The notes beneath the pieces were generated by a model that searched no databases, had not been told where the DNA came from, and was given only the letters and a program-made list of their open reading frames with translations. This document shows, one piece after another, positions 1 to 64,000 of a DNA stretch of 64,000 nt. The DNA is from Marine Group I thaumarchaeote (GTDB lineage: Archaea; Thermoproteota; Nitrososphaeria; Nitrososphaerales; Nitrosopumilaceae), in contig JACASX010000001.1 in the NCBI GenBank assembly GCA_013390745.1, forward strand, positions 124,001 through 188,000. The letters run 5' to 3'. A program made the translations under genes and the position numbers. Every line of letters starts with the position of its first letter. Positions within the stretch are counted from its first letter, which is position 1.

Positions 1-2
1 AT

Positions 3-2456
3 GAACCAGTATCTCAAAGAATTTTTTTATGGGCAGACAAATCAGGGCACAAGCCATACTGTTATTCCAAATTATCACCAGATGAGATACCAACTGAAAT
101 TTCTGAGCGGGATGACGTTATTGAGATAAAACAAGTTAAACTGCTGGACATATTACATGATAAACCAATTGATGTATCAAAAATATTAGTCAAGGATCCA
201 TTAGCAATTGGTGGCACACAAACAAGCAAAAGTATTAGAAACTTAATCGATACTTGGGAATCTGATATAAAATATTATGAAAGTTATCTTTACGATAGTT
301 CACTGATTGTTGGTAAATATTACAAAATTGAGAATGATGCTGTTGTTCCATATGATTTAGAAATTTCTGATGAAACTAAATTATCATTAAAGAGTATGTT
401 ATTAGATAAACAGAGTGATACCAACTTACCAGACCCAAAACAATTTGATGAACATGTATCACAGTGGGCAAACCTTCTCAATCAGCCCATACCAAAGATC
501 AAGAGGATTAGTCTAGATATTGAAGTCGAATCAGAGATTGGTCGTATCCCAGATCCAAAAATTGCGGAAAAAAGAATCACAGCTGTAGGTTTTGAGGGTA
601 GTGATGGATTAAAACAAGTTTTCGTTTTACGGAAAAGTGGAATTGAAGAAGGTGTAAATGAACTATTACCAGGTGTCAAGATCGTATTTTATGAAGAAAC
701 AAAAGAAAAGGAAATGATATCAGATACATTTGAACTGATGAAAAAATATCCATTACTTATCACATACAATGGCGACGGATTTGATTTACCGTATCTGTAT
801 AATCGTGCTAGCAGACTTGGAATTGACAGACAAAAAAATCCACTATACATGATGAGGGACTCAGCTACACTAACTGATGGTGTACATCTTGATTTGTATA
901 GAACTATGTCCAACCGAGCATTTCAAATCTATGCTTTTGGTCAAAAGTATAGTGATTTTTCGCTCAACAGTGTATCAAAAGGCTTACTTGGTGAGAAGAA
1001 AATCGATTATGGCGTTGAACTTAATGATTTAACGTTATATCAAACTGCAAACTATTGCCAAAATGATGCTAGGTTAACGTACAACCTAACTGCCTTTAAT
1101 AATGATTTGTTGATGAATTTGCTTATTGTAATTAGCAGAATTGCAAGAATGCCAATTGATGACATATCTAGGATGGGTGTATCACAATGGATTCGTAGCT
1201 TACTATATTATGAACACAGACAGAATGGAATTTTAATTCCAAGAAGGCAAGAACTTGACAATAGATCATCTAATGTAGTAAATGAGGCAATAATAAAAGA
1301 CAAGAAATTTCGAGGCGGTTTAGTAATTGAGCCAGTAGAGGGAATACATTTTGACGTTACAGTTATGGATTTTGCAAGCCTGTACCCCAGTATTATAAAA
1401 GTGAAAAATCTATCATATGAAACTGTAAGATGCTCACATGATGCGTGTAAGAAAAATACTATACCTCAAACAAATCACTGGGTCTGCACCAAAAAAAATG
1501 GTTTAACATCTGTACTAATTGGCTCATTGAGGGATTTGAGAGTAAACTATTACAAAAATATGGCAAAAAAGGATACACTCACGGTTGAGGAGAAGCAACT
1601 TTTTACTGTTGTAAGCCAAGCGCTTAAGGTAATACTAAATGCAAGCTATGGAGTTATGGGCGCAGAGATTTTTCCATTATACTTTTTGCCTGCGGCAGAG
1701 GCAACAACTGCAACAGGCAGGCATATCATTCTGGACACTATTAACAATTGCAAAGAATCTGGAATTGATGTTCTATATGGCGATACTGATTCACTGTTTG
1801 TGAAGAAACCTACTCCAAAGCAGATTGAGGATATAATTGCTAAAGCAAAGATGGACCATAATGTGGAATTAGAAATTGAGAAAGAGTACAGATATGTTGT
1901 GTTAAGCGGAAGAAAGAAGAATTATCTTGGTGTTACAAAAAATGGTAAAGTAGATGTTAAGGGTCTAACGGGAAAGAAATCACACACACCGCCATTTATC
2001 AAAACATTGTTTTATGAGTTGCTTGACATACTATCTGAAATTAAAACAATTGAGGAGTTCGAAAGGGCAAAAAATAAAATTTCTGATAAGATTACTGAAT
2101 GTGCAAGAAAGGTGCAGGCTAAAGAAATACCATTACAAGATCTAGCTTTCAACGTAATGATAAGCAAAGCACCAAGGGATTATACAAAAACAGTACCACA
2201 ACATATTCGTGCAGCAAAACAATTAGAGTCGATCAGAGAAATAAAAAAAGGAGACATAATATCGTACGTCAAAATATTAAACAAGCCTGGAGTCAGACCA
2301 ATTGAAATGGCACGCAAAAGCGAGATTGACACATCAAAATATATGGAATTTATGGAAAGTACACTAGACCAACTAACATCATCAATGGACTTGGATTTCG
2401 ATACAATTTTAGGAAAACCAAAGCAAACTGGACTTGAACAATTCTTTTGGAATTAA
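3..2456 (+). CDS. polB: DNA polymerase family B, 5' end cut by window edge
   Basis: Replicative or repair B-family DNA polymerase with 3'-5' proofreading. The frame is open from the left edge, so the N-terminus is missing; 817 residues are visible and the family is usually about 830-860, so only a short piece is lost. An internal ATG at 396 lies well inside the protein and is not the start. Visible motifs in order: Exo I (SLDIEVE), Exo II (YNGDGFDLPY), Exo III (YCQNDARLTY), polymerase motif A (DFASLYPS, about 1368-1391), motif B (KVILNASYGVMG) and motif C (YGDTDS, about 1776-1793). A cysteine pair lies in the insert after motif A. The extreme C-terminus QTGLEQFF fits the PIP-box pattern QxxLxxFF, so it should bind the PCNA clamp. 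The SemiSWEET gene starts 6 nt downstream. Confidence 0.95.
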   Translation, partial: EPVSQRIFLWADKSGHKPYCYSKLSPDEIPTEISERDDVIEIKQVKLLDILHDKPIDVSKILVKDPLAIGGTQTSKSIRNLIDTWESDIKYYESYLYDSSLIVGKYYKIENDAVVPYDLEISDETKLSLKSMLLDKQSDTNLPDPKQFDEHVSQWANLLNQPIPKIKRISLDIEVESEIGRIPDPKIAEKRITAVGFEGSDGLKQVFVLRKSGIEEGVNELLPGVKIVFYEETKEKEMISDTFELMKKYPLLITYNGDGFDLPYLYNRASRLGIDRQKNPLYMMRDSATLTDGVHLDLYRTMSNRAFQIYAFGQKYSDFSLNSVSKGLLGEKKIDYGVELNDLTLYQTANYCQNDARLTYNLTAFNNDLLMNLLIVISRIARMPIDDISRMGVSQWIRSLLYYEHRQNGILIPRRQELDNRSSNVVNEAIIKDKKFRGGLVIEPVEGIHFDVTVMDFASLYPSIIKVKNLSYETVRCSHDACKKNTIPQTNHWVCTKKNGLTSVLIGSLRDLRVNYYKNMAKKDTLTVEEKQLFTVVSQALKVILNASYGVMGAEIFPLYFLPAAEATTATGRHIILDTINNCKESGIDVLYGDTDSLFVKKPTPKQIEDIIAKAKMDHNVELEIEKEYRYVVLSGRKKNYLGVTKNGKVDVKGLTGKKSHTPPFIKTLFYELLDILSEIKTIEEFERAKNKISDKITECARKVQAKEIPLQDLAFNVMISKAPRDYTKTVPQHIRAAKQLESIREIKKGDIISYVKILNKPGVRPIEMARKSEIDTSKYMEFMESTLDQLTSSMDLDFDTILGKPKQTGLEQFFWN

Positions 2457-2462
2457 AATAAA

Positions 2463-2753
2463 ATGGAATTAGACGAAACAACGATGGGAATAATCGGCAT
2501 CGTAGCTGGTATCTTAATTCTATCAGGCTGGGTCCCACAAATTGTTAGGGGCTACAAAACCAAAAGGCTGAATGATGTTTCATCATATCTAATGATCCTA
2601 ATTTTTGCTGGTGCAGCCTTGTGGTTAGTTTATGGAATTGCTTTGGATGATGTTTACATTATGGGCGTTAACATATCTGCAATGGTTTTAACGATGATTG
2701 TGCTATCTATGAAATTAAAATATGAGAAGGCTGCTCAGACAACAAGTGAATAA
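2463..2753 (+). CDS. SemiSWEET/PQ-loop small transporter
   Basis: 96-residue membrane protein with three predicted transmembrane helices (about residues 8-27, 40-58, 66-84). The PQ-loop signature GWVPQIVRGYKTKRLNDVS follows helix 1, as in SemiSWEET (MtN3/saliva) proteins, which dimerise to form a sugar facilitator. The length suits a single three-helix unit. It lies between polB and tpiA on the same strand with almost no spacing, so co-transcription is likely. The substrate cannot be read from sequence; the adjoining tpiA and ppdK genes make a sugar or three-carbon metabolite plausible but not shown. Confidence 0.8.
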   Translation: MELDETTMGIIGIVAGILILSGWVPQIVRGYKTKRLNDVSSYLMILIFAGAALWLVYGIALDDVYIMGVNISAMVLTMIVLSMKLKYEKAAQTTSE

Positions 2754-2754
2754 C

Positions 2755-3411
2755 ATGTTCATAATTAACTGTAAAAACTATAATGAAATTTCTGGTGAAA
2801 AGATTAACAAACTTTCTCAGATTGCAGAAAAAATTTCAAAAAAATACAAAATTCAGATTGCAATAGCCCCACCTCATCATCTATTAGCATCAATAAAGAA
2901 ATCAAAATTACTTGTGTTTGCACAACATCTTGATGATGCCAAAATTGGAAGTACTACTGGATACATGATTCCTGAAATCGTAAAAAAATCCAAAGTTAAT
3001 GGTGCACTAATTAATCACAGTGAACATAGAATTTCATCTAAAGAAATCATAAACCTAGTTAAAAGACTCAAAAAATTAAAAATGAAAACAGTTGTTTGCG
3101 TAAAAAATGTGCGTGAGGCGGAAAAATATGCAAAGCTAAACCCTACATACATTGCAATTGAACCACCTGAATTAATTGGGACAGGTAGAGCAATTTCAAA
3201 TGAGAGACCAGAATTGATTACAAAATCCTTACATGTAGTAAAAAAAGCAAAAAATACAACAAAGCTTCTTTGCGGAGCAGGAATTGTAACAACTAAAGAT
3301 GTCGAGCGTGCAATGAAACTAGGTTCACATGGAATTCTAGTTGCAAGTGGAATTATCAAATCCAGAAATTGGCAAAGAGATATTGAAGGCTTTGCTAAGG
3401 CAATCCTTTAA
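2755..3411 (+). CDS. tpiA: Triosephosphate isomerase, archaeal type
   Basis: Interconverts dihydroxyacetone phosphate and glyceraldehyde 3-phosphate in gluconeogenesis/glycolysis. At 218 residues it has the short archaeal form. Asn5 and Lys7 in the starting NCKNY motif, His88 in NHSEHR, and the catalytic Glu in AIEPPELIGTG are all present, with the phosphate-binding CGAGI segment near the C-terminus. I chose the ATG one base after the SemiSWEET stop codon because the protein then begins directly at the first beta strand (MFIINCKNY); an in-frame ATG 33 nt upstream would add a tail overlapping the previous gene. Confidence 0.93.
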   Translation: MFIINCKNYNEISGEKINKLSQIAEKISKKYKIQIAIAPPHHLLASIKKSKLLVFAQHLDDAKIGSTTGYMIPEIVKKSKVNGALINHSEHRISSKEIINLVKRLKKLKMKTVVCVKNVREAEKYAKLNPTYIAIEPPELIGTGRAISNERPELITKSLHVVKKAKNTTKLLCGAGIVTTKDVERAMKLGSHGILVASGIIKSRNWQRDIEGFAKAIL

Positions 3412-3440
3412 AAACGGCTCAATTTTATTTGATAATCTAA

Positions 3441-6086
3441 GTGATAGCAGTGAAATCGATCTACGCGTTTGAGGATGCAGACAGCAAAAACAGAATGTTG
3501 TTGGGTGGTAAAGGTGCTGGCCTAAGTGAAATGACAAGGCTCAAACTTCCTGTACCGCCTGGATTTACAATTACAACCGAAGTTTGCAACAAATATTATG
3601 AAAACAAAAAACATCTTTCAAAAAATCTCATGAGTGAAATCAGCAAGAATATTTCAAAAATTGAAAAAAAGACTGGAAAAAAATGGAATTCTAGTGATAA
3701 TCCGTTACTAGTTTCGGTTAGATCGGGCGCTGCGATTTCAATGCCTGGAATGATGGATACAATACTGAATTTGGGTTTAAATGATCAAACTGTTCTTGGT
3801 TTAGCAAAAAAAACAAACAATTCAAGATTTGCTTGGGATTCCTACAGAAGATTCATCCAACTTTTCGGAAAAGTTGTATTCAATATTAGTGATGAAAATT
3901 TTGATGATGTACTTAATTCGGCAAAAACAAAACAAGGTATCACCGATGACAGTATGCTGAATGTCGACTCGCTAAAAAAAATTGTATTAGATTACAAAAA
4001 AATCTGTGAGAAATTTACAAAACAAAAATTCCCAACAAACCCAAATGAGCAGATTAGCTTGGCGGTTGAAGCTGTGTTTAAAAGTTGGATGGGCGAAAGA
4101 GCTGTAATTTATCGAGAAAAAAATAATATTACAAAAGGTATTGCAAATGGAACAGCTGTAAATGTTCAAACAATGGTTTTTGGAAACATGGGAAATGACA
4201 GTGCAACTGGTGTTGTATTTACTAGAAATGGACAAAATGGTATTAAAGAAATTGAAGGTGAATATTTGCTAAATGCGCAAGGCGAAGATGTAGTTGCTGG
4301 AGTTAGAACTGGGAAAGAAATTTTGATGTTACGAAAAGATATGTCAAAATCATACAATGAGCTTAGTAATGCATGTAAAAAATTAGAGAAGCATTTTAGA
4401 GAGCCGCAGGATATTGAATTTACAATTGAGCAGGGAAAATTCTACCTATTACAAACACGAACAGCAAAGATGAGCGCAGCTGCATTAATTAAAACATCAG
4501 TAGATATGGTTAAAGAAAAATTAATTAACAAAAATAAGGCACTAACAAGAATTCCCGCACAACAATTGGAAGCATTACTACATAGAACAATTGATCAAAA
4601 CAAACTAAAGGAATACAAACAGTTCACAAAAGGAATTGCCGCATCACCAGGTGCTGCAACTGGAATTGCTGTATTTGATGTAAAAAAAGCAATTACTATG
4701 GGTGAAAATAACACTAAAGTCATTTTGATTAGAAAAGAGACAAAACCAGAGGATGTACCTGCATTCTTTTCCTCTGAGGGTATTTTGACTAGTCAGGGAG
4801 GTAAATCATCTCATGCTGCAATTGTTTCTAGGGGTATGGGCAAACCATGTATTGTTGGTTCCACCGAATTAAAAATTGATTATGATGCTAAGAAATGCCA
4901 AGCAAATGGAATAGTTGTTTCAGAAGGCGATTCAATAACTATTGATGGTAGTACGGGAATTGTTTATCTTGGAAATATTCCAACAGTTGAGCCTAAAGTT
5001 ACAGAAGATTTCAAGACTATTCTATCATGGGCACAAAAAACAAAACGTCTTGGAATTCGTGCAAATGCAGATACACCTGATGCAGCAAAACTAGCAAGAA
5101 AATATGGTGCAGAAGGAATTGGTCTATGCAGAACTGAAAGGATGTTTAATGCTGATGATAGATTGAGCATTTTCGTTGACATGATCATGGCAACGAATGA
5201 AAACCAAAGAAAGTATGTATTAGATAAGCTTGGCGAACTACAAAAAAATGATTTTATACAAATTCTAAAAGCAATGGAAGGTTACAAGGTAACTATCCGA
5301 TTACTCGATCCACCATTGCATGAATTCTTACCAAATCCAGAAGAATTAATGGATAAAATCTATAAAAATAAAAATGATATTGATATTTCAGAAACTAAAG
5401 AAGTTTTGAATAGAGCTAAAGAACTATCAGAAATTAACCCAATGATGGGTCATCGTGGTGTTAGACTTGGTATAACTTATCCTGAGATTTACGAAATGCA
5501 GATCAAAGCAGTTTTTGTAGCAACAGCAAACCTAGTGAAGAAAAAAATTAACGCCAAACCACAGATTATGATACCACAAGTTGGGAGCATTGAAGAACTT
5601 AATTACATAAAATCAATTTATGATAATGTTAAACTAGAGATGGAGAAAAAATACAAGATTAAATTTAAAATAAATTTTGGAACAATGCTAGAAGTCGTTC
5701 GCGCATGTTTAACATCAAACGAATTAGCAAAAACAGCAGAATTCTTTAGCTTCGGCACAAATGATCTAACACAAGCTGTATTCAGCTTTAGTAGAGAAGA
5801 TGCAGAAAGCAAATTTCTACCAGAATACATGGAAAAAGAGATTCTAGAAACAAGTCCATTCCAATCAATTGATGAAAATGGTGTGGGAAATCTAATGAAT
5901 ATTGCAATTTCGCGTGGAAGAAAAATCAAAAACAATTTGGAGATTGGGATTTGCGGTGAACATGGAGGTGATCCAAATTCAATAAAGTTTTGTCACGATG
6001 CAGATGTATCATATGTCAGTGCATCACCACATCGAATTCCAATTGCAATCGTTGCTGCTGCTCAAGCTGCAATCAATAAAAAATAA
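3441..6086 (+). CDS. ppdK: Pyruvate, phosphate dikinase
   Basis: Converts pyruvate, ATP and Pi to PEP, AMP and PPi reversibly, the usual gluconeogenic entry in autotrophic archaea. At 881 residues it has full family length. The order is: N-terminal ATP-grasp domain (GGKGAGLSEM, SVRSGAAISMPGMMDT, EFTIEQGKFYLLQTR), the swivelling phosphohistidine domain with catalytic His458 in GGKSSHAAIVSRGMGKPC, and the C-terminal PEP/pyruvate TIM barrel with Cys838 in GICGEHGGDP. The start is GTG; a second in-frame GTG three codons on is equally possible. It follows tpiA by 29 nt on the same strand, so the two steps of gluconeogenesis are probably co-regulated. Confidence 0.95.
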   Translation: MIAVKSIYAFEDADSKNRMLLGGKGAGLSEMTRLKLPVPPGFTITTEVCNKYYENKKHLSKNLMSEISKNISKIEKKTGKKWNSSDNPLLVSVRSGAAISMPGMMDTILNLGLNDQTVLGLAKKTNNSRFAWDSYRRFIQLFGKVVFNISDENFDDVLNSAKTKQGITDDSMLNVDSLKKIVLDYKKICEKFTKQKFPTNPNEQISLAVEAVFKSWMGERAVIYREKNNITKGIANGTAVNVQTMVFGNMGNDSATGVVFTRNGQNGIKEIEGEYLLNAQGEDVVAGVRTGKEILMLRKDMSKSYNELSNACKKLEKHFREPQDIEFTIEQGKFYLLQTRTAKMSAAALIKTSVDMVKEKLINKNKALTRIPAQQLEALLHRTIDQNKLKEYKQFTKGIAASPGAATGIAVFDVKKAITMGENNTKVILIRKETKPEDVPAFFSSEGILTSQGGKSSHAAIVSRGMGKPCIVGSTELKIDYDAKKCQANGIVVSEGDSITIDGSTGIVYLGNIPTVEPKVTEDFKTILSWAQKTKRLGIRANADTPDAAKLARKYGAEGIGLCRTERMFNADDRLSIFVDMIMATNENQRKYVLDKLGELQKNDFIQILKAMEGYKVTIRLLDPPLHEFLPNPEELMDKIYKNKNDIDISETKEVLNRAKELSEINPMMGHRGVRLGITYPEIYEMQIKAVFVATANLVKKKINAKPQIMIPQVGSIEELNYIKSIYDNVKLEMEKKYKIKFKINFGTMLEVVRACLTSNELAKTAEFFSFGTNDLTQAVFSFSREDAESKFLPEYMEKEILETSPFQSIDENGVGNLMNIAISRGRKIKNNLEIGICGEHGGDPNSIKFCHDADVSYVSASPHRIPIAIVAAAQAAINKK

Positions 6087-6112
6087 AAAACCCTAGTTAA
6101 GTAATACTAAAA

Positions 6113-6120
6113 TTTTTATA
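6113..6120 (+). promoter_or_regulatory. TATA-like box for the HTH-CBS gene
   Basis: TTTTTATA centred about 25 nt before the ATG at 6142. That spacing puts transcription start at or next to the start codon, so the mRNA would be leaderless. No Shine-Dalgarno-like sequence is visible. Confidence 0.5.
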
Positions 6121-6141
6121 ATGAAAGTTTAGTAGATAATT

Positions 6142-6678
6142 ATGCTACCAAGCCTGGAAACGATAAAGGTGGAAAGAAAAAAGCTGAACATGACGCAAAA
6201 AAAGTTGGCTGTTATGACTGGTGTTAGCACGTCCATGATAAATCAAATTGAATCAGGAAGATGCAAGCCATCATACAATACTGCAAAGAAAATTTTTGAA
6301 AGTTTAGCAAAACTTGAAGGCCAAACATCAACACGTAAAGCAGGTGATATCTGTAGTGAAAAAATAGTTAGGCTAGCACCTAGTAACACCATCCGTGAAG
6401 CAGGAAAAAAAATGCATGAAAAAACAATTGATCAGATACCAGTTTTTGATGAAGGTGAGTTAAAGGGATTAGTTACCATTGATATTGTTAATGAATACAC
6501 AGAACGTAAGGACACTAAAATTAAAAATGTGATGAATCCAAAGCCACCTGTAATTGATTTTGAATTCCCAGCGAATGCACTATCACAATTAACTAGAATT
6601 TCTGGTTGTGTTCTTGTAGAAAAAAACTCCAAAATTATAGGGATAATTACCTCGTCTGATTTGCTAAAAATGATGTAA
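6142..6678 (+). CDS. HTH (Xre-type) regulator with paired CBS domains
   Basis: 178 residues. Residues about 5-60 form an Xre/Cro-type helix-turn-helix (MTQKKLAVMTGVSTSMINQIESGR), and residues about 65-178 contain two CBS motifs (KIVRLAPSNTIREAGKKM..IPVFDEGELKGLVT and a second ending GIITSSDLLKMM). CBS pairs generally sense adenine nucleotides or SAM, so this is probably a DNA-binding regulator tuned by energy or SAM state, a common archaeal architecture. It has its own TATA-like box and stands alone between ppdK and a convergent minus-strand operon. The target genes are unknown. Confidence 0.85.
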   Translation: MLPSLETIKVERKKLNMTQKKLAVMTGVSTSMINQIESGRCKPSYNTAKKIFESLAKLEGQTSTRKAGDICSEKIVRLAPSNTIREAGKKMHEKTIDQIPVFDEGELKGLVTIDIVNEYTERKDTKIKNVMNPKPPVIDFEFPANALSQLTRISGCVLVEKNSKIIGIITSSDLLKMM

Positions 6679-6683
6679 GTGAG

Positions 6684-6929
6684 TCAGAATTTTTTAATTT
6701 CCGGGTTTTCTCTATTTCCTATATCATATCCATCTCGTCTAAGATATTTGAGGGTAAGCTTGTATACCAATTCATCATGGTTTACAGTTTCTAATAAAAC
6801 CGACCACGCTAGCTTACCATCTTCACCAATTTTTGGCTTTAGTTGAGTAGTAAAATTCTCGGCTAATTGTTTGCATTCCTCGTATGTCTTTCCGTGACGA
6901 TATTCTGTACCCCTACCACAGCTATCCAT
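6684..6929 (-). CDS. Conserved-looking hypothetical protein, end of mcm operon
   Basis: 81 residues, soluble, charged, with no recognisable family signature. It starts inside the last codons of the epimerase gene (8-nt overlap), so it is probably translated by coupling as the last gene of the meaB-mcmA-mce unit. Two cysteines (C4 and one at about 19) do not form a metal motif. A role connected with the methylmalonyl-CoA branch is only a guess from position. Confidence 0.7.
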   Translation of the reverse strand: MDSCGRGTEYRHGKTYEECKQLAENFTTQLKPKIGEDGKLAWSVLLETVNHDELVYKLTLKYLRRDGYDIGNRENPEIKKF

Positions 6930-7314
6930 TAGAACAGAGCTCTGTTAAAACACCATTCAAAGATTTCGGATGAATGAATGTTACTTTAGTTCCGGCTGAA
7001 CCATCTCTAATTTTTCCCAAGAATTGTATACCACACCCTTCCATCCTAGAAACCTCACCTTCTATATTTGGAGTTTCAAGAGCTATATGATGTAACCCAC
7101 TTCCACGCTTTTCTAAAAACTTCCTTATTGGACTTGAATCATTTGTAGGTTCCATAAGTTCTATGCTAGCATTTTCTAAATGAAGTATTGCAACTTTAAC
7201 ACCCTCAGATTCTACAGTTTCAAATTCAACACTCTTGATATCAAGCGCATCTTGGTAGGTCTTAGCTGCATCCTCAACGTTTTCTACTGCAATTGCAACA
7301 TGGTTTATTTTCAT
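6922..7314 (-). CDS. mce: Methylmalonyl-CoA epimerase
   Basis: VOC-fold metalloenzyme of 130 residues that converts (S)- to (R)-methylmalonyl-CoA. Paired beta-alpha-beta-beta-beta modules are visible, with the expected metal ligands: His5 in INHVAIAV, Glu in SIELMEP, His in LHHIALET and the C-terminal Glu in LTELCS. Its ATG overlaps the mutase stop codon by one base, so it is translated from the same message. In ammonia-oxidising archaea this step sits between propionyl-CoA carboxylation and the mutase in the 3HP/4HB cycle. Confidence 0.93.
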   Translation of the reverse strand: MKINHVAIAVENVEDAAKTYQDALDIKSVEFETVESEGVKVAILHLENASIELMEPTNDSSPIRKFLEKRGSGLHHIALETPNIEGEVSRMEGCGIQFLGKIRDGSAGTKVTFIHPKSLNGVLTELCSNG

Positions 7315-8897
7315 TAGAATACATCCTTTGGTCTATATTCACCAAAAACCTCTCTGAATGTATTACTAATCTCACCGGTTGTAGCATATGCCAACACAGC
7401 ATCTAAAATAAATGGCATCAAGTTTTTGTCAGTTTCAGCAGCTTTTTGCATTTTTGATAAAGCGTATTCTGTTTTTTTATTATCACGTGAATTTCTAAGT
7501 TGTTTTATTGCTTTCTCCTGTTTTTTTCCTAGTGAATCATCTATTCGAAGGAGGTTCTGTTTCTTTTCAGATTTTTCAGTAAATTTGTTGACACCCACTA
7601 GTATGCGTTGATCATCATCTACTTCTTTCTTGAGTCGATACGCGTTTTGTCTAATTTCTGATTGGAAATATCCCTTCTCAATTGCCTTAAGTGCGCCACC
7701 CATCTTATCAATTTTTTTGAGATAACTCAATGTTTGTTCCTCAATATCATCACAAAGTGATTCCATGTAATATGAACCAGCCATAGGATCAACAGTCTTT
7801 GTTACCCCACTCTCATATCCAATAATTTGTTGTGTTCGTAATGCAATCTTTGCCGCCTCTTGTGAAGGAAGTGCTAATGCTTCATCCTTTGAATTTGTAT
7901 GGAGTGATTGTGTTCCACCAAGAACTGCAGCCATTGCTTGTACTGCAACACGAACGATGTTATTGTCAGGCTGCTGTGCTGTTAATGATTCGCCACTTGT
8001 CTGAGTATGAAATCTAAGCTGCAAAGATTTAGGATTTTTTGCATGAAATCTTTCCTTTAGAATTTTTGCGTATATTTTTCTTGCAGTTCTAAACTTTGCA
8101 ACTTCTTCAAAAAATTCTATCGTACAACAAAAGAAAAATGAAAGCCTTGGTGCAAAGTCATCAATTTTCAATCCGCGATCTATACATGTTTGAATATATT
8201 CAATTCCATTTGCGATTGTAAATGCAATTTCCTGTACTGCAGTTGAACCTGCTTCACGCATGTGATAACCTGAGATTGAAATTGGATACCATTGTGGTAC
8301 ATTTTTTGCACAGTAACCAATCATATCACCTACTATCCTCATAGATGGTTGTGGAGGGTAGATGTAGGTATTCCGAGCAACATACTCTTTCAATATGTCA
8401 TTTTGAGTTGTACCCCTAAGTTCCTTACTTGAAATTCCTTGTGACTTTCCCACGGCAATATAGTATGCTAGAAGTGTTGATGCAGTTGCATTAATTGTCA
8501 TAGAGGTTGAAGCCTTTCCTAGATTGATTCCGTTGAATGCAGTTTGCATGTCTTTTAGCGATGCGATTGATACGCCAACTTTGCCAACCTCACCTTCAGC
8601 ACGTGACGAATCTGGATCATGCCCAATTTGCGTAGGTAAATCAAAAGCCATTGAAAGACCAGTCTGACCACTATCCAGCATGAATTTGTAACGCTTGTTT
8701 GACTGTGCAGCATCCCCAAAGCCAGAATATTGACGCATTGTCCAAAGTCTATCACGATACATTCCAGAATGAATTCCTCGTGTAAACGGATATTTCCCAG
8801 GGCTCTCCTTTGAATTTTTTGATTGGTTGTAAATTGGTTTAACTGGTATGTTAGAATCAGTTACAAATTCCTTAGTTTTTATCTTGTCCTTTGTCAT
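7314..8897 (-). CDS. mcmA: Methylmalonyl-CoA mutase, large (catalytic) subunit
   Basis: 527 residues, the length of the catalytic TIM-barrel subunit without the B12 domain. It includes PFTRGIHSGMYRDRLWTMRQ, the YSGFGDAAQSNKRYKFML region that contacts CoA, and GGTQSLHTNSKDEALALPS near the C-terminus. It isomerises (R)-methylmalonyl-CoA to succinyl-CoA with adenosylcobalamin, which is supplied by the separately encoded small subunit at 14389-14811. The gene lies 4 nt after meaB and overlaps mce by one base. Confidence 0.95.
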   Translation of the reverse strand: MTKDKIKTKEFVTDSNIPVKPIYNQSKNSKESPGKYPFTRGIHSGMYRDRLWTMRQYSGFGDAAQSNKRYKFMLDSGQTGLSMAFDLPTQIGHDPDSSRAEGEVGKVGVSIASLKDMQTAFNGINLGKASTSMTINATASTLLAYYIAVGKSQGISSKELRGTTQNDILKEYVARNTYIYPPQPSMRIVGDMIGYCAKNVPQWYPISISGYHMREAGSTAVQEIAFTIANGIEYIQTCIDRGLKIDDFAPRLSFFFCCTIEFFEEVAKFRTARKIYAKILKERFHAKNPKSLQLRFHTQTSGESLTAQQPDNNIVRVAVQAMAAVLGGTQSLHTNSKDEALALPSQEAAKIALRTQQIIGYESGVTKTVDPMAGSYYMESLCDDIEEQTLSYLKKIDKMGGALKAIEKGYFQSEIRQNAYRLKKEVDDDQRILVGVNKFTEKSEKKQNLLRIDDSLGKKQEKAIKQLRNSRDNKKTEYALSKMQKAAETDKNLMPFILDAVLAYATTGEISNTFREVFGEYRPKDVF

Positions 8898-8901
8898 GTA
8901 A

Positions 8902-9825
8902 TCACTTTATTATGCTATTAGATATTTTGTCAGCAGCTTCAAATGGATCCATTTTTTTGTCTTGCACTTTTTTAAGATATCCTGAGTATGACTTGCTTGA
9001 TTGCAGCATTGTTGCAACTTTTTGGTTAATATTATTTAAGATGATATCATCAAGTTCTTTGGAAAGCCTTTGCTTTTCTGATAATTTCTTATCCTTCCTT
9101 CTTTTTGTTATGAGCTTTTTTAATTCTGTTAGAAATTCAGAAATTCCCTTTTCTGTCTTTGACGATACTTTGAGAATCAGTGGTTTTTTTTCTACTGTTC
9201 CAATAAAGTCTTGAACAGATTGAAATAATTGTGATGCTCCTTCAAGGTCGCTTTTATGCACAAGGTAAATGTCGCCAATTTCAGTAATTCCTGCTTTTAT
9301 TGCTTGAATGCTATCTCCTGTATGTGGGTTGAATACGACCACTGTAATATCAGCTATGTTGGAAATTTCTATTTCAGTCTGTCCTGCTCCAACACTTTCT
9401 ATGATTATCGGGTCAAATCCAGCATATTCTAGTACGCGTATACTGTTTCGTATGGACCTTGAAATTGCACCAGTAGCACCTCTTGATGCTATGCTTCTGA
9501 TGTATGTTCCAGAATCTGTTGATTCTGTCATCCGCACTCTATCGCCAAGTATTGCACCGCCTGATATGTGACTTGTTGGATCTATTGCCAAAACTGCTGG
9601 CTTCAAGCCAAACTTCTTCAATTTAATTGAAGTTTTATCTATCAGTGATGACTTTCCTGCTCCTGCTGGTCCTGTTATACCTATAACTACAGACTTACCG
9701 GAAGTCTTGAATATTTTTTTAATTAATTTTCTTGATTCTTTTTCATCGTTTTCAAAAATTGAAATTGCCTTTGCTATTGCTCCACGCTTTGCTTTTTTCA
9801 AATCAGAAGTAATGTCCAAGTGCAA
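8902..9825 (-). CDS. meaB: MeaB/ArgK-type GTPase, mutase chaperone
   Basis: 307-residue G3E GTPase. P-loop GPAGAGKSS at about residues 52-60, switch region PTSHISGGAILGDRVRM, then VGAGQTEIEI and a base-recognition VHKSD. MeaB proteins gate adenosylcobalamin loading and protect methylmalonyl-CoA mutase; older annotation called them ArgK/LAO kinase. As the first gene of the unit it is followed directly by mcmA, which supports the mutase role. Confidence 0.93.
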   Translation of the reverse strand: MHLDITSDLKKAKRGAIAKAISIFENDEKESRKLIKKIFKTSGKSVVIGITGPAGAGKSSLIDKTSIKLKKFGLKPAVLAIDPTSHISGGAILGDRVRMTESTDSGTYIRSIASRGATGAISRSIRNSIRVLEYAGFDPIIIESVGAGQTEIEISNIADITVVVFNPHTGDSIQAIKAGITEIGDIYLVHKSDLEGASQLFQSVQDFIGTVEKKPLILKVSSKTEKGISEFLTELKKLITKRRKDKKLSEKQRLSKELDDIILNNINQKVATMLQSSKSYSGYLKKVQDKKMDPFEAADKISNSIIK

Positions 9826-9936
9826 TTATCTTTTATTTCTGCGATAAATATTGGTATTGTTGACGATTATGTTAGATTAACAACTGAATACTTTGGATAC
9901 CATGAAAAGATCGGTTTATTCTGAATATCCACAATT

Positions 9937-9944
9937 CTTAAAAT
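9937..9944 (+). promoter_or_regulatory. Possible TATA box for microprotein pair
   Basis: CTTAAAAT centred about 27 nt before the GTG at 9968, a spacing suited to a leaderless message for the two small genes downstream. It is weak evidence by itself in AT-rich DNA. Confidence 0.35.
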
Positions 9945-9967
9945 AAAGTCAGATCTTTGGATGTTTT

Positions 9968-10084
9968 GTGGTAACAAAAAGAGTAGAAACCAAGGTAGGA
10001 ATAAGATCCAAAAAAATTAGCAGAAAAAGGCAGAGAATGTTAAACTTGGAAAGACAAAACAAACTTGCACGTAAGAGCAGATAA
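9968..10084 (+). CDS. Putative 38-residue basic microprotein
   Basis: Short GTG-started frame encoding 38 residues, 15 of them Lys or Arg, with no hydrophobic core. Support is contextual: a TATA-like element lies about 27 nt upstream, and a second small frame starts 2 nt after its stop, as in a mini-operon. The composition suggests nucleic-acid or ribosome binding. It could also be noncoding sequence in an AT-rich gap, so confidence is modest. Confidence 0.42.
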   Translation: MVTKRVETKVGIRSKKISRKRQRMLNLERQNKLARKSR

Positions 10085-10086
10085 TT

Positions 10087-10263
10087 ATGAACGATAAGGA
10101 AAAAATCAAAGCAATGGAGAAAGTGATGTACATACAAGAAGAAAAAATCAAAGGAGTCGTACATTTGTTAGATCTATTGAAATCAAGATTAGAAACAGGT
10201 CAAAATAGTAACGGAGAGATCTTACTAGTAATAGAAGAAATCAAAAGAGAATTAATTTATTAA
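10087..10263 (+). CDS. Putative 58-residue coiled-coil microprotein
   Basis: ATG-started frame of 58 residues, charged and helical, with heptad-like Leu/Ile spacing (MEKVMYIQEEKIKGVVHLLD, then ILLVIEEIKRELI). It follows the basic microprotein by 2 nt and ends at the first copy of a 15-bp direct repeat (10263-10277). Regular helix-forming composition argues for coding. No family recognised; perhaps a small adaptor or antitoxin-like helix, though nothing shows that. Confidence 0.5.
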   Translation: MNDKEKIKAMEKVMYIQEEKIKGVVHLLDLLKSRLETGQNSNGEILLVIEEIKRELIY

Positions 10264-10291
10264 AAACGAGTTTTCAGGTTTACACAATTTT

Positions 10292-10310
10292 TAAGATAAG
10301 TGTTATCTTA
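10292..10310. promoter_or_regulatory. Perfect 8-bp inverted repeat, candidate operator
   Basis: TAAGATAA-GTG-TTATCTTA, two perfect 8-bp arms round a 3-bp centre, ending 7 bp before the ATG of the small membrane ORF. With a T-rich element at about 10287-10293, the palindrome would cover the transcription start, the usual place for an archaeal repressor. A hairpin terminator for the upstream microgenes is the alternative, but no T-tract follows. Confidence 0.5.
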
Positions 10311-10317
10311 GAATGTT

Positions 10318-10512
10318 ATGGTATTTGATAGTAAGCTCTCATGTAGCTGGATGTCTATCAAGCTGATTTTTTTAATCGTCCTTGCCATAATTATTGTACT
10401 GGTATTTGCATTTCTGTTAATGATATCTATTTTTGGGCTTCCAACCGAATTTACGAATAGCCTATACGATATTTGCCGAGCTTTTGCAACCTTCCTTGAT
10501 TATCCCTGCTGA
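10318..10512 (+). CDS. Putative small membrane protein
   Basis: 64 residues with one strongly hydrophobic helix (residues about 15-38, LIFLIVLAIIIVLVFAFLLM) and a short polar C-terminus ending in Cys. An alternative ATG twelve codons in would place the helix at the very N-terminus. It is enclosed by the 15-bp direct repeats and preceded by the palindrome at 10292-10310. No family recognised. A second frame runs across its 3' half, so a real gene is likely but not certain. Confidence 0.42.
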   Translation: MVFDSKLSCSWMSIKLIFLIVLAIIIVLVFAFLLMISIFGLPTEFTNSLYDICRAFATFLDYPC

Positions 10513-10643
10513 TTTTGGTAATAATAAAACGAGTTTTCAGTCGTTACTAACTCGAAAGCGTTCAGGACTTACACACTCAAAAAGTCTAACAAGTTTTACT
10601 ATTTATGTTTCTGTAAATATTTAATTTTCGTATTCTGAGTATT

Positions 10644-10730
10644 CTAAATTATATTAAACAGAAGTATTATCACTCCAACGAGTATAATGGCAGTTGGGAT
10701 CATCGTTGATTTATACAGTTTATCAATCAT
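10644..10730 (-). CDS. Putative 28-residue single-helix membrane peptide
   Basis: Very short frame beginning MIDKLYKS followed by a hydrophobic helix IPTAIILVGVIILLFNII. Its ATG overlaps the end of the zinc-ribbon gene at 10723-10959 by 8 nt, so translational coupling is likely. Small membrane peptides of this kind (compare the one at 21465-21689, which starts MIGKLIITAIIL) occur repeatedly in this window. Confidence 0.45.
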   Translation of the reverse strand: MIDKLYKSTMIPTAIILVGVIILLFNII

Positions 10731-10959
10731 CTAAACAAGAACCACATTCCATTTTTTTATCATACCAATTAGTCAGGAACAAATACACATTACCACAAAT
10801 AGAACATTCACCCGTCTTTCTATGTCGTCTTATCAATTTGTAGTACAAAATTAACAAAGGATTGATCTTTTCACTATGAATCTGAAAATTTTCGTCATAA
10901 AAATAGATTTTCCATATAGAATTATTCTTTTTTGATACTGAAATTACATATTTTTGCAT
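10723..10959 (-). CDS. Zinc-ribbon hypothetical protein
   Basis: 78 residues: an N-terminal beta-rich half and a C-terminal ribbon with two CxxC knuckles (ECSICG and ECGSCLDD) about 20 residues apart, enough to bind one zinc. The following 28-residue membrane peptide is translationally coupled to it. Three tandem 10-bp units lie directly in front of its start codon (10960-10989), which suggests specific regulation. Function unknown. Confidence 0.65.
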   Translation of the reverse strand: MQKYVISVSKKNNSIWKIYFYDENFQIHSEKINPLLILYYKLIRRHRKTGECSICGNVYLFLTNWYDKKMECGSCLDD

Positions 10960-10989
10960 ACTCTATCAGACTCTATTAGACTCTATGAA
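10960..10989. promoter_or_regulatory. Three tandem 10-bp repeats at start of zinc-ribbon gene
   Basis: Three head-to-tail units of ACTCTATYAG (third unit ACTCTATGAA), one helical turn each, abutting the minus-strand ATG. A TATA-like AATTTAAG at about 11006-11013 on the upstream side would place transcription start inside the array, so a protein bound along one face could block transcription. A 5' UTR element is the alternative. Confidence 0.5.
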
Positions 10990-11285
10990 GTACGAAAGAG
11001 TATCGAATTTAAGCCGATCTACAACCAAAATAATCTAATCAATGGAAGTGTGTGCCAGCTATAGACCATGCACTAACCGACCTACTGCATGGACAGAGCC
11101 AAACCCAAACGCATACAATAGAACATTAGAAAACTGTATGCAAATTGTATGCACTAGTATGCGTATAGTATGCGTATAGTATGCAGAATTTAATATTATT
11201 TCACGTTGAATGTCATTAACTCAACAAAAATGTGGTGTTCATATTGGTTATCTTTGACCTTTAGGTTGTACTAATGACTGTACAC
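10990..11285. other. Intergenic stretch with no convincing gene
   Basis: About 300 bp between the zinc-ribbon gene and a minus-strand microgene. It holds a CCATGC/GCATGG inverted pair (11066-11071 and 11087-11092) and the phased GTATGC array. A 45-codon frame at 11042-11179 ends inside the array and is not convincing. I see no tRNA or obvious C/D-box RNA; a small regulatory RNA cannot be excluded. Confidence 0.5.
11111..11184. promoter_or_regulatory. Helically phased GTATGC array
   Basis: Five GTATGC hexamers begin at 11136, 11147, 11157, 11168 and 11179, that is at 10-11 bp intervals, and an inverted copy GCATAC lies at 11111. The last three are embedded in an 11-bp repeat (GTATAGTATGC). 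A further GCATAC overlaps the start codon of the zinc-ribbon gene (10956-10961). The spacing puts every copy on the same DNA face, as in cooperative operators or iterons. Confidence 0.6.
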
Positions 11286-11360
11286 TCAGGAATTTGCTTC
11301 AATGTCTTCTTCAAGGTCTTTTCCAAGACCTTTCCACCATTGATCAAGATCCTGTGCCAT
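11286..11360 (-). CDS. Putative 24-residue acidic microprotein
   Basis: Short frame MAQDLDQWWKGLGKDLEEDI plus four residues: acidic, amphipathic, with a WW pair. A TATATA element (about 11383-11391 on the complementary reading) lies 27 nt upstream of the ATG, as expected for a leaderless gene. Its compositional regularity and promoter spacing argue for translation, but it is very short and I recognise no family. Confidence 0.38.
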   Translation of the reverse strand: MAQDLDQWWKGLGKDLEEDIEANS

Positions 11361-11402
11361 TTAGAAAATTTAATTAATTATCGTATATAGATCTGCTGGT
11401 TG

Positions 11403-11816
11403 CTAGATTTTGCTATAAATTATCCTAGGTTTTGACTCACCCTGCTCATAAATTTCGGTTTTTAATTCAATCTTTCCAAATTCATCATGGTTTATAGAAA
11501 ACACAACTGGGGTAGTTGACCATCCATACTTTGGCTCAAAATTAATTTCGATGATTTCTACAAGCGAGCTCTGTGAAAATTCCTTGTGGAATGTTTTTTC
11601 CATGCCCAAAACCTCAAGAATGATTAGGTTTGTCATTTCAGAATTATCATTGTACGTAATTCTAACAATCTTATTTTTTGGTTCATACACTGCATCAACA
11701 AAAATTATCTGAGATATTGTAGATTCATCTAATGCTGAATCAGATGTGATTGATATCACTATAGCTGCAATTGCGATTATTGACGCAACAGCAATAATTT
11801 TCCTATTCATTCTCAT
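11403..11816 (-). CDS. Membrane-anchored hypothetical protein
   Basis: 137 residues. An N-terminal hydrophobic segment (IIAVASIIAIAAIVISI, about residues 6-23) with two upstream Arg and one Lys looks like a signal anchor, followed by a predicted beta-rich extracellular domain of about 105 residues without cysteines. Its ATG overlaps the aminopeptidase stop (ATGA), so the two are probably co-translated. No family recognised; the context suggests an outside-facing partner of the peptidase, which is inference. Confidence 0.72.
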   Translation of the reverse strand: MRMNRKIIAVASIIAIAAIVISITSDSALDESTISQIIFVDAVYEPKNKIVRITYNDNSEMTNLIILEVLGMEKTFHKEFSQSSLVEIIEINFEPKYGWSTTPVVFSINHDEFGKIELKTEIYEQGESKPRIIYSKI

Positions 11817-14320
11817 CCAAATTCTGCTTTGATACGCCGCAAAAACTTTGATCTAATTCTAACTCTTTCCAATGTCTGTTCTATAACACGCTCTGTTCCA
11901 GGTAAGGGGTTTCTTTTGAAAAAGTTACGTACATCTCTTTCCTGTTTATCATCAATTACACCACCAACGCTAGCAACAATTCTATTCGCGAGTGGATTAC
12001 CAACCCCAAACTTTCTAACTAATTCTTTCCAATGATTCTTAAGCCATGGCCAAAGAACATCCTTGCCGTAAATATTAGCTGATACACCCATAATTGGAGC
12101 ACGGATATTTTGAGAACGTACTTCTGGGGTTAGGGAAAGGGCTAGTGTTTTAAGCAGTAAATTTTTTTGCTTAAAATTACACATCGCCATAAGAAATCTA
12201 ATCTTTTCTTCTTGTAAAGTAGACTTTCTGTAAAGCGACAAAAGTTTATTGTAAGTTTTTTTATCTCCTTGCCATGCCGCTAATACAAAAACTGGTTCCT
12301 GCAGATCAGCGGCAAGAGAATTTTTATTTTTAAGAAATTTATTAAAACGTTTGTTTGCTTCGCTGAGTATTTCCTTATCGCCAAGTTTACCAAGTGCGGT
12401 TATCACAAAACTACGTAACAATGAATCAGTGTGTCTCTCATTTTTTTTGGAATCCCAATCAAGGCGGTCAAATATTGTTCCCAAAAATTGTGCAGTATAG
12501 GTACGGATTTCATCAGAAAATTTTTCTTTAGTGGTTAGTTTGTATAGATAGTAAAGATTTTGCGCTAAATTCAGCAGAGTGATATAATCATCCTCATCGT
12601 GATATGATGTTGTAAAATCAAGATATTCCTGGAGTTGTTTTGTGCCTGATATACACTGTGAAAACAAATCATTCTGTAAACTCCATCTATCAACATGATT
12701 CAATATTTTTTCATCAATCAATAATGATAGCTTCGCTAAACTGTGATCATCATATTGAACTCTGTAAAACCCATAGCGACCTGAATTAATTATAAAATTT
12801 GAATCTCTGTTTTTCAGAGATACACTGCTAGAGTGTGATTTCATTAAGATTGAGTTTTCGTGATTTCCCTCTTCAATCTGTATTGGAATTGTCCATTTAT
12901 TTTTAGAAACTCTACTCCCATCAGATAAGAAGCGTTTCTGTGTTAATGATATTTTTGAATTATTCCGTTTAACATTCACAACTGGATACCCAACCTGATC
13001 AATCCATGTTTTCATCATAGAGTCAACAGGTTTATGTGCAATTTTCCCAATTGAATTCCATAAATCCAGTCCTTCTGCATTTGAATATCTATGTTTAGTA
13101 AGATAATGTTTCAGTCCTTTACGAAAGTTTTCTATTCCAACATAATTCTCCAACATACGTAAAACACTCCCACCCTTGTCGTAGCTGATTGCGTCAAAGA
13201 TTTCTCTAATTTGTGCTGGGTGTTTTACGTCCACATTTATTGGGTGAGAATTTTTTAATGCGTCAAGACTCATAGCTTGTAACATTGCATCATCTAAAAA
13301 CTGGTCCCAAAGATCCCACTCTGGATAAAACTTGTCCACGATTTTTGTTGCCATGAATGTTGCAAAGCTTTCATTCAGCCAAAGATCATTCCACCATTTC
13401 ATCGTAACAAGATTACCAAACCATTGGTGAGCTATCTCATGGGATATTACTTCCGCAATGTACTGCTTTGTCCTAGTTGAAGATGTCTTTGGATCATAAA
13501 GTAAAATTGCCTCTCTGAATGTAATTGCACCCCAATTCTCCATTGCACCAGCAGCAAAATCAGGTATAGCTATCATGTCAAGTTTTGGAAGTGGATACTT
13601 TATTCCAAAATATTTTTCATACTCACTGAGAAACTTCTTGGTAAAGTCTAGTGAAAGTTTGCCCTTATTCTTATTGCCTTTTGTGGTAACAATTCTTATC
13701 TTGATATTTCGTAGCTTTCCATGTAAATATTCAAACTCACCTACACCAAGATACAAAAGATACGTTGACATTACTGGAGTTCGCTCAAACTTATACAGGA
13801 TTTTTGAACCAACAATTTTCTTAGATGTAACTGGCATGTTTGAGATTGCATCCAAGTGCTTATCGACTAAAAGAGATACATCAAATGTTGCCTTAACAGC
13901 GGGTTCGTCCCAGCAGGGAAATGCCCTTCTAGCGTCAGCAGCCTCAAACTGTGTTGTTGCAAGATACTTTGTTTTCCCCTTTCTATCCTTGTACTGGCTT
14001 CTGTAAAATCCTAAAAGTCTATCATTCAAGGTTCCAGTAAACTTGATGGAAAGTTTTGCTTTCCCTTTTATTTTCTTTGCAAGTTTAATTGTCAGTTTTT
14101 CATTTTTTTCATTTAGAGATAATTTTGTAGGGATGATTTTCCTTCCTTGTGTTATATGAGATTCTTTTATGCTGAGTTCTGCAGCGTCTAGTATGATTGA
14201 ATTAGTCGGTTTTGATAAATTGAGAGTAATAATTTCCTCACCGTTAAACTTAAAATTATGAAATAATGGTTCAAACACAAGTTCATAGTTGATTGGGATT
14301 ACGCCTGCCATACCGTGCAT
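11813..14320 (-). CDS. M1-family zinc aminopeptidase
   Basis: 835-residue gluzincin of the tricorn-interacting-factor F / aminopeptidase N type. The substrate-binding GAMEN motif (about residues 258-262) and the zinc motif HEIAHQW with downstream NES Glu (about 294-320) are intact, followed by the armadillo-like ERAP C-terminal domain. It removes N-terminal residues from peptides, probably downstream of the proteasome. No signal peptide is visible, so it is cytosolic. Two starts are possible (ATG here or three codons in). It diverges from mcmB and leads a two-gene unit with the anchored protein downstream. Confidence 0.93.
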   Translation of the reverse strand: MHGMAGVIPINYELVFEPLFHNFKFNGEEIITLNLSKPTNSIILDAAELSIKESHITQGRKIIPTKLSLNEKNEKLTIKLAKKIKGKAKLSIKFTGTLNDRLLGFYRSQYKDRKGKTKYLATTQFEAADARRAFPCWDEPAVKATFDVSLLVDKHLDAISNMPVTSKKIVGSKILYKFERTPVMSTYLLYLGVGEFEYLHGKLRNIKIRIVTTKGNKNKGKLSLDFTKKFLSEYEKYFGIKYPLPKLDMIAIPDFAAGAMENWGAITFREAILLYDPKTSSTRTKQYIAEVISHEIAHQWFGNLVTMKWWNDLWLNESFATFMATKIVDKFYPEWDLWDQFLDDAMLQAMSLDALKNSHPINVDVKHPAQIREIFDAISYDKGGSVLRMLENYVGIENFRKGLKHYLTKHRYSNAEGLDLWNSIGKIAHKPVDSMMKTWIDQVGYPVVNVKRNNSKISLTQKRFLSDGSRVSKNKWTIPIQIEEGNHENSILMKSHSSSVSLKNRDSNFIINSGRYGFYRVQYDDHSLAKLSLLIDEKILNHVDRWSLQNDLFSQCISGTKQLQEYLDFTTSYHDEDDYITLLNLAQNLYYLYKLTTKEKFSDEIRTYTAQFLGTIFDRLDWDSKKNERHTDSLLRSFVITALGKLGDKEILSEANKRFNKFLKNKNSLAADLQEPVFVLAAWQGDKKTYNKLLSLYRKSTLQEEKIRFLMAMCNFKQKNLLLKTLALSLTPEVRSQNIRAPIMGVSANIYGKDVLWPWLKNHWKELVRKFGVGNPLANRIVASVGGVIDDKQERDVRNFFKRNPLPGTERVIEQTLERVRIRSKFLRRIKAEFG

Positions 14321-14388
14321 AATTTGAAACGTTATGTAAGTTTATTCAGATTCAAAAGATTTTAAGGGAAACATGAGTATATTACAAT

Positions 14389-14811
14389 ATGAAGCAAAAA
14401 ACTGCGTCTCGTAAGATTAAGATCCTTGTTGCAAAACTGGGCTTAGATGGTCATGACAGAGGTGCGCTAGTACTATGCCGTGGGTTCAGGGATGCTGGAA
14501 TGGAAGTAATTTACTCTGGCTTGTTTGCCACACCGGACAGAATAGCACAAATTGCTGAGGATGAAGATGTGGATGCAGTTGCGCTTAGTCTCTTGAACGG
14601 AGCACATGGAACATTGTTTCCCAGAGTTGTTAAGGAATTAAAGAAGAAAGGAATTAATGATGTACTTGTTGTAGGTGGCGGAACAATTCCAGAGGAAGAT
14701 AAAAAAATACTTGAGAAATCTGGTGTTAGCGGAAACTTTGGACCGGGAACATCACTTAATGATATAACTAATCATATTAGAAATGGCGTGTTAAAATTAA
14801 GAAAATTATAA
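14389..14811 (+). CDS. mcmB: Methylmalonyl-CoA mutase, small (B12-binding) subunit
   Basis: 140-residue cobalamin-binding domain protein. The base-off B12 signature is complete: DGHDRG with the cobalt-ligating His22, then SLLNG, then VGGGTIP. It pairs with the catalytic subunit encoded 5.5 kb upstream on the other strand. Splitting the mutase into two polypeptides is normal in archaea; placing the two genes on opposite strands with an aminopeptidase between means stoichiometry is not set by one operon. Its stop codon directly abuts the stop of convergent ilvC. Confidence 0.94.
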   Translation: MKQKTASRKIKILVAKLGLDGHDRGALVLCRGFRDAGMEVIYSGLFATPDRIAQIAEDEDVDAVALSLLNGAHGTLFPRVVKELKKKGINDVLVVGGGTIPEEDKKILEKSGVSGNFGPGTSLNDITNHIRNGVLKLRKL

Positions 14812-15810
14812 TCATTCAGTAGAATCAGGCCACATCATTTTTCGCATCTGTTTTCCAACCTGCTCTATTTGATGTGAATCTAATTGTTTCATGTATTTGT
14901 CAAACGCGTTTTTGCCACTTTTTTCATACTCACTTAACCATTCTTTGTTAAATGTCCCATCCTGTATTTCCTGTAGAACTTTTTTCATTTCTTCCTTGGT
15001 CTGCTTATTCATAACCATTGGACCACGAGTAAGACCGCCATATCTTGCAGTTTCGCTTACGCGTCTCCACATTCCGTTGATTCCATATTTCTGAATCATG
15101 TCAACAATTAGTTTCAACTCATGTAAAACTTCAAAGTATGCAATTTCTGGTTGATAGCCAGCTTCAACCAATGTTTCAAATGCGTTTACAACCATAGAAG
15201 CAGAACCGCCACAAAGATCCGCTTGTTCACCAAACCAGTCAGTCTCAACTTCTTCCTTGAATGTAGTTTTGATCAAACCAGCACGTGCACTTCCAATTCC
15301 CTTGGCAATTCCAAGTGTTCTGTCCCAAGCAGTTCCAGTCTTGTCTTGTTCTACAGCAACAATTGAAGGTGTTCCAAATCCATCAAGATATGTTTCTCTT
15401 ACCTTGGAGCCTGGACCTTTCGGTGCAACCATAATAACATCAACATTGTCAGGTGCTTTTATCCATCCCCAGTAAATTGCAGCAGCATGTGAAAATGCTA
15501 ATGCATTACCCTCAGAAATATTTGGTTCTATCTCATCCTTGTAGACTTTAGATTGAACCATATCAGGAATTAGAATATGTATAATGTCAGCCTTTTTGCA
15601 AGCTTCTGCTACAGACATCACTTCGTGTCCGTCGTCCTTTGCTTTGTTCCAGCTAGAACCACCCTCTTTAAGTCCAACGATTACTTTGAGACCAGAATCT
15701 TTGAGATTGTTTGCTTGTGCATCTCCCTGGATACCATATCCGATGATTGCGATTGTTTGATCTTTAATTAGGTCTAGACTAATATCAGAATCTTTCCAGG
15801 TCTTTGCCAT
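14812..15810 (-). CDS. ilvC: Ketol-acid reductoisomerase
   Basis: 332 residues, class I length. Second step of valine/isoleucine synthesis: Mg-dependent alkyl migration and NAD(P)H reduction of acetolactate. N-terminal Rossmann motif IIGYGIQGDAQANNL (about residues 22-36), HILIPDMVQ and APKGPGSKVRETY; the C-terminal knotted helical domain has the metal-binding region DWFGEQADLCGG and FEVLHELKLIVDMI. It converges on mcmB with no intergenic base. Confidence 0.95.
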   Translation of the reverse strand: MAKTWKDSDISLDLIKDQTIAIIGYGIQGDAQANNLKDSGLKVIVGLKEGGSSWNKAKDDGHEVMSVAEACKKADIIHILIPDMVQSKVYKDEIEPNISEGNALAFSHAAAIYWGWIKAPDNVDVIMVAPKGPGSKVRETYLDGFGTPSIVAVEQDKTGTAWDRTLGIAKGIGSARAGLIKTTFKEEVETDWFGEQADLCGGSASMVVNAFETLVEAGYQPEIAYFEVLHELKLIVDMIQKYGINGMWRRVSETARYGGLTRGPMVMNKQTKEEMKKVLQEIQDGTFNKEWLSEYEKSGKNAFDKYMKQLDSHQIEQVGKQMRKMMWPDSTE

Positions 15811-15840
15811 TGAAAAAATTTTAGATTCTACCCATATAAT

Positions 15841-15960
15841 CTATATCTTGTATTCCTTATTGCATTTAACACACCTGACTTTCACGCCCTCAGAATCAAG
15901 GCGCTCAAACTTCTTTGAACCACAATTTGTACAAATTGGGCATGCCCGTGCTGGCTTCAC
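15841..15960 (-). CDS. 39-residue zinc-ribbon microprotein
   Basis: GTG-started frame whose product is almost entirely a rubredoxin-type zinc ribbon: CPICTNCG and RCVKCNKEYKI give paired knuckles separated by about 18 residues. A stop in frame upstream forbids a longer protein. Cysteine spacing this regular is unlikely by chance. Small ribbons like this often serve as detachable subunits of RNA polymerase, ribosome or tRNA-modification enzymes; which one is unknown here. Confidence 0.65.
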   Translation of the reverse strand: MKPARACPICTNCGSKKFERLDSEGVKVRCVKCNKEYKI

Positions 15961-15990
15961 AAATAATAGTTTTGTAAACTACATTTGAAG

Positions 15991-16908
15991 TTAATTGATT
16001 TTCCCACTGCCTATTATTCGCACTGTAGTGGATTCCGGTTTTATGACAATACAAATATCATTTTTCTTATAGATAATTGGTTTTTCCAACGTTAACTTGA
16101 ATGGTGACACGGATGAGATCTTTGCTGCCTTTATTTGAAGTCCAACGTTAAGAAGACACATCTGATTCTCCGAAATTTCTCCTTTGTAAAATGGTGACTG
16201 ATTGAAATTAATCACAAGTTCAGTTTTTACTTCTAAGGAATCGTCAATTGTAAGAATGTCACCTCTTTGAATTTCATCCGGCTTGATTCCCTTTAGTGAA
16301 AGACCAACTCTTGCTGAACAAATTGCCTGTTTTACGTCATCGTCATGCATTTGAATGGACTTTATCATAATCTCAGATCCTGACGGTAAATGCCTTAGTT
16401 TATCATACTGATTTACTATGCCTTGTAATACTTTACCTAACACGACAGTCCCAACACCTTTCACGTCAAAACAATGATCTATTACAATTTGTACAGCACC
16501 ATCGCTTGAAATTGATGGAAATTTTATTAATTCCTGTTTAATGTTTGGTGAATCAACTTTCTTGTAATTATTCAAAACTGTTCCTTTGATCATAGAATTA
16601 AGGCGATTTTCATCGACTTCGTAAGAATGGCTTATAATTCCATCTTTTTTTCCTAGCATATCCAATGCAATAATTTGTTCTCCAACATACTTGTCAAGCG
16701 ATGCAATATAGAAAATTACATACTCTGCAATGTTTATTGCTTGTAACAGAGGTTGAATCTTTTCTGGGAATCCATTTGGAATAACCCATGTTCTGATAAC
16801 ATCAGACTCCTTTTTATCATAAAGTGTAAGATCTGTGGTTGTACCTTTTTTGCCAAAATCATTTGCAATTGTCTGTTCTCCAAGAACAACAAAATTGATC
16901 GAGTTCAT
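15991..16908 (-). CDS. EF-Tu/SelB-like protein with degenerate GTPase domain
   Basis: About 305 residues. The layout matches the G domain and domain 2 of translational GTPases of the SelB/EF-Tu group, but the nucleotide motifs are gone: where a P-loop should follow the first strand (NFVVLGE) the sequence is QTIANDFGKKGTTTD, the DxPG of switch II is replaced by IPNGF, and no NKxD is visible. Domain 2 (about residues 150-230, DVKGVGTVVLGKVLQGIVN) looks intact, with a third beta domain to the end. It is probably a nucleotide-independent RNA- or tRNA-binding relative. An ATG 48 nt upstream is an alternative start. Confidence 0.72.
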   Translation of the reverse strand: MNSINFVVLGEQTIANDFGKKGTTTDLTLYDKKESDVIRTWVIPNGFPEKIQPLLQAINIAEYVIFYIASLDKYVGEQIIALDMLGKKDGIISHSYEVDENRLNSMIKGTVLNNYKKVDSPNIKQELIKFPSISSDGAVQIVIDHCFDVKGVGTVVLGKVLQGIVNQYDKLRHLPSGSEIMIKSIQMHDDDVKQAICSARVGLSLKGIKPDEIQRGDILTIDDSLEVKTELVINFNQSPFYKGEISENQMCLLNVGLQIKAAKISSVSPFKLTLEKPIIYKKNDICIVIKPESTTVRIIGSGKIN

Positions 16909-17003
16909 AATAATGCACGTATTTGCTTCACAGATTATATTTTTGATAAACTCCATTTGTAAGTTTAGTTTCCGTATTAATCGATTGATCGATCATGATT
17001 ATT

Positions 17004-17011
17004 TTTTTATA
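17004..17011 (+). promoter_or_regulatory. TATA-like box for 25-residue membrane peptide
   Basis: TTTTTATA centred about 27 nt upstream of the ATG at 17035, consistent with a leaderless microgene. Confidence 0.4.
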
Positions 17012-17034
17012 GTCGTAATTTATCCACATAATTA

Positions 17035-17112
17035 ATGGGAATTAATAAAAAGGGAGCTGCAGTAGCCGTTGCTATAATAGCCTTCATAATCTGTATTGGT
17101 CTAGCCGGTTAA
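17035..17112 (+). CDS. Putative 25-residue membrane peptide
   Basis: Short frame: a basic start (MGINKKGA) followed by a single hydrophobic helix (AVAVAIIAFIICIGLAG). The TATA element at the leaderless distance and the textbook positive-inside membrane anchor argue for a real gene. No partner is evident; neighbours on both sides are on the other strand. Confidence 0.5.
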   Translation: MGINKKGAAVAVAIIAFIICIGLAG

Positions 17113-17163
17113 TATCATAATTATAATTATTTGTTAGTCAAGGCCAAAATTGCTTGACTGATT

Positions 17164-17922
17164 TTATGGAAATGACCTAAGGACCGCAGCATAACTTGCA
17201 AAGCGATGGTTTTTTGGTTTTAACATTATTTGAGAATATTTTGATATTGTCTTTCCATGTGCACCCATGTAGCCAATTGGAGTATCTACCCAATTCCAAG
17301 CATCTACTAAACTGAGTACATCATCGTATGGGCTGTAATAGTTTCTAATTTTTGTTGTAACAATTTTTTGTGCGGCGGAACCGTTTCTTGGACTTAGCGC
17401 GTTGCTAGGAATCGAACCTCCAAAAAAATAAACTGCCTCCAAGATTCCGCTATTTTTGGCGTTTCTTGCAAGATTTTTTATTGTACTCTGAATTACATGT
17501 GCGCCAAGTGAATGTCCCATTAGACGAATCTTTGTACCTGGACTTTTACGCTTAAAGTCAGTAACAAATCGTGCCAAATTTCTTCCGTTCTTGTTTGCTA
17601 TGATTACACCAATATGCAATCTCATCAGATACAGTGCACCTACGGTGTTTGAATCATAACTATATCCTATTACAGGACATTTGTAACCAAGATGTGCTAA
17701 TCTTCTTTTTGCAATTACAAATTTTGTCAGTGCACCAGAGGCATTGTTTCTTAGCCCATGAATCATTATAGTAATCTCCTTTGAGCCGATTAACGCATCA
17801 AAATCTCTCTTTGGGTACAAGCTATATGATTCATGTTTTATCGTTCGACCTGAATAAAGATCATAAAATCCTCTGGTAGATATTCGAGGAAAAATCTTTT
17901 TCAATTTAGCTTGTGCCCCCAA
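17164..17922 (-). CDS. Alpha/beta-hydrolase-fold protein
   Basis: 252 residues. An ITIMIHGLRN strand-loop provides the oxyanion region and GHSLG carries the nucleophile Ser. Downstream DDVLSL and a C-terminal His (AHGK or NHRF) could complete the triad. The arrangement resembles lipase- or DUF726-like esterases. No signal peptide. The start overlaps the 3' end of metG by 17 nt, so the genes are probably co-transcribed. Substrate unknown. Confidence 0.75.
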   Translation of the reverse strand: MGAQAKLKKIFPRISTRGFYDLYSGRTIKHESYSLYPKRDFDALIGSKEITIMIHGLRNNASGALTKFVIAKRRLAHLGYKCPVIGYSYDSNTVGALYLMRLHIGVIIANKNGRNLARFVTDFKRKSPGTKIRLMGHSLGAHVIQSTIKNLARNAKNSGILEAVYFFGGSIPSNALSPRNGSAAQKIVTTKIRNYYSPYDDVLSLVDAWNWVDTPIGYMGAHGKTISKYSQIMLKPKNHRFASYAAVLRSFP

Positions 17923-19561
17923 GCTTTGACTTCTGTTCTTCTATAACTGATTCTTCCACTTTTTCAAACAATGGAGAAACTTGTCCTAGCTTGTGACCCT
18001 GTTTTAGCGTAATACTTGAAATCTCATCAAACATTTCTGTTGAAACGTCACCATCCAACCCAAGCTGCACCCAAATTTTTTGTGATGATTCTGGTAAGAA
18101 TGGATAAATCGCTATCGCTAAACTTCTTACTGCATTAACTGCCAAAAAAATGCAGGAATTTGTACCGGCACCATTCTTCCAGGGTTCCTTATGTTGAAAG
18201 TACTGGTTAAAGTGAGCTGAAAACTGAAAAATCTTTTTTAGTGCTCTATCAAGATGGTTTTCTTCCATTAGCACGCTCAGTTGTGATGCAAGTTCATGGA
18301 TCATCTTTTCTGATTCTTTATCCATATCATCAAACTTCTCTGGATCTGGAACAATGCTATTGAAAGATTTTACAGTAAAACCAAGCACACGGTTAACCAA
18401 GTTTCCAAGATTTCCTATCAACTCAGAATTAATTTTTGTCGCAAATTCATCCCAATTAAAATTAAGATCGTCCTGTGAATATGGATTTATTGAAACAAGA
18501 TAAAATCTTAGATAGTCTGATGGAAAAATTTTCAAAAAGTCTTTAAGACCAATATACCAATTTCTGCTCTTTGAAATTTTCTTTGACTCCAACGTAAGAT
18601 GTCCTCTTGTTGGAATGTAATCAGGAAGTTTGTACTCTTCATCAATTCCTAAACGCATTGCAGGCAAAAACAGAAAGTGATGATAAACAATATCTTTTCC
18701 AATAAAGTGATAAATATCCGCCTCGTTCCAAAATTTTTTGCCATCTTTACCATTATCATTCAGAAATTTTATTGTGGATGAAATGTATGCTAGATGGTTG
18801 TCAAACCAACCATAGAATACCTTTTCTTTTTCTCCATCAACTGGAACAGGAACGCCCCAAGATATATCGCGGGTGATATCCCAATCAGTTAGCCCTTCTT
18901 TAATCCAGTTTTGGACATACTTTTTCACATCTTTTTGAAGATTTTGATTACTTTCAAGATATTTAGTGAGTTTGGCTGAAAAGTTTTTCAGCCTGAAAAA
19001 ATAATGTTTTGTTTTTTCTTTAACTGGTATCTGTCCACAAATTGAACAGTGCGGATTTTCAATCTCTTCTGGCACACGACCACATTTTTCGCACAAATCT
19101 GAATATTGATCATTCGCCTTGCAGTATGGACATGTTCCAATTACATATCTATCTGGTAAAAATTTCTTGTCCGTATTACAATAAAGTTGTATGATTTCAT
19201 TTTCATAAATATGCCCAGCATGTTCAAGTTTTTTGAAAACATCCTGTACAAACTGTATGTTTTCTAAAGAACTTGTTTTGTAAAAGAAATCAAATTTTAT
19301 GTTAAATGCAGTAAAGTCTTCAAAATCACGCTTGTTCCAATACTCTACATATTCCTCAGGTGTTTTCCCTTCTTTTTCAGATTGTATTAGGATTGGAGTT
19401 CCAAAATCGTCAGATGCACATATGTAATATACTTCAACTCCTTTTTGCCTTAGAAATCTAGTTGTAACATCAGCTGGTAGATATGTGGATGCAACATGAC
19501 CAAGATGAATTTCCCCGTTTGCATATGGTAATGCACTTGTGATGATTGCCTTTGAGTTCAT
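17906..19561 (-). CDS. metG: Methionyl-tRNA synthetase
   Basis: 551-residue class I synthetase. HIGH-type motif HLGH at residues 19-22 and KMSKS-type KISKSRN are present, with a four-plus-cysteine knuckle insertion (CPYCKANDQYSDLCEKCG and HCSICG) in the connective domain, then the helical anticodon-binding domain. It lacks the C-terminal EMAP-like tRNA-binding extension that some MetRS carry. It activates methionine and charges initiator and elongator tRNA-Met. Confidence 0.95.
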   Translation of the reverse strand: MNSKAIITSALPYANGEIHLGHVASTYLPADVTTRFLRQKGVEVYYICASDDFGTPILIQSEKEGKTPEEYVEYWNKRDFEDFTAFNIKFDFFYKTSSLENIQFVQDVFKKLEHAGHIYENEIIQLYCNTDKKFLPDRYVIGTCPYCKANDQYSDLCEKCGRVPEEIENPHCSICGQIPVKEKTKHYFFRLKNFSAKLTKYLESNQNLQKDVKKYVQNWIKEGLTDWDITRDISWGVPVPVDGEKEKVFYGWFDNHLAYISSTIKFLNDNGKDGKKFWNEADIYHFIGKDIVYHHFLFLPAMRLGIDEEYKLPDYIPTRGHLTLESKKISKSRNWYIGLKDFLKIFPSDYLRFYLVSINPYSQDDLNFNWDEFATKINSELIGNLGNLVNRVLGFTVKSFNSIVPDPEKFDDMDKESEKMIHELASQLSVLMEENHLDRALKKIFQFSAHFNQYFQHKEPWKNGAGTNSCIFLAVNAVRSLAIAIYPFLPESSQKIWVQLGLDGDVSTEMFDEISSITLKQGHKLGQVSPLFEKVEESVIEEQKSKLGGTS

Positions 19562-19619
19562 TTGATATAGATTTTATAAAGTTTAGTTAAGAAGTTTGTT
19601 CTTGTCAAAATAGTTAATA

Positions 19620-19793
19620 TTAGTATGTAGATTCTGCCATGCCTCGAAATGCAGGCATGCGTTTTTTCTTTCCACAATTTACACATTTGTACAGGAATTT
19701 TGTTTTCTTTCCGACCATAACCTTGTCAGAATCAAGGATTTCATGTAAAGTATGACTCATACAGTTTTCACACCATCTTTTTTCTGATTCCAT
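19620..19793 (-). CDS. 57-residue zinc-ribbon microprotein
   Basis: ATG-started frame with two CxxC knuckles (RWCENC and KCVNCG) about 30 residues apart and a basic segment KKKRMPAFRG after the second. Fits a single-zinc ribbon with a nucleic-acid-binding tail. It lies between metG and ahcY on the same strand. It is too short for most gene-length cut-offs but the cysteine pattern is strong. Confidence 0.65.
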   Translation of the reverse strand: MESEKRWCENCMSHTLHEILDSDKVMVGKKTKFLYKCVNCGKKKRMPAFRGMAESTY

Positions 19794-19829
19794 GCCGTTT
19801 CACATTATGAATAAAAGTAATTTTAGAAG

Positions 19830-21068
19830 TTACCAACTACCCATGTATTTGATCTGTTCCTTTGTCAGCTTGTCAATCTTAACATTCATAGCTTTCAGAG
19901 CATCAATTGCTATCTGCTTGTCTATCTCCTTTGGAACAGCAACAACCTTTTTTGGCATCTTGTTATGGTTTTTCAGAATATAAAGAATTGAAAGCAGTTG
20001 GTTTGAGAATGATTGTGCCATGACTTCTGGCGGGTGACCTTCCGCAGCTGTTAAGTTAGCTATCCTACCCTCACCGATAAGATAGACTTTTTTGCCATTT
20101 TTTAGTACGCATTCGTCAAGATATGGGCGAACCCGTCTAACAGATTTTGACTGCTTCAGAAGAAACTTAGAGTCCACTTCAACATCAAAGTGACCAACAT
20201 TTCCAAGTACTACACCATCTCTCATTGTTAAGATGTGTTCCTTTCTGATAATACTAGTCATTCCAGTAGTTGTTATGAAGATCTCACCAATTTTTGCAGC
20301 CTGTGACATTGGCATTACATCAAAACCATCCATATGTGCCTCCAGCGCTCGCACAGGATCTACTTCCGTCACGATAACTTTGGCATTCATTCCGCGAAAG
20401 TTTGAAGCAACACCCTTTCCAACCCAGCCGTAGCCTGCCACTACAATTCGTTTAGATGCAAGTAACAGGTTCATGGCTCGCAGATAACCATCTATTGTAC
20501 TCTGACCAGTACCATATTTGTTATCAAACATATGTTTAGTATATGCATCATTGACTGAGATGACAGGATAGCGAAGCTTGCCATCTTTTTCTACAGCTCT
20601 AATTCGGTTTACACCTGCAGTAGTTTCTTCTGTTGCACCAAAAATTTTCAATGAATTATATTTTTTATCAAAATGTGCTTTTATGTTCATGTCAGAACCA
20701 TCATCCGTTAAAATCTGTGGTTTGTGGTTTAGAACTTGTTGTATACACCAATCATATTCTTTAGGACTTTGTCCAGCCCAACAATACGTATGAATTCCCT
20801 GCGAAGCAAGAAAAGATGCAATGTCGTCCTGTGTAGTAAGCGGATTTCCACCACAACATGCAACATTAGCCCCCAACTCTTTGGCGCCCATAAGTAAAAC
20901 CGATGTTTCCTTTGTTATATGTAAACAAAATCCTAATGTAATTCCTTTAAGTGGTTTTGATTTTTTTAGACGATTTATGGTATTATCTAGAATCTGCATA
21001 TGGGATCTTGCCCACTCATAAGAGATCTTTCCTTGCTTTGCTAACTTTGGATTTTTTACCTTACTCAT
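19830..21068 (-). CDS. ahcY: S-adenosylhomocysteine hydrolase
   Basis: 412 residues from the ATG giving MSKVKNPKLAKQG; an upstream in-frame start would add a non-conserved 13-residue tail. NAD-dependent hydrolysis of AdoHcy to homocysteine and adenosine, recycling SAM-methylation product. Visible: LGFCLHITKETSVL, the substrate region GNPLTTQDD, GYGWVGKGVASNFRG (NAD Rossmann loop), ITTTGMTSIIRKEH and the C-terminal IDKLTKEQIKYMGSW tail. It is divergent from the Rieske gene. Confidence 0.95.
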   Translation of the reverse strand: MSKVKNPKLAKQGKISYEWARSHMQILDNTINRLKKSKPLKGITLGFCLHITKETSVLLMGAKELGANVACCGGNPLTTQDDIASFLASQGIHTYCWAGQSPKEYDWCIQQVLNHKPQILTDDGSDMNIKAHFDKKYNSLKIFGATEETTAGVNRIRAVEKDGKLRYPVISVNDAYTKHMFDNKYGTGQSTIDGYLRAMNLLLASKRIVVAGYGWVGKGVASNFRGMNAKVIVTEVDPVRALEAHMDGFDVMPMSQAAKIGEIFITTTGMTSIIRKEHILTMRDGVVLGNVGHFDVEVDSKFLLKQSKSVRRVRPYLDECVLKNGKKVYLIGEGRIANLTAAEGHPPEVMAQSFSNQLLSILYILKNHNKMPKKVVAVPKEIDKQIAIDALKAMNVKIDKLTKEQIKYMGSW

Positions 21069-21148
21069 TGTAAACTTGGATTTTCCCTGTATATAAAATC
21101 CTATCAATATTAAAAAACTTTTTACCTAAACTAATATCATGTTACAGA

Positions 21149-21451
21149 ATGGTATGGAAAAAAGTAACTGAAAAAAATACAATAGCTGCTAATAGTGGAA
21201 AAGAATTTGATATTAATGGCAAAAAAATTGCTATTTTCAATCAAGATGGATATCACGCACTGGACGGAATATGCGTACATCAAGACAACCCAATCGCTGC
21301 AGGCAAACTTGACGGTGACATTGTGGAATGCCCATCACATTTTTGGCATTACAATATTAAAACAGGTGAACTTCAAGATTATTTGAAAGGTGTGAAACTC
21401 CAAACATATACTGTTGAAGAAAGAAACGATGGAATATACATCGATTTATAG
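21149..21451 (+). CDS. Rieske-type [2Fe-2S] ferredoxin
   Basis: 100 residues, a free-standing Rieske domain. The cluster ligands are Cys42-x-His44 (GICVHQDN) and Cys61-x2-His64 (ECPSHFWH). No membrane segment, so a soluble electron carrier of the NirD or dioxygenase-ferredoxin type. The electron partner is not obvious; ahcY is divergent and a small membrane protein is convergent. The neighbourhood does not contain an oxygenase. Confidence 0.88.
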   Translation: MVWKKVTEKNTIAANSGKEFDINGKKIAIFNQDGYHALDGICVHQDNPIAAGKLDGDIVECPSHFWHYNIKTGELQDYLKGVKLQTYTVEERNDGIYIDL

Positions 21452-21464
21452 TAACAATTAATCC

Positions 21465-21689
21465 CTAAAAAAAATCATTTAATGAAAATTTTATTTTAGA
21501 TATATTTTCATAGATTACATCAAGTGCCTGCTGAAATTTGGTTTGTACTGCTGGATCATTTTTCATATCTTCAATATCACTGACTGCTGCGTTAGCATAT
21601 GGAGAAATATATTCTTCAAAACTATCAGATAACAGTAAGAAAGCTCCGCCGCCTAGTATTATGGCCGTTATAATCAGCTTGCCAATCAT
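21465..21689 (-). CDS. Small membrane-anchored protein
   Basis: 74 residues: N-terminal hydrophobic helix (LIITAIILGGGAFLLL, about residues 5-20) followed by a charged helical tail (about 50 residues) with no cysteines. It is convergent with the Rieske gene. The start resembles the 28-residue peptide at 10644-10730. Function unknown. Confidence 0.6.
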   Translation of the reverse strand: MIGKLIITAIILGGGAFLLLSDSFEEYISPYANAAVSDIEDMKNDPAVQTKFQQALDVIYENISKIKFSLNDFF

Positions 21690-21780
21690 GAATTATCCTT
21701 CTTGAAAATTAATAAAAAATCCGAAATGTAATATTATTGATTAATTGAAAAAATAATTACTACTATTGATTAGATAACAA

Positions 21781-21787
21781 TTTTTAT
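21781..21787 (+). promoter_or_regulatory. TATA-like box for nadE-cysS
   Basis: TTTTTAT about 26 nt before the nadE ATG, suggesting a leaderless nadE-cysS transcript. Confidence 0.45.
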
Positions 21788-21810
21788 GCCTAGAATCCAA
21801 AGATGATTCA

Positions 21811-22596
21811 ATGAATCAGGAAATACTGCAGGAAATTTTGAGGCAAGATTATACAAAGATTCAGCAAGACATTATATCATTTCTAAAAAATCAGATTTCA
21901 CAGAAAAAAACTGAAGGTGTTGTTTTTGGGCTAAGTGGTGGCATAGACTCTGCGACAGTTGCATATCTATGTAGAAAAATATCTGAAACAAAAGAGGTAT
22001 TAGCACTTGTTATGCCTGATTCTGTAATATCTCCATCTAGCGAAACCGGTGATGCCCTCAAGATTATTGGCAAGATTGGAATTAACTACAAGCTCATTGA
22101 CATTAATACTATTCATAAAAGATACTCAAATTATCTAGAACCTGGTGAACTTGCGTTAGGAAATCTACGCGCCAGAATAAGATCAAATATAATTTATTAT
22201 TACGCGAATCTCAAAAATCTTCTAGTTTTAGGTACAAGTGATAAAAGCGAATATCTTATTGGGTATTTTACCAAGTTTGGTGATGGAAGCGCAGACATAC
22301 TGCCAACAGTGTCACTTTACAAAACACAGATACGTGAATTAGCTAAAACTATCGGTGTGCCGAATAACATAGTTACTAAAAAAAGCAGTCCAAATCTCTG
22401 GAAAGGACATGATGCAGAAGAAGAAATTGGCATTTCATATGAAGAGATTGACTCTGCACTATATTGCCTAATAGATAAAAAATTATCAGTGGATGAGACT
22501 ATTCAAAAGACAGAGATTTCAAGAAAATCCGTAGAAAAGATTTACCAGATGTACCAAAATACCCAACACAAAAGAATTTTGCCTGAGAGAGTGTAA
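21811..22596 (+). CDS. nadE: NAD synthetase, ammonia-dependent
   Basis: 261 residues, the length of the single-domain NH3-dependent form (no glutaminase domain). PP-loop SGGIDS at residues 42-47; ATP and deamido-NAD contacts in LGTSDKSEYLIGYFTKFGDG and PTVSLYKTQ. Direct use of ammonia suits an ammonia oxidiser, though this form is widespread. cysS follows 7 nt later. Confidence 0.94.
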   Translation: MNQEILQEILRQDYTKIQQDIISFLKNQISQKKTEGVVFGLSGGIDSATVAYLCRKISETKEVLALVMPDSVISPSSETGDALKIIGKIGINYKLIDINTIHKRYSNYLEPGELALGNLRARIRSNIIYYYANLKNLLVLGTSDKSEYLIGYFTKFGDGSADILPTVSLYKTQIRELAKTIGVPNNIVTKKSSPNLWKGHDAEEEIGISYEEIDSALYCLIDKKLSVDETIQKTEISRKSVEKIYQMYQNTQHKRILPERV

Positions 22597-22603
22597 AAAA
22601 TTA

Positions 22604-23992
22604 ATGCAGATATTTGACACACTCAAAAATATGAAAACAGAGTTAGAATTTTCAGACAAAGTTAGGATTTATTTGTGTGGCGTAACAGTTTACGACGATG
22701 CTCATATAGGGCATGCAAGAACAATCATTGTTTTTGATGTATTACGTAGATTTTTAGAATCACAAAATATTGCCGTGGAATTTATTCAAAACTTTACAGA
22801 TATAGACGATAAGATAATAGATCGAGCACAGCAAGAAAAAATATCACCTTTAGAACTTGCTGCTAAATACACCAAAAATTATTTTGATGATTTTGACGGA
22901 TTAAATATCAAAAGGGCTACAATTTACCCCAAAGCAACTGAACATATTGAAGACATGCAAAATTTGATTTCTAATCTTGTTGATAAAAAATATGCGTATG
23001 TAACAAAAAATGGAGTTTATTTTTCTGTTTCAAAATTTACCGAATATGGAAAACTATCCAAGAAAAAGACAGATGATTTGATTTCTGGGGCTCGAGTGGC
23101 AGTTGATGAGGAAAAAAGCAATCCAATTGATTTTGCGTTATGGAAGTTTTCAGAATCTGAACCATCGTGGGATAGCCCATGGGGTAAGGGTAGACCTGGA
23201 TGGCATATTGAATGCTCTGCAATGAGCTTGAAGTATCTTGGTGAAAACTTTGAGATTCACGGTGGAGGCAGAGATCTTATTTTCCCACATCATGAAAATG
23301 AGATTGCACAATCAGAATCTTTCATACAAAATCAATTTGCAAAGATCTGGATGCATGTTGGCATGATAACCATAAACGGTGAAAAAATGTCAAAATCACT
23401 TGGAAACGTAAAATCTGTAAATCACGTTTTAGATAACTGGGGACCAAACATCATTAGATTGTTTTGTCTTTCTGGTAGTTATTCAAAACCAATTGATTAT
23501 TCCGAGAAACTTCTAAAAGAAAATATTACAAAACTAAGACAAATAGAATCATGCTATTATGAACTTAGATTATCTGAAGGCACTGGTGAAGAAACAACAG
23601 CGGAAAAACTAGTAAAAGAATGCAAAGAAGAATTTGATTCTGCACTAAATAATGACTTTAACACACCGCTTGCGCTGACTGCTTATTACAAATTAATCAG
23701 AGAAGTTGATGCAATAGCTGCGGATGAAAAAATCACACAGACCTCTGCGGGGATAATTTTACCAGAATTTGAGAGAATGTCAGCGATTCTGGGAATACAA
23801 ATTCTTAAAGTTTCAGATACAGAAAAAAATGAAATTAATCAGATGGTAAAGAAACGTGATGAATATAGAATGCAAAAAAACTATGAGGAGGCAGACGATA
23901 TCAGGGCTAAAATTGCGGAGAAGAATATCATTTTTGTTGATCATAAAAATAAGACTACTTGGATAAAACAAGAAAAAATTAAAGCAGAATAA
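22604..23992 (+). CDS. cysS: Cysteinyl-tRNA synthetase
   Basis: 462 residues, class I. Zinc-ligand Cys25 in LCGVTVYDDAHIGHART with HIGH at 34-37; second zinc ligands in HIECSAM and HHENEIAQSE; KMSKS at about 261-265. DALR-type helical and C-terminal anticodon domains follow. It ends immediately at the stop of the convergent GTPase gene. Confidence 0.95.
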   Translation: MQIFDTLKNMKTELEFSDKVRIYLCGVTVYDDAHIGHARTIIVFDVLRRFLESQNIAVEFIQNFTDIDDKIIDRAQQEKISPLELAAKYTKNYFDDFDGLNIKRATIYPKATEHIEDMQNLISNLVDKKYAYVTKNGVYFSVSKFTEYGKLSKKKTDDLISGARVAVDEEKSNPIDFALWKFSESEPSWDSPWGKGRPGWHIECSAMSLKYLGENFEIHGGGRDLIFPHHENEIAQSESFIQNQFAKIWMHVGMITINGEKMSKSLGNVKSVNHVLDNWGPNIIRLFCLSGSYSKPIDYSEKLLKENITKLRQIESCYYELRLSEGTGEETTAEKLVKECKEEFDSALNNDFNTPLALTAYYKLIREVDAIAADEKITQTSAGIILPEFERMSAILGIQILKVSDTEKNEINQMVKKRDEYRMQKNYEEADDIRAKIAEKNIIFVDHKNKTTWIKQEKIKAE

Positions 23993-25204
23993 TTATTTTT
24001 TTGATGCACTTACAAGAGAAATAACGTCCCTATCTCGTAATTGATAATTTGTTGGAACCCTCAAATTATATCTTAGATCTTTTGCATATAGAAGACCCTT
24101 GATTAAATCTGAATGAATCTCCTTTGCCAAGTCAACAATTGTAGAACCATCTTTTAGCAATATAAGATCTGGAAGTACACGACCCTTTTTATCAGAAAGT
24201 TTTTCTGGAATAGCAACAGGATAAATGGAATTCATCTTTAACAATTTGAAAACTGTGACGTTGATTGCAAATTGTACCCCCGTGTGCATGAATTCTCCCA
24301 TAATGTCGCTTTTGATAAAATCGAGAGCGTCTCTTTGTTTTTGGTTCAGATCGTTGGCTTTTAGAATCTCAAATTGTTCTGAGCCTGGTGAATATTTGAT
24401 CAGTTCCTTTTGTTCCGCACGTCTAAGGCTCAGCTCGCTATCGGCACTTGCTGGAACAACAATCATATCATTGTATCTTTCACGTAGACGCTGAAAGTTT
24501 TTACCCGCACCCTTGACATCTATTTTGTTTGCTACAATCAAAGTTGGTTTAGAAATTCTTCTAAGTTCGGTTGAAAATTTTTTGCTATCATGAATGTCAT
24601 AATTTTCAATATCTTTTTCTTCAAGTTTAGTAATCTTTAATGCCTCTTTCACATGATTCTTTTTTACACCAAGACCTTGGTACAGTTCGGTTAATGCATT
24701 TACTGGATCATTATCAGACTCGGCTATTTTTTTGAGTTTATCACGGTTACCCTCAAGAATTTTGTGATACCACATGTTCAACTCTTCTTCAATATCAGCA
24801 AAGTCAGAAACAGGATCACCAGAACCTACTTCAGCTATACGTCCACTAGAATCAACACCCCCAGATGCATCTACAACATGTAACAGAGCATCAGATTGTG
24901 ATGCGATTGAAAGAAATTGGTTGCCTAAACCTTTTCCTTTCCATGCGTCTTTAATTAGTCCCGGTAAGTCAATTAATTCAACCGGAATATACCTCCATCC
25001 ATCTTTACATTTAGAATTGTTTGGATTATCGTTTACATTAAATTCAGAATGTACGCAAAGCGCAATAGCATAACCAACAGAAGTTGATGATTTTTTAGTG
25101 GTAAAAGGATAGGTTGAAATTTCATCCGATGACAATGTTGATGAATTAAAGAATGTGGTTTTGCCAGTGTTTGTCTTACCAATGAGCCCAATTTTTATTG
25201 GCAT
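23993..25204 (-). CDS. Obg/YchF-family GTPase, archaeal Ygr210 type
   Basis: 403 residues. P-loop GKTNTGKTTFFN near the N-terminus, switch II DLPGLI, base motif ANKID (canonical, unlike the bacterial YchF NxxE), and a C-terminal TGS-like domain ending LRDRDVISLVSA. The helical insertion after the G domain is typical of this archaeal/eukaryotic group. Likely ribosome-associated. Stop codons of this gene and cysS are adjacent. Confidence 0.9.
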   Translation of the reverse strand: MPIKIGLIGKTNTGKTTFFNSSTLSSDEISTYPFTTKKSSTSVGYAIALCVHSEFNVNDNPNNSKCKDGWRYIPVELIDLPGLIKDAWKGKGLGNQFLSIASQSDALLHVVDASGGVDSSGRIAEVGSGDPVSDFADIEEELNMWYHKILEGNRDKLKKIAESDNDPVNALTELYQGLGVKKNHVKEALKITKLEEKDIENYDIHDSKKFSTELRRISKPTLIVANKIDVKGAGKNFQRLRERYNDMIVVPASADSELSLRRAEQKELIKYSPGSEQFEILKANDLNQKQRDALDFIKSDIMGEFMHTGVQFAINVTVFKLLKMNSIYPVAIPEKLSDKKGRVLPDLILLKDGSTIVDLAKEIHSDLIKGLLYAKDLRYNLRVPTNYQLRDRDVISLVSASKK

Positions 25205-25224
25205 AAGTAAAAACTGAACACAAA

Positions 25225-25485
25225 TTATTTATCTTTGCTGTCTTGGTCTACTTTATTTTTGAGTTTGTTGCATGAATTTTCTAACTCAGAAATCATCCAA
25301 CGTATTTCACTCAAATCTTCTTCAGTTAGATCATCATTCCATTTTTCCAAAATAGTTTTGGAAATCTGAGAACAATTGTACAATAATGCCCAATATGGAT
25401 GATGTTCAGCTGTTGAATCTGCTAGTTCTTGAATATCATATAATGCTCTTTCCGCGCGTGATACTGGATCATCATTAGTGTCCAT
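25225..25485 (-). CDS. Hypothetical helical protein
   Basis: 86 residues, acidic and mostly helical, without cysteine motifs or membrane segments. It lies 2 nt after the CoA-binding-domain gene and 20 nt before the GTPase, so the three probably form one minus-strand transcript. I recognise no family. Confidence 0.7.
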   Translation of the reverse strand: MDTNDDPVSRAERALYDIQELADSTAEHHPYWALLYNCSQISKTILEKWNDDLTEEDLSEIRWMISELENSCNKLKNKVDQDSKDK

Positions 25486-25487
25486 GA

Positions 25488-25898
25488 TTAGAAAAGGCGC
25501 TGGTGTTCAGCTAGCATACATCTGTTAAAAATAACCATAATTCCATTACTCCTTGCTAGTTCTTCAGCCTCAGAATTATGAATACCTTCCTGGAGCCAAA
25601 TTACTTTTGGTTTCTTTTTAATTGCGTCTTCAACAAATGACAATACATCTTCTGATGGTCTAAAAACATCCACCACATCAACAGGATGGTCTAATGATGA
25701 TACATCTGGATAAGATTTTTTTCCTAATATCTCAGTAGCGTTAGGGTTGATGGGCGTGATGTCAAATCCCTGCTCAGATAAATATTTTGGAACAAAATGT
25801 GCTGCCTTAGCAGAATGCTTAGACATCCCAATAACAGCTATTTTTTTTAACGAAAATACTTGTTTGATTTCTTCGTCAGTATGAGAATCTCTTTCCAT
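25488..25898 (-). CDS. CoA-binding domain protein (YccU type)
   Basis: 136 residues with a Rossmann fold: KKIAVIGMSKHSAKAAHFVPKYL at the nucleotide loop, INPNATEILGKKSYPDV, then VIWLQEGI and NRCMLAEHQRL. This is the stand-alone CoA-binding domain that also begins ADP-forming acyl-CoA synthetases. The role may be CoA sensing or protein CoA-thiolation; no direct evidence. Confidence 0.85.
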   Translation of the reverse strand: MERDSHTDEEIKQVFSLKKIAVIGMSKHSAKAAHFVPKYLSEQGFDITPINPNATEILGKKSYPDVSSLDHPVDVVDVFRPSEDVLSFVEDAIKKKPKVIWLQEGIHNSEAEELARSNGIMVIFNRCMLAEHQRLF

Positions 25899-25946
25899 GG
25901 ATCTTATAATAGAAATTAGTTTTTATAATTTTTAGTATAGAACCTA

Positions 25947-26945
25947 ATGATGCTTACTTCATTTGATAATTCCAGTTTTCTCAAAATTCTTTCATTTTTG
26001 AAGGCACACAAATCAGAGTTTTTATCCGGACAGGACATGAGTGATATTCTAAAAATAAGTAGAGTAGCTGTATGGAAGGATATTAAAAAAATTCGTTCGC
26101 TAGGCTATAAAATAAAATCAAAACAAAATCTAGGATATAGATTGGTAGATTCATCGGAACTTCTCTTACCATGGGAAGTTACCCAAAATTTGGATACTGA
26201 ATTTTTGGGAAAAAGGGTTTATTATTTTGATACGATAGACACAACACAAAATTTTGCAATGAAAATTGCATCTAAGAGTAATGAGAATGGTACAGTTGTC
26301 ATCTCAAAAAAACAAACCGGGGGAAGGGGTAGAATGAAACGAAAATGGAAATCACCAGCTGGCGGAATTTGGATGTCAATTATACTTCATCCAAAATTTG
26401 ATATCTCATATGCAACACTTGTACCTATTGCTACATCACTTGCATTATGCATAGCAATAGAAAAAATCTTAAAAATTAAACCAGAATTAAAATGGCCAAA
26501 TGATGTTACACTCAAAGGAAAAAAAATTGCAGGTATATTGATAGACACATCAATTGTATCAAATGAAATTGAAAACATGGTTTTAGGTATTGGGATTAAT
26601 TTTAAAATTAAACCGCATGAATTGGCAAATACGATAAAAAAAACTCCAAATTTTTATGGTATTGCAACACTTGTTAAAAAAAATGAGAGTGCGTTACCAT
26701 TAGTTCAGCAGTTCTTATATGAGTTAGAAAATATTTTTCGATTGATTAATTCCGGACGTATAAAAAAAATCAAAAATGGATGGACCAAAAGATCGTCTAC
26801 GATAGGCAGAAGTGTTTCTATTATAACTAATGAAGGCAATTTAAACGGGAAGGCAGTAAAAATAGATAGTGATGGTGCATTGATAATTTCTAAGGGTAAA
26901 AAAATTGAAAGAATACTTGTAGGTGATATAACACATGATCAGTAG
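25947..26945 (+). CDS. birA: Biotin-protein ligase with N-terminal HTH
   Basis: 332 residues. N-terminal winged HTH (about 5-65: SGQDMSDILKISRVAVWKDIKKIR), catalytic domain with GGRGRMKRKWKSPAGG (biotin/ATP loop), KWPNDVTLKGKKIAGILID, and a C-terminal SH3-like domain. It should biotinylate the carboxyl-carrier protein of acetyl/propionyl-CoA carboxylase, the carboxylase of the 3HP/4HB cycle, and could autoregulate as BirA does. A start one codon later is possible. Confidence 0.93.
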   Translation: MMLTSFDNSSFLKILSFLKAHKSEFLSGQDMSDILKISRVAVWKDIKKIRSLGYKIKSKQNLGYRLVDSSELLLPWEVTQNLDTEFLGKRVYYFDTIDTTQNFAMKIASKSNENGTVVISKKQTGGRGRMKRKWKSPAGGIWMSIILHPKFDISYATLVPIATSLALCIAIEKILKIKPELKWPNDVTLKGKKIAGILIDTSIVSNEIENMVLGIGINFKIKPHELANTIKKTPNFYGIATLVKKNESALPLVQQFLYELENIFRLINSGRIKKIKNGWTKRSSTIGRSVSIITNEGNLNGKAVKIDSDGALIISKGKKIERILVGDITHDQ

Positions 26946-26987
26946 ATATATTTTAATTACATTTTTTTGAGAAAAATCAAGTTGGTG

Positions 26988-28508
26988 ATGAGAAGTATGA
27001 TTGAAAATTCTATAAAATTATTTATGATTTTCTTCCTTACAACAGTGCTCCTTGCAGGTTCTGCACTTGCACAGGATACAGATGATCGTACAAAATTGTT
27101 TGCCGAAGCTCAGGAACCATTTTTAAAAGGTGAATATGAAAAGGCTATAAAAATTTTTGATGAGATATTGGAAATTTATCCTACAGATTCTAAAATTTTT
27201 GAAATGAAGGGTCTTGCACTAAGTAATTTGAGATTAGAATCAACTTTAGCGATGCAACCCCAACAAAATGTATCACCGCGTGATCCATCTAATTTTAACA
27301 AACTATCCATGCTTGAATTTTACAAAGCATTAGAAATTAATCCAAACAGTGTTTTGGCCTTGAATGGTATGGGATTGGGCTTTGGAAATTTTGGTGAATA
27401 TTCAGAAGCTGAACAGTATTTTAAAAAAGCCTTAAAAATAGACCCAGATAACGAAATAACCCAAAATTATCTTTACTCCTTGGAAAAATTAAGGGAAAAA
27501 TATTCATTAAATATATTTGAGAATCCTACAAACAAACCTGATTTTCTACAAAAGATTGAAGAAAGAACAATACCATACTGGGTTAAAAACAATGCAGGGT
27601 GGTGGGCTGAAGATAAGATAAGTGATGATGACTTTATAGCTGGTATTGAATATCTTATAAAAAATAAAATTATTAGTATAAGCTCGCAAAATAACAAGGA
27701 AAATTCCTTTGATGTTATACCGTCATGGGTTAAAAATAACGCAGAATGGTGGTCTGCTGGACAAATATCTGATGATGACTTTCTATCAGGCATAAAATAT
27801 CTTATTGAAAATAGTGTAATCAAAGTTAACGTTCCAACAAATTCTGAACTTGTACAAAAAGAGTTGGAAAGAAAAGCATGGAATTTTGAACAGTACTTAA
27901 AAGATATTCAGAATGATATAAAAAATCAAAATAGATATGTTGAAAATATCAACCCGAGTGAGTATGTAATTGTAAAATATTGGAAAGATTATCACAAGTG
28001 GAACCTTGAACAATATCTTAACAAACCAGAAATTTTCCCTGACAGAAATGTATGGATTGACCCAGAAACTGATAGATATGTAATTGAATACAAGGTTTAC
28101 ATTAATGACCAACCACATGGTATGCCGATTGATCATGTTAGCACATTAGAAAATTCATTTAACTTTTGGGAGAAGTATGAGTTTAACACTACTGACGGTA
28201 AAAAAGCAGGTGTAAATTTTGATATAACTGGTACGAAAGGAGATGCAAATGTTTGGGTTACATGGGTTGTAAGAAATCTGGGAGAAGATGTTCTAGGCCA
28301 TGCTACTATAGGAAAAGGTGTAGTAGAAGTAGTGATTGGTAGTTATGGTTGTGATGGCAGCTTTCAACTGTTTGGTGTAGACACAGTTGAACAGATCATG
28401 ACGCATGAATTAGGTCATTCAATTTCGTTGGGACATTCTACAAATCCTGAAAGTATGATGTACCCATCAATTTCTAATACAGATTATGCTTACTGTTTGT
28501 TAAACTAG
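26988..28508 (+). CDS. Secreted TPR protein with KNNAxWW repeats and metzincin domain
   Basis: About 506 residues from the ATG giving MRSMIENSIKL. In order: signal peptide (hydrophobic run then ALAQD), TPR-like helices (about 40-170, GEYEKAIKIFDEILEIYP, NFGEYSEAEQYFKKAL), two about 36-residue repeats (IPYWVKNNAGWWAEDKISDD and IPSWVKNNAEWWSAGQISDD, each ending in a YLI helix), a coiled linker, and a C-terminal metalloprotease domain with HELGHSISLGH and Met-turn SMMYPS, the matrixin-type zinc signature. A surface-acting protease is likely; the repeats may bind the S-layer or polymer. The same repeat occurs in the protein at 41860-44181. Confidence 0.85.
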   Translation: MRSMIENSIKLFMIFFLTTVLLAGSALAQDTDDRTKLFAEAQEPFLKGEYEKAIKIFDEILEIYPTDSKIFEMKGLALSNLRLESTLAMQPQQNVSPRDPSNFNKLSMLEFYKALEINPNSVLALNGMGLGFGNFGEYSEAEQYFKKALKIDPDNEITQNYLYSLEKLREKYSLNIFENPTNKPDFLQKIEERTIPYWVKNNAGWWAEDKISDDDFIAGIEYLIKNKIISISSQNNKENSFDVIPSWVKNNAEWWSAGQISDDDFLSGIKYLIENSVIKVNVPTNSELVQKELERKAWNFEQYLKDIQNDIKNQNRYVENINPSEYVIVKYWKDYHKWNLEQYLNKPEIFPDRNVWIDPETDRYVIEYKVYINDQPHGMPIDHVSTLENSFNFWEKYEFNTTDGKKAGVNFDITGTKGDANVWVTWVVRNLGEDVLGHATIGKGVVEVVIGSYGCDGSFQLFGVDTVEQIMTHELGHSISLGHSTNPESMMYPSISNTDYAYCLLN

Positions 28509-28602
28509 TTAACAAAAACATAATGTAAAATTATATTCCACAAAATGAGAGTAAATTAGCTTTAGCTACATACAAACAAACATGAATGAGTAACAATCAT
28601 CA

Positions 28603-28610
28603 TTTATATT
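28603..28610 (+). promoter_or_regulatory. TATA-like box for TFB
   Basis: TTTATATT centred about 28 nt before the chosen TFB start ATG at 28635. Confidence 0.45.
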
Positions 28611-28634
28611 GTAATTTTGTTATTATATGTAGAC

Positions 28635-29537
28635 ATGGAAGATGTACCACCTACAAAACAACGTTGCCCATCATGCACTAAAACGAAAATAGTGTTAGAT
28701 AATACTACTGGAGAATTATTCTGCAGTTTCTGTGGATTTGTCTTGCCAGAAATGATCATTGAAGGTGGACCTGAATGGCGTTCATTTTCAGATAGCGGTG
28801 TAGATAGAAGCCGCGTTGGTGCTGGTACATCAATTACAATGCACGATATGGGTCTTTCAACTATTATTGGACAACAAAATAAGGATGCAACCGGTAAACC
28901 ATTAGATTCATCTATGAAAAAATCTATAGAACGACTTAGAACATGGGACAGTCGTTCTCAGGCTCACACATCAGCAGAAAGAAACCTTCGCCAGGCACTA
29001 AGCGAAATGGATAAAATGAAAGCTAAACTTTCCCTTTCAGATTCAGTTATTGAAAAGGCGGCATATATCTATAGAAAAGCAATTGAAAGGAAACTTGTCA
29101 AAGGCAGATCTATTCATGGTCTGGTAGCTGCCTGCATTTATGCTGCATGTAGAAATACAGAGACACCAAGAACATTAGATGACATTGCAAACGGAATAAA
29201 TATCAGAAGAAAAGATGTTGCCAGATGCTATAGGCTAGTTTTCAGAGAACTTGATCTTAAAATACCTGTAGCGGATCCTGTTAAAGGCGTATCTAGAATT
29301 GCAAGTATCGCAGGACTTGGTGAGAAGACCAAACGAAAAGCAATCCAAATGCTAAATAAAGCAAAAAAGCTAGGCATAGTGGCGGGAAAAGATCCTATGG
29401 GAATAGCTGCCGCTGCATTATATCTTGCTTGTATTTCAGCAGGTGGAAGTAAAACACAAAAAGAAATATCAATTGCCTCTGGCGTTACTGAAGTTACGAT
29501 TAGAAATAGATGTGCAGGGCTAAGAGATCTCTTATAA
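28635..29537 (+). CDS. tfb: Transcription initiation factor B
   Basis: 300 residues from the ATG giving MEDVPPTKQRCP. N-terminal zinc ribbon with CPSC and CSFCG, B-finger/linker region (SDSGVDRSRVGAGTSITMHDMG), then two cyclin repeats (about 110-200 and 205-300) including RSIHGLVAACIYAACR and DPMGIAAAALYLACISAGG. It bridges TBP-DNA and RNA polymerase at archaeal promoters. Nitrososphaerota carry several TFBs; this one has all standard parts. Confidence 0.96.
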   Translation: MEDVPPTKQRCPSCTKTKIVLDNTTGELFCSFCGFVLPEMIIEGGPEWRSFSDSGVDRSRVGAGTSITMHDMGLSTIIGQQNKDATGKPLDSSMKKSIERLRTWDSRSQAHTSAERNLRQALSEMDKMKAKLSLSDSVIEKAAYIYRKAIERKLVKGRSIHGLVAACIYAACRNTETPRTLDDIANGINIRRKDVARCYRLVFRELDLKIPVADPVKGVSRIASIAGLGEKTKRKAIQMLNKAKKLGIVAGKDPMGIAAAALYLACISAGGSKTQKEISIASGVTEVTIRNRCAGLRDLL

Positions 29538-29544
29538 TATAATA

Positions 29545-29558
29545 ATATTTTATTTTCT
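29545..29558 (+). terminator. T-rich 3' region after TFB
   Basis: AT-rich run with ATTTTATTTTCT shortly after the TFB stop and before the convergent membrane-protein gene; consistent with intrinsic archaeal T-tract termination. Confidence 0.35.
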
Positions 29559-29587
29559 AATCATGCATTTAAAAAATATAAAACAAA

Positions 29588-30145
29588 TTATTTAATTTCT
29601 GATAACACATCAGATTCCTTACGGCGAGTTATAAAAAATATTCCTAACGTAATTCCTATTTGATAAAAGAAATAAAGCATTATTTGAAATGTAGTCGGAA
29701 CAAAATCTGTAAATTTTCCAAGTAATGATGCAATTAAAACTATAGAACTAAGAATAAAAATAAAATACCTTGCAATGTTATGTATATCAGCAAATCTCAA
29801 AAATATGATTAGTGTAATGGAAATAAAGGTTGCAATAACAGTTCCTACACCTGTATTGATACCTATAACATTAAGAACTAATAAGAATGCTTCATCAGTT
29901 GTAGCTGGAATCGAGAATTCAGATATAGAAAATTTGATTGGCTCGGCAAATTTTAGCGCGCTAAGTATTGCATTAATGGAAAAAAGTACTAGTAATGAGG
30001 ACGAAACAATTTGTGCGTGCCTTTTTAGGCTTGGAAAGCGATTACGAATACCTCTACCCATTATTGCGCCCTGCAGTAAGCCAATTCCCAAAACTGCAGC
30101 AAATGTAATTAAAAAATTCTGCTCTGCTAAATCAAATATATTCAA
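29588..30145 (-). CDS. Multi-pass membrane protein, unknown
   Basis: 185 residues with about five hydrophobic helices (near 13-30, 44-64, 86-115, 122-142, 150-172) and a charged C-terminus. A conserved-looking motif GRGIRNRFPSLKRHAQIV lies in the first cytoplasmic loop. I do not recognise the family. It follows the RAM-domain gene with a 54-nt gap on the same strand. Confidence 0.75.
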   Translation of the reverse strand: MNIFDLAEQNFLITFAAVLGIGLLQGAIMGRGIRNRFPSLKRHAQIVSSSLLVLFSINAILSALKFAEPIKFSISEFSIPATTDEAFLLVLNVIGINTGVGTVIATFISITLIIFLRFADIHNIARYFIFILSSIVLIASLLGKFTDFVPTTFQIMLYFFYQIGITLGIFFITRRKESDVLSEIK

Positions 30146-30199
30146 ATCTTATTCACTTCAGTATAAAATTAAAATGCAATTAATATTAGTGATTGCTGA

Positions 30200-30439
30200 T
30201 TAACTTTGTCCTTCAATACCCATCAGGGTTAACGTTGAACGAATTTTGTCTATTTTACGTATTTTCCAGGTTATTGTTTCACGCAGATCCTCTACTTGGG
30301 CAGATTCAATTTTAGCCAATATATCATAAGCACCAAATGTACCGTGTACTTCTTTTATACCATCGACAGTTTTTAGTGCAGTTATGACTTGTTCCTCCGA
30401 ACCAATCTCACAATTGATCAAAATGTATGCCTCAGCCAT
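30200..30439 (-). CDS. Lrp/AsnC-type RAM-domain protein (no HTH)
   Basis: 79 residues, a stand-alone regulation-of-amino-acid-metabolism domain: AYILINCEIGSEEQVITALK, VHGTFGAYDILAKIES and a closing STLTLMGIE strand. It lacks the DNA-binding HTH of full Lrp, so it may act as an effector-binding adaptor that mixes with full-length Lrp proteins. The absence of the HTH is normal for this archaeal group. Confidence 0.88.
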   Translation of the reverse strand: MAEAYILINCEIGSEEQVITALKTVDGIKEVHGTFGAYDILAKIESAQVEDLRETITWKIRKIDKIRSTLTLMGIEGQS

Positions 30440-30490
30440 AGAGGTATTACATCATACGAATATTTAACCTGAGATGTATTCTGCAAGATT

Positions 30491-30497
30491 TTTTATA
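30491..30497 (+). promoter_or_regulatory. TATA-like box for small coiled-coil gene
   Basis: TTTTATA about 28 nt before the ATG at 30522. Confidence 0.4.
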
Positions 30498-30521
30498 ATG
30501 TTATGTGTGTATTAATTTAAA

Positions 30522-30743
30522 ATGGAACCAAAAGGTTACGAATTATTAAAAATCGAGACAAAAATTACTGTTCTTGAAAAAGAACTTTCTGCACTTTTTG
30601 AAAATTTTAAAAACTACGAATCAAAAAAAGATGCAACAATGGAAAATTCTGCATATCAAAAACTGCAGAAGATGAATGTTTGTTGTTTAAATCTACTCCA
30701 AACTTATAGAGAATATACTAAAAATCTAAAAAACAACATATGA
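30522..30743 (+). CDS. Small coiled-coil hypothetical protein
   Basis: 73 residues, nearly all helix, with heptads in residues 8-35 (LLKIETKITVLEKELSALFE) and adjacent cysteines (VCCLN) in the second half. It has its own TATA-like box and lies 55 nt before the QueD gene. No family recognised. Confidence 0.65.
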   Translation: MEPKGYELLKIETKITVLEKELSALFENFKNYESKKDATMENSAYQKLQKMNVCCLNLLQTYREYTKNLKNNI

Positions 30744-30798
30744 TAAACATTATCTTTAATTCGCTAGGTATTTCAAACCCCAAAAATATTCATAAAAC

Positions 30799-31161
30799 AT
30801 GCAAACAAAAATCGGAGTAGAATTTGAGATAGATTTTGCTCATACCTTAAAAGGTCATCCAAAATGTGGAAAACCACATGGACATACAGCTAGAATAATT
30901 GTGGAAGCATCTGGCGAATTAAAAACTGGGTCAACATATGAAGATAACATGGTAATAGAATTTGATGAGATGAAAAAAATATGCTGGCAAACTATCCAAC
31001 AGCTAGATCATACAAACCTTGATAGCATGTTTGATTTTCCTACGTCGGAAAATATAGCGATGTGGATTTTTGAGAACTTGAAGGAAAAGATTCCTATTTA
31101 CGGTGTAAAATTCTTCGAGGGTAGCAACAAATACTGTGAAATAACAAAAGATAACGCCTAA
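30799..31161 (+). CDS. queD: 6-pyruvoyl-tetrahydropterin synthase / QueD family
   Basis: 120 residues, T-fold. Zinc ligands His15 (DFAHTL), His27 and His29 (PHGHTA), preceded by Cys23 in the CxxxHGH pattern of QueD-type enzymes; Asp/His in LDHTNLD and Glu in FFEGSNKY complete the catalytic set. It could make 6-carboxy-tetrahydropterin for archaeosine/queuosine-type deazapurines or a pterin; the CxxxHGH form favours the former. It converges on the acyl-CoA synthetase gene. Confidence 0.88.
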   Translation: MQTKIGVEFEIDFAHTLKGHPKCGKPHGHTARIIVEASGELKTGSTYEDNMVIEFDEMKKICWQTIQQLDHTNLDSMFDFPTSENIAMWIFENLKEKIPIYGVKFFEGSNKYCEITKDNA

Positions 31162-31184
31162 TTTTTTCTAACTCTTATTTTTTC
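31162..31184 (+). terminator. T-tract after queD
   Basis: Two T-runs (TTTTTT and ATTTTTTT) just past the queD stop, extending into the 3' end of the convergent gene; plausible intrinsic terminator. Confidence 0.35.
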
Positions 31185-33090
31185 TAATAGCATTTTGAAG
31201 TTCGGTAAATGCATTCTGTACATCCATAACAGCTGCACTGTCTTCTAATGTGCTGATATCTCCAACATTTTCATTACTTGCAATTGCCTTTAATACACGT
31301 CTCATTATTTTACCACTACGAGTTTTTGGTAGTTTTGTTACAAAATAGATTTGCTGTGGTGTAGCAATTGGTCCAATCCCATTCCTAACTATTTCCATAA
31401 GTTCCTTTCTTAGTAAACTTGGCTCATTTTTTGTATTTTCCTTTAAAACTGTAAACGCTACTATCACCTCACCCTTTATCTCATCAGGAATTCCACATAC
31501 TGCAGCTTCTGCAATATCTCTATGTGAAACTAGACTACTTTCTAGCTCTGCAGTTCCAATACGATGTCCTGCAACTTTTAAAATATCATCGGCACGGCCA
31601 AGAAGCCAAAAATATCCATCAGAGTCTTTTATTGCATAATCACCAGAATAGTAATTATTCTCAAACTTTGACCAGTAGACATTTTTGTATTTTTCATCAT
31701 CTCCCCATAACGTCAATAACATTCCAGGCCATGGTTTTCTGATTACCAAGTATCCCTTTGTGTTTGATGGTAATTCATTACCTTGCTCATCAACAACTGT
31801 AATATCAGTACCAGGAATTGGTCTTGTGACAGAACCAGGTTTTAGTGAAATTGTTTCAAGCCCAGGAAGTGGAGAAAGCATCATACCACCTGTTTCTGTT
31901 TGCCACCATGTATCAACAATTGGGCATTTTGATTTTCCAATTGTCTTAAAATACCAACGCCAAACTTCTGGGTTTATTGGCTCTCCAACCGTTCCTAAAA
32001 GCCTCAGCGACGAAAGTTTAAACGAGTTTGGAATGGTATCGCTAAACTTCATAAACATTCTGAGCGCCGTTGGTGTGGTATAAAAAATTGTTACACCATA
32101 TCTATCAATGATATCCCATATTCTTGATGTGTCAGGATAATCAGGTACTCCCTCATACATTATTTCAGTTGCTCCATGAAGAAGTGGTCCATATACCACA
32201 TAGCTATGGCCTGTAACCCACCCAATATCTGCGGTACAAAAAAAGATGTCAGAATCTTTGATATCAAATGCCCATTGGAATGTTGAATTCAAATGAGTAA
32301 GATACCCACCTGTCCCATGAAGTACGCCCTTTGGCTTCCCAGTTGTTCCTGATGTATACAAAATGAAAAGTGGATGAGTGCTCTCAAGATGCTCTGGTTC
32401 ACATTTATCAGATGACCCATTCATTAATTCATGCCAAAGACTATCTTTTGGACCAAGTTGTAAATTTCCCTCAGCTCTTTTTAAAACTACAACGTGTTCT
32501 ACAAAATTAAGTCCGCTTATCGATTCATCAATAATCCCTTTTAGATCCATCGAACTGCCTCTTCTGTACCCCACATCAGCAGTAACGATTACCTTAGATT
32601 TTGAATCATCAATTCTGTCTCTTAATGAGGCTGCACTGAAGCCAGAAAACACAACTGTATGGATGGCTCCTATTCTAGCACAGGCAAGCATAGTAATTGG
32701 GAGTTCAGGCACCATAGGAAGATAAATTGTAACACGATCACCTTTTTTGATTCCAAGTGATTTTAGTACATTTGCAAATTTACAAACATCAGTGTAAAGA
32801 TCTGCATAAGTTATTGTTCTACTAGTACCGTCCTCTCCTTCCCAGAGTATTGCGGGTTTTTTTGCTATGTTATCTTGATGCACATCAAGTGTGTTATAGG
32901 ATGCATTAATCTCACCACCGATAAACCATTTAGCAAATGGCGAGTTCCATACAAGAGTTTTTGTCCACGGTTTGAACCATGAAAGTTTTTTTGCCTCTTC
33001 ATTCCAAAATGAAACATTATCCGATTCAGCATTTCTTCTTGTCTTTGTATCTAAATTTCCTAAACCGATTTTATAAGAATTCATACCCAT
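31168..33090 (-). CDS. acsA: Acetyl-CoA synthetase, AMP-forming
   Basis: About 640 residues, ANL superfamily. P-loop YTSGTTGKPKGVLHG, the WWQTETGG adenylation motif, DDILKVAGHRIGTAELE hinge, and KTRSGKIMRR with the catalytic (acetylation-sensitive) Lys. Length and N-terminal cap match acetate/propionate-CoA ligases. In autotrophic Nitrososphaerota the 3HP and 4HB ligases are described as ADP-forming, so this enzyme more probably recovers acetate or a related acid; the acyl substrate cannot be read. Two ATG starts are within 6 nt. Confidence 0.9.
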   Translation of the reverse strand: MGMNSYKIGLGNLDTKTRRNAESDNVSFWNEEAKKLSWFKPWTKTLVWNSPFAKWFIGGEINASYNTLDVHQDNIAKKPAILWEGEDGTSRTITYADLYTDVCKFANVLKSLGIKKGDRVTIYLPMVPELPITMLACARIGAIHTVVFSGFSAASLRDRIDDSKSKVIVTADVGYRRGSSMDLKGIIDESISGLNFVEHVVVLKRAEGNLQLGPKDSLWHELMNGSSDKCEPEHLESTHPLFILYTSGTTGKPKGVLHGTGGYLTHLNSTFQWAFDIKDSDIFFCTADIGWVTGHSYVVYGPLLHGATEIMYEGVPDYPDTSRIWDIIDRYGVTIFYTTPTALRMFMKFSDTIPNSFKLSSLRLLGTVGEPINPEVWRWYFKTIGKSKCPIVDTWWQTETGGMMLSPLPGLETISLKPGSVTRPIPGTDITVVDEQGNELPSNTKGYLVIRKPWPGMLLTLWGDDEKYKNVYWSKFENNYYSGDYAIKDSDGYFWLLGRADDILKVAGHRIGTAELESSLVSHRDIAEAAVCGIPDEIKGEVIVAFTVLKENTKNEPSLLRKELMEIVRNGIGPIATPQQIYFVTKLPKTRSGKIMRRVLKAIASNENVGDISTLEDSAAVMDVQNAFTELQNAIRKNKS

Positions 33091-33170
33091 TGTTTTCAAT
33101 TATAAAACAAGTAGGTTATTTCTAAATGTTAATAGATGTTCAGATGTTTATGGCTAATTAAAAAACTAAA

Positions 33171-33989
33171 TTAGTTGTTTTGTTCCATTCTGGACATCAA
33201 ATCAGATTCATTAGATTCTGATGATTCTTTTTGGTTGTCTTGCTGGCCAGCATAGGTTTGTGGAGCTGATTCTGAGTTTTCTGCTGGTGGTTTTGGTAAA
33301 ACATATTGTTGTCCTGTTAAAGTATCGCCTGATGAATCAAGATAGGAAACAGCAGATTCTTGTACCATTTCTTTTTTAGGTTGAGTTAATTCTATACTTT
33401 CCAACGATAGTTCCTCAATGCGCCTTTGTACATTACCAACTTCAACTCTTTCGTGTGATAATCGTTCAAGAAGGTTGTTACAGTGTTTCTGTATAGTTTC
33501 AAATGTAGAATCAGATATCTCTTCACTTTTGAATTGTACTTTCGCATCAAACATCATTACTTTAATTATCCTTTCTTGGCTATCTAATTCTTCCAAACGT
33601 ACTGATAATTCATCTCTTACTTTTGATTCTGCTTCATCTAATTCCATCAATTTTGTTTTGTATGTATCATGAATTACGTCTGCATCAGATTGTGTTGCAT
33701 CATCTTCTGACATAATATCCATCAATGCCTTAAGACGTGAAAGTGTAAGCCTCTTTTCTTTCAAAATCTTTTGTGCGTCTATCCTCCATCCTGGAATATA
33801 GATCACAACATCTCCTTGTAACACAAGCTGTTCGTATGGAATTTGTTTAAGTCCTTCTGATCCACAATCGATACCAACTGTCTGAATTTGACCATCGATA
33901 TGAGTAAGTGTACCCAGTACATTTCCAATAATAGTGCCATACATATCCTTCACAGATCTGCCAATGATTGAGACTTCTTCCTTGGTCAT
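33171..33989 (-). CDS. cdvA: CdvA-like cell-division protein (PRC barrel + coiled coil)
   Basis: 272 residues. N-terminal PRC-barrel-like domain (about 5-80: GRSVKDMYGTIIGNVLGTL, EQLVLQGDVVIYIPGWR), a long coiled coil (about 85-195), and a low-complexity acidic/Gln-Ser-rich tail with Pro-containing segment VLPKPPAENS. This order matches CdvA, which marks the division plane and recruits ESCRT-III-like CdvB via its tail. No cdvB or cdvC lies next to it, so identification is by architecture. The ATG giving MTKEEVSII is preferred over an upstream TTG. Confidence 0.75.
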   Translation of the reverse strand: MTKEEVSIIGRSVKDMYGTIIGNVLGTLTHIDGQIQTVGIDCGSEGLKQIPYEQLVLQGDVVIYIPGWRIDAQKILKEKRLTLSRLKALMDIMSEDDATQSDADVIHDTYKTKLMELDEAESKVRDELSVRLEELDSQERIIKVMMFDAKVQFKSEEISDSTFETIQKHCNNLLERLSHERVEVGNVQRRIEELSLESIELTQPKKEMVQESAVSYLDSSGDTLTGQQYVLPKPPAENSESAPQTYAGQQDNQKESSESNESDLMSRMEQNN

Positions 33990-34094
33990 ACGTGACAATG
34001 TAATTAGCCCTATAACCTACGAGGTGTAAAAATCGTTTCCTGATTTTGTAAGAAGAAATTAACTAATAATAGAATTGTGCGTGAGAATTCACAA

Positions 34095-34103
34095 TTTTAA
34101 AAT
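34095..34103 (+). promoter_or_regulatory. TATA-like box for the 101-residue gene
   Basis: TTTTAAAAT about 27 nt before the ATG at 34126, which helps choose that start. Confidence 0.4.
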
Positions 34104-34125
34104 TATATTACCTCCAATAAGCCAT

Positions 34126-34431
34126 ATGATTGACAAAAACGAGTTAAACCAAATTTTGGCATTTGTTTCAAAAAAATGGACTGATCTAAGTCGTGACCCT
34201 GATAATAAGGCGCTAAAATCATTGCCCAGTGCTTTCTGGATGAACTCTCTTGGTGGCCCAGGTGGCAACAAGGGCAGATGGGTTACAACGATAATGTATA
34301 CTGAAAACGAGGATGAAGCAAACAGATTCAAAGATGTATTGATAAGATGGCAATCCAAACCACAACAGCCAAAATCACCCGATTTAGTTCGAATAAAAGG
34401 AACAAAAGAAAACTCTGAAAATAAAAATTAG
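34126..34431 (+). CDS. Hypothetical protein
   Basis: 101 residues from the ATG giving MIDKNELNQIL; an in-frame upstream start exists but lies over the promoter. Soluble, with LPSAFWMNSLGGPGGNKGRW in the middle (a Gly-rich loop) and a Lys-rich C-terminus. No known motif. It is divergent from cdvA and upstream of thyX on the same strand, separated from it by a T-rich gap. Confidence 0.72.
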   Translation: MIDKNELNQILAFVSKKWTDLSRDPDNKALKSLPSAFWMNSLGGPGGNKGRWVTTIMYTENEDEANRFKDVLIRWQSKPQQPKSPDLVRIKGTKENSENKN

Positions 34432-34449
34432 TTTAGACAGACGCGAGGA

Positions 34450-34481
34450 TTTTTTGGCTCGAAACTGATCGTGTTTTTTGT
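34450..34481 (+). terminator. Double T-tract between hypothetical gene and thyX
   Basis: Two T6 runs about 18 nt apart after the 101-residue gene, consistent with T-tract termination before the thyX promoter. Confidence 0.35.
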
Positions 34482-34520
34482 TACGCTATAATTTATTACA
34501 CCACAAATGGTGATTAAACA

Positions 34521-36137
34521 ATGCGTGAAAAATTTTCAGCATCTGAAAGAAAAAAACTTTTAAAACATTTCTCGAATATTGACAATTCTGTTTTTGTCAT
34601 TACAACACCTAAACAAGTTGATCGAGGCGCACTCATGTCTAGATATAGTAGAACGGATAAAACTATGCGTAGGGTATTTCTTGATGAGTTTTTAAAAAAT
34701 CAAAATCGTGGAGAGGAATTTTACAAACGTGTTCTGCTTGAATATGGCGACGATTCAGTTGCTGAATTAGGTGGTGCACAAATTGCAATCGAAGGATTAT
34801 CTAACATTGCTGTGAAAAAAATTGAGGATAGAAGAATTGGGTTATCCTATTTAGAAAAATCATCAAGGTATGTAGCTTGGGATAAAAAATTAAATGGCAA
34901 ATACAAATTTTTTCGTGAGCCAACTTTAATGAAATCACGTTTTGTTGATGACTATCTGGAATCATGTAATTTGGATTTCAACATATATGCAAAGAATGTC
35001 CAGCCAATGTTAAAATTCATACGAGAAAATGATCCCATTGAAAATTACAAATTTAAATCACAAGATGGCACTGAAAAGAAAATTTCGAAATTAAAGAATG
35101 AAAATGACATAAAATCTGCTAATATGATTTATCGTGCTGCAACGAAAGCAAAGGCATTAGATGTTTTACGTGGACTGTTACCTGCATCAACACTAACTAA
35201 TGTTGGTATCACTGGAAATGGTCGCGCGTTTGAATATCTTATAACAATTCTTTTTAGCTCTAAATTGACTGAAGAAAAACAGCTTGCATCTAAAATTAAA
35301 CATGAATTAGATGCCACAATCAAATCATTTGTCAGTCGTTCAAATGACAAATATGGAAAGGCACTACAAAAATATTTCAATGACATTAAAAAAATTTCGT
35401 ATAAGGCATCTAGAAATAATATTCGTGGTAAACCAATTCTTGGAAATAATGTAAAATTAGTAGAATTTGAGCCTGAATTAAGATCAATAAACAGTATTAT
35501 CACCGCATTAATTTTTGAACAATCTCCTAGCCTTTCATTTGACCAAATTTTTAAAAATGTGAAAAAAATGAGTAAAAAATCAAAAATTAAGATTGTTGGG
35601 CAGCTAATCAATGCAAGGCAAAATAGAAGGCATAGACCCCCAAGAGCCTTTGAAATGACTGGTTACACATTTGATCTGCTAACAAACTTTGGAATGTTTA
35701 GAGACCTTCATAGACATCGAGCACTTACACTTGAAAGGCAGTTACTTACAACAGATCATAGTTTTGATACACCGAATGAAATCATAGAACTTGGAATCGA
35801 AAAAGACTTTGATGATTGTATGTATCTAACCAAATCTGTTTTTCAAAAAATGAGACATAAATTTCCAGAACAATCCCAATACATTGTAAATTTTGCCTAC
35901 AATTATCCATATTACATGCGCTTTAACCTCCGAGAGGCAACGCACCTAATTGAACTAAGAACAGTACCACAGGGTCATGCAGACTACAGAAAGATTGTAC
36001 AAGAAATGTATCGCTTGATTAACAAAAAACATCCAACATTATCAAAAATCATGAAATATGTTGATTTGAATCAATATGATTTAGAAAGATTTGAATCTGA
36101 GAAACGTACAGAAGAAAAAAGAAAAAAAATTGAATGA
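34521..36137 (+). CDS. thyX: Tandem (fused) ThyX-type thymidylate synthase
   Basis: 538 residues, about twice the usual 220-260 of flavin-dependent thymidylate synthase, and it reads as two ThyX domains in line. First half: [14 protein letters not shown] (about 104-118), matching RHRxxSxNExSxRY at R, S, E, S, R, Y, then [22 protein letters not shown]. Second half: [13 protein letters not shown] (about 394-406), keeping RHR but losing the SxNExSxR part, then [23 protein letters not shown]. ThyX makes dTMP from dUMP with FAD and methylene-folate. No ThyA is seen in the window. Whether this fusion is the active enzyme is not certain. msrB overlaps its end. Confidence 0.82.
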
Positions 36138-36528
36138 TAAAGTTTCTAAAACAGATAATGAGTGGAAAAGTCAACTATCATCAGAGGAATATAGTATATG
36201 TAGGAAAAAAAATACCGAAGCCCCATTCACGGGAATTTATTTGGACTGTAAAGATAAAGGTACTTACAAATGTACATGCTGCGGTCTAGAACTTTTTTCA
36301 TCTGAAACAAAGTTTGATTCTGGAACTGGTTGGCCTAGCTTTTCTCAGGCATTAAATAATGATAACATTGAGTTTGTGAAGGACGCCAGTTACGGTATGT
36401 TAAGGACTGAAGTAAATTGCAAAAAATGTGGTGCACATTTAGGGCATGTTTTTGATGATGGACCGCAACCAACTAAACAAAGATATTGTATTAACTCGGT
36501 CTCTCTACGTTTAGATAAGTTAGACTAA
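36130..36528 (+). CDS. msrB: Peptide methionine-R-sulfoxide reductase
   Basis: About 132 residues from the TTG overlapping the thyX stop by 8 nt; an ATG 39 nt upstream inside thyX is the alternative. Two zinc knuckles (CTCCGLELF and [12 protein letters not shown]), substrate pocket [11 protein letters not shown], and catalytic Cys in [11 protein letters not shown]. It reduces methionine-R-sulfoxide in proteins, using thioredoxin; a thioredoxin reductase lies at 55001-55933. Confidence 0.94.
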
Positions 36529-36553
36529 ATAATCCATTGAGAATTACTATACC

Positions 36554-37564
36554 ATGCGAATAATACTTTGTGGCTTTGGGGTTGTTGGTCAAAGTTTTGC
36601 AAAACTACTGGAATCAAGATCTGAAGATTTGTATGCAAGATATGGACTTAAACCAAGAATCGTAGGTGTGTTCGATAGAAATGGTAGCGCGATAGATCCT
36701 TCAGGTCTAGATATTAATAGATTAATTGATGTTAAAAAAAAATATAGTTCTGTAAAAAAGTACGCTGATATAAAAAATAGTATTTCAGGAATTGAAATAA
36801 TTAACGATTTGGAGGCAGAAGTTCTCATTGAGACTACTGAGAGTAACTACAAAGATGCTGAACCTGGAATGACGCATATTATTAATGCGATGAAACGAGG
36901 TATGCATGTTATTTCAGTAAACAAAGGTCCATTGGCACTTGCATTTCCCTCACTGATGGAGATTGCGGCATATAACCAAGTTCTTTTTCGGTTTAGTGGA
37001 ACAGTTGGTGGTGGTACACCAATTTTAGATTTTGCAAAAAATAGTTTAAGAGGTGAACGAATAGTTTCATTTTATGGTATACTGAATGGTACTACAAACT
37101 ATATCCTAACCAACATGACAAATGGTATGTCATTCAATGATGCTCTAGACGATGCTAAACAGAGAGGTTATGTTGAAGCAGATGAATCGCTTGACTTAGA
37201 TGGTCTTGATGCTGCTGCTAAGCTTGTAATTTTGGCAAACTGGATAATGGGAATGAAAGTTGTAATGTCTGACATTAAAAGAACTGGTATTAGAAAAATA
37301 GATAGTGCAAATATAAAACGTGCCGCAGAAAAAAATTCTGCAATTAAGTTGATTGCATCATGCAACAATGAATTGACTGTCGCTCCAAAAGAAATTCCCA
37401 CTGTTGATCCTTTATGTGTCAGTGGAACATTAAATGCAATTTCATTTACATCTGAGCACTCGGGAACACAAACCATTATTGGTCGTGGTGCCGGAGGTAT
37501 CGAAACAGCCAGTTCTATTTTACGTGATCTAATAGACATAAGAAATGAGAGCACAAAAACTTGA
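36554..37564 (+). CDS. hom: Homoserine dehydrogenase
   Basis: 336 residues. N-terminal Rossmann GFGVVGQSFAKLL, NKGPLALAF, the substrate motif GTVGGGTPILDFA..LNGTTNYILTNM, and GYVEADESLDLDGLDAAAKL. No ACT domain, so feedback by threonine through that module is not expected. It reduces aspartate semialdehyde in Thr/Met/Ile synthesis. The PUA gene starts in its stop (TTGA overlap). Confidence 0.94.
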   Translation: MRIILCGFGVVGQSFAKLLESRSEDLYARYGLKPRIVGVFDRNGSAIDPSGLDINRLIDVKKKYSSVKKYADIKNSISGIEIINDLEAEVLIETTESNYKDAEPGMTHIINAMKRGMHVISVNKGPLALAFPSLMEIAAYNQVLFRFSGTVGGGTPILDFAKNSLRGERIVSFYGILNGTTNYILTNMTNGMSFNDALDDAKQRGYVEADESLDLDGLDAAAKLVILANWIMGMKVVMSDIKRTGIRKIDSANIKRAAEKNSAIKLIASCNNELTVAPKEIPTVDPLCVSGTLNAISFTSEHSGTQTIIGRGAGGIETASSILRDLIDIRNESTKT

Positions 37565-38037
37565 AATCAAATCTAATATCAAAAAGTGAAACCGCTAAAA
37601 TATTTGAGGCATTAAACACACAATGGAAAATAGAAGTGCCTAAACAAAAAAATGTGAGAACACATCAAATAGATGAAAAAGGAGTTATAATAACTGGTAA
37701 TGGAGTAACCGCAGTAAAAATAGGTGAAGACATATTGCCTTTTTTGGGCGATGTTCCAATTTTAGAAAAATTTCCATATGTGATAGTTGACATGGGTGCC
37801 ATCAAATTCGTATGCAAGGGCGCAAATATAATGAGGCCCGGTATTACAAAATTTTCTGATTTTGAAAAGGGTGAGATAGTTTGTATTATAGAAGAATCAC
37901 AGCATAAATTTTTAGCCGTAGGCAAGGCAGAAATTCCAAGTAAACAATTAGATGAAACAAAAAAAGGTGAAGTGATAAAAAATATGCATTATATATCAGA
38001 TATTTTTTGGGAATCTGAAAAAGAAATAAAATACTAG
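37561..38037 (+). CDS. PUA-domain RNA-binding protein
   Basis: 158 residues: an N-terminal pre-PUA segment (about 1-75) and a C-terminal PUA domain (about 76-150: YVIVDMGAIKFVCKGANIMRPGI, GEIVCIIEE, LAVGKAEI). The arrangement matches the archaeal MCT-1/Tma20-like group linked to translation initiation and ribosome recycling. TTG start overlaps hom by 4 nt. Its stop TAG shares the CTAG palindrome with the stop of psmB on the other strand. Confidence 0.85.
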   Translation: MKSNLISKSETAKIFEALNTQWKIEVPKQKNVRTHQIDEKGVIITGNGVTAVKIGEDILPFLGDVPILEKFPYVIVDMGAIKFVCKGANIMRPGITKFSDFEKGEIVCIIEESQHKFLAVGKAEIPSKQLDETKKGEVIKNMHYISDIFWESEKEIKY

Positions 38038-38633
38038 GAGATGTTTTCAGTAGTTTCTTTAGCGCCGTCTTTGTTCATCACTAAAACATCAATGTTATCG
38101 CCACTTGCTGAATCCCTCATGCTAGCAGCACGAACTGATTTCACAGCAAGATCAACAGCTTGTGCCTCAGTAAGATCCTTTTTGAATTGTGGATCCAAAA
38201 CGCCTAATGCTATTTCCGCTCCAGTGCCAACAGCAGCATAATCATCAGGTAGAATTGAGCCAAGTGGATCTAAAGTGTATATTGTAGGCTTACCAACTAA
38301 ACCACCCACAATAACTTGTGTCAATAACGGAAAGAACCTTCTTTCATACATCATGTTTGACATCATTTTTGCTACTGTGTTAGGTGGTACATCTCGTTTA
38401 ATCTCCATTCTTCTAATTTTAGCCAATGCTGCAATTTGCAATGAAAGAATCTGCATATCCGCAACCAGACCAGCGCATGCAGCACCAACATGAGGTGTAA
38501 TCACAAATGTCTTTTTGGTGGTTTTACTAACTACAAAATTACCATAAGCTATTCTGCGTTCGCTTGCAAAAACCACGCCCTCATTAAATGTAATACCAAC
38601 GGCTGTTGCACCTGGCATATACATTGCAGTCAT
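38034..38633 (-). CDS. psmB: Proteasome beta subunit, Thr1 apparently replaced by Ala
   Basis: 199 residues, Ntn-hydrolase fold of the 20S core. Aligned by eye to the Thermoplasma beta subunit (G|TTTVGI), this protein reads G8|A9-T10-A11-V-G-I, so the nucleophile position is Ala. The other catalytic positions appear conserved: Glu at 17 (ERR), Lys at 33 (TTKK), and RDSASGD. The propeptide is only 8 residues. A second, active beta subunit elsewhere in the genome would be expected, as in crenarchaea where a non-processing beta needs a partner. Alternatively Thr10 might serve after a shifted cut. Confidence 0.9.
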   Translation of the reverse strand: MTAMYMPGATAVGITFNEGVVFASERRIAYGNFVVSKTTKKTFVITPHVGAACAGLVADMQILSLQIAALAKIRRMEIKRDVPPNTVAKMMSNMMYERRFFPLLTQVIVGGLVGKPTIYTLDPLGSILPDDYAAVGTGAEIALGVLDPQFKKDLTEAQAVDLAVKSVRAASMRDSASGDNIDVLVMNKDGAKETTENIS

Positions 38634-38690
38634 GGATCAAGTGGATTTTGAGGAGAATAAAAGTTCTTGTGATAACACATTTACAAAATA

Positions 38691-40052
38691 CTAGCTAGAT
38701 CTAGCAAAGTTATCTAAGATAAGACACATACATTTCGTGGCTTTTTTTAGTAAATCAGTGCGTGTAAACTCGTTTGGAGAATGAATACGCGAAAATACGT
38801 ACGTAGATCCAATAGCAATGGCAGGTACATTTAGAATATTTGTAAATGCATGCATAGGACCAGTTCCAGCACTAGAAATACTCAGAAGATATTTCCCAAA
38901 TGATCTACGTGCGGCGTCTGTAACATCAGAGACAAACATATGTTGGGGATTTGTCCTTGCCGCAGCTTCACCATGATATATCTTAATTTCAATATCACCG
39001 AATCCTTTTTTCTTTAGATGGTGTTTTAATCTCATAGCCTGTTTCTTTGGATTCATTTTAGGTACCAGCCTAAAATCAATTTTTACACGTGCCTCAGCTG
39101 GTAGAACAGTTTTTGCACCTTCACCATAATATCCGGAAACTATTCCTGCTATATTGCATGTGGGTTCAGCAACCAGAGATTTTTTAACTTCAAGCCCAGT
39201 TTTGTTTCCTAAAAATTTCTTAATACCGTATTCCTTTTTGAACTCTTTCTCATCAAATGGAAATAATTTAAGAATTTTAATATCTGATTTGGCAAGAGGT
39301 TGTACTTCCTTATACCAATCCTTGATTAAGATTTTCCCTGATGAATCACGAAGTGTTTTTATGGCTTCAACTAAACGCCAAGCAGGATTTTTAATCAATA
39401 CGGCAAGACTTGAATGAGCATCCATCTTTGATTCCCTCAATGATAATTCAACATACAACAAGCCCTTCATTCCAAGATCTATGATTGGTCTGTTTTTACT
39501 ATCAACGTGTCCAAATTCCCATATCACTCCATCACATGAAAACTTCTTTCGATATTTTTTTAGATATTCTTCAATGTGAGCGCTTCCGGTTTCCTCCTCT
39601 CCCTCTATAACAAATTTGACGTTGCATGGAATGTCTCCAGTCACCTTTAGAAATGATGCAACAGCTCTTATTCGTGTAATCAACTCACCCTTATCGTCAG
39701 ATGAGCCTCTTCCATAGATTCTATTTCCTTTTATTTTTCCACTAAATGGATCCTCATCCCAAAGTTCAGCTGGTTCAACTGGCTGGACGTCATAATGATT
39801 GTAAAACAATAAGGTTTTGTTTGGATTTTTCTTTGATTTCACCTCACCATATACAATCGGTGGATAATCTTTCATGCTCAAGATTTCTGCGTTTATGCCA
39901 GATTTTTTTAATGTATTTTTGACAAGATTGGCACATTTTTTTATTCCTTGATTTTTAGCAGAAACACTTGGTTGTTGTATCAAGACACAAAGATCTTTGA
40001 TGAGTATGTTCATGTTTTTGTCAACATGCTGCAGAACTTTTTTAGTACTCAT
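38691..40052 (-). CDS. M20-family metallopeptidase
   Basis: 453 residues, di-zinc peptidase/deacylase. Zinc motifs: YNHYDVQP, GRGSSDDKGEL (Asp bridging) and EGEEETGS (catalytic Glu), then HSSLAV in the lid domain and a late ARTNP/AGTGPMHAF segment. It resembles cytosolic nonspecific dipeptidases (CNDP/DapE-like M20A). Starts inside the nnrD stop (ATGA), so co-translated with it. Confidence 0.9.
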   Translation of the reverse strand: MSTKKVLQHVDKNMNILIKDLCVLIQQPSVSAKNQGIKKCANLVKNTLKKSGINAEILSMKDYPPIVYGEVKSKKNPNKTLLFYNHYDVQPVEPAELWDEDPFSGKIKGNRIYGRGSSDDKGELITRIRAVASFLKVTGDIPCNVKFVIEGEEETGSAHIEEYLKKYRKKFSCDGVIWEFGHVDSKNRPIIDLGMKGLLYVELSLRESKMDAHSSLAVLIKNPAWRLVEAIKTLRDSSGKILIKDWYKEVQPLAKSDIKILKLFPFDEKEFKKEYGIKKFLGNKTGLEVKKSLVAEPTCNIAGIVSGYYGEGAKTVLPAEARVKIDFRLVPKMNPKKQAMRLKHHLKKKGFGDIEIKIYHGEAAARTNPQHMFVSDVTDAARRSFGKYLLSISSAGTGPMHAFTNILNVPAIAIGSTYVFSRIHSPNEFTRTDLLKKATKCMCLILDNFARSS

Positions 40053-40909
40053 TTTATTTTATCAAATGATTTCATAACTGCTGGCAACGCATCTAGCAAA
40101 TCAGTTGCTGTCATGTGATACCCTAGTTTCTTTTGTGTCATCTTACCGGCAAGACCGTTAAAGTACGCACTAATTACCGCAGATTCTAATGCATCTCTAT
40201 TGCGTGCAAGCATTCCAGCTATAATACCTGAAAGAATATCACCTGTCCCACCAACCGTCATTCCAGAAGTATTTGTTGGGTTAAGATATGTTCTTGCACC
40301 ATTAGAAATTATGTCAGTTGGACCTTTTAGAAGAATCGTGACAGAATGTTCCTTTGCAAATTTTTCGACCATTGTAATACGTGCCTTCTTTGACTCTGGG
40401 GGAGCCTCCCCAAACATCTTTTTGAACTCACCCGCATGTGGAGTAACAACTACATTTTTTCCAGACAAAAGTGGAAGAATGTAATTCACCAATGCGGATG
40501 CATCAAGTGAAAGCCTAACATCTCTGTCTAGTAATGATTTAACCAACAGCTTTAGTGCCTCAGGATCCTGAATTGAAAGACCCATGCCTATAGTAGCTGA
40601 ATCTAGATCAGCAGGAATCTGACCTAATAGTTTGTTAACCGCACCACGAGTCAGTTTAGAATCAACCAAAGGAATTACAATAAGATTAGGTGAAACTGCA
40701 CGAGTAGATTGCACATTAATTTTTGGAACACATGTGTAAACTAGATCAGATCCTGTCTTTAATGCAGCAAGAGATGCGAGTGCTGGTGCACCATGATAAA
40801 TATAGCTTCCACCAAGAACTAAGACCTTACCGTTGTCTCCTTTTCTGGAAGATGATTTTCGTACTGGAACAAATTTTTTTACCAGTTTTGATGTTATAGT
40901 GTTTGACAT
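40049..40909 (-). CDS. nnrD: ADP-dependent NAD(P)H-hydrate dehydratase
   Basis: About 286 residues, ribokinase-like (YjeF C-terminal domain only). GKVLVLGGSYIYHGAPALAS, DASALVNYI, VVTPHAGEFKKMFG and the anion-hole GGTGDILSGIIAGMLA are present. Repairs damaged NAD(P)H hydrates. The epimerase half (NnrE) is not fused, unlike in many archaea. An upstream GTG abutting the trmI stop is an alternative start. Confidence 0.93.
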   Translation of the reverse strand: MSNTITSKLVKKFVPVRKSSSRKGDNGKVLVLGGSYIYHGAPALASLAALKTGSDLVYTCVPKINVQSTRAVSPNLIVIPLVDSKLTRGAVNKLLGQIPADLDSATIGMGLSIQDPEALKLLVKSLLDRDVRLSLDASALVNYILPLLSGKNVVVTPHAGEFKKMFGEAPPESKKARITMVEKFAKEHSVTILLKGPTDIISNGARTYLNPTNTSGMTVGGTGDILSGIIAGMLARNRDALESAVISAYFNGLAGKMTQKKLGYHMTATDLLDALPAVMKSFDKIK

Positions 40910-40918
40910 TATACCCAC

Positions 40919-41773
40919 TTACTTTTTTGATGAATAAACTTTCTTTTTACTCACAGTTTTTGTCTGGACCTTTCTTGGTTTTTTTGCAGGTTTTTTATCA
41001 AAGAATGACTTTCTTGCATAGGCAAGATATGTTGTATGTCCGATTCCTCGAAAAGAATGTCGTGTCTTTCCCTCACGTGCTTCAATATGACGAAGAATTT
41101 GTTCAGTACATTCAATATCAGAAAATTCATTTTGTACCAAAACCGAAGTTAGTTTTTCAAGTTGATTCATGGTAGGACAGATTGCTATGAAACCTCCACT
41201 GCCCTTTAGCATTTTTCGTGCCTGTGGAACCACATTCCAAGAATCGCCAAGATCAACAACAACTAGATCAACTTCCGAATGTGGTAACTTTTTTGCCTTC
41301 TTAAAATCAAATTCGTTCATTGTAACGTATTTTGATATTCCAGCTTTTTTGATATTTTTTTCAGCAATTTTCATGAATTTCGGTTCAACATCATATGTGT
41401 ATACATGACCTCGTGGTTTTACTATTCCAGCTAGAAATGATGTCAATGAACCACTACCTGTTCCAATCTCAACAACTTTTTGGCCACTAGTAAGACCTGT
41501 TCTAGCAACAATGTAACCCAAATCTTTCGGATAAACTATCTGAGTCCCGTGCTGCATCTTCATTACAAAGTCGTGAATAGTAGGTTCGAAAAGATATACG
41601 TACTTGTCTTTGTTTGTAACAAGTCTGGAACCATATTCCTTACCGATTGCATCACCATGCTTCATCACTCCGATGTGAGTATGAAGCTGGTCATTTTTTG
41701 AAATTTTGACTAGCCATTTTTTTGAATCATTGTAAAAGAACAAAACATAGCTGTTTTGCTTTATTTTTGCCAT
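40919..41773 (-). CDS. trmI: tRNA (adenine-N1)-methyltransferase, TrmI type
   Basis: 284 residues. A small N-terminal beta domain (about 1-70), then a class I SAM fold with VVEIGTGSGSLTSFLAG, YDVEPKFMKIAEKNI and VVVDLGDSW. The C-terminus is a Lys/Arg-rich tail (about 260-284) not needed for catalysis and probably binding RNA. Archaeal TrmI methylates A57/A58 in the T loop. Confidence 0.92.
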   Translation of the reverse strand: MAKIKQNSYVLFFYNDSKKWLVKISKNDQLHTHIGVMKHGDAIGKEYGSRLVTNKDKYVYLFEPTIHDFVMKMQHGTQIVYPKDLGYIVARTGLTSGQKVVEIGTGSGSLTSFLAGIVKPRGHVYTYDVEPKFMKIAEKNIKKAGISKYVTMNEFDFKKAKKLPHSEVDLVVVDLGDSWNVVPQARKMLKGSGGFIAICPTMNQLEKLTSVLVQNEFSDIECTEQILRHIEAREGKTRHSFRGIGHTTYLAYARKSFFDKKPAKKPRKVQTKTVSKKKVYSSKK

Positions 41774-41830
41774 AAGGTTAGATACCAGATTTGGTTATAT
41801 GTAATAATCTCCTTCTAAATGTGAATATTG

Positions 41831-41838
41831 ATATAAAT
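41831..41838 (+). promoter_or_regulatory. TATA-like box for pentapeptide-repeat gene
   Basis: ATATAAAT about 25 nt before the ATG at 41860; supports that start and a leaderless mRNA. Confidence 0.5.
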
Positions 41839-41859
41839 CGGTATCTAAAACCCCAAATT

Positions 41860-44181
41860 ATGTTGCTAAAAAATAATCTATCCGTATTTTTTGGAATTTT
41901 CTTAGTCAGTATGATATTAGTTCCTAATGTTTCAGCTCAAGAAGTAACAATACCTGATTGGATTAAGAACAATGCTGGATGGTGGGCAGGTGGATTGATA
42001 GATGATAATTCGTTTGTTTCTGGCTTACAATGGCTCATATCAAATGGGATAATGATTATACCACCAACGGAACAGGGAGCAGATGACGGAGGAAATGTCA
42101 TACCTGATTGGATTAAGAACAATGCTGGGTGGTGGGCCGGTGGATTGATAGATGATAATTCGTTTGTTTCTGGCTTACAATGGCTCATATCAAATGGGAT
42201 AATCATGCTTGAATCGGAAGTGACCAATCAAGATCCAGATGACGAGGGACGAATTGCCGGTGGAATTTTGACAGGTGAAAATTGTAACACGGAAATTGAC
42301 AAAGATGGTGATAAGGTTCCAGATAACCTAGATGCTGAAGGACCAATCGACTGGTCACATTGTACAATAGAAGGTCGTGATTTATCTAATCGTGATTTAT
42401 CTGGTGCAAATTTATCAGGTGCCAATCTATATGGAGCCGAGCTTGATAACACAGATCTTTCTGGAGCAGATCTTTCATACACAGTATTATACAAGGCAAG
42501 CTTGGCAAATACAGTTTTCACGGGAGCTAATCTGTCTTACGCAAATCTGTGTGGGGCAACGAATCCAGTTGTAAAAATGGACTGGCCTGGAGGAACATTC
42601 CATGAATATCGCTATCTTACTTTTGATTTTACAGACACTGATTTATCATATGCAGATTTTGATCATGCTCAAATGCAGGATGTAGTTTTAACAGATGCTA
42701 TAGTTAGGTATACTAATTTCCACGACGCAAACCTAGAAGGTGTAGACCTTTCTTACAAGGATCTAACTGGGACAATATTAACAGATACTAATCTTACTGG
42801 TGCAAATCTAGTTGGGGTTGACCTTTCTGGCAAAGACCTCACTGGAACGATACTAAAGGGTGCTGACCTTACTGGTGCAAATCTGGCTGGAGTTGACCTT
42901 TCTGGCAAGGATCTTACATGGACGATACTAACAAATGCTAATCTTGAAAACACTGTTCTTACTAATACGATCCTAAATTGTATAGGTAATTCTGTCTGTT
43001 CTACCATGAATCTAAATGATATGACATTAAATGGTGCTAATCTTACTGGTGCAAATCTTGATGGAGTTAACCTTGCTGGCAGAGACCTTACTGGGACTAT
43101 ACTAAAAGGTGCTGACCTTTCTAACAAGGATCTTACTGGGACGATACTAACAGGGGCTGACCTTACTGATGCAAATCTTGATGGAGTTGACCTTGCTGGC
43201 AGAGACCTTACTGGGACGATACTAAAGGGTGCTGACCTTTCTAACAAGGATCTTACTGGAACGATACTAAAGGGTGCTGACCTTACTGATGCTGTGCTCC
43301 CAAATGATTATTCTTTATCTGGAAATAATTTTCAAAAAACGGTGTTTGATGGAATTGATCTTTCCGGAAAAAACCTGTATGCCTCGTCTTTGTGGTCTGC
43401 TAGTTTCAAAAATGCAAATCTGAAGAATACAAATCTTAGCTATGCAGATTTGAGGGCATCTGATTTGACAGAGATTAAAAATAAAAGTATAGCTGGATCA
43501 GATTTGTCTAATACTTCATTTCTACTTGCAAATTTATCAGGTGTCAACCTAACTGATGTCATACTGGAAGGAACTAATTTCTGGAAGACAGATCTCTCAG
43601 GTGTGGATTTTACAGTTACAGCCAAGAAATCATATCATGGAATAATATTCAAGGAAGCTAACCTATCTAATTCAAACTTTGAGAGTGTTAATCTCTCACC
43701 CGAACAACTTTTTACTAGCGAATTCAAAAATGTAAAAAAGGATGTAATTGAAGCTGAATATTCTAATGGTTTGTCATTGTTGAAGGAACTTGGACTCATG
43801 GGATATGTTGAGGGCGTAGGATATATTGGACTTGATAACATACATATAATTTCTACAGAAGTTCGTGGAAATGATCTTGTTGTTAAATTTACTTTTTTCA
43901 ATAATTTTGTTGATGCAAATTTGGAAAATGCCAATTTTAAAAATGCTGGCTTGTGGCTTGTTAATTTTTATTCAGCAAATCTTACTAATGCAAACCTATC
44001 TGGGGCAGATTTAAGAAAAACATCACTCAACAATGCGGATTTGTCTAATGCAAATCTACAGGGGGTAGATCTTTCTGGCGCAGATCTTTCAGGCGCAGAT
44101 CTTTCTGGTGCAAATCTTTCAGACGTAATTTATGATCAAAATACAATTCTAAAATGTATTAACCATGATATCTGTAGATAG
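41860..44181 (+). CDS. Secreted pentapeptide-repeat protein with KNNAxWW repeats
   Basis: 773 residues. Signal peptide (VFFGIFLVSMILVPNVSAQE); two near-identical KNNAGWW repeats (about residues 31-115); a Ca-binding-like DKDGDKVPDNLD loop bounded by two cysteines; then long arrays of A(D/N)LxG pentapeptides (DLSGANL, DLTGTIL, GADLSGADLSGANLSD) forming right-handed beta helices, broken by a non-repeat insert of about 70 residues (about 625-690). An upstream ATG at 41791 would bury the signal peptide. Probably a surface or S-layer-associated protein; no enzymatic motif. The protease at 26988-28508 shares the N-terminal repeat. Confidence 0.88.
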   Translation: MLLKNNLSVFFGIFLVSMILVPNVSAQEVTIPDWIKNNAGWWAGGLIDDNSFVSGLQWLISNGIMIIPPTEQGADDGGNVIPDWIKNNAGWWAGGLIDDNSFVSGLQWLISNGIIMLESEVTNQDPDDEGRIAGGILTGENCNTEIDKDGDKVPDNLDAEGPIDWSHCTIEGRDLSNRDLSGANLSGANLYGAELDNTDLSGADLSYTVLYKASLANTVFTGANLSYANLCGATNPVVKMDWPGGTFHEYRYLTFDFTDTDLSYADFDHAQMQDVVLTDAIVRYTNFHDANLEGVDLSYKDLTGTILTDTNLTGANLVGVDLSGKDLTGTILKGADLTGANLAGVDLSGKDLTWTILTNANLENTVLTNTILNCIGNSVCSTMNLNDMTLNGANLTGANLDGVNLAGRDLTGTILKGADLSNKDLTGTILTGADLTDANLDGVDLAGRDLTGTILKGADLSNKDLTGTILKGADLTDAVLPNDYSLSGNNFQKTVFDGIDLSGKNLYASSLWSASFKNANLKNTNLSYADLRASDLTEIKNKSIAGSDLSNTSFLLANLSGVNLTDVILEGTNFWKTDLSGVDFTVTAKKSYHGIIFKEANLSNSNFESVNLSPEQLFTSEFKNVKKDVIEAEYSNGLSLLKELGLMGYVEGVGYIGLDNIHIISTEVRGNDLVVKFTFFNNFVDANLENANFKNAGLWLVNFYSANLTNANLSGADLRKTSLNNADLSNANLQGVDLSGADLSGADLSGANLSDVIYDQNTILKCINHDICR
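41950..42203 (+). repeat. Near-identical 104-bp duplication (150-bp period)
   Basis: 41950-42053 and 42100-42203 differ at only two bases in about 104, encoding the two KNNAGWW units. Synonymous sites have not drifted, so the duplication is recent or kept by gene conversion. Confidence 0.85.
43051..43290 (+). repeat. 120-bp tandem units in pentapeptide array
   Basis: The stretch beginning GCAAATCTTGATGGAGTT at 43051 recurs at 43171 with few changes, each unit coding eight pentapeptides. It indicates expansion of the beta helix by 40-residue steps. Confidence 0.75.
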
Positions 44182-44212
44182 CATATGCAGGCTATTAGAA
44201 TGATTTACGCTA

Positions 44213-44220
44213 AAATATAA
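44213..44220 (+). promoter_or_regulatory. TATA-like box for basic microprotein
   Basis: AAATATAA about 26 nt before the ATG at 44243. Confidence 0.4.
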
Positions 44221-44242
44221 TCAATATTGGAAATTGATTATA

Positions 44243-44359
44243 ATGCGACAACATGAGATAAACAAAAGAAAAAAATTAAGGCAAAAACGTAGAGAATCTT
44301 CTAAATCACAAGTGGAAAAAAAACATAAACGAAAATTCAAAGGTAAGAGAAGATCGTAG
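44243..44359 (+). CDS. 38-residue highly basic microprotein
   Basis: 38 residues with 19 Lys/Arg, no hydrophobic segment, ending KRKFKGKRRS. TATA-like element at the leaderless distance. The next gene is convergent argS, 16 nt away. Composition suits an rRNA- or DNA-binding peptide. Same length and character as the one at 9968-10084, though the sequences are not obviously alike. Confidence 0.52.
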   Translation: MRQHEINKRKKLRQKRRESSKSQVEKKHKRKFKGKRRS

Positions 44360-44375
44360 ATACAGTATTCCCTTT

Positions 44376-46247
44376 CTACATACGCTGTGGTGCAATAATT
44401 CCAATCAAATTAAGTGCTTTTTCCAAAGTCAACTTGAATGATAACACTAGACATAGTCTTGTGTTAATCAATTCAGGTGTATCAGCTTTCAAGACATTAA
44501 CATGTTCATAAAATGAGGAAAATGCAACGGCTAAATCATAGCAATATTTTGCAATAACTTTTGGAGAATAGTTCTTTGCAGCATCATTAACAAAAACTTC
44601 AAACAGTCCAATTTGTTTAATGAGATTAGTCTCATATTCAGTATTCAATTGATCAAATTGCACATCAAAGTTTGGTTCGTTACCAAATTTTTCCAATATT
44701 CGTGCAGCCCTAACACATGAATACTGAATGTAACTACATGTATCCCCCTCAAGCTTTAGTGATGTGTTTATATCAAAAGTAATAATTTTGCCAAGGTCAG
44801 GCTTAATCAATTCATATCTTATAGTTCCAACAGCAACATTATGTGCTATCTCATTTAGTGATGCATCATCTAGATCATCATTCCTTTCTTTTGATTCAAG
44901 GAAAATATGTTTTTCAAGTTTTCCAATGATTTCATCCGCATTGATGTAAAGACCCTTTCTGCCTGACATCTGCACATCTTTTCCATCGGTTTTATTGCCA
45001 AGAATCTTAGCAGTCTCAGAGCTTAGTGTAACTGCCTCATAACCAAGATGGACATAAGAGCTTTCTGGATTAAATTTTGACATAAGGTTAGTAACAATTT
45101 TTTGAAGGTTAGTTTGTCTGTTATCAATAACCGTTATGACCTTGTTCGCAGCAAAAGATTGTTTTGGTACTTGTGTTTCTTCAAGCGTTGTTTCATAAAG
45201 TATTCTGCCATTTGGTTGTATAGTATATTTTGCATAATTGAATGGGTCGTTTACTACACCAAGTTTCCAAGCTGCATAAGGTATGTCCTTTGCTACATAC
45301 GTCGCAGCTCCATTACTTCTCACAATTATCTTATCATCTTCGTTTTCAATTGGTAACACCCAACATCCAGCATTATTACCTTGATCCTCAAGGCGTACAA
45401 GATTTTCAGATTTGATCCTCTCAAATATTTTTTCCCAGAGCTTTGAATACAGGATTTCAGATTCAAAATTCAAACAATCGTATGATGCACCAAAATTCCA
45501 GACTGTATCTAATTGATCAGATAAGATTTTTCTAGTTAATGTTTTTCCAAACTTTGCTGTCTCAGATGTTGAATCCTCTAATTCTTTTAAAATTTCATGT
45601 CGCCTAGATTCTAAATCTTTGTCGCTTTCATATTTTGAAGTGATACTGACGTAAACAGTATCACCGCAATAATTAGCAAATTTTTCCCCATCTGGAGGAT
45701 CTTCTGAAAATCCTCCATACTTAAAACCGACAATTATGTCAGCAACCTGAAGGCCAGAATCATCAACATAGTTCAAAACCTTAACATCATAATTTGCCTT
45801 TGAAAGAATTCTAGAAACTGCGTCGCCAATTGCAACATTTCTTAGATGGCCAATATGTAGAGCCTTATTTGGATTAACTGAGGTATGTTCAACGACAAGT
45901 TTAGAATTTTTCCCAATGTCAACATTACCATAATTCTCCTTTAGAGATTCAGGTAAAACAGTATTGGTGAATGAGTTGTTATTGATAAAGAAATTAAGGT
46001 ACCCGCTTTTATGCGCCTCAACTTTTTCTAAATCATTTCCAAGATTATATTCTCCAACAAATTCTTCAGCAATTTCCTGTGGATTTTTTTTCAAATTTTT
46101 TGCGAGTAAAAATGCGATGTTACAGGTAATATCACCAAATCCACTCCTAGAATATTCTACAACGAAGTCTACGTTATCATATCCTTTTTCACTAATAATT
46201 TTTGAAGTGTTCTCCTTAACCTGATTTATAATATTAAGAAATGCCAT
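44376..46247 (-). CDS. argS: Arginyl-tRNA synthetase
   Basis: 623 residues, class I. N-terminal additional domain (about 1-100) for tRNA D-loop contact, HIGH motif in NPNKALHIGHLRN, ATP-site segment MSGRKGLYINADE in place of KMSKS (degenerate, as in many ArgRS), and a C-terminal DALR anticodon domain (about 500-623: YSCVRAARILEKF). Confidence 0.95.
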   Translation of the reverse strand: MAFLNIINQVKENTSKIISEKGYDNVDFVVEYSRSGFGDITCNIAFLLAKNLKKNPQEIAEEFVGEYNLGNDLEKVEAHKSGYLNFFINNNSFTNTVLPESLKENYGNVDIGKNSKLVVEHTSVNPNKALHIGHLRNVAIGDAVSRILSKANYDVKVLNYVDDSGLQVADIIVGFKYGGFSEDPPDGEKFANYCGDTVYVSITSKYESDKDLESRRHEILKELEDSTSETAKFGKTLTRKILSDQLDTVWNFGASYDCLNFESEILYSKLWEKIFERIKSENLVRLEDQGNNAGCWVLPIENEDDKIIVRSNGAATYVAKDIPYAAWKLGVVNDPFNYAKYTIQPNGRILYETTLEETQVPKQSFAANKVITVIDNRQTNLQKIVTNLMSKFNPESSYVHLGYEAVTLSSETAKILGNKTDGKDVQMSGRKGLYINADEIIGKLEKHIFLESKERNDDLDDASLNEIAHNVAVGTIRYELIKPDLGKIITFDINTSLKLEGDTCSYIQYSCVRAARILEKFGNEPNFDVQFDQLNTEYETNLIKQIGLFEVFVNDAAKNYSPKVIAKYCYDLAVAFSSFYEHVNVLKADTPELINTRLCLVLSFKLTLEKALNLIGIIAPQRM

Positions 46248-46250
46248 ACT

Positions 46251-46964
46251 TCATCTAAGATCTGATGCCATCATATCTAACCCTTCAAGAACACCTTCTC
46301 CTGATTTTTTAGTTGTAATAATTTTAGCCAATTTCTTCAGTTTCTCGGTTGAGTTAGATACTGCAATGTTATTTTTGATTGCCTTGAAAAGTGGAATGTC
46401 TGTTTCACTGTCTCCAATTGCAATTGCATCATTCACGTCTATTTCCAGCATTTTTAGTGCTTCCAAAAACCCAGAACCCTTGTCAACACCTTTAGAATTT
46501 ATGTGATAAGCATAACCGCTGTCAGTTAGAGATACATTGAGATTATCTTCATCGATAATTTTTTTGGCTTGCTCAATGTCAAAAGTTCGTTCTAATACTA
46601 CTTCCGTCATTCTGGGAAAGACTGGTTTTTCTTTTATTTCAGCATCAAGTTTAGCTTGAATTGTAGCTAGGGCATGAATACATTCACCCTTATTTCCAAG
46701 CATCTTATGTTGGATTTTATCACCATAAGTTATGCAACCACCATTTTCTCCAACTGACAAATGTGTTAATCCACCAAATATTGAAAGTAAATATCCTTCA
46801 ACAGAAGATCTCCCAGTTACAAAAACTACATTGTGACCGTCATCCTTCAGAGAACGTAATTTAGACAGTGCCTCAAGATGTATTGTTCCCATACCGTTCA
46901 GTGTAATTGTTCCATCAATATCAACTGCAAATGTCTTTTTTCCCAACAGATCTTTTTGAATCAC
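46251..46964 (-). CDS. pgp: Phosphoglycolate phosphatase, archaeal HAD type
   Basis: About 237 residues from the GTG giving VIQKDLLGKK; longer frames would run over the divergent GTPase gene. HAD motifs: FAVDIDGTIT (nucleophile Asp), VFVTGRSSVEG, KGVDKGSGFLEAL (Lys) and AIGDSETDIPLF. The cap matches archaeal Cof-type phosphoglycolate/sucrose-phosphate phosphatases. Clears 2-phosphoglycolate; exact substrate not proven. Confidence 0.85.
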   Translation of the reverse strand: MIQKDLLGKKTFAVDIDGTITLNGMGTIHLEALSKLRSLKDDGHNVVFVTGRSSVEGYLLSIFGGLTHLSVGENGGCITYGDKIQHKMLGNKGECIHALATIQAKLDAEIKEKPVFPRMTEVVLERTFDIEQAKKIIDEDNLNVSLTDSGYAYHINSKGVDKGSGFLEALKMLEIDVNDAIAIGDSETDIPLFKAIKNNIAVSNSTEKLKKLAKIITTKKSGEGVLEGLDMMASDLR

Positions 46965-46997
46965 ACAGCATAATAACTGAAACGTTAGCGAAAGATT

Positions 46998-48107
46998 ATG
47001 GGAATACCTGAAAAGATCAAAGCTGTTCAAGATGAAATTGGGAGGACCCAACTTAACAAGGCAACTGAGCATCATGTTGGGATATTAAAAGCAAAAATTG
47101 CAAAGCTGAAAAGGGAACAGGAAGCTGTTCAAATCAAAAAAAGTTCTAAAAAATCAGATGGATTTGATGTTAGGAGAACTGGTGATGCAACGGTTGTTAT
47201 TATTGGACTTCCCAGCGTTGGAAAATCAACATTATTGAATGCGTTGACTGGTTCAAAATCATTAGTAGGTGCATTTCAATTTACAACAGTAACAGTTGTT
47301 CCTGGAGTTTTAGATTATCGTGGTGCAAAAATACAGATGCTTGATCTACCAGGTATTATCAAAGGTGCATCAAGTGGTAAGGGTCTTGGAAAAAGAATTT
47401 TGTCAGTTGCAAGAAGCGCAGATATTGTATTATTAGTTCTTGATGTATTCCAACCGTATCACGAAGATGTCCTAATAAATGAATTATCAAATATAGGTAT
47501 AAGATTAAACAAAAAACCACCAAATATAGTAATTGAGAAATCTCCAACTGGTGGAATAGCTATCGCTCAACAAGTAAAATTAAAAAAAATGTCAGAAAAA
47601 CTTGTGAAAGACATTCTTAATGTTTATGGATATACCAGTGCTAGAGTAGTAATTCGAGAGGATATTGATTCTGAGCAATTAGTGGATTTCCTCACAGGAA
47701 ATAAAACATATGCAAAATCAATCACTGCTTTGAACAAAATTGATCTGGTTGATAAAAAATTTCTTAAGAAAGTATCAAAAAAACTCAAAACTGAATTTAT
47801 TCCAGTATCTGCAGATGCAAATGACAATATTGCAGAACTGAGAGATAGAATTTATGATGAATTGCAATTTATCAGAATATATTTGCGGCCAAAAGGTGGT
47901 GAAACGGATTACAAAGAACCGTTAATCATAAGAAATGGAAATTCTGTTTTAGACGTATGCAATAAATTGCATAGGAAGCTTAGGAAGGACTTTCGATACG
48001 GACTTGTTTGGGGCAAGAGTGTAAAGTTTGGTGGTCAAAGAGTTGGATTAAAACATATTCTAATTGATGAAGATGTTCTGACTATCATAAAAACTAAAGG
48101 AACGTAA
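46998..48107 (+). CDS. drg: DRG-family GTPase
   Basis: 369 residues. N-terminal helical segment with basic residues (about 1-55), P-loop GLPSVGKST (70-78), Obg-type switch TTVTVVPGVLDYRGAKIQMLDLPGI, NKID, an S5D2L-like insertion, and a C-terminal TGS domain (about 295-369). DRG proteins associate with ribosomes and translation stress. Divergent from the phosphatase with a 33-nt gap. Confidence 0.94.
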   Translation: MGIPEKIKAVQDEIGRTQLNKATEHHVGILKAKIAKLKREQEAVQIKKSSKKSDGFDVRRTGDATVVIIGLPSVGKSTLLNALTGSKSLVGAFQFTTVTVVPGVLDYRGAKIQMLDLPGIIKGASSGKGLGKRILSVARSADIVLLVLDVFQPYHEDVLINELSNIGIRLNKKPPNIVIEKSPTGGIAIAQQVKLKKMSEKLVKDILNVYGYTSARVVIREDIDSEQLVDFLTGNKTYAKSITALNKIDLVDKKFLKKVSKKLKTEFIPVSADANDNIAELRDRIYDELQFIRIYLRPKGGETDYKEPLIIRNGNSVLDVCNKLHRKLRKDFRYGLVWGKSVKFGGQRVGLKHILIDEDVLTIIKTKGT

Positions 48108-48110
48108 AAA

Positions 48111-48123
48111 TTATTTTTATTTC
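48111..48123 (+). terminator. T-tract after drg
   Basis: TTATTTTTATTTCC immediately after the drg stop and before the convergent collagen-like gene; plausible terminator. Confidence 0.35.
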
Positions 48124-48134
48124 CAGTGTATCAT

Positions 48135-49268
<1,134 letters not shown>

Positions 49269-49352
49269 TTATATTTTTCCGGTGAAAAAATGCAAAAAAT
49301 GGTGATTTTTTGAAAGAGTTTTTAACTAGATCCATTTCCATAATGAAAATAC

Positions 49353-50555
49353 ATGGATAATCCATCAAATGAACAATCAGACGAGATTCCAGAGTTTTTT
49401 CTAGAAAAAAAGGAAAAGCCAGAAAAAAATAAAATAGGCAGAAAATTATTTGGTTTGAAAAAAAAATCTGCCAAGACAGAACTGGTTAAAAAAGATGAAG
49501 GCAGTCTTGTTGATGTCGATTTTAACCGCAACAAACTGTTCAGTAAGGGAATTAATTTAATGGCAGATGAGAAGCTGGAAGATGCTTCACATGTATTTGA
49601 AATGGTCTTAAGGATTAACCCAAATGATGTTGATGCACTTTTGAAATTAGGATACTCTAGATTTCATTTGGAAGATTATTCAGAATCAATGAGAGCATAT
49701 GATAAGGTGTTGGACATTGACGTTACAAATGCTGATGCATGGAATCTTAAGAGTCTGGTTTTCTATGAGCGCAAAGTTTACGGAAAGGCACTTGATTGTG
49801 CAGACAAAGCAATTGACTCTGATCCAACATTTGGAATGGCTTGGTATAATCGATCATGCTATCTTTCCTTGCTAAACCAAATTCCAGAATCACTTGATGC
49901 TCTTGTACGTTCAATAGAGATTGATGTTAAAAATGCAAAACGAGCTGTGAAAGATAAGGACTTCATGAATGTAAGACTTGAGGAAGGATTCAAAAGAATA
50001 GTAGAGGTTGTTGTTATAGAATCACTTCGGCAGGGATATCACACAATTGGTTCTATTGTATGGACTACATTTTTAGACTCGGAAGATGTAATCAAATGTT
50101 TAACCAGGCTAATGAAAAGGGGTTTAGTTGTAAAACATGAGAAGAGGCAAGTCTGGAGTACAATAGATACATATGATCTGATTCCGGAAATAGCAAACAA
50201 AATTGGAACGATAAAAAGAGGTATGTTAGGAATTCCAGGCAAGTCGTTACCAAAACCAGTAAAAAATCTCAAAAATCTGGCAGAAGCAATACAATTGATT
50301 AAATCTACAATTGAAGAGGAAGAATTGGAGAAAACGATTGAGTATTGTAATCTGTTCGTTGACCCAACCAAATGTGGTCAAGAAATGATAGATAGCTTTT
50401 TAGAAGAACATAGAGAAGTTAGATTATTCAAGATAAGATTAAAGGACAAGGGGATTGACTTTTTGCGTGATAACAAGAAAAAAATGTTGGCAATGTTTGA
50501 TAATATGGAAATGGCTGTCACTAAGAAACTTCGTAGTGATTTAACTATAAATTAA
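49353..50555 (+). CDS. TPR-repeat protein with winged-helix-like C-terminal region
   Basis: 400 residues. Charged Lys-rich N-terminus (about 1-50), then about four TPR units (about 58-200: LMADEKLEDASHVFEMVLRI, YSESMRAYDKVLDI), and a C-terminal part with a winged-HTH-like stretch (about 225-275: GYHTIGSIVWTTFLDSEDVIKCLTRLMKRGLVVK). No signal peptide. Possibly a scaffold for a cytosolic complex. Divergent from the collagen-like gene across 96 nt. Confidence 0.8.
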   Translation: MDNPSNEQSDEIPEFFLEKKEKPEKNKIGRKLFGLKKKSAKTELVKKDEGSLVDVDFNRNKLFSKGINLMADEKLEDASHVFEMVLRINPNDVDALLKLGYSRFHLEDYSESMRAYDKVLDIDVTNADAWNLKSLVFYERKVYGKALDCADKAIDSDPTFGMAWYNRSCYLSLLNQIPESLDALVRSIEIDVKNAKRAVKDKDFMNVRLEEGFKRIVEVVVIESLRQGYHTIGSIVWTTFLDSEDVIKCLTRLMKRGLVVKHEKRQVWSTIDTYDLIPEIANKIGTIKRGMLGIPGKSLPKPVKNLKNLAEAIQLIKSTIEEEELEKTIEYCNLFVDPTKCGQEMIDSFLEEHREVRLFKIRLKDKGIDFLRDNKKKMLAMFDNMEMAVTKKLRSDLTIN

Positions 50556-50562
50556 TTTTAGA

Positions 50563-51372
50563 TTATTCTGCTGAAAGATCCCAATACGCTGCATTTTCCT
50601 GCTTACCAACTGGCTTTTCAAGTTTTTTCCATTCTTTAAATGAGTTAACGTAAAGCTTTACGTTTGGAACACCTATCGATTTGAGAGCATAATATGCTAA
50701 ACCTGATAATGTGCCAACACTACCACAATATGTTATAATCTCAGCATCCTCCGGAATTCCTCTATTTTTCAAGAGATTTCTCATACTTTCTTTTGTTCTC
50801 AAAATTTTCCCATCTGTTGCCAGTGTTCTATACGGTATGTTAATCGAGCCAGGAATGTGCTGTTCTAAAAAGTTGAGTCGTTCCCTATTATCTATCAAAA
50901 CAACATTGTCTTTTTCCTTTGCATTTTCTAAATATTCGGCAGTAGCCATAATTTCAGGATTCAAGTTAAGTGAATGTTTTGTAGATTTGATATTTGGTTT
51001 TTCTGTGCTGGTTTTAAGACCAAGTTCTTTCCATTGTGAATAAGTTACTTCAAGTAGTGCAACATTTTTGTGCCCTATGTATTGAAGAGTCCACGCCACT
51101 CTTGATGCTAAAGCACCAAATGTATCATCATAAACAACAACTTTGGTATCATCTGCGATTCCCAATTCTTCGAATAGTTTAACAGCACTTTCTGGCGAAT
51201 CACCGGACAAAAGACTAGCAAGTGGCAAGTTCACTGCATTAGGAATATGCCCCTGATTGTAATCTTCTTCACGTCTTACGTCTATCAGTCTTACAGAATC
51301 ATCGTTGATTTTTGATCTAATTGCGTCTACATCAACAGTTGGATATGTTATTTCGTTGCTCAAGCTGCACAT
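50563..51372 (-). CDS. Two-domain rhodanese (thiosulfate/3-MP sulfurtransferase)
   Basis: 269 residues with two rhodanese domains. First (about 10-125): VRLIDVRREEDYNQGHIPNAVN, inactive-type. Second (about 140-265): VVLIDNRERLNFLEQHIPGSIN and the active-site loop TYCGSVGT with catalytic Cys. The CGSxG loop lies nearer the mercaptopyruvate type (CGSGVT) than CRKGVT of rhodanese proper. Its start overlaps the sulfite-reductase gene by 13 nt, so it may receive or deliver sulfane sulfur for the same pathway. Confidence 0.9.
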   Translation of the reverse strand: MCSLSNEITYPTVDVDAIRSKINDDSVRLIDVRREEDYNQGHIPNAVNLPLASLLSGDSPESAVKLFEELGIADDTKVVVYDDTFGALASRVAWTLQYIGHKNVALLEVTYSQWKELGLKTSTEKPNIKSTKHSLNLNPEIMATAEYLENAKEKDNVVLIDNRERLNFLEQHIPGSINIPYRTLATDGKILRTKESMRNLLKNRGIPEDAEIITYCGSVGTLSGLAYYALKSIGVPNVKLYVNSFKEWKKLEKPVGKQENAAYWDLSAE

Positions 51373-53177
51373 TCACCTTTGCCCGTAACTGTGTGATAGC
51401 TAGTATCACTTCCATAATCAGCATAAAAGTCTGGATCATCATCTTTTGATGGGGGAACAACTAATGGTGAAAGTACTTTCTGCATATCCTTGACAGATTT
51501 TATTTCCGATGACTCATTACCGTGTACAATTCTATCAATCCAACGAGAAAGAGTATCATCAGACTGTTTATTTTTCTTATAGAGTTCAATGATCTTTAAG
51601 ATAACAGGTATGGTACGTTTTACGGGTACTCTGATACATGTAACACCAAGCATGGATTTATCATCAAATCTACCACCCAGGGACATGCTATAGTTAGGGT
51701 ACATGTCTTTGCCAACCCTTGCACCTCCACCAAAGAAACCAATAGTGGCAATTTCATGTTGTCCACAAGAATTGGGACATCCGCTAATCTTTATTGTCGC
51801 ATCTCTTAAATCGTCATCGTCATCTAGTTTTAACTCCAAGAATTTTCGTTGAATCTCTTTTGCCAGTCTATGAGAGTTTGTAAGTGCCAGATTACAAGAT
51901 GAGGTACCAGAACAACCAACAGCCGAAGCCATAGTCAGTGAACCTGAATTTGCTAAACCCACTTCAAGTAACCTAGAGTAAAGTTTTGGTAGATCACTTT
52001 CATGCACGTATCTAAGTATAATATCTTGTGAGAAGCCATTACGTGCAAAACCTTCAGCTGAAAAGTCCTTAGTAATATCTGCCATAGCACGAAGTTGGTT
52101 TGCAGTTATATCTCCAGATTCTAGTGTAACAAAAACAGCTCTATATCCTTCTTGTTTTTGCTTGTAGGTAGTAGTCTTTAACCATCGTGCATAACCATCA
52201 GGTATTGAACCATTTTCGCTGGAAACAGAAATGGGTCTTTTAATTTCATTTGATTTTTTATTAATGTTTAATCTTATAATGACTGATTGCGTTGCCCTAA
52301 CGATCGTTCTCTCCTTCAGAACCAAATTTTTAAATTTATCCCATCCCATTTCATTAACAAGATAACGCATTCTGTTCCTAGCCATGTTCTTCCTATCACC
52401 TATCCTATCAAAAATTTGTAGAACGGCGATTGATGTGTATAAAAGATCTTCTTCTGGTGTAAAATCCTCAAGCTGGTGACCCACAAATGATTTATTTCCA
52501 AGACCACCGCCAAGAAATATTTTGAATCCATGCTGCATTGTCTTATCATCAAGTTTTCTAATTTGAGGAATTAATCCCACGTCAACTATCCTAGTCATTC
52601 CATGTTTTTCACAGCAAGAAAAATTAAACTTAAATTTTCGTGGAAGTGACTGATTCAATGGATTTCTAAGAAGAAATCTTGCCGTTGCAATTGCATATGG
52701 TGTTGCATCAAATTCCTCATCATTACAAACTCCTGACAATGGGCTACACATAACATTTCTAACTGTATTACCACATGCTTCACGAGATGTTAATCCAACA
52801 TCTGCAAGCCCATGCATGATTTCTGAAACATCTTCAAGAACAACCCAATGTAATTGAACGTTCTCTCTAGTTGATACATGTGCACTACCTATTGAATACA
52901 TCTCACTTAGTTGAGCAATTTTTTCTAATTGGTGAGGATAAATCTGACCTGCAGGAATTTTAATTCTAACCATTGCATAATCATCCGTCATTCTTGTACC
53001 ATATGCACCATGTTGTAGACGAAAACGTCTAAAATTATCATGATCAATTTTGCCCTGTCGATAAAGCTTTACCGTGTGAGCAAAGTTATCAGCTTCCTCT
53101 CTTCGTGACCAATCAATCTTTGGCTTTTTTGAAGCCGATTTTGATGGTCTTAGCTGTTGCGCCATCTTTAGATTCAT
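51360..53177 (-). CDS. sir: Siroheme [4Fe-4S] sulfite/nitrite reductase
   Basis: 605 residues, ferredoxin-type assimilatory reductase with duplicated halves. TRENVQLHWV and TSREACGNTVRNVMCSP lie in the first half; the cluster/siroheme ligands are in CSGTSSCNLAL and SGCPNSCGQHEI near the C-terminal half. It performs six-electron reduction of sulfite (or nitrite). Sequence alone does not decide, but the coupled rhodanese and nearby TusA favour sulfite. The protein ends in a tail with GKGECAA; the Cys there is notable. An ATG four codons in is an alternative start. Confidence 0.88.
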   Translation of the reverse strand: MNLKMAQQLRPSKSASKKPKIDWSRREEADNFAHTVKLYRQGKIDHDNFRRFRLQHGAYGTRMTDDYAMVRIKIPAGQIYPHQLEKIAQLSEMYSIGSAHVSTRENVQLHWVVLEDVSEIMHGLADVGLTSREACGNTVRNVMCSPLSGVCNDEEFDATPYAIATARFLLRNPLNQSLPRKFKFNFSCCEKHGMTRIVDVGLIPQIRKLDDKTMQHGFKIFLGGGLGNKSFVGHQLEDFTPEEDLLYTSIAVLQIFDRIGDRKNMARNRMRYLVNEMGWDKFKNLVLKERTIVRATQSVIIRLNINKKSNEIKRPISVSSENGSIPDGYARWLKTTTYKQKQEGYRAVFVTLESGDITANQLRAMADITKDFSAEGFARNGFSQDIILRYVHESDLPKLYSRLLEVGLANSGSLTMASAVGCSGTSSCNLALTNSHRLAKEIQRKFLELKLDDDDDLRDATIKISGCPNSCGQHEIATIGFFGGGARVGKDMYPNYSMSLGGRFDDKSMLGVTCIRVPVKRTIPVILKIIELYKKNKQSDDTLSRWIDRIVHGNESSEIKSVKDMQKVLSPLVVPPSKDDDPDFYADYGSDTSYHTVTGKGECAA

Positions 53178-53330
53178 AGTTTAATAACGGATATAAATTT
53201 ATGACAATAGGAATTTTGACTAACATAATGAATTATCAAGTTGTAAATTGCCTGAATGATGAATTTACATTAGTGTTACCTAATTTTTGAGCAAGAAAAA
53301 ACTATTAAGCTCTCGCCACTGTGTGTTTTT

Positions 53331-54170
53331 GTGCAAGAATCTGTAAATAAACAACGACCAGAAAAAATTTTCGCTGATGTAAAGGAAGTTGAAATAACAC
53401 GTGCTATTGCTAAGGAATTCTACACTGTTTTGCAAGATAGAGCTGAATGTGATGTAATAATTATTGGTGCTGGTCCTGCCGGACTAACTGCTGCACGTGA
53501 ATTATCGTTAATGGGATACAAAATTTTAGTTATTGAACAAAATAACTATCTCGGCGGTGGTTATTGGTTAGGGGGATATATGATGAACCCGGTTACAGTA
53601 AGAGCGCCTGCACAAAAAATTTGGGATGAGCTTGGAATTCCTTACAAAAAAGTTGGCGATGGATTATACTTAACACCTGGCCCTCATGCTGTCTCAAAGT
53701 TAATTGCAGCTACATGTGATGCAGGTGTAAAATTTTTAAATCTTACAAAATTTGATGATTTAGTTTTAAGACATGGAAGAGTTGCTGGAATTGTTGTGAA
53801 CTGGATGCCAGTGTCTGCATTACCAAGAAACATTACATGTGTTGATCCAATTGCACTAGAAGCAAAGATGATAATTGATGCGTCAGGACATGACTCTGTT
53901 GCTGTAAAGAGACTTGTTGACAGAAATATGGTGGAGTGGAAAGGGATGAATCCTATGTGGGTTGAAAATGGCGAGGAGCATGTTGTTGAGAAAACAGGCG
54001 AAGTTTTTCCTGGTCTTGTTGCTGCTGGCATGTCAGTTACTGAAACACATGGACTAGCACGAATGGGACCGACTTTTGGTTCTATGCTATATTCTGGAAA
54101 AAAGGCAGCTGAGATTACTGACGAAAAAATAAAAGAATACGATCGTAAAATTCCAAAAAAATCTGATTGA
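53331..54170 (+). CDS. thi4: Thi4-type thiazole synthase with Cys at the active-site position
   Basis: 279 residues from a GTG. FAD/NAD motif DVIIIGAGPAGLTAAREL, EQNNYLGGGYWLGG, and C-terminal THGLARMGPTFGSMLYSGKKAA. Makes the thiazole (ADT) moiety of thiamin from NAD and glycine. Aligned by eye, the segment NITCVDPIALEAK carries Cys where methanogen Thi4 has His (LHVDP), which suggests the suicidal yeast-type enzyme that donates its own Cys sulfur. The unknown gene downstream overlaps by 4 nt. Divergent from sir. Confidence 0.9.
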   Translation: MQESVNKQRPEKIFADVKEVEITRAIAKEFYTVLQDRAECDVIIIGAGPAGLTAARELSLMGYKILVIEQNNYLGGGYWLGGYMMNPVTVRAPAQKIWDELGIPYKKVGDGLYLTPGPHAVSKLIAATCDAGVKFLNLTKFDDLVLRHGRVAGIVVNWMPVSALPRNITCVDPIALEAKMIIDASGHDSVAVKRLVDRNMVEWKGMNPMWVENGEEHVVEKTGEVFPGLVAAGMSVTETHGLARMGPTFGSMLYSGKKAAEITDEKIKEYDRKIPKKSD

Positions 54171-54976
54171 AAGTTTCTAAAATTTTTCTGTATGACGAAC
54201 CCGCTGTTCAGGAAATACAAATTTCAAATTTAAAGAATTTCCTTCTAGAAACTTTTCACGTGGGCATAGAGATTAAAAAATGCATTTTTAATAACTTGGA
54301 TGGAAAAACGATAGAGAAGATTTCTGGCTGTAGAATTTTTGATCCTAAAATGCCATTCAAGGAACACCTGCCAAACAAACAGGAAATAGATTTTGAGAAA
54401 AGTGTTTGCGAGGATACCAAACTGATGGAAAAAACAACTATGGTTGAGAATGCTAAAAAGATTGAAGATGTTGTGATGTACGATGGATTTGAAATTCAAA
54501 ATATTATTTATGACATTATTACAAAAAATGATTCAAATCCAAACAACTTGCATATTGTTTTTACAAACAAGCTAACCTGTACTTATGATACTACTGATAA
54601 TAGATATCATGGAAGGGCGGTAATTTGCTCTAATCCAGCCATTATATCTACAGCAGGAATGATCGAGGCTCCAGCTAGACCTAGGGAATATTATTTTGAT
54701 GTCATAAAATGTAAAATGCAGGGGCTTGACATACAAAATGTTAAAAAAAATTATGATGGAGAGTTTCTAGATTATCATGACAAAAAACTTTCAAAAATAG
54801 CTGAGGGATATCTGTTACAAGCTATTTTCTATTACATGACAGGTGATGCGTTTTGTGATAGTTTGGACTGCAGGCTAAACAACGCACATTGGCAAAAAGA
54901 TCTATTATACTCACAATTAAAAATTGGAAAACTTTGCAACAAACATCAAGCATTACTTGACAAACTACATGTTTAA
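54167..54976 (+). CDS. Conserved-looking protein of unknown function
   Basis: 269 residues, TTG start within the thi4 stop (TTGA). Soluble. Motifs that stand out: TAGMIEAPARPREYYFD in the middle and DAFCDSLDCRLNNAHWQKDLL then LCNKHQALLDKL at the end, a Cys/His set that could bind metal. It faintly recalls an archaeal family described as a putative metallopeptidase, but there is no HExxH. Co-translation with thi4 suggests a link to thiamin or sulfur metabolism; not proven. Confidence 0.7.
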   Translation: MKVSKIFLYDEPAVQEIQISNLKNFLLETFHVGIEIKKCIFNNLDGKTIEKISGCRIFDPKMPFKEHLPNKQEIDFEKSVCEDTKLMEKTTMVENAKKIEDVVMYDGFEIQNIIYDIITKNDSNPNNLHIVFTNKLTCTYDTTDNRYHGRAVICSNPAIISTAGMIEAPARPREYYFDVIKCKMQGLDIQNVKKNYDGEFLDYHDKKLSKIAEGYLLQAIFYYMTGDAFCDSLDCRLNNAHWQKDLLYSQLKIGKLCNKHQALLDKLHV

Positions 54977-55000
54977 AATACAATTAATAGTCAAGAAAGT

Positions 55001-55933
55001 ATGCCTGAACAAAAAACAAAATATAATATCATTATAATCGGTGCAGGTCCTGCAGGTTATACTGCTGGAATTTACAGTTCACGTGCACGCCGCGATACAT
55101 TATTAATTTCCGGTATTTTGCCTGGCGGTCAGTTAATGAATACCACAGATGTTGAAAATTATCCTGGCTTTGATGAAGGAATAATGGGTCCGGACCTGAT
55201 GATAATAATGCGAAAACAGGCAAAGAAAATGGGAACGAAAATTATTGATGATGAGGTTGTGTCTGTAGATTTTAAAAGTAAGCCGCTAAAGGTGTCAACT
55301 GCTTCAAGCACTTTTGAGGCAAGTTCAGTAATAGTTTGTACTGGCGCGAATCCAAGAAAAATTGGGCTGGACGGCGAGCAAACATTTGCAGGTAAGGGTG
55401 TTTCATATTGTGCAACATGTGATGGTGCATTTTTCAAAAACCAGGAACTAATTGTCGTAGGAGGTGGTGACTCGGCAATGGAGGAAGCAACTTTTCTTAC
55501 AAAATTTGCATCAACCGTACATATTGTACACAGAAGAGATGAGTTTAGAGCAAGTAAGATAATGCAGGAGCGTGCGCTTTCCAATGAAAAAATCAAAGTT
55601 CATTTCAACTGTACAGTTGATGATATTCAAGGGGACCAAAAATTTCAGAAAGTAATTCTAAAAAACGTGAAAAACGATGAAAAGATTACCCTTGAGGCAG
55701 GTGGTTTGTTTGTGGCTATAGGACATGAGCCTAATAGCAAAATACTTGAAGGTCAGGTTGAATTGGATGAAAATGGTTATGTTGTTTTGAAAAATAATAC
55801 GGAAACCGGCGTACCAGGTGTTTTCTGTGCAGGTGACGTTCATGATCATAGATACAGGCAAGCTGTAACTGCGGCTGGATTTGGTTGCATGGCTGCAATT
55901 GATGCCGATAAGTATTTAGCTGAACAGAAATAG
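55001..55933 (+). CDS. trxB: Thioredoxin reductase
   Basis: 310 residues, low-molecular-weight TrxR. FAD motif IIIGAGPAGYTAGIYSSRA, redox pair C137-A-T-C140 in YCATCDGAFF, NADPH motif VVGGGDSAMEEA then HRRDEFRA, and FCAGDVHDHRYRQAVTAAG. Reduces thioredoxin, a reductant for MsrB at 36130-36528. It follows the unknown gene by 24 nt and converges on TusA. Confidence 0.93.
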   Translation: MPEQKTKYNIIIIGAGPAGYTAGIYSSRARRDTLLISGILPGGQLMNTTDVENYPGFDEGIMGPDLMIIMRKQAKKMGTKIIDDEVVSVDFKSKPLKVSTASSTFEASSVIVCTGANPRKIGLDGEQTFAGKGVSYCATCDGAFFKNQELIVVGGGDSAMEEATFLTKFASTVHIVHRRDEFRASKIMQERALSNEKIKVHFNCTVDDIQGDQKFQKVILKNVKNDEKITLEAGGLFVAIGHEPNSKILEGQVELDENGYVVLKNNTETGVPGVFCAGDVHDHRYRQAVTAAGFGCMAAIDADKYLAEQK

Positions 55934-55935
55934 GA

Positions 55936-56178
55936 CTACTTTACCTTTTTAATTTCAAAACGAATTTCATTTCCATTTTTTTCCATCTTGACTACTTCAT
56001 GCCCAAGTCTTCTTGCCCAATTTGCTATATCATCTTCAGCAGCAGGATCATCAGCAAGGACAGTAAGTATTTCACCAATCTGCATCTTTGAAAGTTCAAC
56101 GTTTGTTTGCATAACAGGTGATGGACAAAACAATCCTCTCGCATCTAATGTTTTTCCTGATTCTGAAATTTCAATCAC
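55936..56178 (-). CDS. tusA: TusA-family sulfur carrier
   Basis: 80 residues. LDARGLFCPSPVMQT with catalytic Cys18 in the CPxP motif, then a two-layer alpha-beta fold (LTVLADDPAAEDDI, LGHEVVKME). TusA proteins shuttle persulfide sulfur to tRNA thiolation, molybdopterin or sulfur oxidation. The location near the rhodanese and Thi4 fits intracellular sulfur relay. Two nt separate it from the trxB stop. Confidence 0.9.
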   Translation of the reverse strand: MIEISESGKTLDARGLFCPSPVMQTNVELSKMQIGEILTVLADDPAAEDDIANWARRLGHEVVKMEKNGNEIRFEIKKVK

Positions 56179-56188
56179 CTAACTAGAA

Positions 56189-57103
56189 TCAAAAGGCCAT
56201 CTTTAAGATGTTTGCTAAGTTACGTTCTCGAAATAGACGGTGCTCGTACCCCTCAAAATTTATTTTTTTAGAAATTCTCCTGAGTGCAACGATAGACATT
56301 CTGTAAAACATATTCCAAAATATGCCTTCAGGGTCAACCATATACAATTTGTAAAGCAGTTTGATAGGCCATAACGCTCGTGGATAAAAATGTGAAGTAT
56401 ACTTGTCTATGAAAAAGGCTGAGTTTTGAATCTTGTATCTTATGTGTTCTAGTGCCTCTTTGGGTTGTACATATTCAGTGTTTTCGATGATTATTTTATG
56501 ATGTTTCATTGCAGCAATTACACTATCCAATTTATTCTCAGAATAAATCAGATTAGTTGATCTACCAATAGTAGATTGCACGTGAGAGTCACTGCCTGCA
56601 ACTACATGCAAGGATTTCTCCTTTGCGAATTTTTTTGCCCTAAGATTCGAATATACATCCACATTGGAGCTGTTAAACACTTCAAATAGATCACAGTAAA
56701 CGGAATCCTCACGCAATGCATCCAATAAACTAAATGGATGAGGGGCAGTAGTTACAGCATTCTGTTTTTTCGCCTCATCTAATACTTCATGCAATGAGAG
56801 TCCTGATTTGATAGAATGATCAATCCCATAGACTAGTACATGGGATTCATTATCTGTTGTAACCTCTTCTGCTGGATACACCTTTAATGCATCAAACTTT
56901 TGATGATTTTTTTTATATTCAAGCATCTGTCTGTAGCCGTCAATTGTATTATGATTGGTAACAAAAAGTACATCAAGACCAGCTAGATATGCATGTTCTA
57001 ACTGCTTGGGAATTGTGACATTGCAGTCATAAATTGGTTCTAGAGCACCAACATGTCCGTTTGAAAAAATGTTATGGCAATGTAATTCTGTTTTTAATGG
57101 CAT
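56189..57103 (-). CDS. PHP-domain phosphoesterase
   Basis: About 304 residues. PHP metal motifs: TELHCHNIFSNG (first HxH), VTNHNTIDGY, the Glu in YPAEEVT, TAPHPFSL and AGSDSHV. Such free-standing PHP proteins hydrolyse phosphoesters (e.g. 3',5'-nucleotide or oligonucleotide). The C-terminal 80 residues (YTSHFYPRALWPIKLLYKLY) are beyond the core domain and hydrophobic in part. The start is ambiguous among three nearby ATGs. Substrate unknown. Confidence 0.83.
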   Translation of the reverse strand: MPLKTELHCHNIFSNGHVGALEPIYDCNVTIPKQLEHAYLAGLDVLFVTNHNTIDGYRQMLEYKKNHQKFDALKVYPAEEVTTDNESHVLVYGIDHSIKSGLSLHEVLDEAKKQNAVTTAPHPFSLLDALREDSVYCDLFEVFNSSNVDVYSNLRAKKFAKEKSLHVVAGSDSHVQSTIGRSTNLIYSENKLDSVIAAMKHHKIIIENTEYVQPKEALEHIRYKIQNSAFFIDKYTSHFYPRALWPIKLLYKLYMVDPEGIFWNMFYRMSIVALRRISKKINFEGYEHRLFRERNLANILKMAF

Positions 57104-57144
57104 CATAATACACATTCATTTTAAAGCGTAATCATTATTTGTAA

Positions 57145-57876
57145 TTATCGAAATAGATCATCATGATCTGATCGTAACATTTTCTGAATTTTTACATCAG
57201 AGGAACTAAAGTTGTAATTTCGAACTATTGCAATTGGACATTTTTGAACTTTCCCCATAACAAGTTCCGATGCTGAGCAAATCTCATCAGCAACTGCTAT
57301 TGCTGTTACCTGCATGATTTTTCCAAATGTGTCAGGTTTACCGTTATAATCTAAGATTGGTTCAAGACCAGCAATCCCAATTGCTACGTCTGTCTGACCC
57401 AACCTAAATGGCCTTCCAAATGTATCAGAAATTATCACAGCTGTATGTTTTCCAGTTTTTTGTTTAATTCTATCTTTCAATAGGTTAGCTGACTTGTCGG
57501 GATCATCAGGTAACAATGTTGCATAACCGTCTTGTACATTGCTTTCATCAATCCCAGCATTAGCACAAACAAACCCATGATTGGTTTCAACTATAATTAT
57601 ACCATTTTCCATTCTTACAATTCTTTTACTTTCTGAAAGTATCAATTCCACTAATCTTGGGTCCTTACCATATGAGCTTGCTATGCCATCAGCAAGAAGA
57701 GAAGGTTTAACTGATGATAAATTTAGAATGCGGCCTTCGTTCTTGGAAATTATTTTTTGAGAAAAAACAAGTATGTCGTCCTCATTAATTTCTGATGATT
57801 TTATAATTAAATCTACTAGGTCATCATCAGACTCAATTTCTTTTTGAATTTTTACTGGAATGATTTCTAGTGCCAT
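57145..57876 (-). CDS. cofE: F420-0:gamma-glutamyl ligase
   Basis: About 243 residues. N-terminal LEIIPVKIQKEIESDDDLVDLI and VFSQKIISKNEGRI, VCANAGIDESNV, AVIISDTFGRPFRLGQTDVAIG (metal/GTP site) and PDTFGKIMQVTAIAVADEI are typical of CofE. Adds glutamates to coenzyme F420-0. It implies F420 synthesis in this organism. Start ATG (MALEIIP) preferred over an upstream GTG. Confidence 0.92.
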   Translation of the reverse strand: MALEIIPVKIQKEIESDDDLVDLIIKSSEINEDDILVFSQKIISKNEGRILNLSSVKPSLLADGIASSYGKDPRLVELILSESKRIVRMENGIIIVETNHGFVCANAGIDESNVQDGYATLLPDDPDKSANLLKDRIKQKTGKHTAVIISDTFGRPFRLGQTDVAIGIAGLEPILDYNGKPDTFGKIMQVTAIAVADEICSASELVMGKVQKCPIAIVRNYNFSSSDVKIQKMLRSDHDDLFR

Positions 57877-57929
57877 TCTATTTGTTTTGAACACTGCAGT
57901 TAAAACATTTAGATTTGCTACACGGACGA

Positions 57930-58568
57930 TTATAATTCCAGTTTTATGTTATAGTGCGTATTAATCAGGCCGATAATTTTTGATAGATCCTTTTCGTCAA
58001 GAGTTACCATAGCTAAATCCTTGACCAAGTCTTGAGCACGAAAGGCTATTCCCAAACCGGTAATGTCAAAAAGCTTGACATCGTTTGCTCCATCAACCAC
58101 TGCCGTAATGTCTTCCTTTTTCTCATTCCATTCGTTGATTTTAATAATAGCTGATTTTGACTTGTCCGCATCAACATTTACAATAACATCGTCAAGCTTA
58201 CCATCTTTGAAGACAAGTTCGTTACTATACACAAAATCAAGATCAAGATCTTTTTTTAATCTGTCAGTAATAATTGTAAAACCACCAGAAACTGCCATTA
58301 TTTTCCAGCCAGCATTTTTTAATACACGGCATGCCTCTTTGGCACCAGTCATTATTGGTAAAGAATTTGCAACTTGAATGCATGTATCATAATCCATGCC
58401 ACGAAGAAGGTGAACACGTTCTTTGAGACCCTCAACCCAATCAATTTTTCCTTCTATACCTTTTTTTGTAATTTCCCAGATTTTGTTTTCTTTATTCACT
58501 TTTTCAGCTAACAAAGGAAGATATTCTGCATCATAAAGAACTCCCTCAACATCAAAAATTGCTAGCAA
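57930..58568 (-). CDS. serB: SerB-like HAD phosphatase
   Basis: 212 residues. HAD motif I reads FDVEGVLYD, so the second acidic residue is Glu instead of the usual Asp of DxDxT; motif II VSGGFTIITD (Ser), Lys, and motif IV VDGANDVKLF (usually GDGAND). Overall order and cap fit phosphoserine phosphatase, the last step of serine synthesis. The DxE change can still coordinate Mg or protonate, but substrate may differ. TTG start; no ATG is available. Confidence 0.82.
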   Translation of the reverse strand: MLAIFDVEGVLYDAEYLPLLAEKVNKENKIWEITKKGIEGKIDWVEGLKERVHLLRGMDYDTCIQVANSLPIMTGAKEACRVLKNAGWKIMAVSGGFTIITDRLKKDLDLDFVYSNELVFKDGKLDDVIVNVDADKSKSAIIKINEWNEKKEDITAVVDGANDVKLFDITGLGIAFRAQDLVKDLAMVTLDEKDLSKIIGLINTHYNIKLEL

Positions 58569-58670
58569 CTGTCTTCTGTTTTGAAATTTATTCTAAACAA
58601 TATTAATCTTAACAGAAAATGATAGATCGCATACAGTTAATATTAAATGAGATAGAATTGCAGATTACTT

Positions 58671-58958
58671 ATGTCAAATGAGCTTGAGTTCAAGTATGAA
58701 GTCGAAATAAAAAGTGTCGAAAAAAGACAGATGCTTTCAAAGGAAGTAAAAGCAGAACTAAAAGAGTCTGGTTTGATGGATGAAAAGGGAAAATTGAAAA
58801 TCAAAGGTGTGAGTCCAAAAATGCTAAAGAGGATGAAACAGGAATTTGTTGATTGTCCAGTGCTTAAGAAGGAGGTACCATTCATACCATGTTTTGTCTG
58901 TCCAAACTTCCAAAGCAGAGTGACAGGTAAGGTTTTGTGTAAGGGAGATAATCTATAA
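58671..58958 (+). CDS. Small protein with C-terminal Cys motif
   Basis: 95 residues. Lys/Glu-rich helical N-terminus (about 1-60) and C-terminal cysteines in FVDCPVLKKEV, FIPCFVCPNFQ and VLCKGDNL, which could bind zinc or Fe-S. It lies 1 nt before the lysine-rich gene. No family recognised. Confidence 0.72.
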   Translation: MSNELEFKYEVEIKSVEKRQMLSKEVKAELKESGLMDEKGKLKIKGVSPKMLKRMKQEFVDCPVLKKEVPFIPCFVCPNFQSRVTGKVLCKGDNL

Positions 58959-58959
58959 T

Positions 58960-59202
58960 ATGGTTAAAAAAAGAGCGGCAAAAAGAAAAGCTACAAAGAC
59001 CAAACGTAAAACAGCAAAGACCAAACGTAAAACAGCAAAGACCAAACGTAAAACAAAAAAAGCATTTGGAGGATATTCTATAAATTTCAAAAATAGAGAC
59101 GAAACACTTGAACAGGTTTTTGGCAAAGCAGGAATTGCCCCAAGTGAAATGACAAAAAAACTCTGGAAATTTATTAAGAATAAGAGACTTGGTCACAAGT
59201 AA
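58960..59202 (+). CDS. Lysine-rich protein with H1-like tail and SWIB-like end
   Basis: 80 residues. Residues about 1-33 are almost all Lys/Arg/Thr/Ala in repeats of AKTKRKT, resembling histone-H1 tails; residues about 40-80 (NRDETLEQVFGK, MTKKLWKFIKNKRLGHK) resemble the first part of a SWIB/MDM2-type domain. The tail repeats are encoded by three near-identical 21-bp units (58995-59055). Likely binds nucleic acid, possibly a chromatin-like protein. Follows the 95-residue gene directly. Confidence 0.75.
   Translation: MVKKRAAKRKATKTKRKTAKTKRKTAKTKRKTKKAFGGYSINFKNRDETLEQVFGKAGIAPSEMTKKLWKFIKNKRLGHK
58995..59055 (+). repeat. Three 21-bp tandem units coding AKTKRKT
   Basis: AAAGACCAAACGTAAAACAGC starts at 58995 and 59016 and, nearly complete, at 59037. 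The identity is at DNA level, so copy number may vary between strains. Confidence 0.85.
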
Positions 59203-59254
59203 AATAATACCAAACTAGTAAAGCTCATTATGCTGATTGATGGTGAAAGGTTAA

Positions 59255-60694
59255 TTGAGTAAAGAGGTTGGTATCACAGTTTCAAAGAGTGAAAATTTTA
59301 GTGAGTGGTATACACAAGTTGTTATCAAGACAGAGCTTGCTGATTATGCACCAGTCAAGGGATTAATAGTCCTAAGACCTGATGGTTACTCCATCTGGGA
59401 ATCAATCAAGGAATCACTTGATAAAAAACTGAAAGAAACCGGTCACAGGAATGGATTTTTGCCCGTGCTGATACCTGAATCATTACTTGCTAAAGAAAAA
59501 GAACATTTTGAAGGACTTAACCCTGAAGTTTTTTGGGTTACACATTCAGGAAATTCAGAGATTGGTGAAAGACTTGCACTTCGTCCTACTTCCGAAACGC
59601 TTGCGTACTCACTTTTTTCTAAGTGGATAAGAAGTTGGAGAGACCTACCACTAAAAATTAATTTTTGGAATTCAGCATTAAGAGCAGAGATTAAAGGTAC
59701 AAAACCATTTCTAAGGACATCAGAATTTTTGTGGCAGGAGGGTCATACAGTTCATGCAACAAAAGATGAAGCTGAAAAGGAAGTTGCCGATATTTTGGAG
59801 CTGTATAAAAAAACTATAGAAGAAGAACTGGCAGTACCTGTAGTGACTGGGAAAAAAAGTGAGAAAGACAAATTTGTTGGTGCAGTTTACACTAATACAC
59901 TTGAATCATTAATGCCAGACGGCAAGGCACTACAAATGGGAACGTCTCATTTCTTGGGTCAGAATTTTTCCAAACCATTTGACGTCAAATATCTTGATGA
60001 GAATAATAGTGAAACTTTTGCATGGCAAACATCATGGGGAGTTTCATGGAGATTGATAGGTGGTATGATTATGACGCATGGAGACGACAAGGGACTAGTC
60101 TTGCCACCAAAAGTAGCTCCTATTCAGGTTGTTATAATTCCAATCTATTATTCAAAGGAGGATAAAGAAAATGTGTTACAAAAAGCATGTAAAATCAAAG
60201 ACAGTTTATCTAATAACGATATACGCGTTCATCTAGACGATAGAGAGCATCTGACTCCAGGTTTCAAGTTCAATGATTGGGAGATGAGGGGTATACCAAT
60301 ACGAATTGAAATTGGTCCTAAAGATATTGCTAAAAATCAAATAGTATTGGCTAGGAGACATAATCAAACAAAAATTAGTCTTGATATAGATGGATTTACA
60401 GAAAAAACTCTGTCAGAACTAAAAAATATTCAGAAGGAAATGTTTGATGCTGCTAAAAAAATACTTGATGAAAGGGTTGTTAGAGTCTCTGAATACCAGC
60501 AATTCAAAAAAGAATTAGAGAATGGAAAAATGATTGATTGTTCCTGGTGTGGTAATCAAACATGTGAAGACAAGATCAAAGAGGAGACTGGCGCAGATCT
60601 GCGCGTTATTCCATCTGATAACACTAAAGCGGAAACATGTATTTACTGTAAAAATTCAGGCACTACAAATGTGCTCTTTGCTCGTGGCTACTGA
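59255..60694 (+). CDS. proS: Prolyl-tRNA synthetase, archaeal/eukaryal type
   Basis: 479 residues, class II. TTG start: the in-frame upstream ATG at 59240 is followed by a stop. Motif 2 region FLRTSEFLWQEGHT, motif 3 WGVSWRLIGGMIMTHGDD, anticodon domain (about 290-390), and the C-terminal zinc-binding domain of the archaeal type (CSWCGNQTCEDKI, CIYCKNSG) ending in Tyr. Charges tRNA-Pro. Confidence 0.95.
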   Translation: MSKEVGITVSKSENFSEWYTQVVIKTELADYAPVKGLIVLRPDGYSIWESIKESLDKKLKETGHRNGFLPVLIPESLLAKEKEHFEGLNPEVFWVTHSGNSEIGERLALRPTSETLAYSLFSKWIRSWRDLPLKINFWNSALRAEIKGTKPFLRTSEFLWQEGHTVHATKDEAEKEVADILELYKKTIEEELAVPVVTGKKSEKDKFVGAVYTNTLESLMPDGKALQMGTSHFLGQNFSKPFDVKYLDENNSETFAWQTSWGVSWRLIGGMIMTHGDDKGLVLPPKVAPIQVVIIPIYYSKEDKENVLQKACKIKDSLSNNDIRVHLDDREHLTPGFKFNDWEMRGIPIRIEIGPKDIAKNQIVLARRHNQTKISLDIDGFTEKTLSELKNIQKEMFDAAKKILDERVVRVSEYQQFKKELENGKMIDCSWCGNQTCEDKIKEETGADLRVIPSDNTKAETCIYCKNSGTTNVLFARGY

Positions 60695-60708
60695 ATAAGT
60701 GAAATATT

Positions 60709-61008
60709 ATGGGTATAAACGTAAAATTTACTGTTGCGGTTATCGCAGTTGCTGTGATAGGATTTACTGCATCTTCTTATTTTTTCAGTACACAGCCTAT
60801 ACCCAGCGACTGGATGTTTGATAAATCTAAGTATATTCAAGAAATAGATGCTTGCCTAGAAGCCCATTCCTTTGATGATATATCTATCAATTCATTTGGA
60901 AAAAGTTTTGTAACAAATTTGAAACAACAAGCTGAAGCATCTCAAAGCGAGGAGGAAGTCAAAGAAATTCTGAATAGGTTATACGATATTACAAGTTGTG
61001 AACCATAG
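60709..61008 (+). CDS. Membrane-anchored hypothetical protein
   Basis: 99 residues. N-terminal hydrophobic anchor (VAVIAVAVIGFTASSYFF, about 9-26), extracytoplasmic helical domain with two cysteines (DACLEAH and TSCEP) that could pair. Starts 14 nt after proS. No family recognised. Confidence 0.72.
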   Translation: MGINVKFTVAVIAVAVIGFTASSYFFSTQPIPSDWMFDKSKYIQEIDACLEAHSFDDISINSFGKSFVTNLKQQAEASQSEEEVKEILNRLYDITSCEP

Positions 61009-61014
61009 GACAAA

Positions 61015-61119
61015 ATGAGTGAAACTAGGAAAAAATGTATCATTTGTGGCTGTCAGGATCATCGATTTGTTGGATGCATTAAACATAAAACTAGAAAGTG
61101 TAGTTGCTACAACTCCTAG
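61015..61119 (+). CDS. 34-residue Cys/His-rich zinc microprotein
   Basis: Frame MSETRKKCIICGCQDHR and on: cysteines at 8, 11, 13, 21, 29 and 31 plus His16 and His24, eight potential ligands in 34 residues. Two zinc sites are possible. It follows the anchored protein by 6 nt on the same strand, so it is probably in the proS transcript. The ligand density makes a chance frame unlikely. Confidence 0.6.
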   Translation: MSETRKKCIICGCQDHRFVGCIKHKTRKCSCYNS

Positions 61120-61121
61120 CC

Positions 61122-61132
61122 AAAAATATAAT
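61122..61132 (+). promoter_or_regulatory. TATA-like box for egtB
   Basis: AAAAATATAAT; the start predicted about 26 nt downstream falls near 61150-61158, that is inside the 19-bp duplication and just before its second ATG, leaving a short leader before the egtB ATG at 61177. Confidence 0.4.
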
Positions 61133-61137
61133 ATGAA

Positions 61138-61175
61138 CATGACAAAAATAGATTGGCATGACAAAAATAGATTGG
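61138..61175 (+). repeat. 19-bp tandem duplication at the egtB start
   Basis: CATGACAAAAATAGATTGG occurs twice, exactly, at 61138-61156 and 61157-61175, and the next bases CATGACAA begin a third copy that contains the egtB ATG. ATGs at 61139, 61158 and 61177 are in three different frames. The frame from 61139 (13 codons) stops with the TGA overlapping the egtB ATG (ATGA). Confidence 0.9.
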
Positions 61176-61176
61176 C

Positions 61177-62481
61177 ATGACAACAATTTCAAGACAAAAA
61201 TCAATTCTTCTTAAGCAGTTCAATGAAACAAGAGCTAGAACACTAAGTCTGGTACAAACACTGGAAAAAGATGATTTCATTGTACAAACCGCTCCTTTTA
61301 TGAGCCCACCAAAATGGCATTTGGGGCATGTTAGCTGGCTTCTTGAAGTTGTTATGAGTAAAACCATAAACGACTATGAGTTTTATTCACAGGAATTTAG
61401 CGAGTACCTCAATTCTTACTATCATCAATTTGGTGAACCACATGACAAGGATAAGAGAGGGCTGGCAACAAGACCAACAATTGATCAAGTCTTTGAGTAT
61501 TTTCACATGATAACTAACAAGGTTACTAGCATTTTACAGAATGAAATGCTAGATGAAAAAATACAGCAGCTATTCTTTATGGCAATAAACCACGAATGCC
61601 AACATCAAGAGCTTTTAGTGTATGATTTACAACATCTATTGGCAGACAGATATAGACCTCTGACAAAAAATCCTTTGCCAACACCATCGCTGCAGGAATC
61701 TACATCTATCAAAATTAATGGCGGTTTGTATATCATGGGATATCCGGGAGATCAGTTTTGTTATGATATTGAGTTACCTGAACACAAAGTGTATCTTGAT
61801 AACTACAAAATTGACTCGTACCCAATTACAAACAAACAATACATGAAATTTGTCGAAGACGGGGGTTATGATGATTTCAAATACTGGCTCTCTGATGGTT
61901 GGGACAAAATACAAAATGAAAAATGGAATGCTCCAATGTATTGGGAAAAGATTGATGGGCAATGGATGACATGTAACTTTTTGGGAAAACGAAAGATTAA
62001 CCCGAATGACCCTGTATGTCATGTTAGTTATTACGAAGCAGCCGCGTATTGCAAATGGGCAAACAAAAGATTACCAACTGAGGCAGAATGGGAAAAAGCT
62101 GCTTGCTGGAATGAGAAGAAGCAGATAAAAACAATTTTTCCATGGGGTAATGAATCTCCAGATCCTCTACATGCAAATTTATTAGAATCGTACCTTTGGA
62201 ATTGTTCTGAAATAGGTGCGTATCCCAATGGTAAAAGCCATTACGGATGTCATCAAATGATTGGAGATGTATGGGAATGGACATCAACAGAATTCTCTGG
62301 TTATCCTAAATTTAAGACAGGATTTTCTGAATACAATGACAAATGGTTTGCAAACCAAAAAGTGTTAAGGGGTGGTTCATTTGGTACACCATCAATTTCT
62401 ATCCGCGGAAGTTATAGAAACTTTTTCAGATTAGATGAAAGGTGGCTCTTTTCAGGATTTAGATGCGCTGAATATACCTAA
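61177..62481 (+). CDS. egtB: EgtB-like sulfoxide synthase
   Basis: 434 residues. N-terminal DinB-type domain with iron ligands His51 (HLGHVSW) and the HECQH pair (about 139 and 143), then a C-terminal FGE-sulfatase/SUMF1 domain (about 170-434: FPWGNES, HQMIGDVWEWTSTEF, VLRGGSFGTP, GFRCAEY). EgtB joins a Cys or gamma-Glu-Cys thiol to trimethylhistidine with O2, the key C-S step of ergothioneine synthesis. The convergent egtD supplies trimethylhistidine. No egtA, egtC or egtE is seen nearby. Confidence 0.9.
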   Translation: MTTISRQKSILLKQFNETRARTLSLVQTLEKDDFIVQTAPFMSPPKWHLGHVSWLLEVVMSKTINDYEFYSQEFSEYLNSYYHQFGEPHDKDKRGLATRPTIDQVFEYFHMITNKVTSILQNEMLDEKIQQLFFMAINHECQHQELLVYDLQHLLADRYRPLTKNPLPTPSLQESTSIKINGGLYIMGYPGDQFCYDIELPEHKVYLDNYKIDSYPITNKQYMKFVEDGGYDDFKYWLSDGWDKIQNEKWNAPMYWEKIDGQWMTCNFLGKRKINPNDPVCHVSYYEAAAYCKWANKRLPTEAEWEKAACWNEKKQIKTIFPWGNESPDPLHANLLESYLWNCSEIGAYPNGKSHYGCHQMIGDVWEWTSTEFSGYPKFKTGFSEYNDKWFANQKVLRGGSFGTPSISIRGSYRNFFRLDERWLFSGFRCAEYT

Positions 62482-63506
62482 TCGTTTTTTGAAAGCAAAA
62501 CTAAACAAAAGTACCGCCTCTCATCAAACCATATATCTTTAATTCGAAAACCAGACATTGAAAATATTTCTTTGATTTTTGAAATCGTATATTTGTATGA
62601 ATTTTCTGTATGAATTAATTCATCTTGCTTAATTGGCAATACCATTCCAGCCTTATGAATTTCCACTGTCTGGTTTTCTAAAGAACGTAAGTATATCTCA
62701 ACTCTGTTTTTGTATTCGTTATAAAATGCGTGATGTGCAAATTTGTTTATGTTAAAATTACCATCTAACTCTGAATTAATTCTTGACAAAACATTAAGAT
62801 TAAATTTTGCAGTAACACCCTGTGAATCATTATATGCATATTCTAACACTGTTTTATCCTTTACAAGATCCAAACCGATTAAAAATAAATCATTTTTCTT
62901 CATGGAAGAATTTACTTTTTGTAAAAATATTAGCCCATGCTCATAATCAAAGTTTCCAAAGCTAGAACCTAAAAATGCAATTAGGTTTTTCTTATTATCA
63001 TAATTTTTTATAAATTCTAATCCACTTTCGTAATTATCAATTATACCGGTAATATGCAAATTTTCATAGTCATCAAGTAATATTGTAGAACTTTCTTTAA
63101 GTATCTTGGAAATATCGATGGGAAAATATTCAATATGTTTATGCAACCTTTCTAGAATAGAAAGTAGTATTCTAGTTTTTTTTGATGATCCACTTCCCAA
63201 TTCAACTAACCTGAAATCTCCATTCAGATGTGATGGTAGTTTATCATATAGCTGTGTTAATATGCCAATTTCAGTTCTTGTTAGATAGTATTCTGGTAAT
63301 TTACATATCTCTTCAAAAAGTTGGGAGCCTTTTTTATCATAGAAAAATTTTGGATGAATTGATTTTTGTTTTTGAGCTAAACTGGATGATAATTCCTGAG
63401 CAAATGTTTTCTGTAATTTATCTCTGGATGGTTCATAGTAACAAAGTCGTTTATCTACAACATATTTTGTGTATCCTCGTTTCCTTTGAATAGATTTTAG
63501 ACTCAT
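62478..63506 (-). CDS. egtD: L-histidine N-alpha-methyltransferase (EgtD-like)
   Basis: About 342 residues from the ATG giving MSLKSIQRK. SAM motif LVELGSGSSKKTRILL, YFPIDIS, LIAFLGSSFGNF and the histidine-site segment FAHHAFYNEYKNRVEIYLRS, all typical of EgtD. It makes hercynine (trimethylhistidine), substrate of EgtB. Its stop overlaps the egtB stop by 4 nt on the opposite strand. Confidence 0.9.
   Translation of the reverse strand: MSLKSIQRKRGYTKYVVDKRLCYYEPSRDKLQKTFAQELSSSLAQKQKSIHPKFFYDKKGSQLFEEICKLPEYYLTRTEIGILTQLYDKLPSHLNGDFRLVELGSGSSKKTRILLSILERLHKHIEYFPIDISKILKESSTILLDDYENLHITGIIDNYESGLEFIKNYDNKKNLIAFLGSSFGNFDYEHGLIFLQKVNSSMKKNDLFLIGLDLVKDKTVLEYAYNDSQGVTAKFNLNVLSRINSELDGNFNINKFAHHAFYNEYKNRVEIYLRSLENQTVEIHKAGMVLPIKQDELIHTENSYKYTISKIKEIFSMSGFRIKDIWFDERRYFCLVLLSKND
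62485..62490 (+). terminator. T-run just past the egtB stop
   Basis: TTTTTT follows the egtB stop; it lies within the convergent egtD coding end, so if functional the egtB terminator is embedded in egtD. Confidence 0.3.
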
Positions 63507-63573
63507 AAGATGCACCAAAATTTTAACCAAATAAAGTCTTTTTGTAATAATCTAGAATCATTTATTATTTCTT

Positions 63574-63580
63574 GATATAC
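63574..63580 (+). promoter_or_regulatory. TATA-like box for ABC ATPase gene
   Basis: GATATAC about 22-25 nt before the TTG starts at 63599/63602. Confidence 0.35.
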
Positions 63581-63598
63581 TAGTCAGCCAATAACAAT

Positions 63599-64000
63599 TT
63601 GTTGGATGAAATTCTAAGAGTTGAGGGACTATCCAAACAGTTTTCCAAAAAAAATATGTTTAGTTCAAAAACATCTGTAGTGAAAGCAGTGGAAGATGTT
63701 TCATTTTCTCTGCATAATAACGAAGTACTTGTTATTGCCGGGGAATCAGGTTCAGGCAAAACAACAATAGCCAAATTAATTCTTGGAGCGATAACACCAG
63801 ATTCTGGCAAGGTTATTTTTCAGGGGGAGGAGATTAAAGATGATTCAAAAAGTTTGATGAAGATTAGAATGCATTGCCAAATGGTACACCAAGATCCTTA
63901 TGATTCGATTAACCCTAGAATGAAAGTTAAGGATATTGTTTCTGAACCACTAGAGATCCATAATATTGGTGATGGTTTAGAAAGAGAAAAGATCGTTTTG
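63599..64000 (+). CDS. Peptide-type ABC transporter ATPase, cut by right edge
   Basis: At least 134 residues; the 3' part lies beyond the window. TTG start (no ATG fits; stop in frame upstream). Walker A GESGSGKTT, Q-loop MVHQDPYDSINPR and the DIVSEPLEIH segment are typical of OppF/DppF, the ATPase of oligopeptide/dipeptide and related nickel importers. Signature and Walker B lie past the edge. Confidence 0.88.
   Translation, partial: MLDEILRVEGLSKQFSKKNMFSSKTSVVKAVEDVSFSLHNNEVLVIAGESGSGKTTIAKLILGAITPDSGKVIFQGEEIKDDSKSLMKIRMHCQMVHQDPYDSINPRMKVKDIVSEPLEIHNIGDGLEREKIVL

Follow-up and report, generated by a model that had tools for sequence, protein, structure and literature searches.

A helically phased GTATGC array read as a candidate distal operator of a zinc-ribbon gene family in Nitrosopumilaceae

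The window is the whole stretch of DNA that was analysed, 64,000 nucleotides from the genome of a Marine Group I thaumarchaeote (contig JACASX010000001.1, positions 124,001 to 188,000), and positions below are counted from its first letter. Comparison with relatives identified an insert in it. Five close relatives (L002-L006) have one copy of ATATTGGT and no insert; there a MeaB-type GTPase gene, a short intergenic stretch and a 24-aa ORF follow directly in succession. The insert contains a coiled-coil-like ORF, a small putative membrane ORF, a zinc-ribbon gene and two arrays of phased repeats, and none of its ORFs is a recognisable recombinase or replication protein. Features of the locus are:

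9848 to 11248, no strand: insert of 1393 bp between direct repeats ATATTGGT (9848-9855 and 11241-11248), from comparison with relatives
10087 to 10263, plus strand: 58-aa coiled-coil-like ORF; by inspection, the paralogue of the zinc-ribbon gene has a similar ORF next to it
10318 to 10512, plus strand: 64-aa putative membrane ORF, from the ORF list and family search
10723 to 10959, minus strand: gene for a 78-aa zinc-ribbon protein, the proposed autoregulator, modelled as three strands, a helix and a CxxC/CxxC ribbon
10960 to 10986, minus strand: proximal phased array ATAGAGTCTA/ATAGAGTCTG/ATAGAGT with a 10-bp period, the proposed operator, from the hexamer scan and family comparison
11004 to 11013, minus strand: TATA-like stretch CTTAAATTCG, about 50 bp before the start codon, by inspection
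11111 to 11116, plus strand: single inverted GCATAC adjoining the distal array, from the sequence
11136 to 11184, minus strand: distal phased array of five GCATAC (GTATGC on the plus strand) at steps of 11, 10, 11 and 11 bp, lying 175-225 bp upstream of the zinc-ribbon start codon

Other small elements were noted in and beside the insert. A 38-aa very basic ORF (MVTKRVETKVGIRSKKISRKRQRMLNLERQNKLARKSR; 9968-10084, plus strand) has a near-match elsewhere in the genome, at about 8785-8890 of L051, and is too short to appear in the ORF list. A repeated stretch at 9902-9946 reads as a C-terminal peptide, (W)FIPEYPQFLR-stop, and recurs in L051 (around 8917, 9196, 10157, 10400, 14998 and 15298) and L016 (around 690-757); it terminates several very small ORFs in tiny-gene islands of this genome and a few congeners, where many genes are CxxC/C2H2-like. 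The 24-aa ORF to the right of the insert (MAQDLDQWWKGLGKDLEEDIEANS; 11286-11360, minus strand) is probably a microprotein, with DNA matches in 24 of the 61 genomes searched, all of the same genus; its DNA includes AAGGTCTTGGAAAAGACCTT, a GNRA-like hairpin. A conserved non-coding element, AAAACGAGTTTTCAG..CGTTACTAACTCGAAAG..TTCAGG.CTTACACACTC, with CGAGTT/AACTCG arms, lies 3' of small ORFs in both zinc-ribbon modules of the genome (window 10526-10583; L016 1308-1363). A cassette or attC reading of the AACGAGTTTTCAG element was dropped, there being few strict copies and, by eye, no attC-like core pair. An RNA family search of window 10000-12000 gave chance matches only.

On the plus strand GTATGC starts at 11136, 11147, 11157, 11168 and 11179, exactly the five positions, and hence the spacing of 11, 10, 11 and 11 bp, given by an earlier sequence-only reading of this DNA; its coordinates for further GCATAC copies at 11111-11116 and 10956-10961 were likewise borne out. 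As read from the sequence, GCATACAAT at the former site pairs with ATTGTATGC at 11144-11152. All five array copies have an identical hexamer, whereas the spacers differ in most columns and one of them is shorter by one base; the array has no phased A/T tracts of at least four. Its phasing is exceptional, though the hexamer itself is not enriched (22 occurrences in the window vs 19.9 expected). When the window was scanned for hexamers of any kind recurring every 10-11 bp, the five-copy GTATGC proved to be the longest chain; the only other independent chains were ACTCTA x3 at 10960 and an A-rich one at 35553. Across 100 dinucleotide-preserving shuffles of the window, the longest chain was of three copies, seen in 6 shuffles. 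Elsewhere in the 1.08-Mb genome the pair pattern GTATGC-N4/5-GTATGC is absent, and 3 of 30 congeners have one unrelated pair each. The zinc-ribbon gene start is the sole one adjoining the array. The surroundings had been described as a gene-poor gap, which is true in part only, because the 24-aa ORF, with DNA conserved across the genus, starts ~100 bp further right.

Relatives lack the entire 1.4-kb segment, and hence the GTATGC array has no orthologue. Comparison of orthologous loci is therefore uninformative, and paralogous and family loci are the right comparison. Nearer the gene is a second phased array, absent from the earlier reading: three ATAGAGT repeats that abut the zinc-ribbon start codon, the exact two-copy pattern of which is found nowhere else in the genome. 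The GCATAC over the start codon, correctly placed earlier, more plausibly forms the end of the third ATAGAGT repeat. The genome has a paralogue of the zinc-ribbon gene (L016/L083), 61% identical, also adjoining a coiled-coil-like ORF. Its two upstream arrays are likewise proximal, made of GAGGTTG x3 at the start codon, and distal, made of T-tract/ACCTTT units at 10-11 bp steps from about -137 to -54. The two genes have in common, by eye, TAAATTCGATACTC within the TATA-like stretch. No phased chains were found in 30 kb of further sequence from this genome (L051, L053).

We found about 40 relatives of the zinc-ribbon protein, nearly all in Nitrosopumilaceae. A profile built from three sequences detected them in 28 of 250 Nitrosopumilaceae genomes; one built from 27 sequences, run on 400 genomes of the order, detected them in 34. 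The family alignment (A2) has four invariant cysteines, an invariant Lys, and a near-invariant Ser in an N-terminal SVSK motif; the window protein has all four cysteines and both the SVSK Lys and Ser. Two AlphaFold2 models (mean pLDDT 80 and 85) both show three strands and one helix followed by a zinc ribbon of two strands. Searches of Pfam, NCBIfam, PHROGs and PDB sequences gave no confident family match, and a PDB fold search with the two models returned nothing significant, DNA-binding relatives included. Viral contigs contained no family relatives and genome contigs one, apparently that of G002. The literature searched, with incomplete coverage, yielded no description of the family and no binding sites assigned to such a family, and the family is absent from the passages searched of a survey of thaumarchaeal integrated elements (PMC6563490). 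Family genes in L154, L155 and L156 lie near viral-type DNA polymerase B genes (identified by Pfam in L154 and L156 and by eye, from protein similarity, in L155), and L157 has an integrase near its family gene. The position of several members beside such genes points to mobile elements.

Phased repeats at the gene start are a property of the family. On reading, the DNA ahead of the start codons contained direct repeats in almost all members. We measured self-similarity within -45..+6, with the lag set to 10 or 11 bp, and found direct repeats above threshold at 30 of 37 analysable family starts, vs 13 of 218 controls (6%; Fisher test, 2e-22), in a comparison with a small control set and many incomplete genomes. 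Clade members are not independent of one another; among non-redundant starts the count was 16 of 22 (1e-12). At lags of 13 or 14 none of the 37 family starts reached the threshold. TATA calls were made by eye. The commonest start class is GAAGTATCATAGAGGTATC|ATG; a second has TGATAGCTCAGTGATAGCTCA|ATG, a third TTAGACGTGATTAGACGTG and a fourth GTATCCTAGTAGTATCC, and there are the own types besides. The repeat unit varies with protein clade (GTATC, TGATAGCTC, GACGTG and own types). In a maximum-likelihood protein tree TGATAGCTC, GACGTG and the own type each mark one well-supported group on a long branch, and the GTATC class is spread over the rest. The pattern GTATCAT-N4-GTATCAT has 16 sites in 250 genomes, compared with 4 for a reversed-pattern control. 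Of the 16, 8 fall at the starts of family genes, including that of a truncated copy. Such a pair was also noted in L141 at about 1501 (G155) and in L139 (G141), with conserved upstream context in both; in G155 it precedes a small membrane-like ORF, possibly a second target gene of a GTATC-class regulator. Given their helical phasing, their position over the start and a unit that changes with the protein, the start-codon repeats are best read as a candidate autoregulatory operator, proposed to bind the regulator encoded next to it.

Distal arrays are rarer. Chains of at least three hexamers within -400..-45 were found at 4 of 37 family genes, vs 3 of 261 controls (1%; p = 0.005). One is at L113 of G089, from another genus, where CATAC x3 lies at -218 in 11-bp steps, with a further pair at -114; the repeats have the orientation of the window array and have the CATAC core and 11-bp spacing in common with it. 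The proximal unit of this gene is TGATAGCTC. G089 also has a degenerate family copy, which bears the pair GCATAC/CCATAC at its start. Across 250 genomes we counted roughly 16 loci with phased CATAC triples, two of them directly upstream of family genes and several being perfect minisatellites, simple repeats or coding sequence. As a separate case, G226 contig 87 carries two 10-bp-phased CATAC arrays about 2 kb apart (L175 1501-1537 and L190 1501-1527), both placed about 80-90 bp ahead of a gene; the two genes encode similar secreted-looking proteins, of a different family. At the window locus, TAGAGTATGCA, the third proximal copy plus the start codon, shares 10 of 11 positions with TATAGTATGCA, a distal unit in inverted orientation, a weak similarity (permutation p about 0.03); proximal and distal units of the paralogue and of L066 gave no significant match. 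We read the GTATGC array as a distal candidate operator of the zinc-ribbon regulatory family because distal arrays are enriched at family genes and CATAC repeats recur at those of G089.

The explanation of the whole that we favour, and think somewhat more probable than otherwise from these sequence patterns, is that the GTATGC array is a distal phased binding region of the promoter of a small, mobile-element-associated and autorepressing zinc-ribbon gene. Several copies of the protein would sit in a row on a single face of the helix, each turn taking one. They would first occupy the direct repeats of 10-11-bp period at the start of transcription/translation, thereby blocking the protein's own promoter. 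The distal array would act as an accessory site for the same protein or a sister protein of the family, and binding there may reinforce or tune control. The earlier proposal of cooperative binding on one face thus gains indirect and partial backing, from the start repeats and from the excess of distal arrays. Its suggestion of the zinc-ribbon protein as the binder now looks good on the same two grounds, above all for the start-site repeats; its iteron and nucleoid-site readings gained no support.

The favoured explanation has to contend with the presence of distal arrays at only 4 of 37 family genes and with a fold search that gave no significant DNA-binding relative. In one rival reading the proximal repeats are the autoregulator's operator, but some other protein occupies the distal array, be it a host regulator, a further member of the family or the regulator of the element from which the insert came. 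We hold this to be unlikely, though a serious candidate. The proximal and distal units of the window are unlike each other (ATAGAGT vs GTATGC), and the G089 gene that pairs TGATAGCTC proximal repeats with CATAC distal ones also allows that distal sites serve another factor; the degenerate G089 copy with GCATAC/CCATAC at its start suggests that some family protein may read SCATAC. Against a separate binder stands the agreement of TAGAGTATGCA with inverted TATAGTATGCA. A functionless short minisatellite produced by slippage is improbable in our judgement. Perfect-unit CATAC minisatellites do exist elsewhere in Nitrosopumilaceae genomes (11-bp in G078 and G136, 10-bp in G271), and the insert, absent in relatives, may be young; yet a hexamer intact five times among varying spacers, one short by a base, is unlike fresh tandem copies, and slippage does not fit the enrichment of distal arrays at family genes (4/37 vs 3/261).

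T-tracts at 10-11 bp steps are the classic pattern of curved DNA, and the distal array of the paralogue, built in this way, could simply curve it. That the phasing serves intrinsic curvature rather than specific recognition seems to us very improbable, since curvature does not need an exact hexamer and the window array lacks phased A/T tracts of four or more. We give least credence of all, hardly any, to an iteron-type replication origin or an integration site of the inserted element. Phased direct repeats within an inserted segment would suit such a site, as would the polymerase-B or integrase genes near some relatives, but the array is away from the insert ends, the insert has no recognisable replication protein or recombinase gene, and an adjacent replication initiator gene, the mark of an iteron origin, is absent among its ORFs.

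The proposed system, an autorepressor with proximal and distal phased sites, can be compared with known ones. AP2/ERF and arm-type DNA-binding domains consist of three strands and one helix, the sheet packed on the helix, and each covers about 6-8 bp. The predicted model has the same order of elements, and a site of 6-8 bp would fit. Unlike those domains, the present one is followed by a zinc ribbon; AP2 was not among the Pfam families found for 27 members, and no PDB fold matched significantly. The C-terminal CxxC...CxxC ribbon resembles FmdB / Zn_ribbon_8, the profile of which matched 15-19 of 27 members weakly and the window protein not at all, and the N-terminal domain and genomic setting of the family differ.

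The F55 repressor of Sulfolobus spindle-shaped virus 1 has sites with two tandem repeats of consensus ATAGATAGAGT (PMC5569661), to which the ATAGAGT repeats are oddly close. Like F55, the window protein is a very small archaeal mobile-element protein, its DNA binding being proposed here, with tandem repeats in promoter DNA. Membership of the F55 type was rejected, however: F55 has a ribbon-helix-helix fold and lacks a zinc ribbon, whereas the AlphaFold2 models have three strands, a helix and then the two strands of the ribbon (pLDDT 80-85). The archaeal virus regulators SvtR and AvtR are thought to spread from a distal high-affinity site towards the promoter, and AvtR represses its own gene (PMC5569661). 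The distal-to-promoter arrangement that we propose for the two arrays is similar, but SvtR and AvtR are ribbon-helix-helix proteins that use imperfect inverted repeats, in contrast to the direct repeats at one helical turn seen here.

The reading of one odd repeat array, made without tools, has led to a family-wide regulatory signature. Taken more broadly, the observations would describe a new family of archaeal regulators whose monomers each read one turn, head-to-tail, with the word rewritten along with the protein in each clade and the distal arrays serving as long-range operators; we regard the case for and against this as evenly balanced. Thaumarchaeal regulators are, to our knowledge, little characterised, and here a small, otherwise unannotated family of about 40 loci comes together with its probable operators. 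The unit classes, of which there are at least four to five, track the protein tree, so that protein-DNA specificity becomes directly testable with small proteins and short DNA. If the broader description is true, the evolution of DNA specificity could be studied in the protein/operator pairs that the family would provide as a natural series.

Follow-up and report, generated by a model that had tools for sequence, protein, structure and literature searches.

A proteasome beta subunit with alanine at the catalytic threonine place in a Marine Group I thaumarchaeote, a probable structural partner of an active beta

The locus and the proteasome genes of the host genome

The window, a stretch of 64,000 nucleotides from a Marine Group I thaumarchaeote genome, carries on its minus strand a psmB-like proteasome beta gene without Thr1 (38034..38633 including the stop codon), which was delineated by its open reading frame, a profile match and alignment. 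The frame runs from an ATG at 38633 down to 38034 and encodes 199 amino acids; the plus strand over 38034-38633 holds many stops. We use B1 for this gene and for the clade of nucleophile-less betas to which it belongs, and B2 for the Thr1 beta paralog of the same genome (locus L001, protein P0002). A gene for a PUA-domain protein (37561..38037, plus strand) converges with B1 and overlaps it by 4 bases, the shared palindrome CTAG at 38034-38037 supplying both stop codons; a gene for an M20-family peptidase (38691..40052, minus strand) lies 57 bases upstream of B1 on the same strand. Both are conserved neighbours, the former not a proteasome part: among the 63 named loci with full flanks, the PUA gene adjoins B1 in all 63 and the M20 peptidase gene is near it in 62, as are genes for a homoserine dehydrogenase (61) and a hydrate dehydratase-like protein (63). 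Further along the window, 41791-44181 encodes a 796-residue pentapeptide-repeat protein, in which a segment near the N-terminus, IPDWIKNNAGWWAGGLIDDNSFVSGLQWLISNGI, occurs twice in near-identical form. A scan for sigma-70-type promoters, a pattern unsuited to those of archaea, returned fewer sites than did shuffled sequences.

B1 scores 164 bits against Pfam PF00227 (cut-off 22.4), and thus has the proteasome subunit fold. Against NCBIfam TIGR03634, the equivalog profile for archaeal proteasome beta, it reaches 204.4 bits, below the curated cut-off of 224, which B2 passes narrowly at 224.6 bits. Its nearest counterparts among solved chains belong to archaeal betas. These are 6z46_H and, in second place, 1pma, which we take to be, respectively, Saci0662 of the Sulfolobus acidocaldarius proteasome (6z46) and a chain of the Thermoplasma proteasome. 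An AlphaFold2 model, for which 16 close relatives were supplied, reached a mean pLDDT of 44.4; this quality is poor, and no structural claim made here rests on the model.

With residue places numbered on the Thermoplasma beta sequence, translation and alignment divide the start of B1 into an eight-residue leader (MTAMYMPG, 38610..38633), ending in the conserved Pro(-2)-Gly(-1), and a mature part that opens with Ala9, whose GCA codon (38607..38609) occupies the catalytic Thr1 place; Thr10 (38604..38606) is at place 2. The motif is thus PG/ATAVGI, the slash marking the boundary between places -1 and 1, and the Thr1 which follows Gly(-1) in catalytic betas is replaced by Ala after Gly8. The acidic residue at 17 and the Lys33 of catalytic betas are in place (Glu25, Lys41), as is Arg19 (Arg27), and the RDSASG segment (residues 173-178, 38100..38117) supplies Asp166 (Asp174) and Ser169 (Ser177), with Gly at place 170. 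Place 129, Ser in Thermoplasma, is Thr (Thr137), so that the Ser129/Asp166/Ser169 set is present in two of its three members. The same alignment confirms the first-pass annotation, which named no strand, in its placing of Ala at the Thr1 position (as G/ATAVGI) and in its statement that Glu17, Lys33 and RDSASG are kept. Its view that only the nucleophile has been lost holds for Glu17, Arg19, Lys33, Asp166 and Ser169, but not for Ser129.

The host genome, a draft of 1.08 Mb and 86% completeness, has four PF00227 genes, namely B1, two different alphas (L002 and L004), by virtue of which the outer rings may be mixed too, and B2, which is on a different contig from B1. The alignment with the genome's own paralog that had been proposed as a check gives Ala at place 1 of B1 and Thr in B2, which reads HG/TTTVGI and has Asp17, Lys33 and Ser129, but Asn166 and Thr169. 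The B1 gene is under purifying selection, with dN/dS of 0.04-0.16 against four close relatives (more distant pairs being saturated or erroneous).

Age and conservation of the Thr1 loss

Betas were gathered from genomes of the window genome's class and phylum, including Marine Group I, Nitrosopumilus, Nitrosopelagicus and other named relatives as well as Sulfolobales-like rows, which together point to the GTDB Thermoproteota as the phylum sampled. The 282 distinct beta frames were typed by score as closer to B1 (161) or to its paralog B2 (110), the remaining 11 being an extra type, beta', treated below. Typed in this way, every one of the 161 B1-type frames lacks Thr1, having Ala in 153, Gly in 7 and Ser in 1; Thr1 is present in 109 of the 110 paralog-type frames, and the exception, L171, has almost the same score with either query and groups with B1 in the tree. 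All seven Gly1 frames (L063, L080, L086-L090) come from a single family, f12, in most rows of which Arg19 has gone as well; judged by these residues, the nucleophile-less site is drifting further in that family. One tally, the count of Asn166 by family, defined B1 by residue 1 itself, and claims about residue 1 therefore use only the score-based typing and the tree.

The tree was built from 133 rows without the trait columns (residue 1 and residues 165-170), and Thermoplasma is its only row from outside the phylum. All 64 rows without Thr1 lie on one side of a single branch (SH-aLRT 97), with one state change, a pattern that suggests a single, ancient loss of Thr1 for the phylum as sampled. 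The two betas have also been retained together. At thresholds of E 1e-61 or better for B1 and E 1e-50 or better for B2, the Ala1 beta was found in 111/116 genomes of the family and in 47/47 others from the order, the Thr1 beta in 115/116 and 44/47, and both together in 155 of the 163 genomes of the order; the five family genomes without a B1 match are all drafts of 30 to 180 contigs. Two oddities emerged from these loci. Genome G095 has two nucleophile-less copies (L203 and L204, both PGATAVG), a duplication which could be a strain mixture in the assembly; and a contig from an assembly that bears the name Marinoscillum (L213) encodes a beta 98% identical to the archaeal B1 of the window, so that assembly is probably contaminated.

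These data bear on whether the Ala codon might be an artefact of assembly or sequencing, or B1 a decaying gene. The incompleteness of the host draft leaves some room for such an account, but Ala stands at place 1 in independent relatives across class and phylum, among them contigs that are 98% and 93% identical, which excludes sequencing error, and the low dN/dS speaks against decay. We regard either as exceedingly improbable.

The Sulfolobales-like locus L157, which reads LEELPATAIGI, and the 6z46_H beta both fall in the Ala1 branch, and the two are identical over the 189 residues that follow the Met of the latter. B1 thus shares with the Sulfolobales subunit both its descent and its lack of Thr1. 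The solved chain begins Met-Thr-Ala-Ile-Gly (MTAIGI), i.e., it is truncated just ahead of the Thr, and we infer that it is the Saci0662-deltaN construct. According to PMC4569737, the alpha subunit of S. acidocaldarius assembles with truncated Saci0662 into a 28-subunit barrel devoid of activity, and a Thr in Saci0662 is equivalent to T1. Were that equivalence to extend to B1, the subunit would be active in a shifted register, its leader cut after Ala9 and Thr10 serving as the N-terminal nucleophile. Conservation is in part compatible with this account. In a divergent set of 68 nucleophile-less rows, among which the window's family was limited to 8, and 70 Thr1 rows, the former are invariant at Thr2, Lys33, Asp114 and Asp166 (68/68), with conservative variation at places 17, 129 and 169. 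However, all 70 Thr1 paralogs likewise have Thr at place 2, without its being their nucleophile, and no alignment gap shifts Thr10 to place 1. If 6z46_H is indeed the deltaN construct, moreover, then the inactive barrel has already tested that register, the published T1 is residue 2, and the native residue 1 is Ala, which would explain the inertness. Activity in a shifted register therefore seems very improbable.

Asn166 in the probable active partner and an additional alpha'/beta' pair

The 70 divergent Thr1 rows are invariant at Thr1, Asp17, Lys33 and Ser129, and divided at place 166, where 43 carry Asp and 27 carry Asn. Asn166 is found in 66 of 109 Thr1 frames overall, and together with Thr169 it marks all 47 from the window's family and 19 of the 20 from the order's other families; Asp166 is kept by all Thr1 frames from outside the order (23 from the class, 19 from the phylum). 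Asn166 is not fixed throughout the order, as family f9 (L191) keeps Asp166 and Ser169. The tree requires four changes at place 166 in a poorly resolved region, and a single origin of Asn166 is unsupported. A covariation filter, by which the commonest residue had to exceed 90% in the Asn166 group and fall below 25% in the Asp166 group, was passed, apart from 166 itself, only by places 20, 48, 163, 168 and 173, and no acid has been gained at any of these five; hence no compensation for Asn166 was identified.

On these alignments, the 20S of the order, to which the ammonia-oxidising archaea belong, might, in most sampled families, be composed of two incomplete betas, one with an invariant Asp166 and no nucleophile, the other with Thr1 but with Asn166 and Thr169. 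In that case the sole ordinary Thr1 beta would lack the acidic member of the Thr1/Ser129/Asp166 proton shuttle, and might be slow, differently tuned or compensated. We offer this as a tentative possibility, to which we assign less than even odds. In yeast, as described in PMC4792962, the beta5-D166N mutant still has its leader cut and loses much of its activity; the Asn166 of B2 is a natural counterpart of that mutation, and makes the role of the acid testable in a natural enzyme.

Among 17 genomes that drew attention by unusual numbers of subunits, 11, all within the order, carry an adjacent extra alpha'/beta' pair (L082, L193-L202), and so have another Thr1 beta beside the Asn166 one. Its beta' is leaderless, starting M/TT, and keeps the full catalytic set of Asp17, Lys33, Ser129, Asp166 and Ser169; removal of the Met would expose its Thr1. 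The N-terminus of alpha' has diverged, with no Proteasome_A_N match in the one alpha' tested. By its residues the pair looks like a second proteasome. The draft genome G112 has the nucleophile-less beta (L149) and the alpha'/beta' pair (L201), and no ordinary Thr1 beta was found in it. The pair was not found in the PF00227 gene set of the window's own genome, and the reading of B1 is unchanged by it.

A probable structural role in mixed rings

Taken together, the alignments and the comparison with S. acidocaldarius indicate that B1 is very probably a non-catalytic, structural 20S beta, a scaffold beside an active Thr1 beta, a reading to which we assign a probability of about 0.86. Its descent in common with Saci0662 and the same loss of Thr1 predict a scaffold beta in mixed rings, both the rings and the function being extrapolated from S. 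acidocaldarius. With Ala at the Thr1 place, B1 should be unable to remove its own eight-residue leader or to cleave peptides; it most likely sits within the two inner heptameric rings, where it would contact the alpha rings and carry the barrel, and B2 would self-process at HG/TTT in the same rings and supply the proteolysis. PMC4792962 reports that yeast beta subunits with the T1A change are inactive and retain an uncleaved leader, from which we expect the leader of B1 to remain attached, or else to be trimmed off by an adjacent subunit, for which B2 is a candidate. Against a purely scaffolding function stands the invariance of Lys33 and Asp166 across the 68 divergent B1 rows. An inactive site would hardly seem to require so much conservation, although the two residues could be kept for structural reasons. 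The absence of a B1 match from five of the 116 family genomes, all drafts, also counts against the scaffold reading.

B1 might otherwise form a separate non-proteolytic barrel or an assembly platform, sharing no rings with the Thr1 beta. The stability of the S. acidocaldarius barrel of alpha and truncated Saci0662 alone, together with the location of B1 and B2 on different contigs, gives this proposal some appeal. PMC4569737 nevertheless reports that the catalytic beta, Saci0909, failed to assemble when alpha was its sole partner, and that alpha, Saci0662 and Saci0909 together gave a stable, active complex, in which Saci0909 was present at the lower ratio. A separate barrel is accordingly very improbable, and a scaffold beta in mixed rings agrees with the structural beta beside an active one that the first-pass annotation had suggested; the Thr1 paralog, the retention of both betas in 155/163 genomes, the clade of 6z46 and the S. 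acidocaldarius reconstitution all support it.

Beyond PMC4569737, we found no earlier report of thaumarchaeal or phylum-wide betas without Thr1, in a search that covered subscription journals thinly, and a term search of PMC12909875 and PMC5666114 returned nothing on such betas. The present comparison extends the inert beta of Sulfolobus, the one that has been studied biochemically, to a seemingly single old event across the sampled phylum, and suggests that mixed rings in which active sites are the minority may be the norm in that phylum, not a peculiarity of Sulfolobus.

Three systems provide a frame for B1. Pyrococcus furiosus likewise has two archaeal betas, of which PsmB1 is reported in PMC3605417 to be indispensable for reconstitution of the 20S; since an inactive form of PsmB1 was made there by the mutation T7A, this subunit has a catalytic Thr, unlike B1, and is not of the nucleophile-less kind. 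The place of B1 beside an active beta can also be compared beyond the archaea. In eukaryotes, beta3, beta4, beta6 and beta7 are non-catalytic subunits that build the ring beside active ones, as proposed for B1, but each has a fixed place in the seven-subunit ring. The closest counterpart is Saci0662, of whose inert kind B1 is a further example: the two belong to the same branch of the tree (through L157), have Ala at place 1 (LPATAIGI in L157), keep Glu17, Lys33, Asp166 and Ser169, and each occur in a proteome that also has a catalytic beta. They differ in that Pro at -1 and Ser129 of the Sulfolobales sequences correspond to Gly and Thr129 in B1, and in that assembly and inertness are established for the Sulfolobus protein and predicted for B1. 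Comparison with B1 suggests, in turn, that the residue taken for T1 in Saci0662 stands at place 2.
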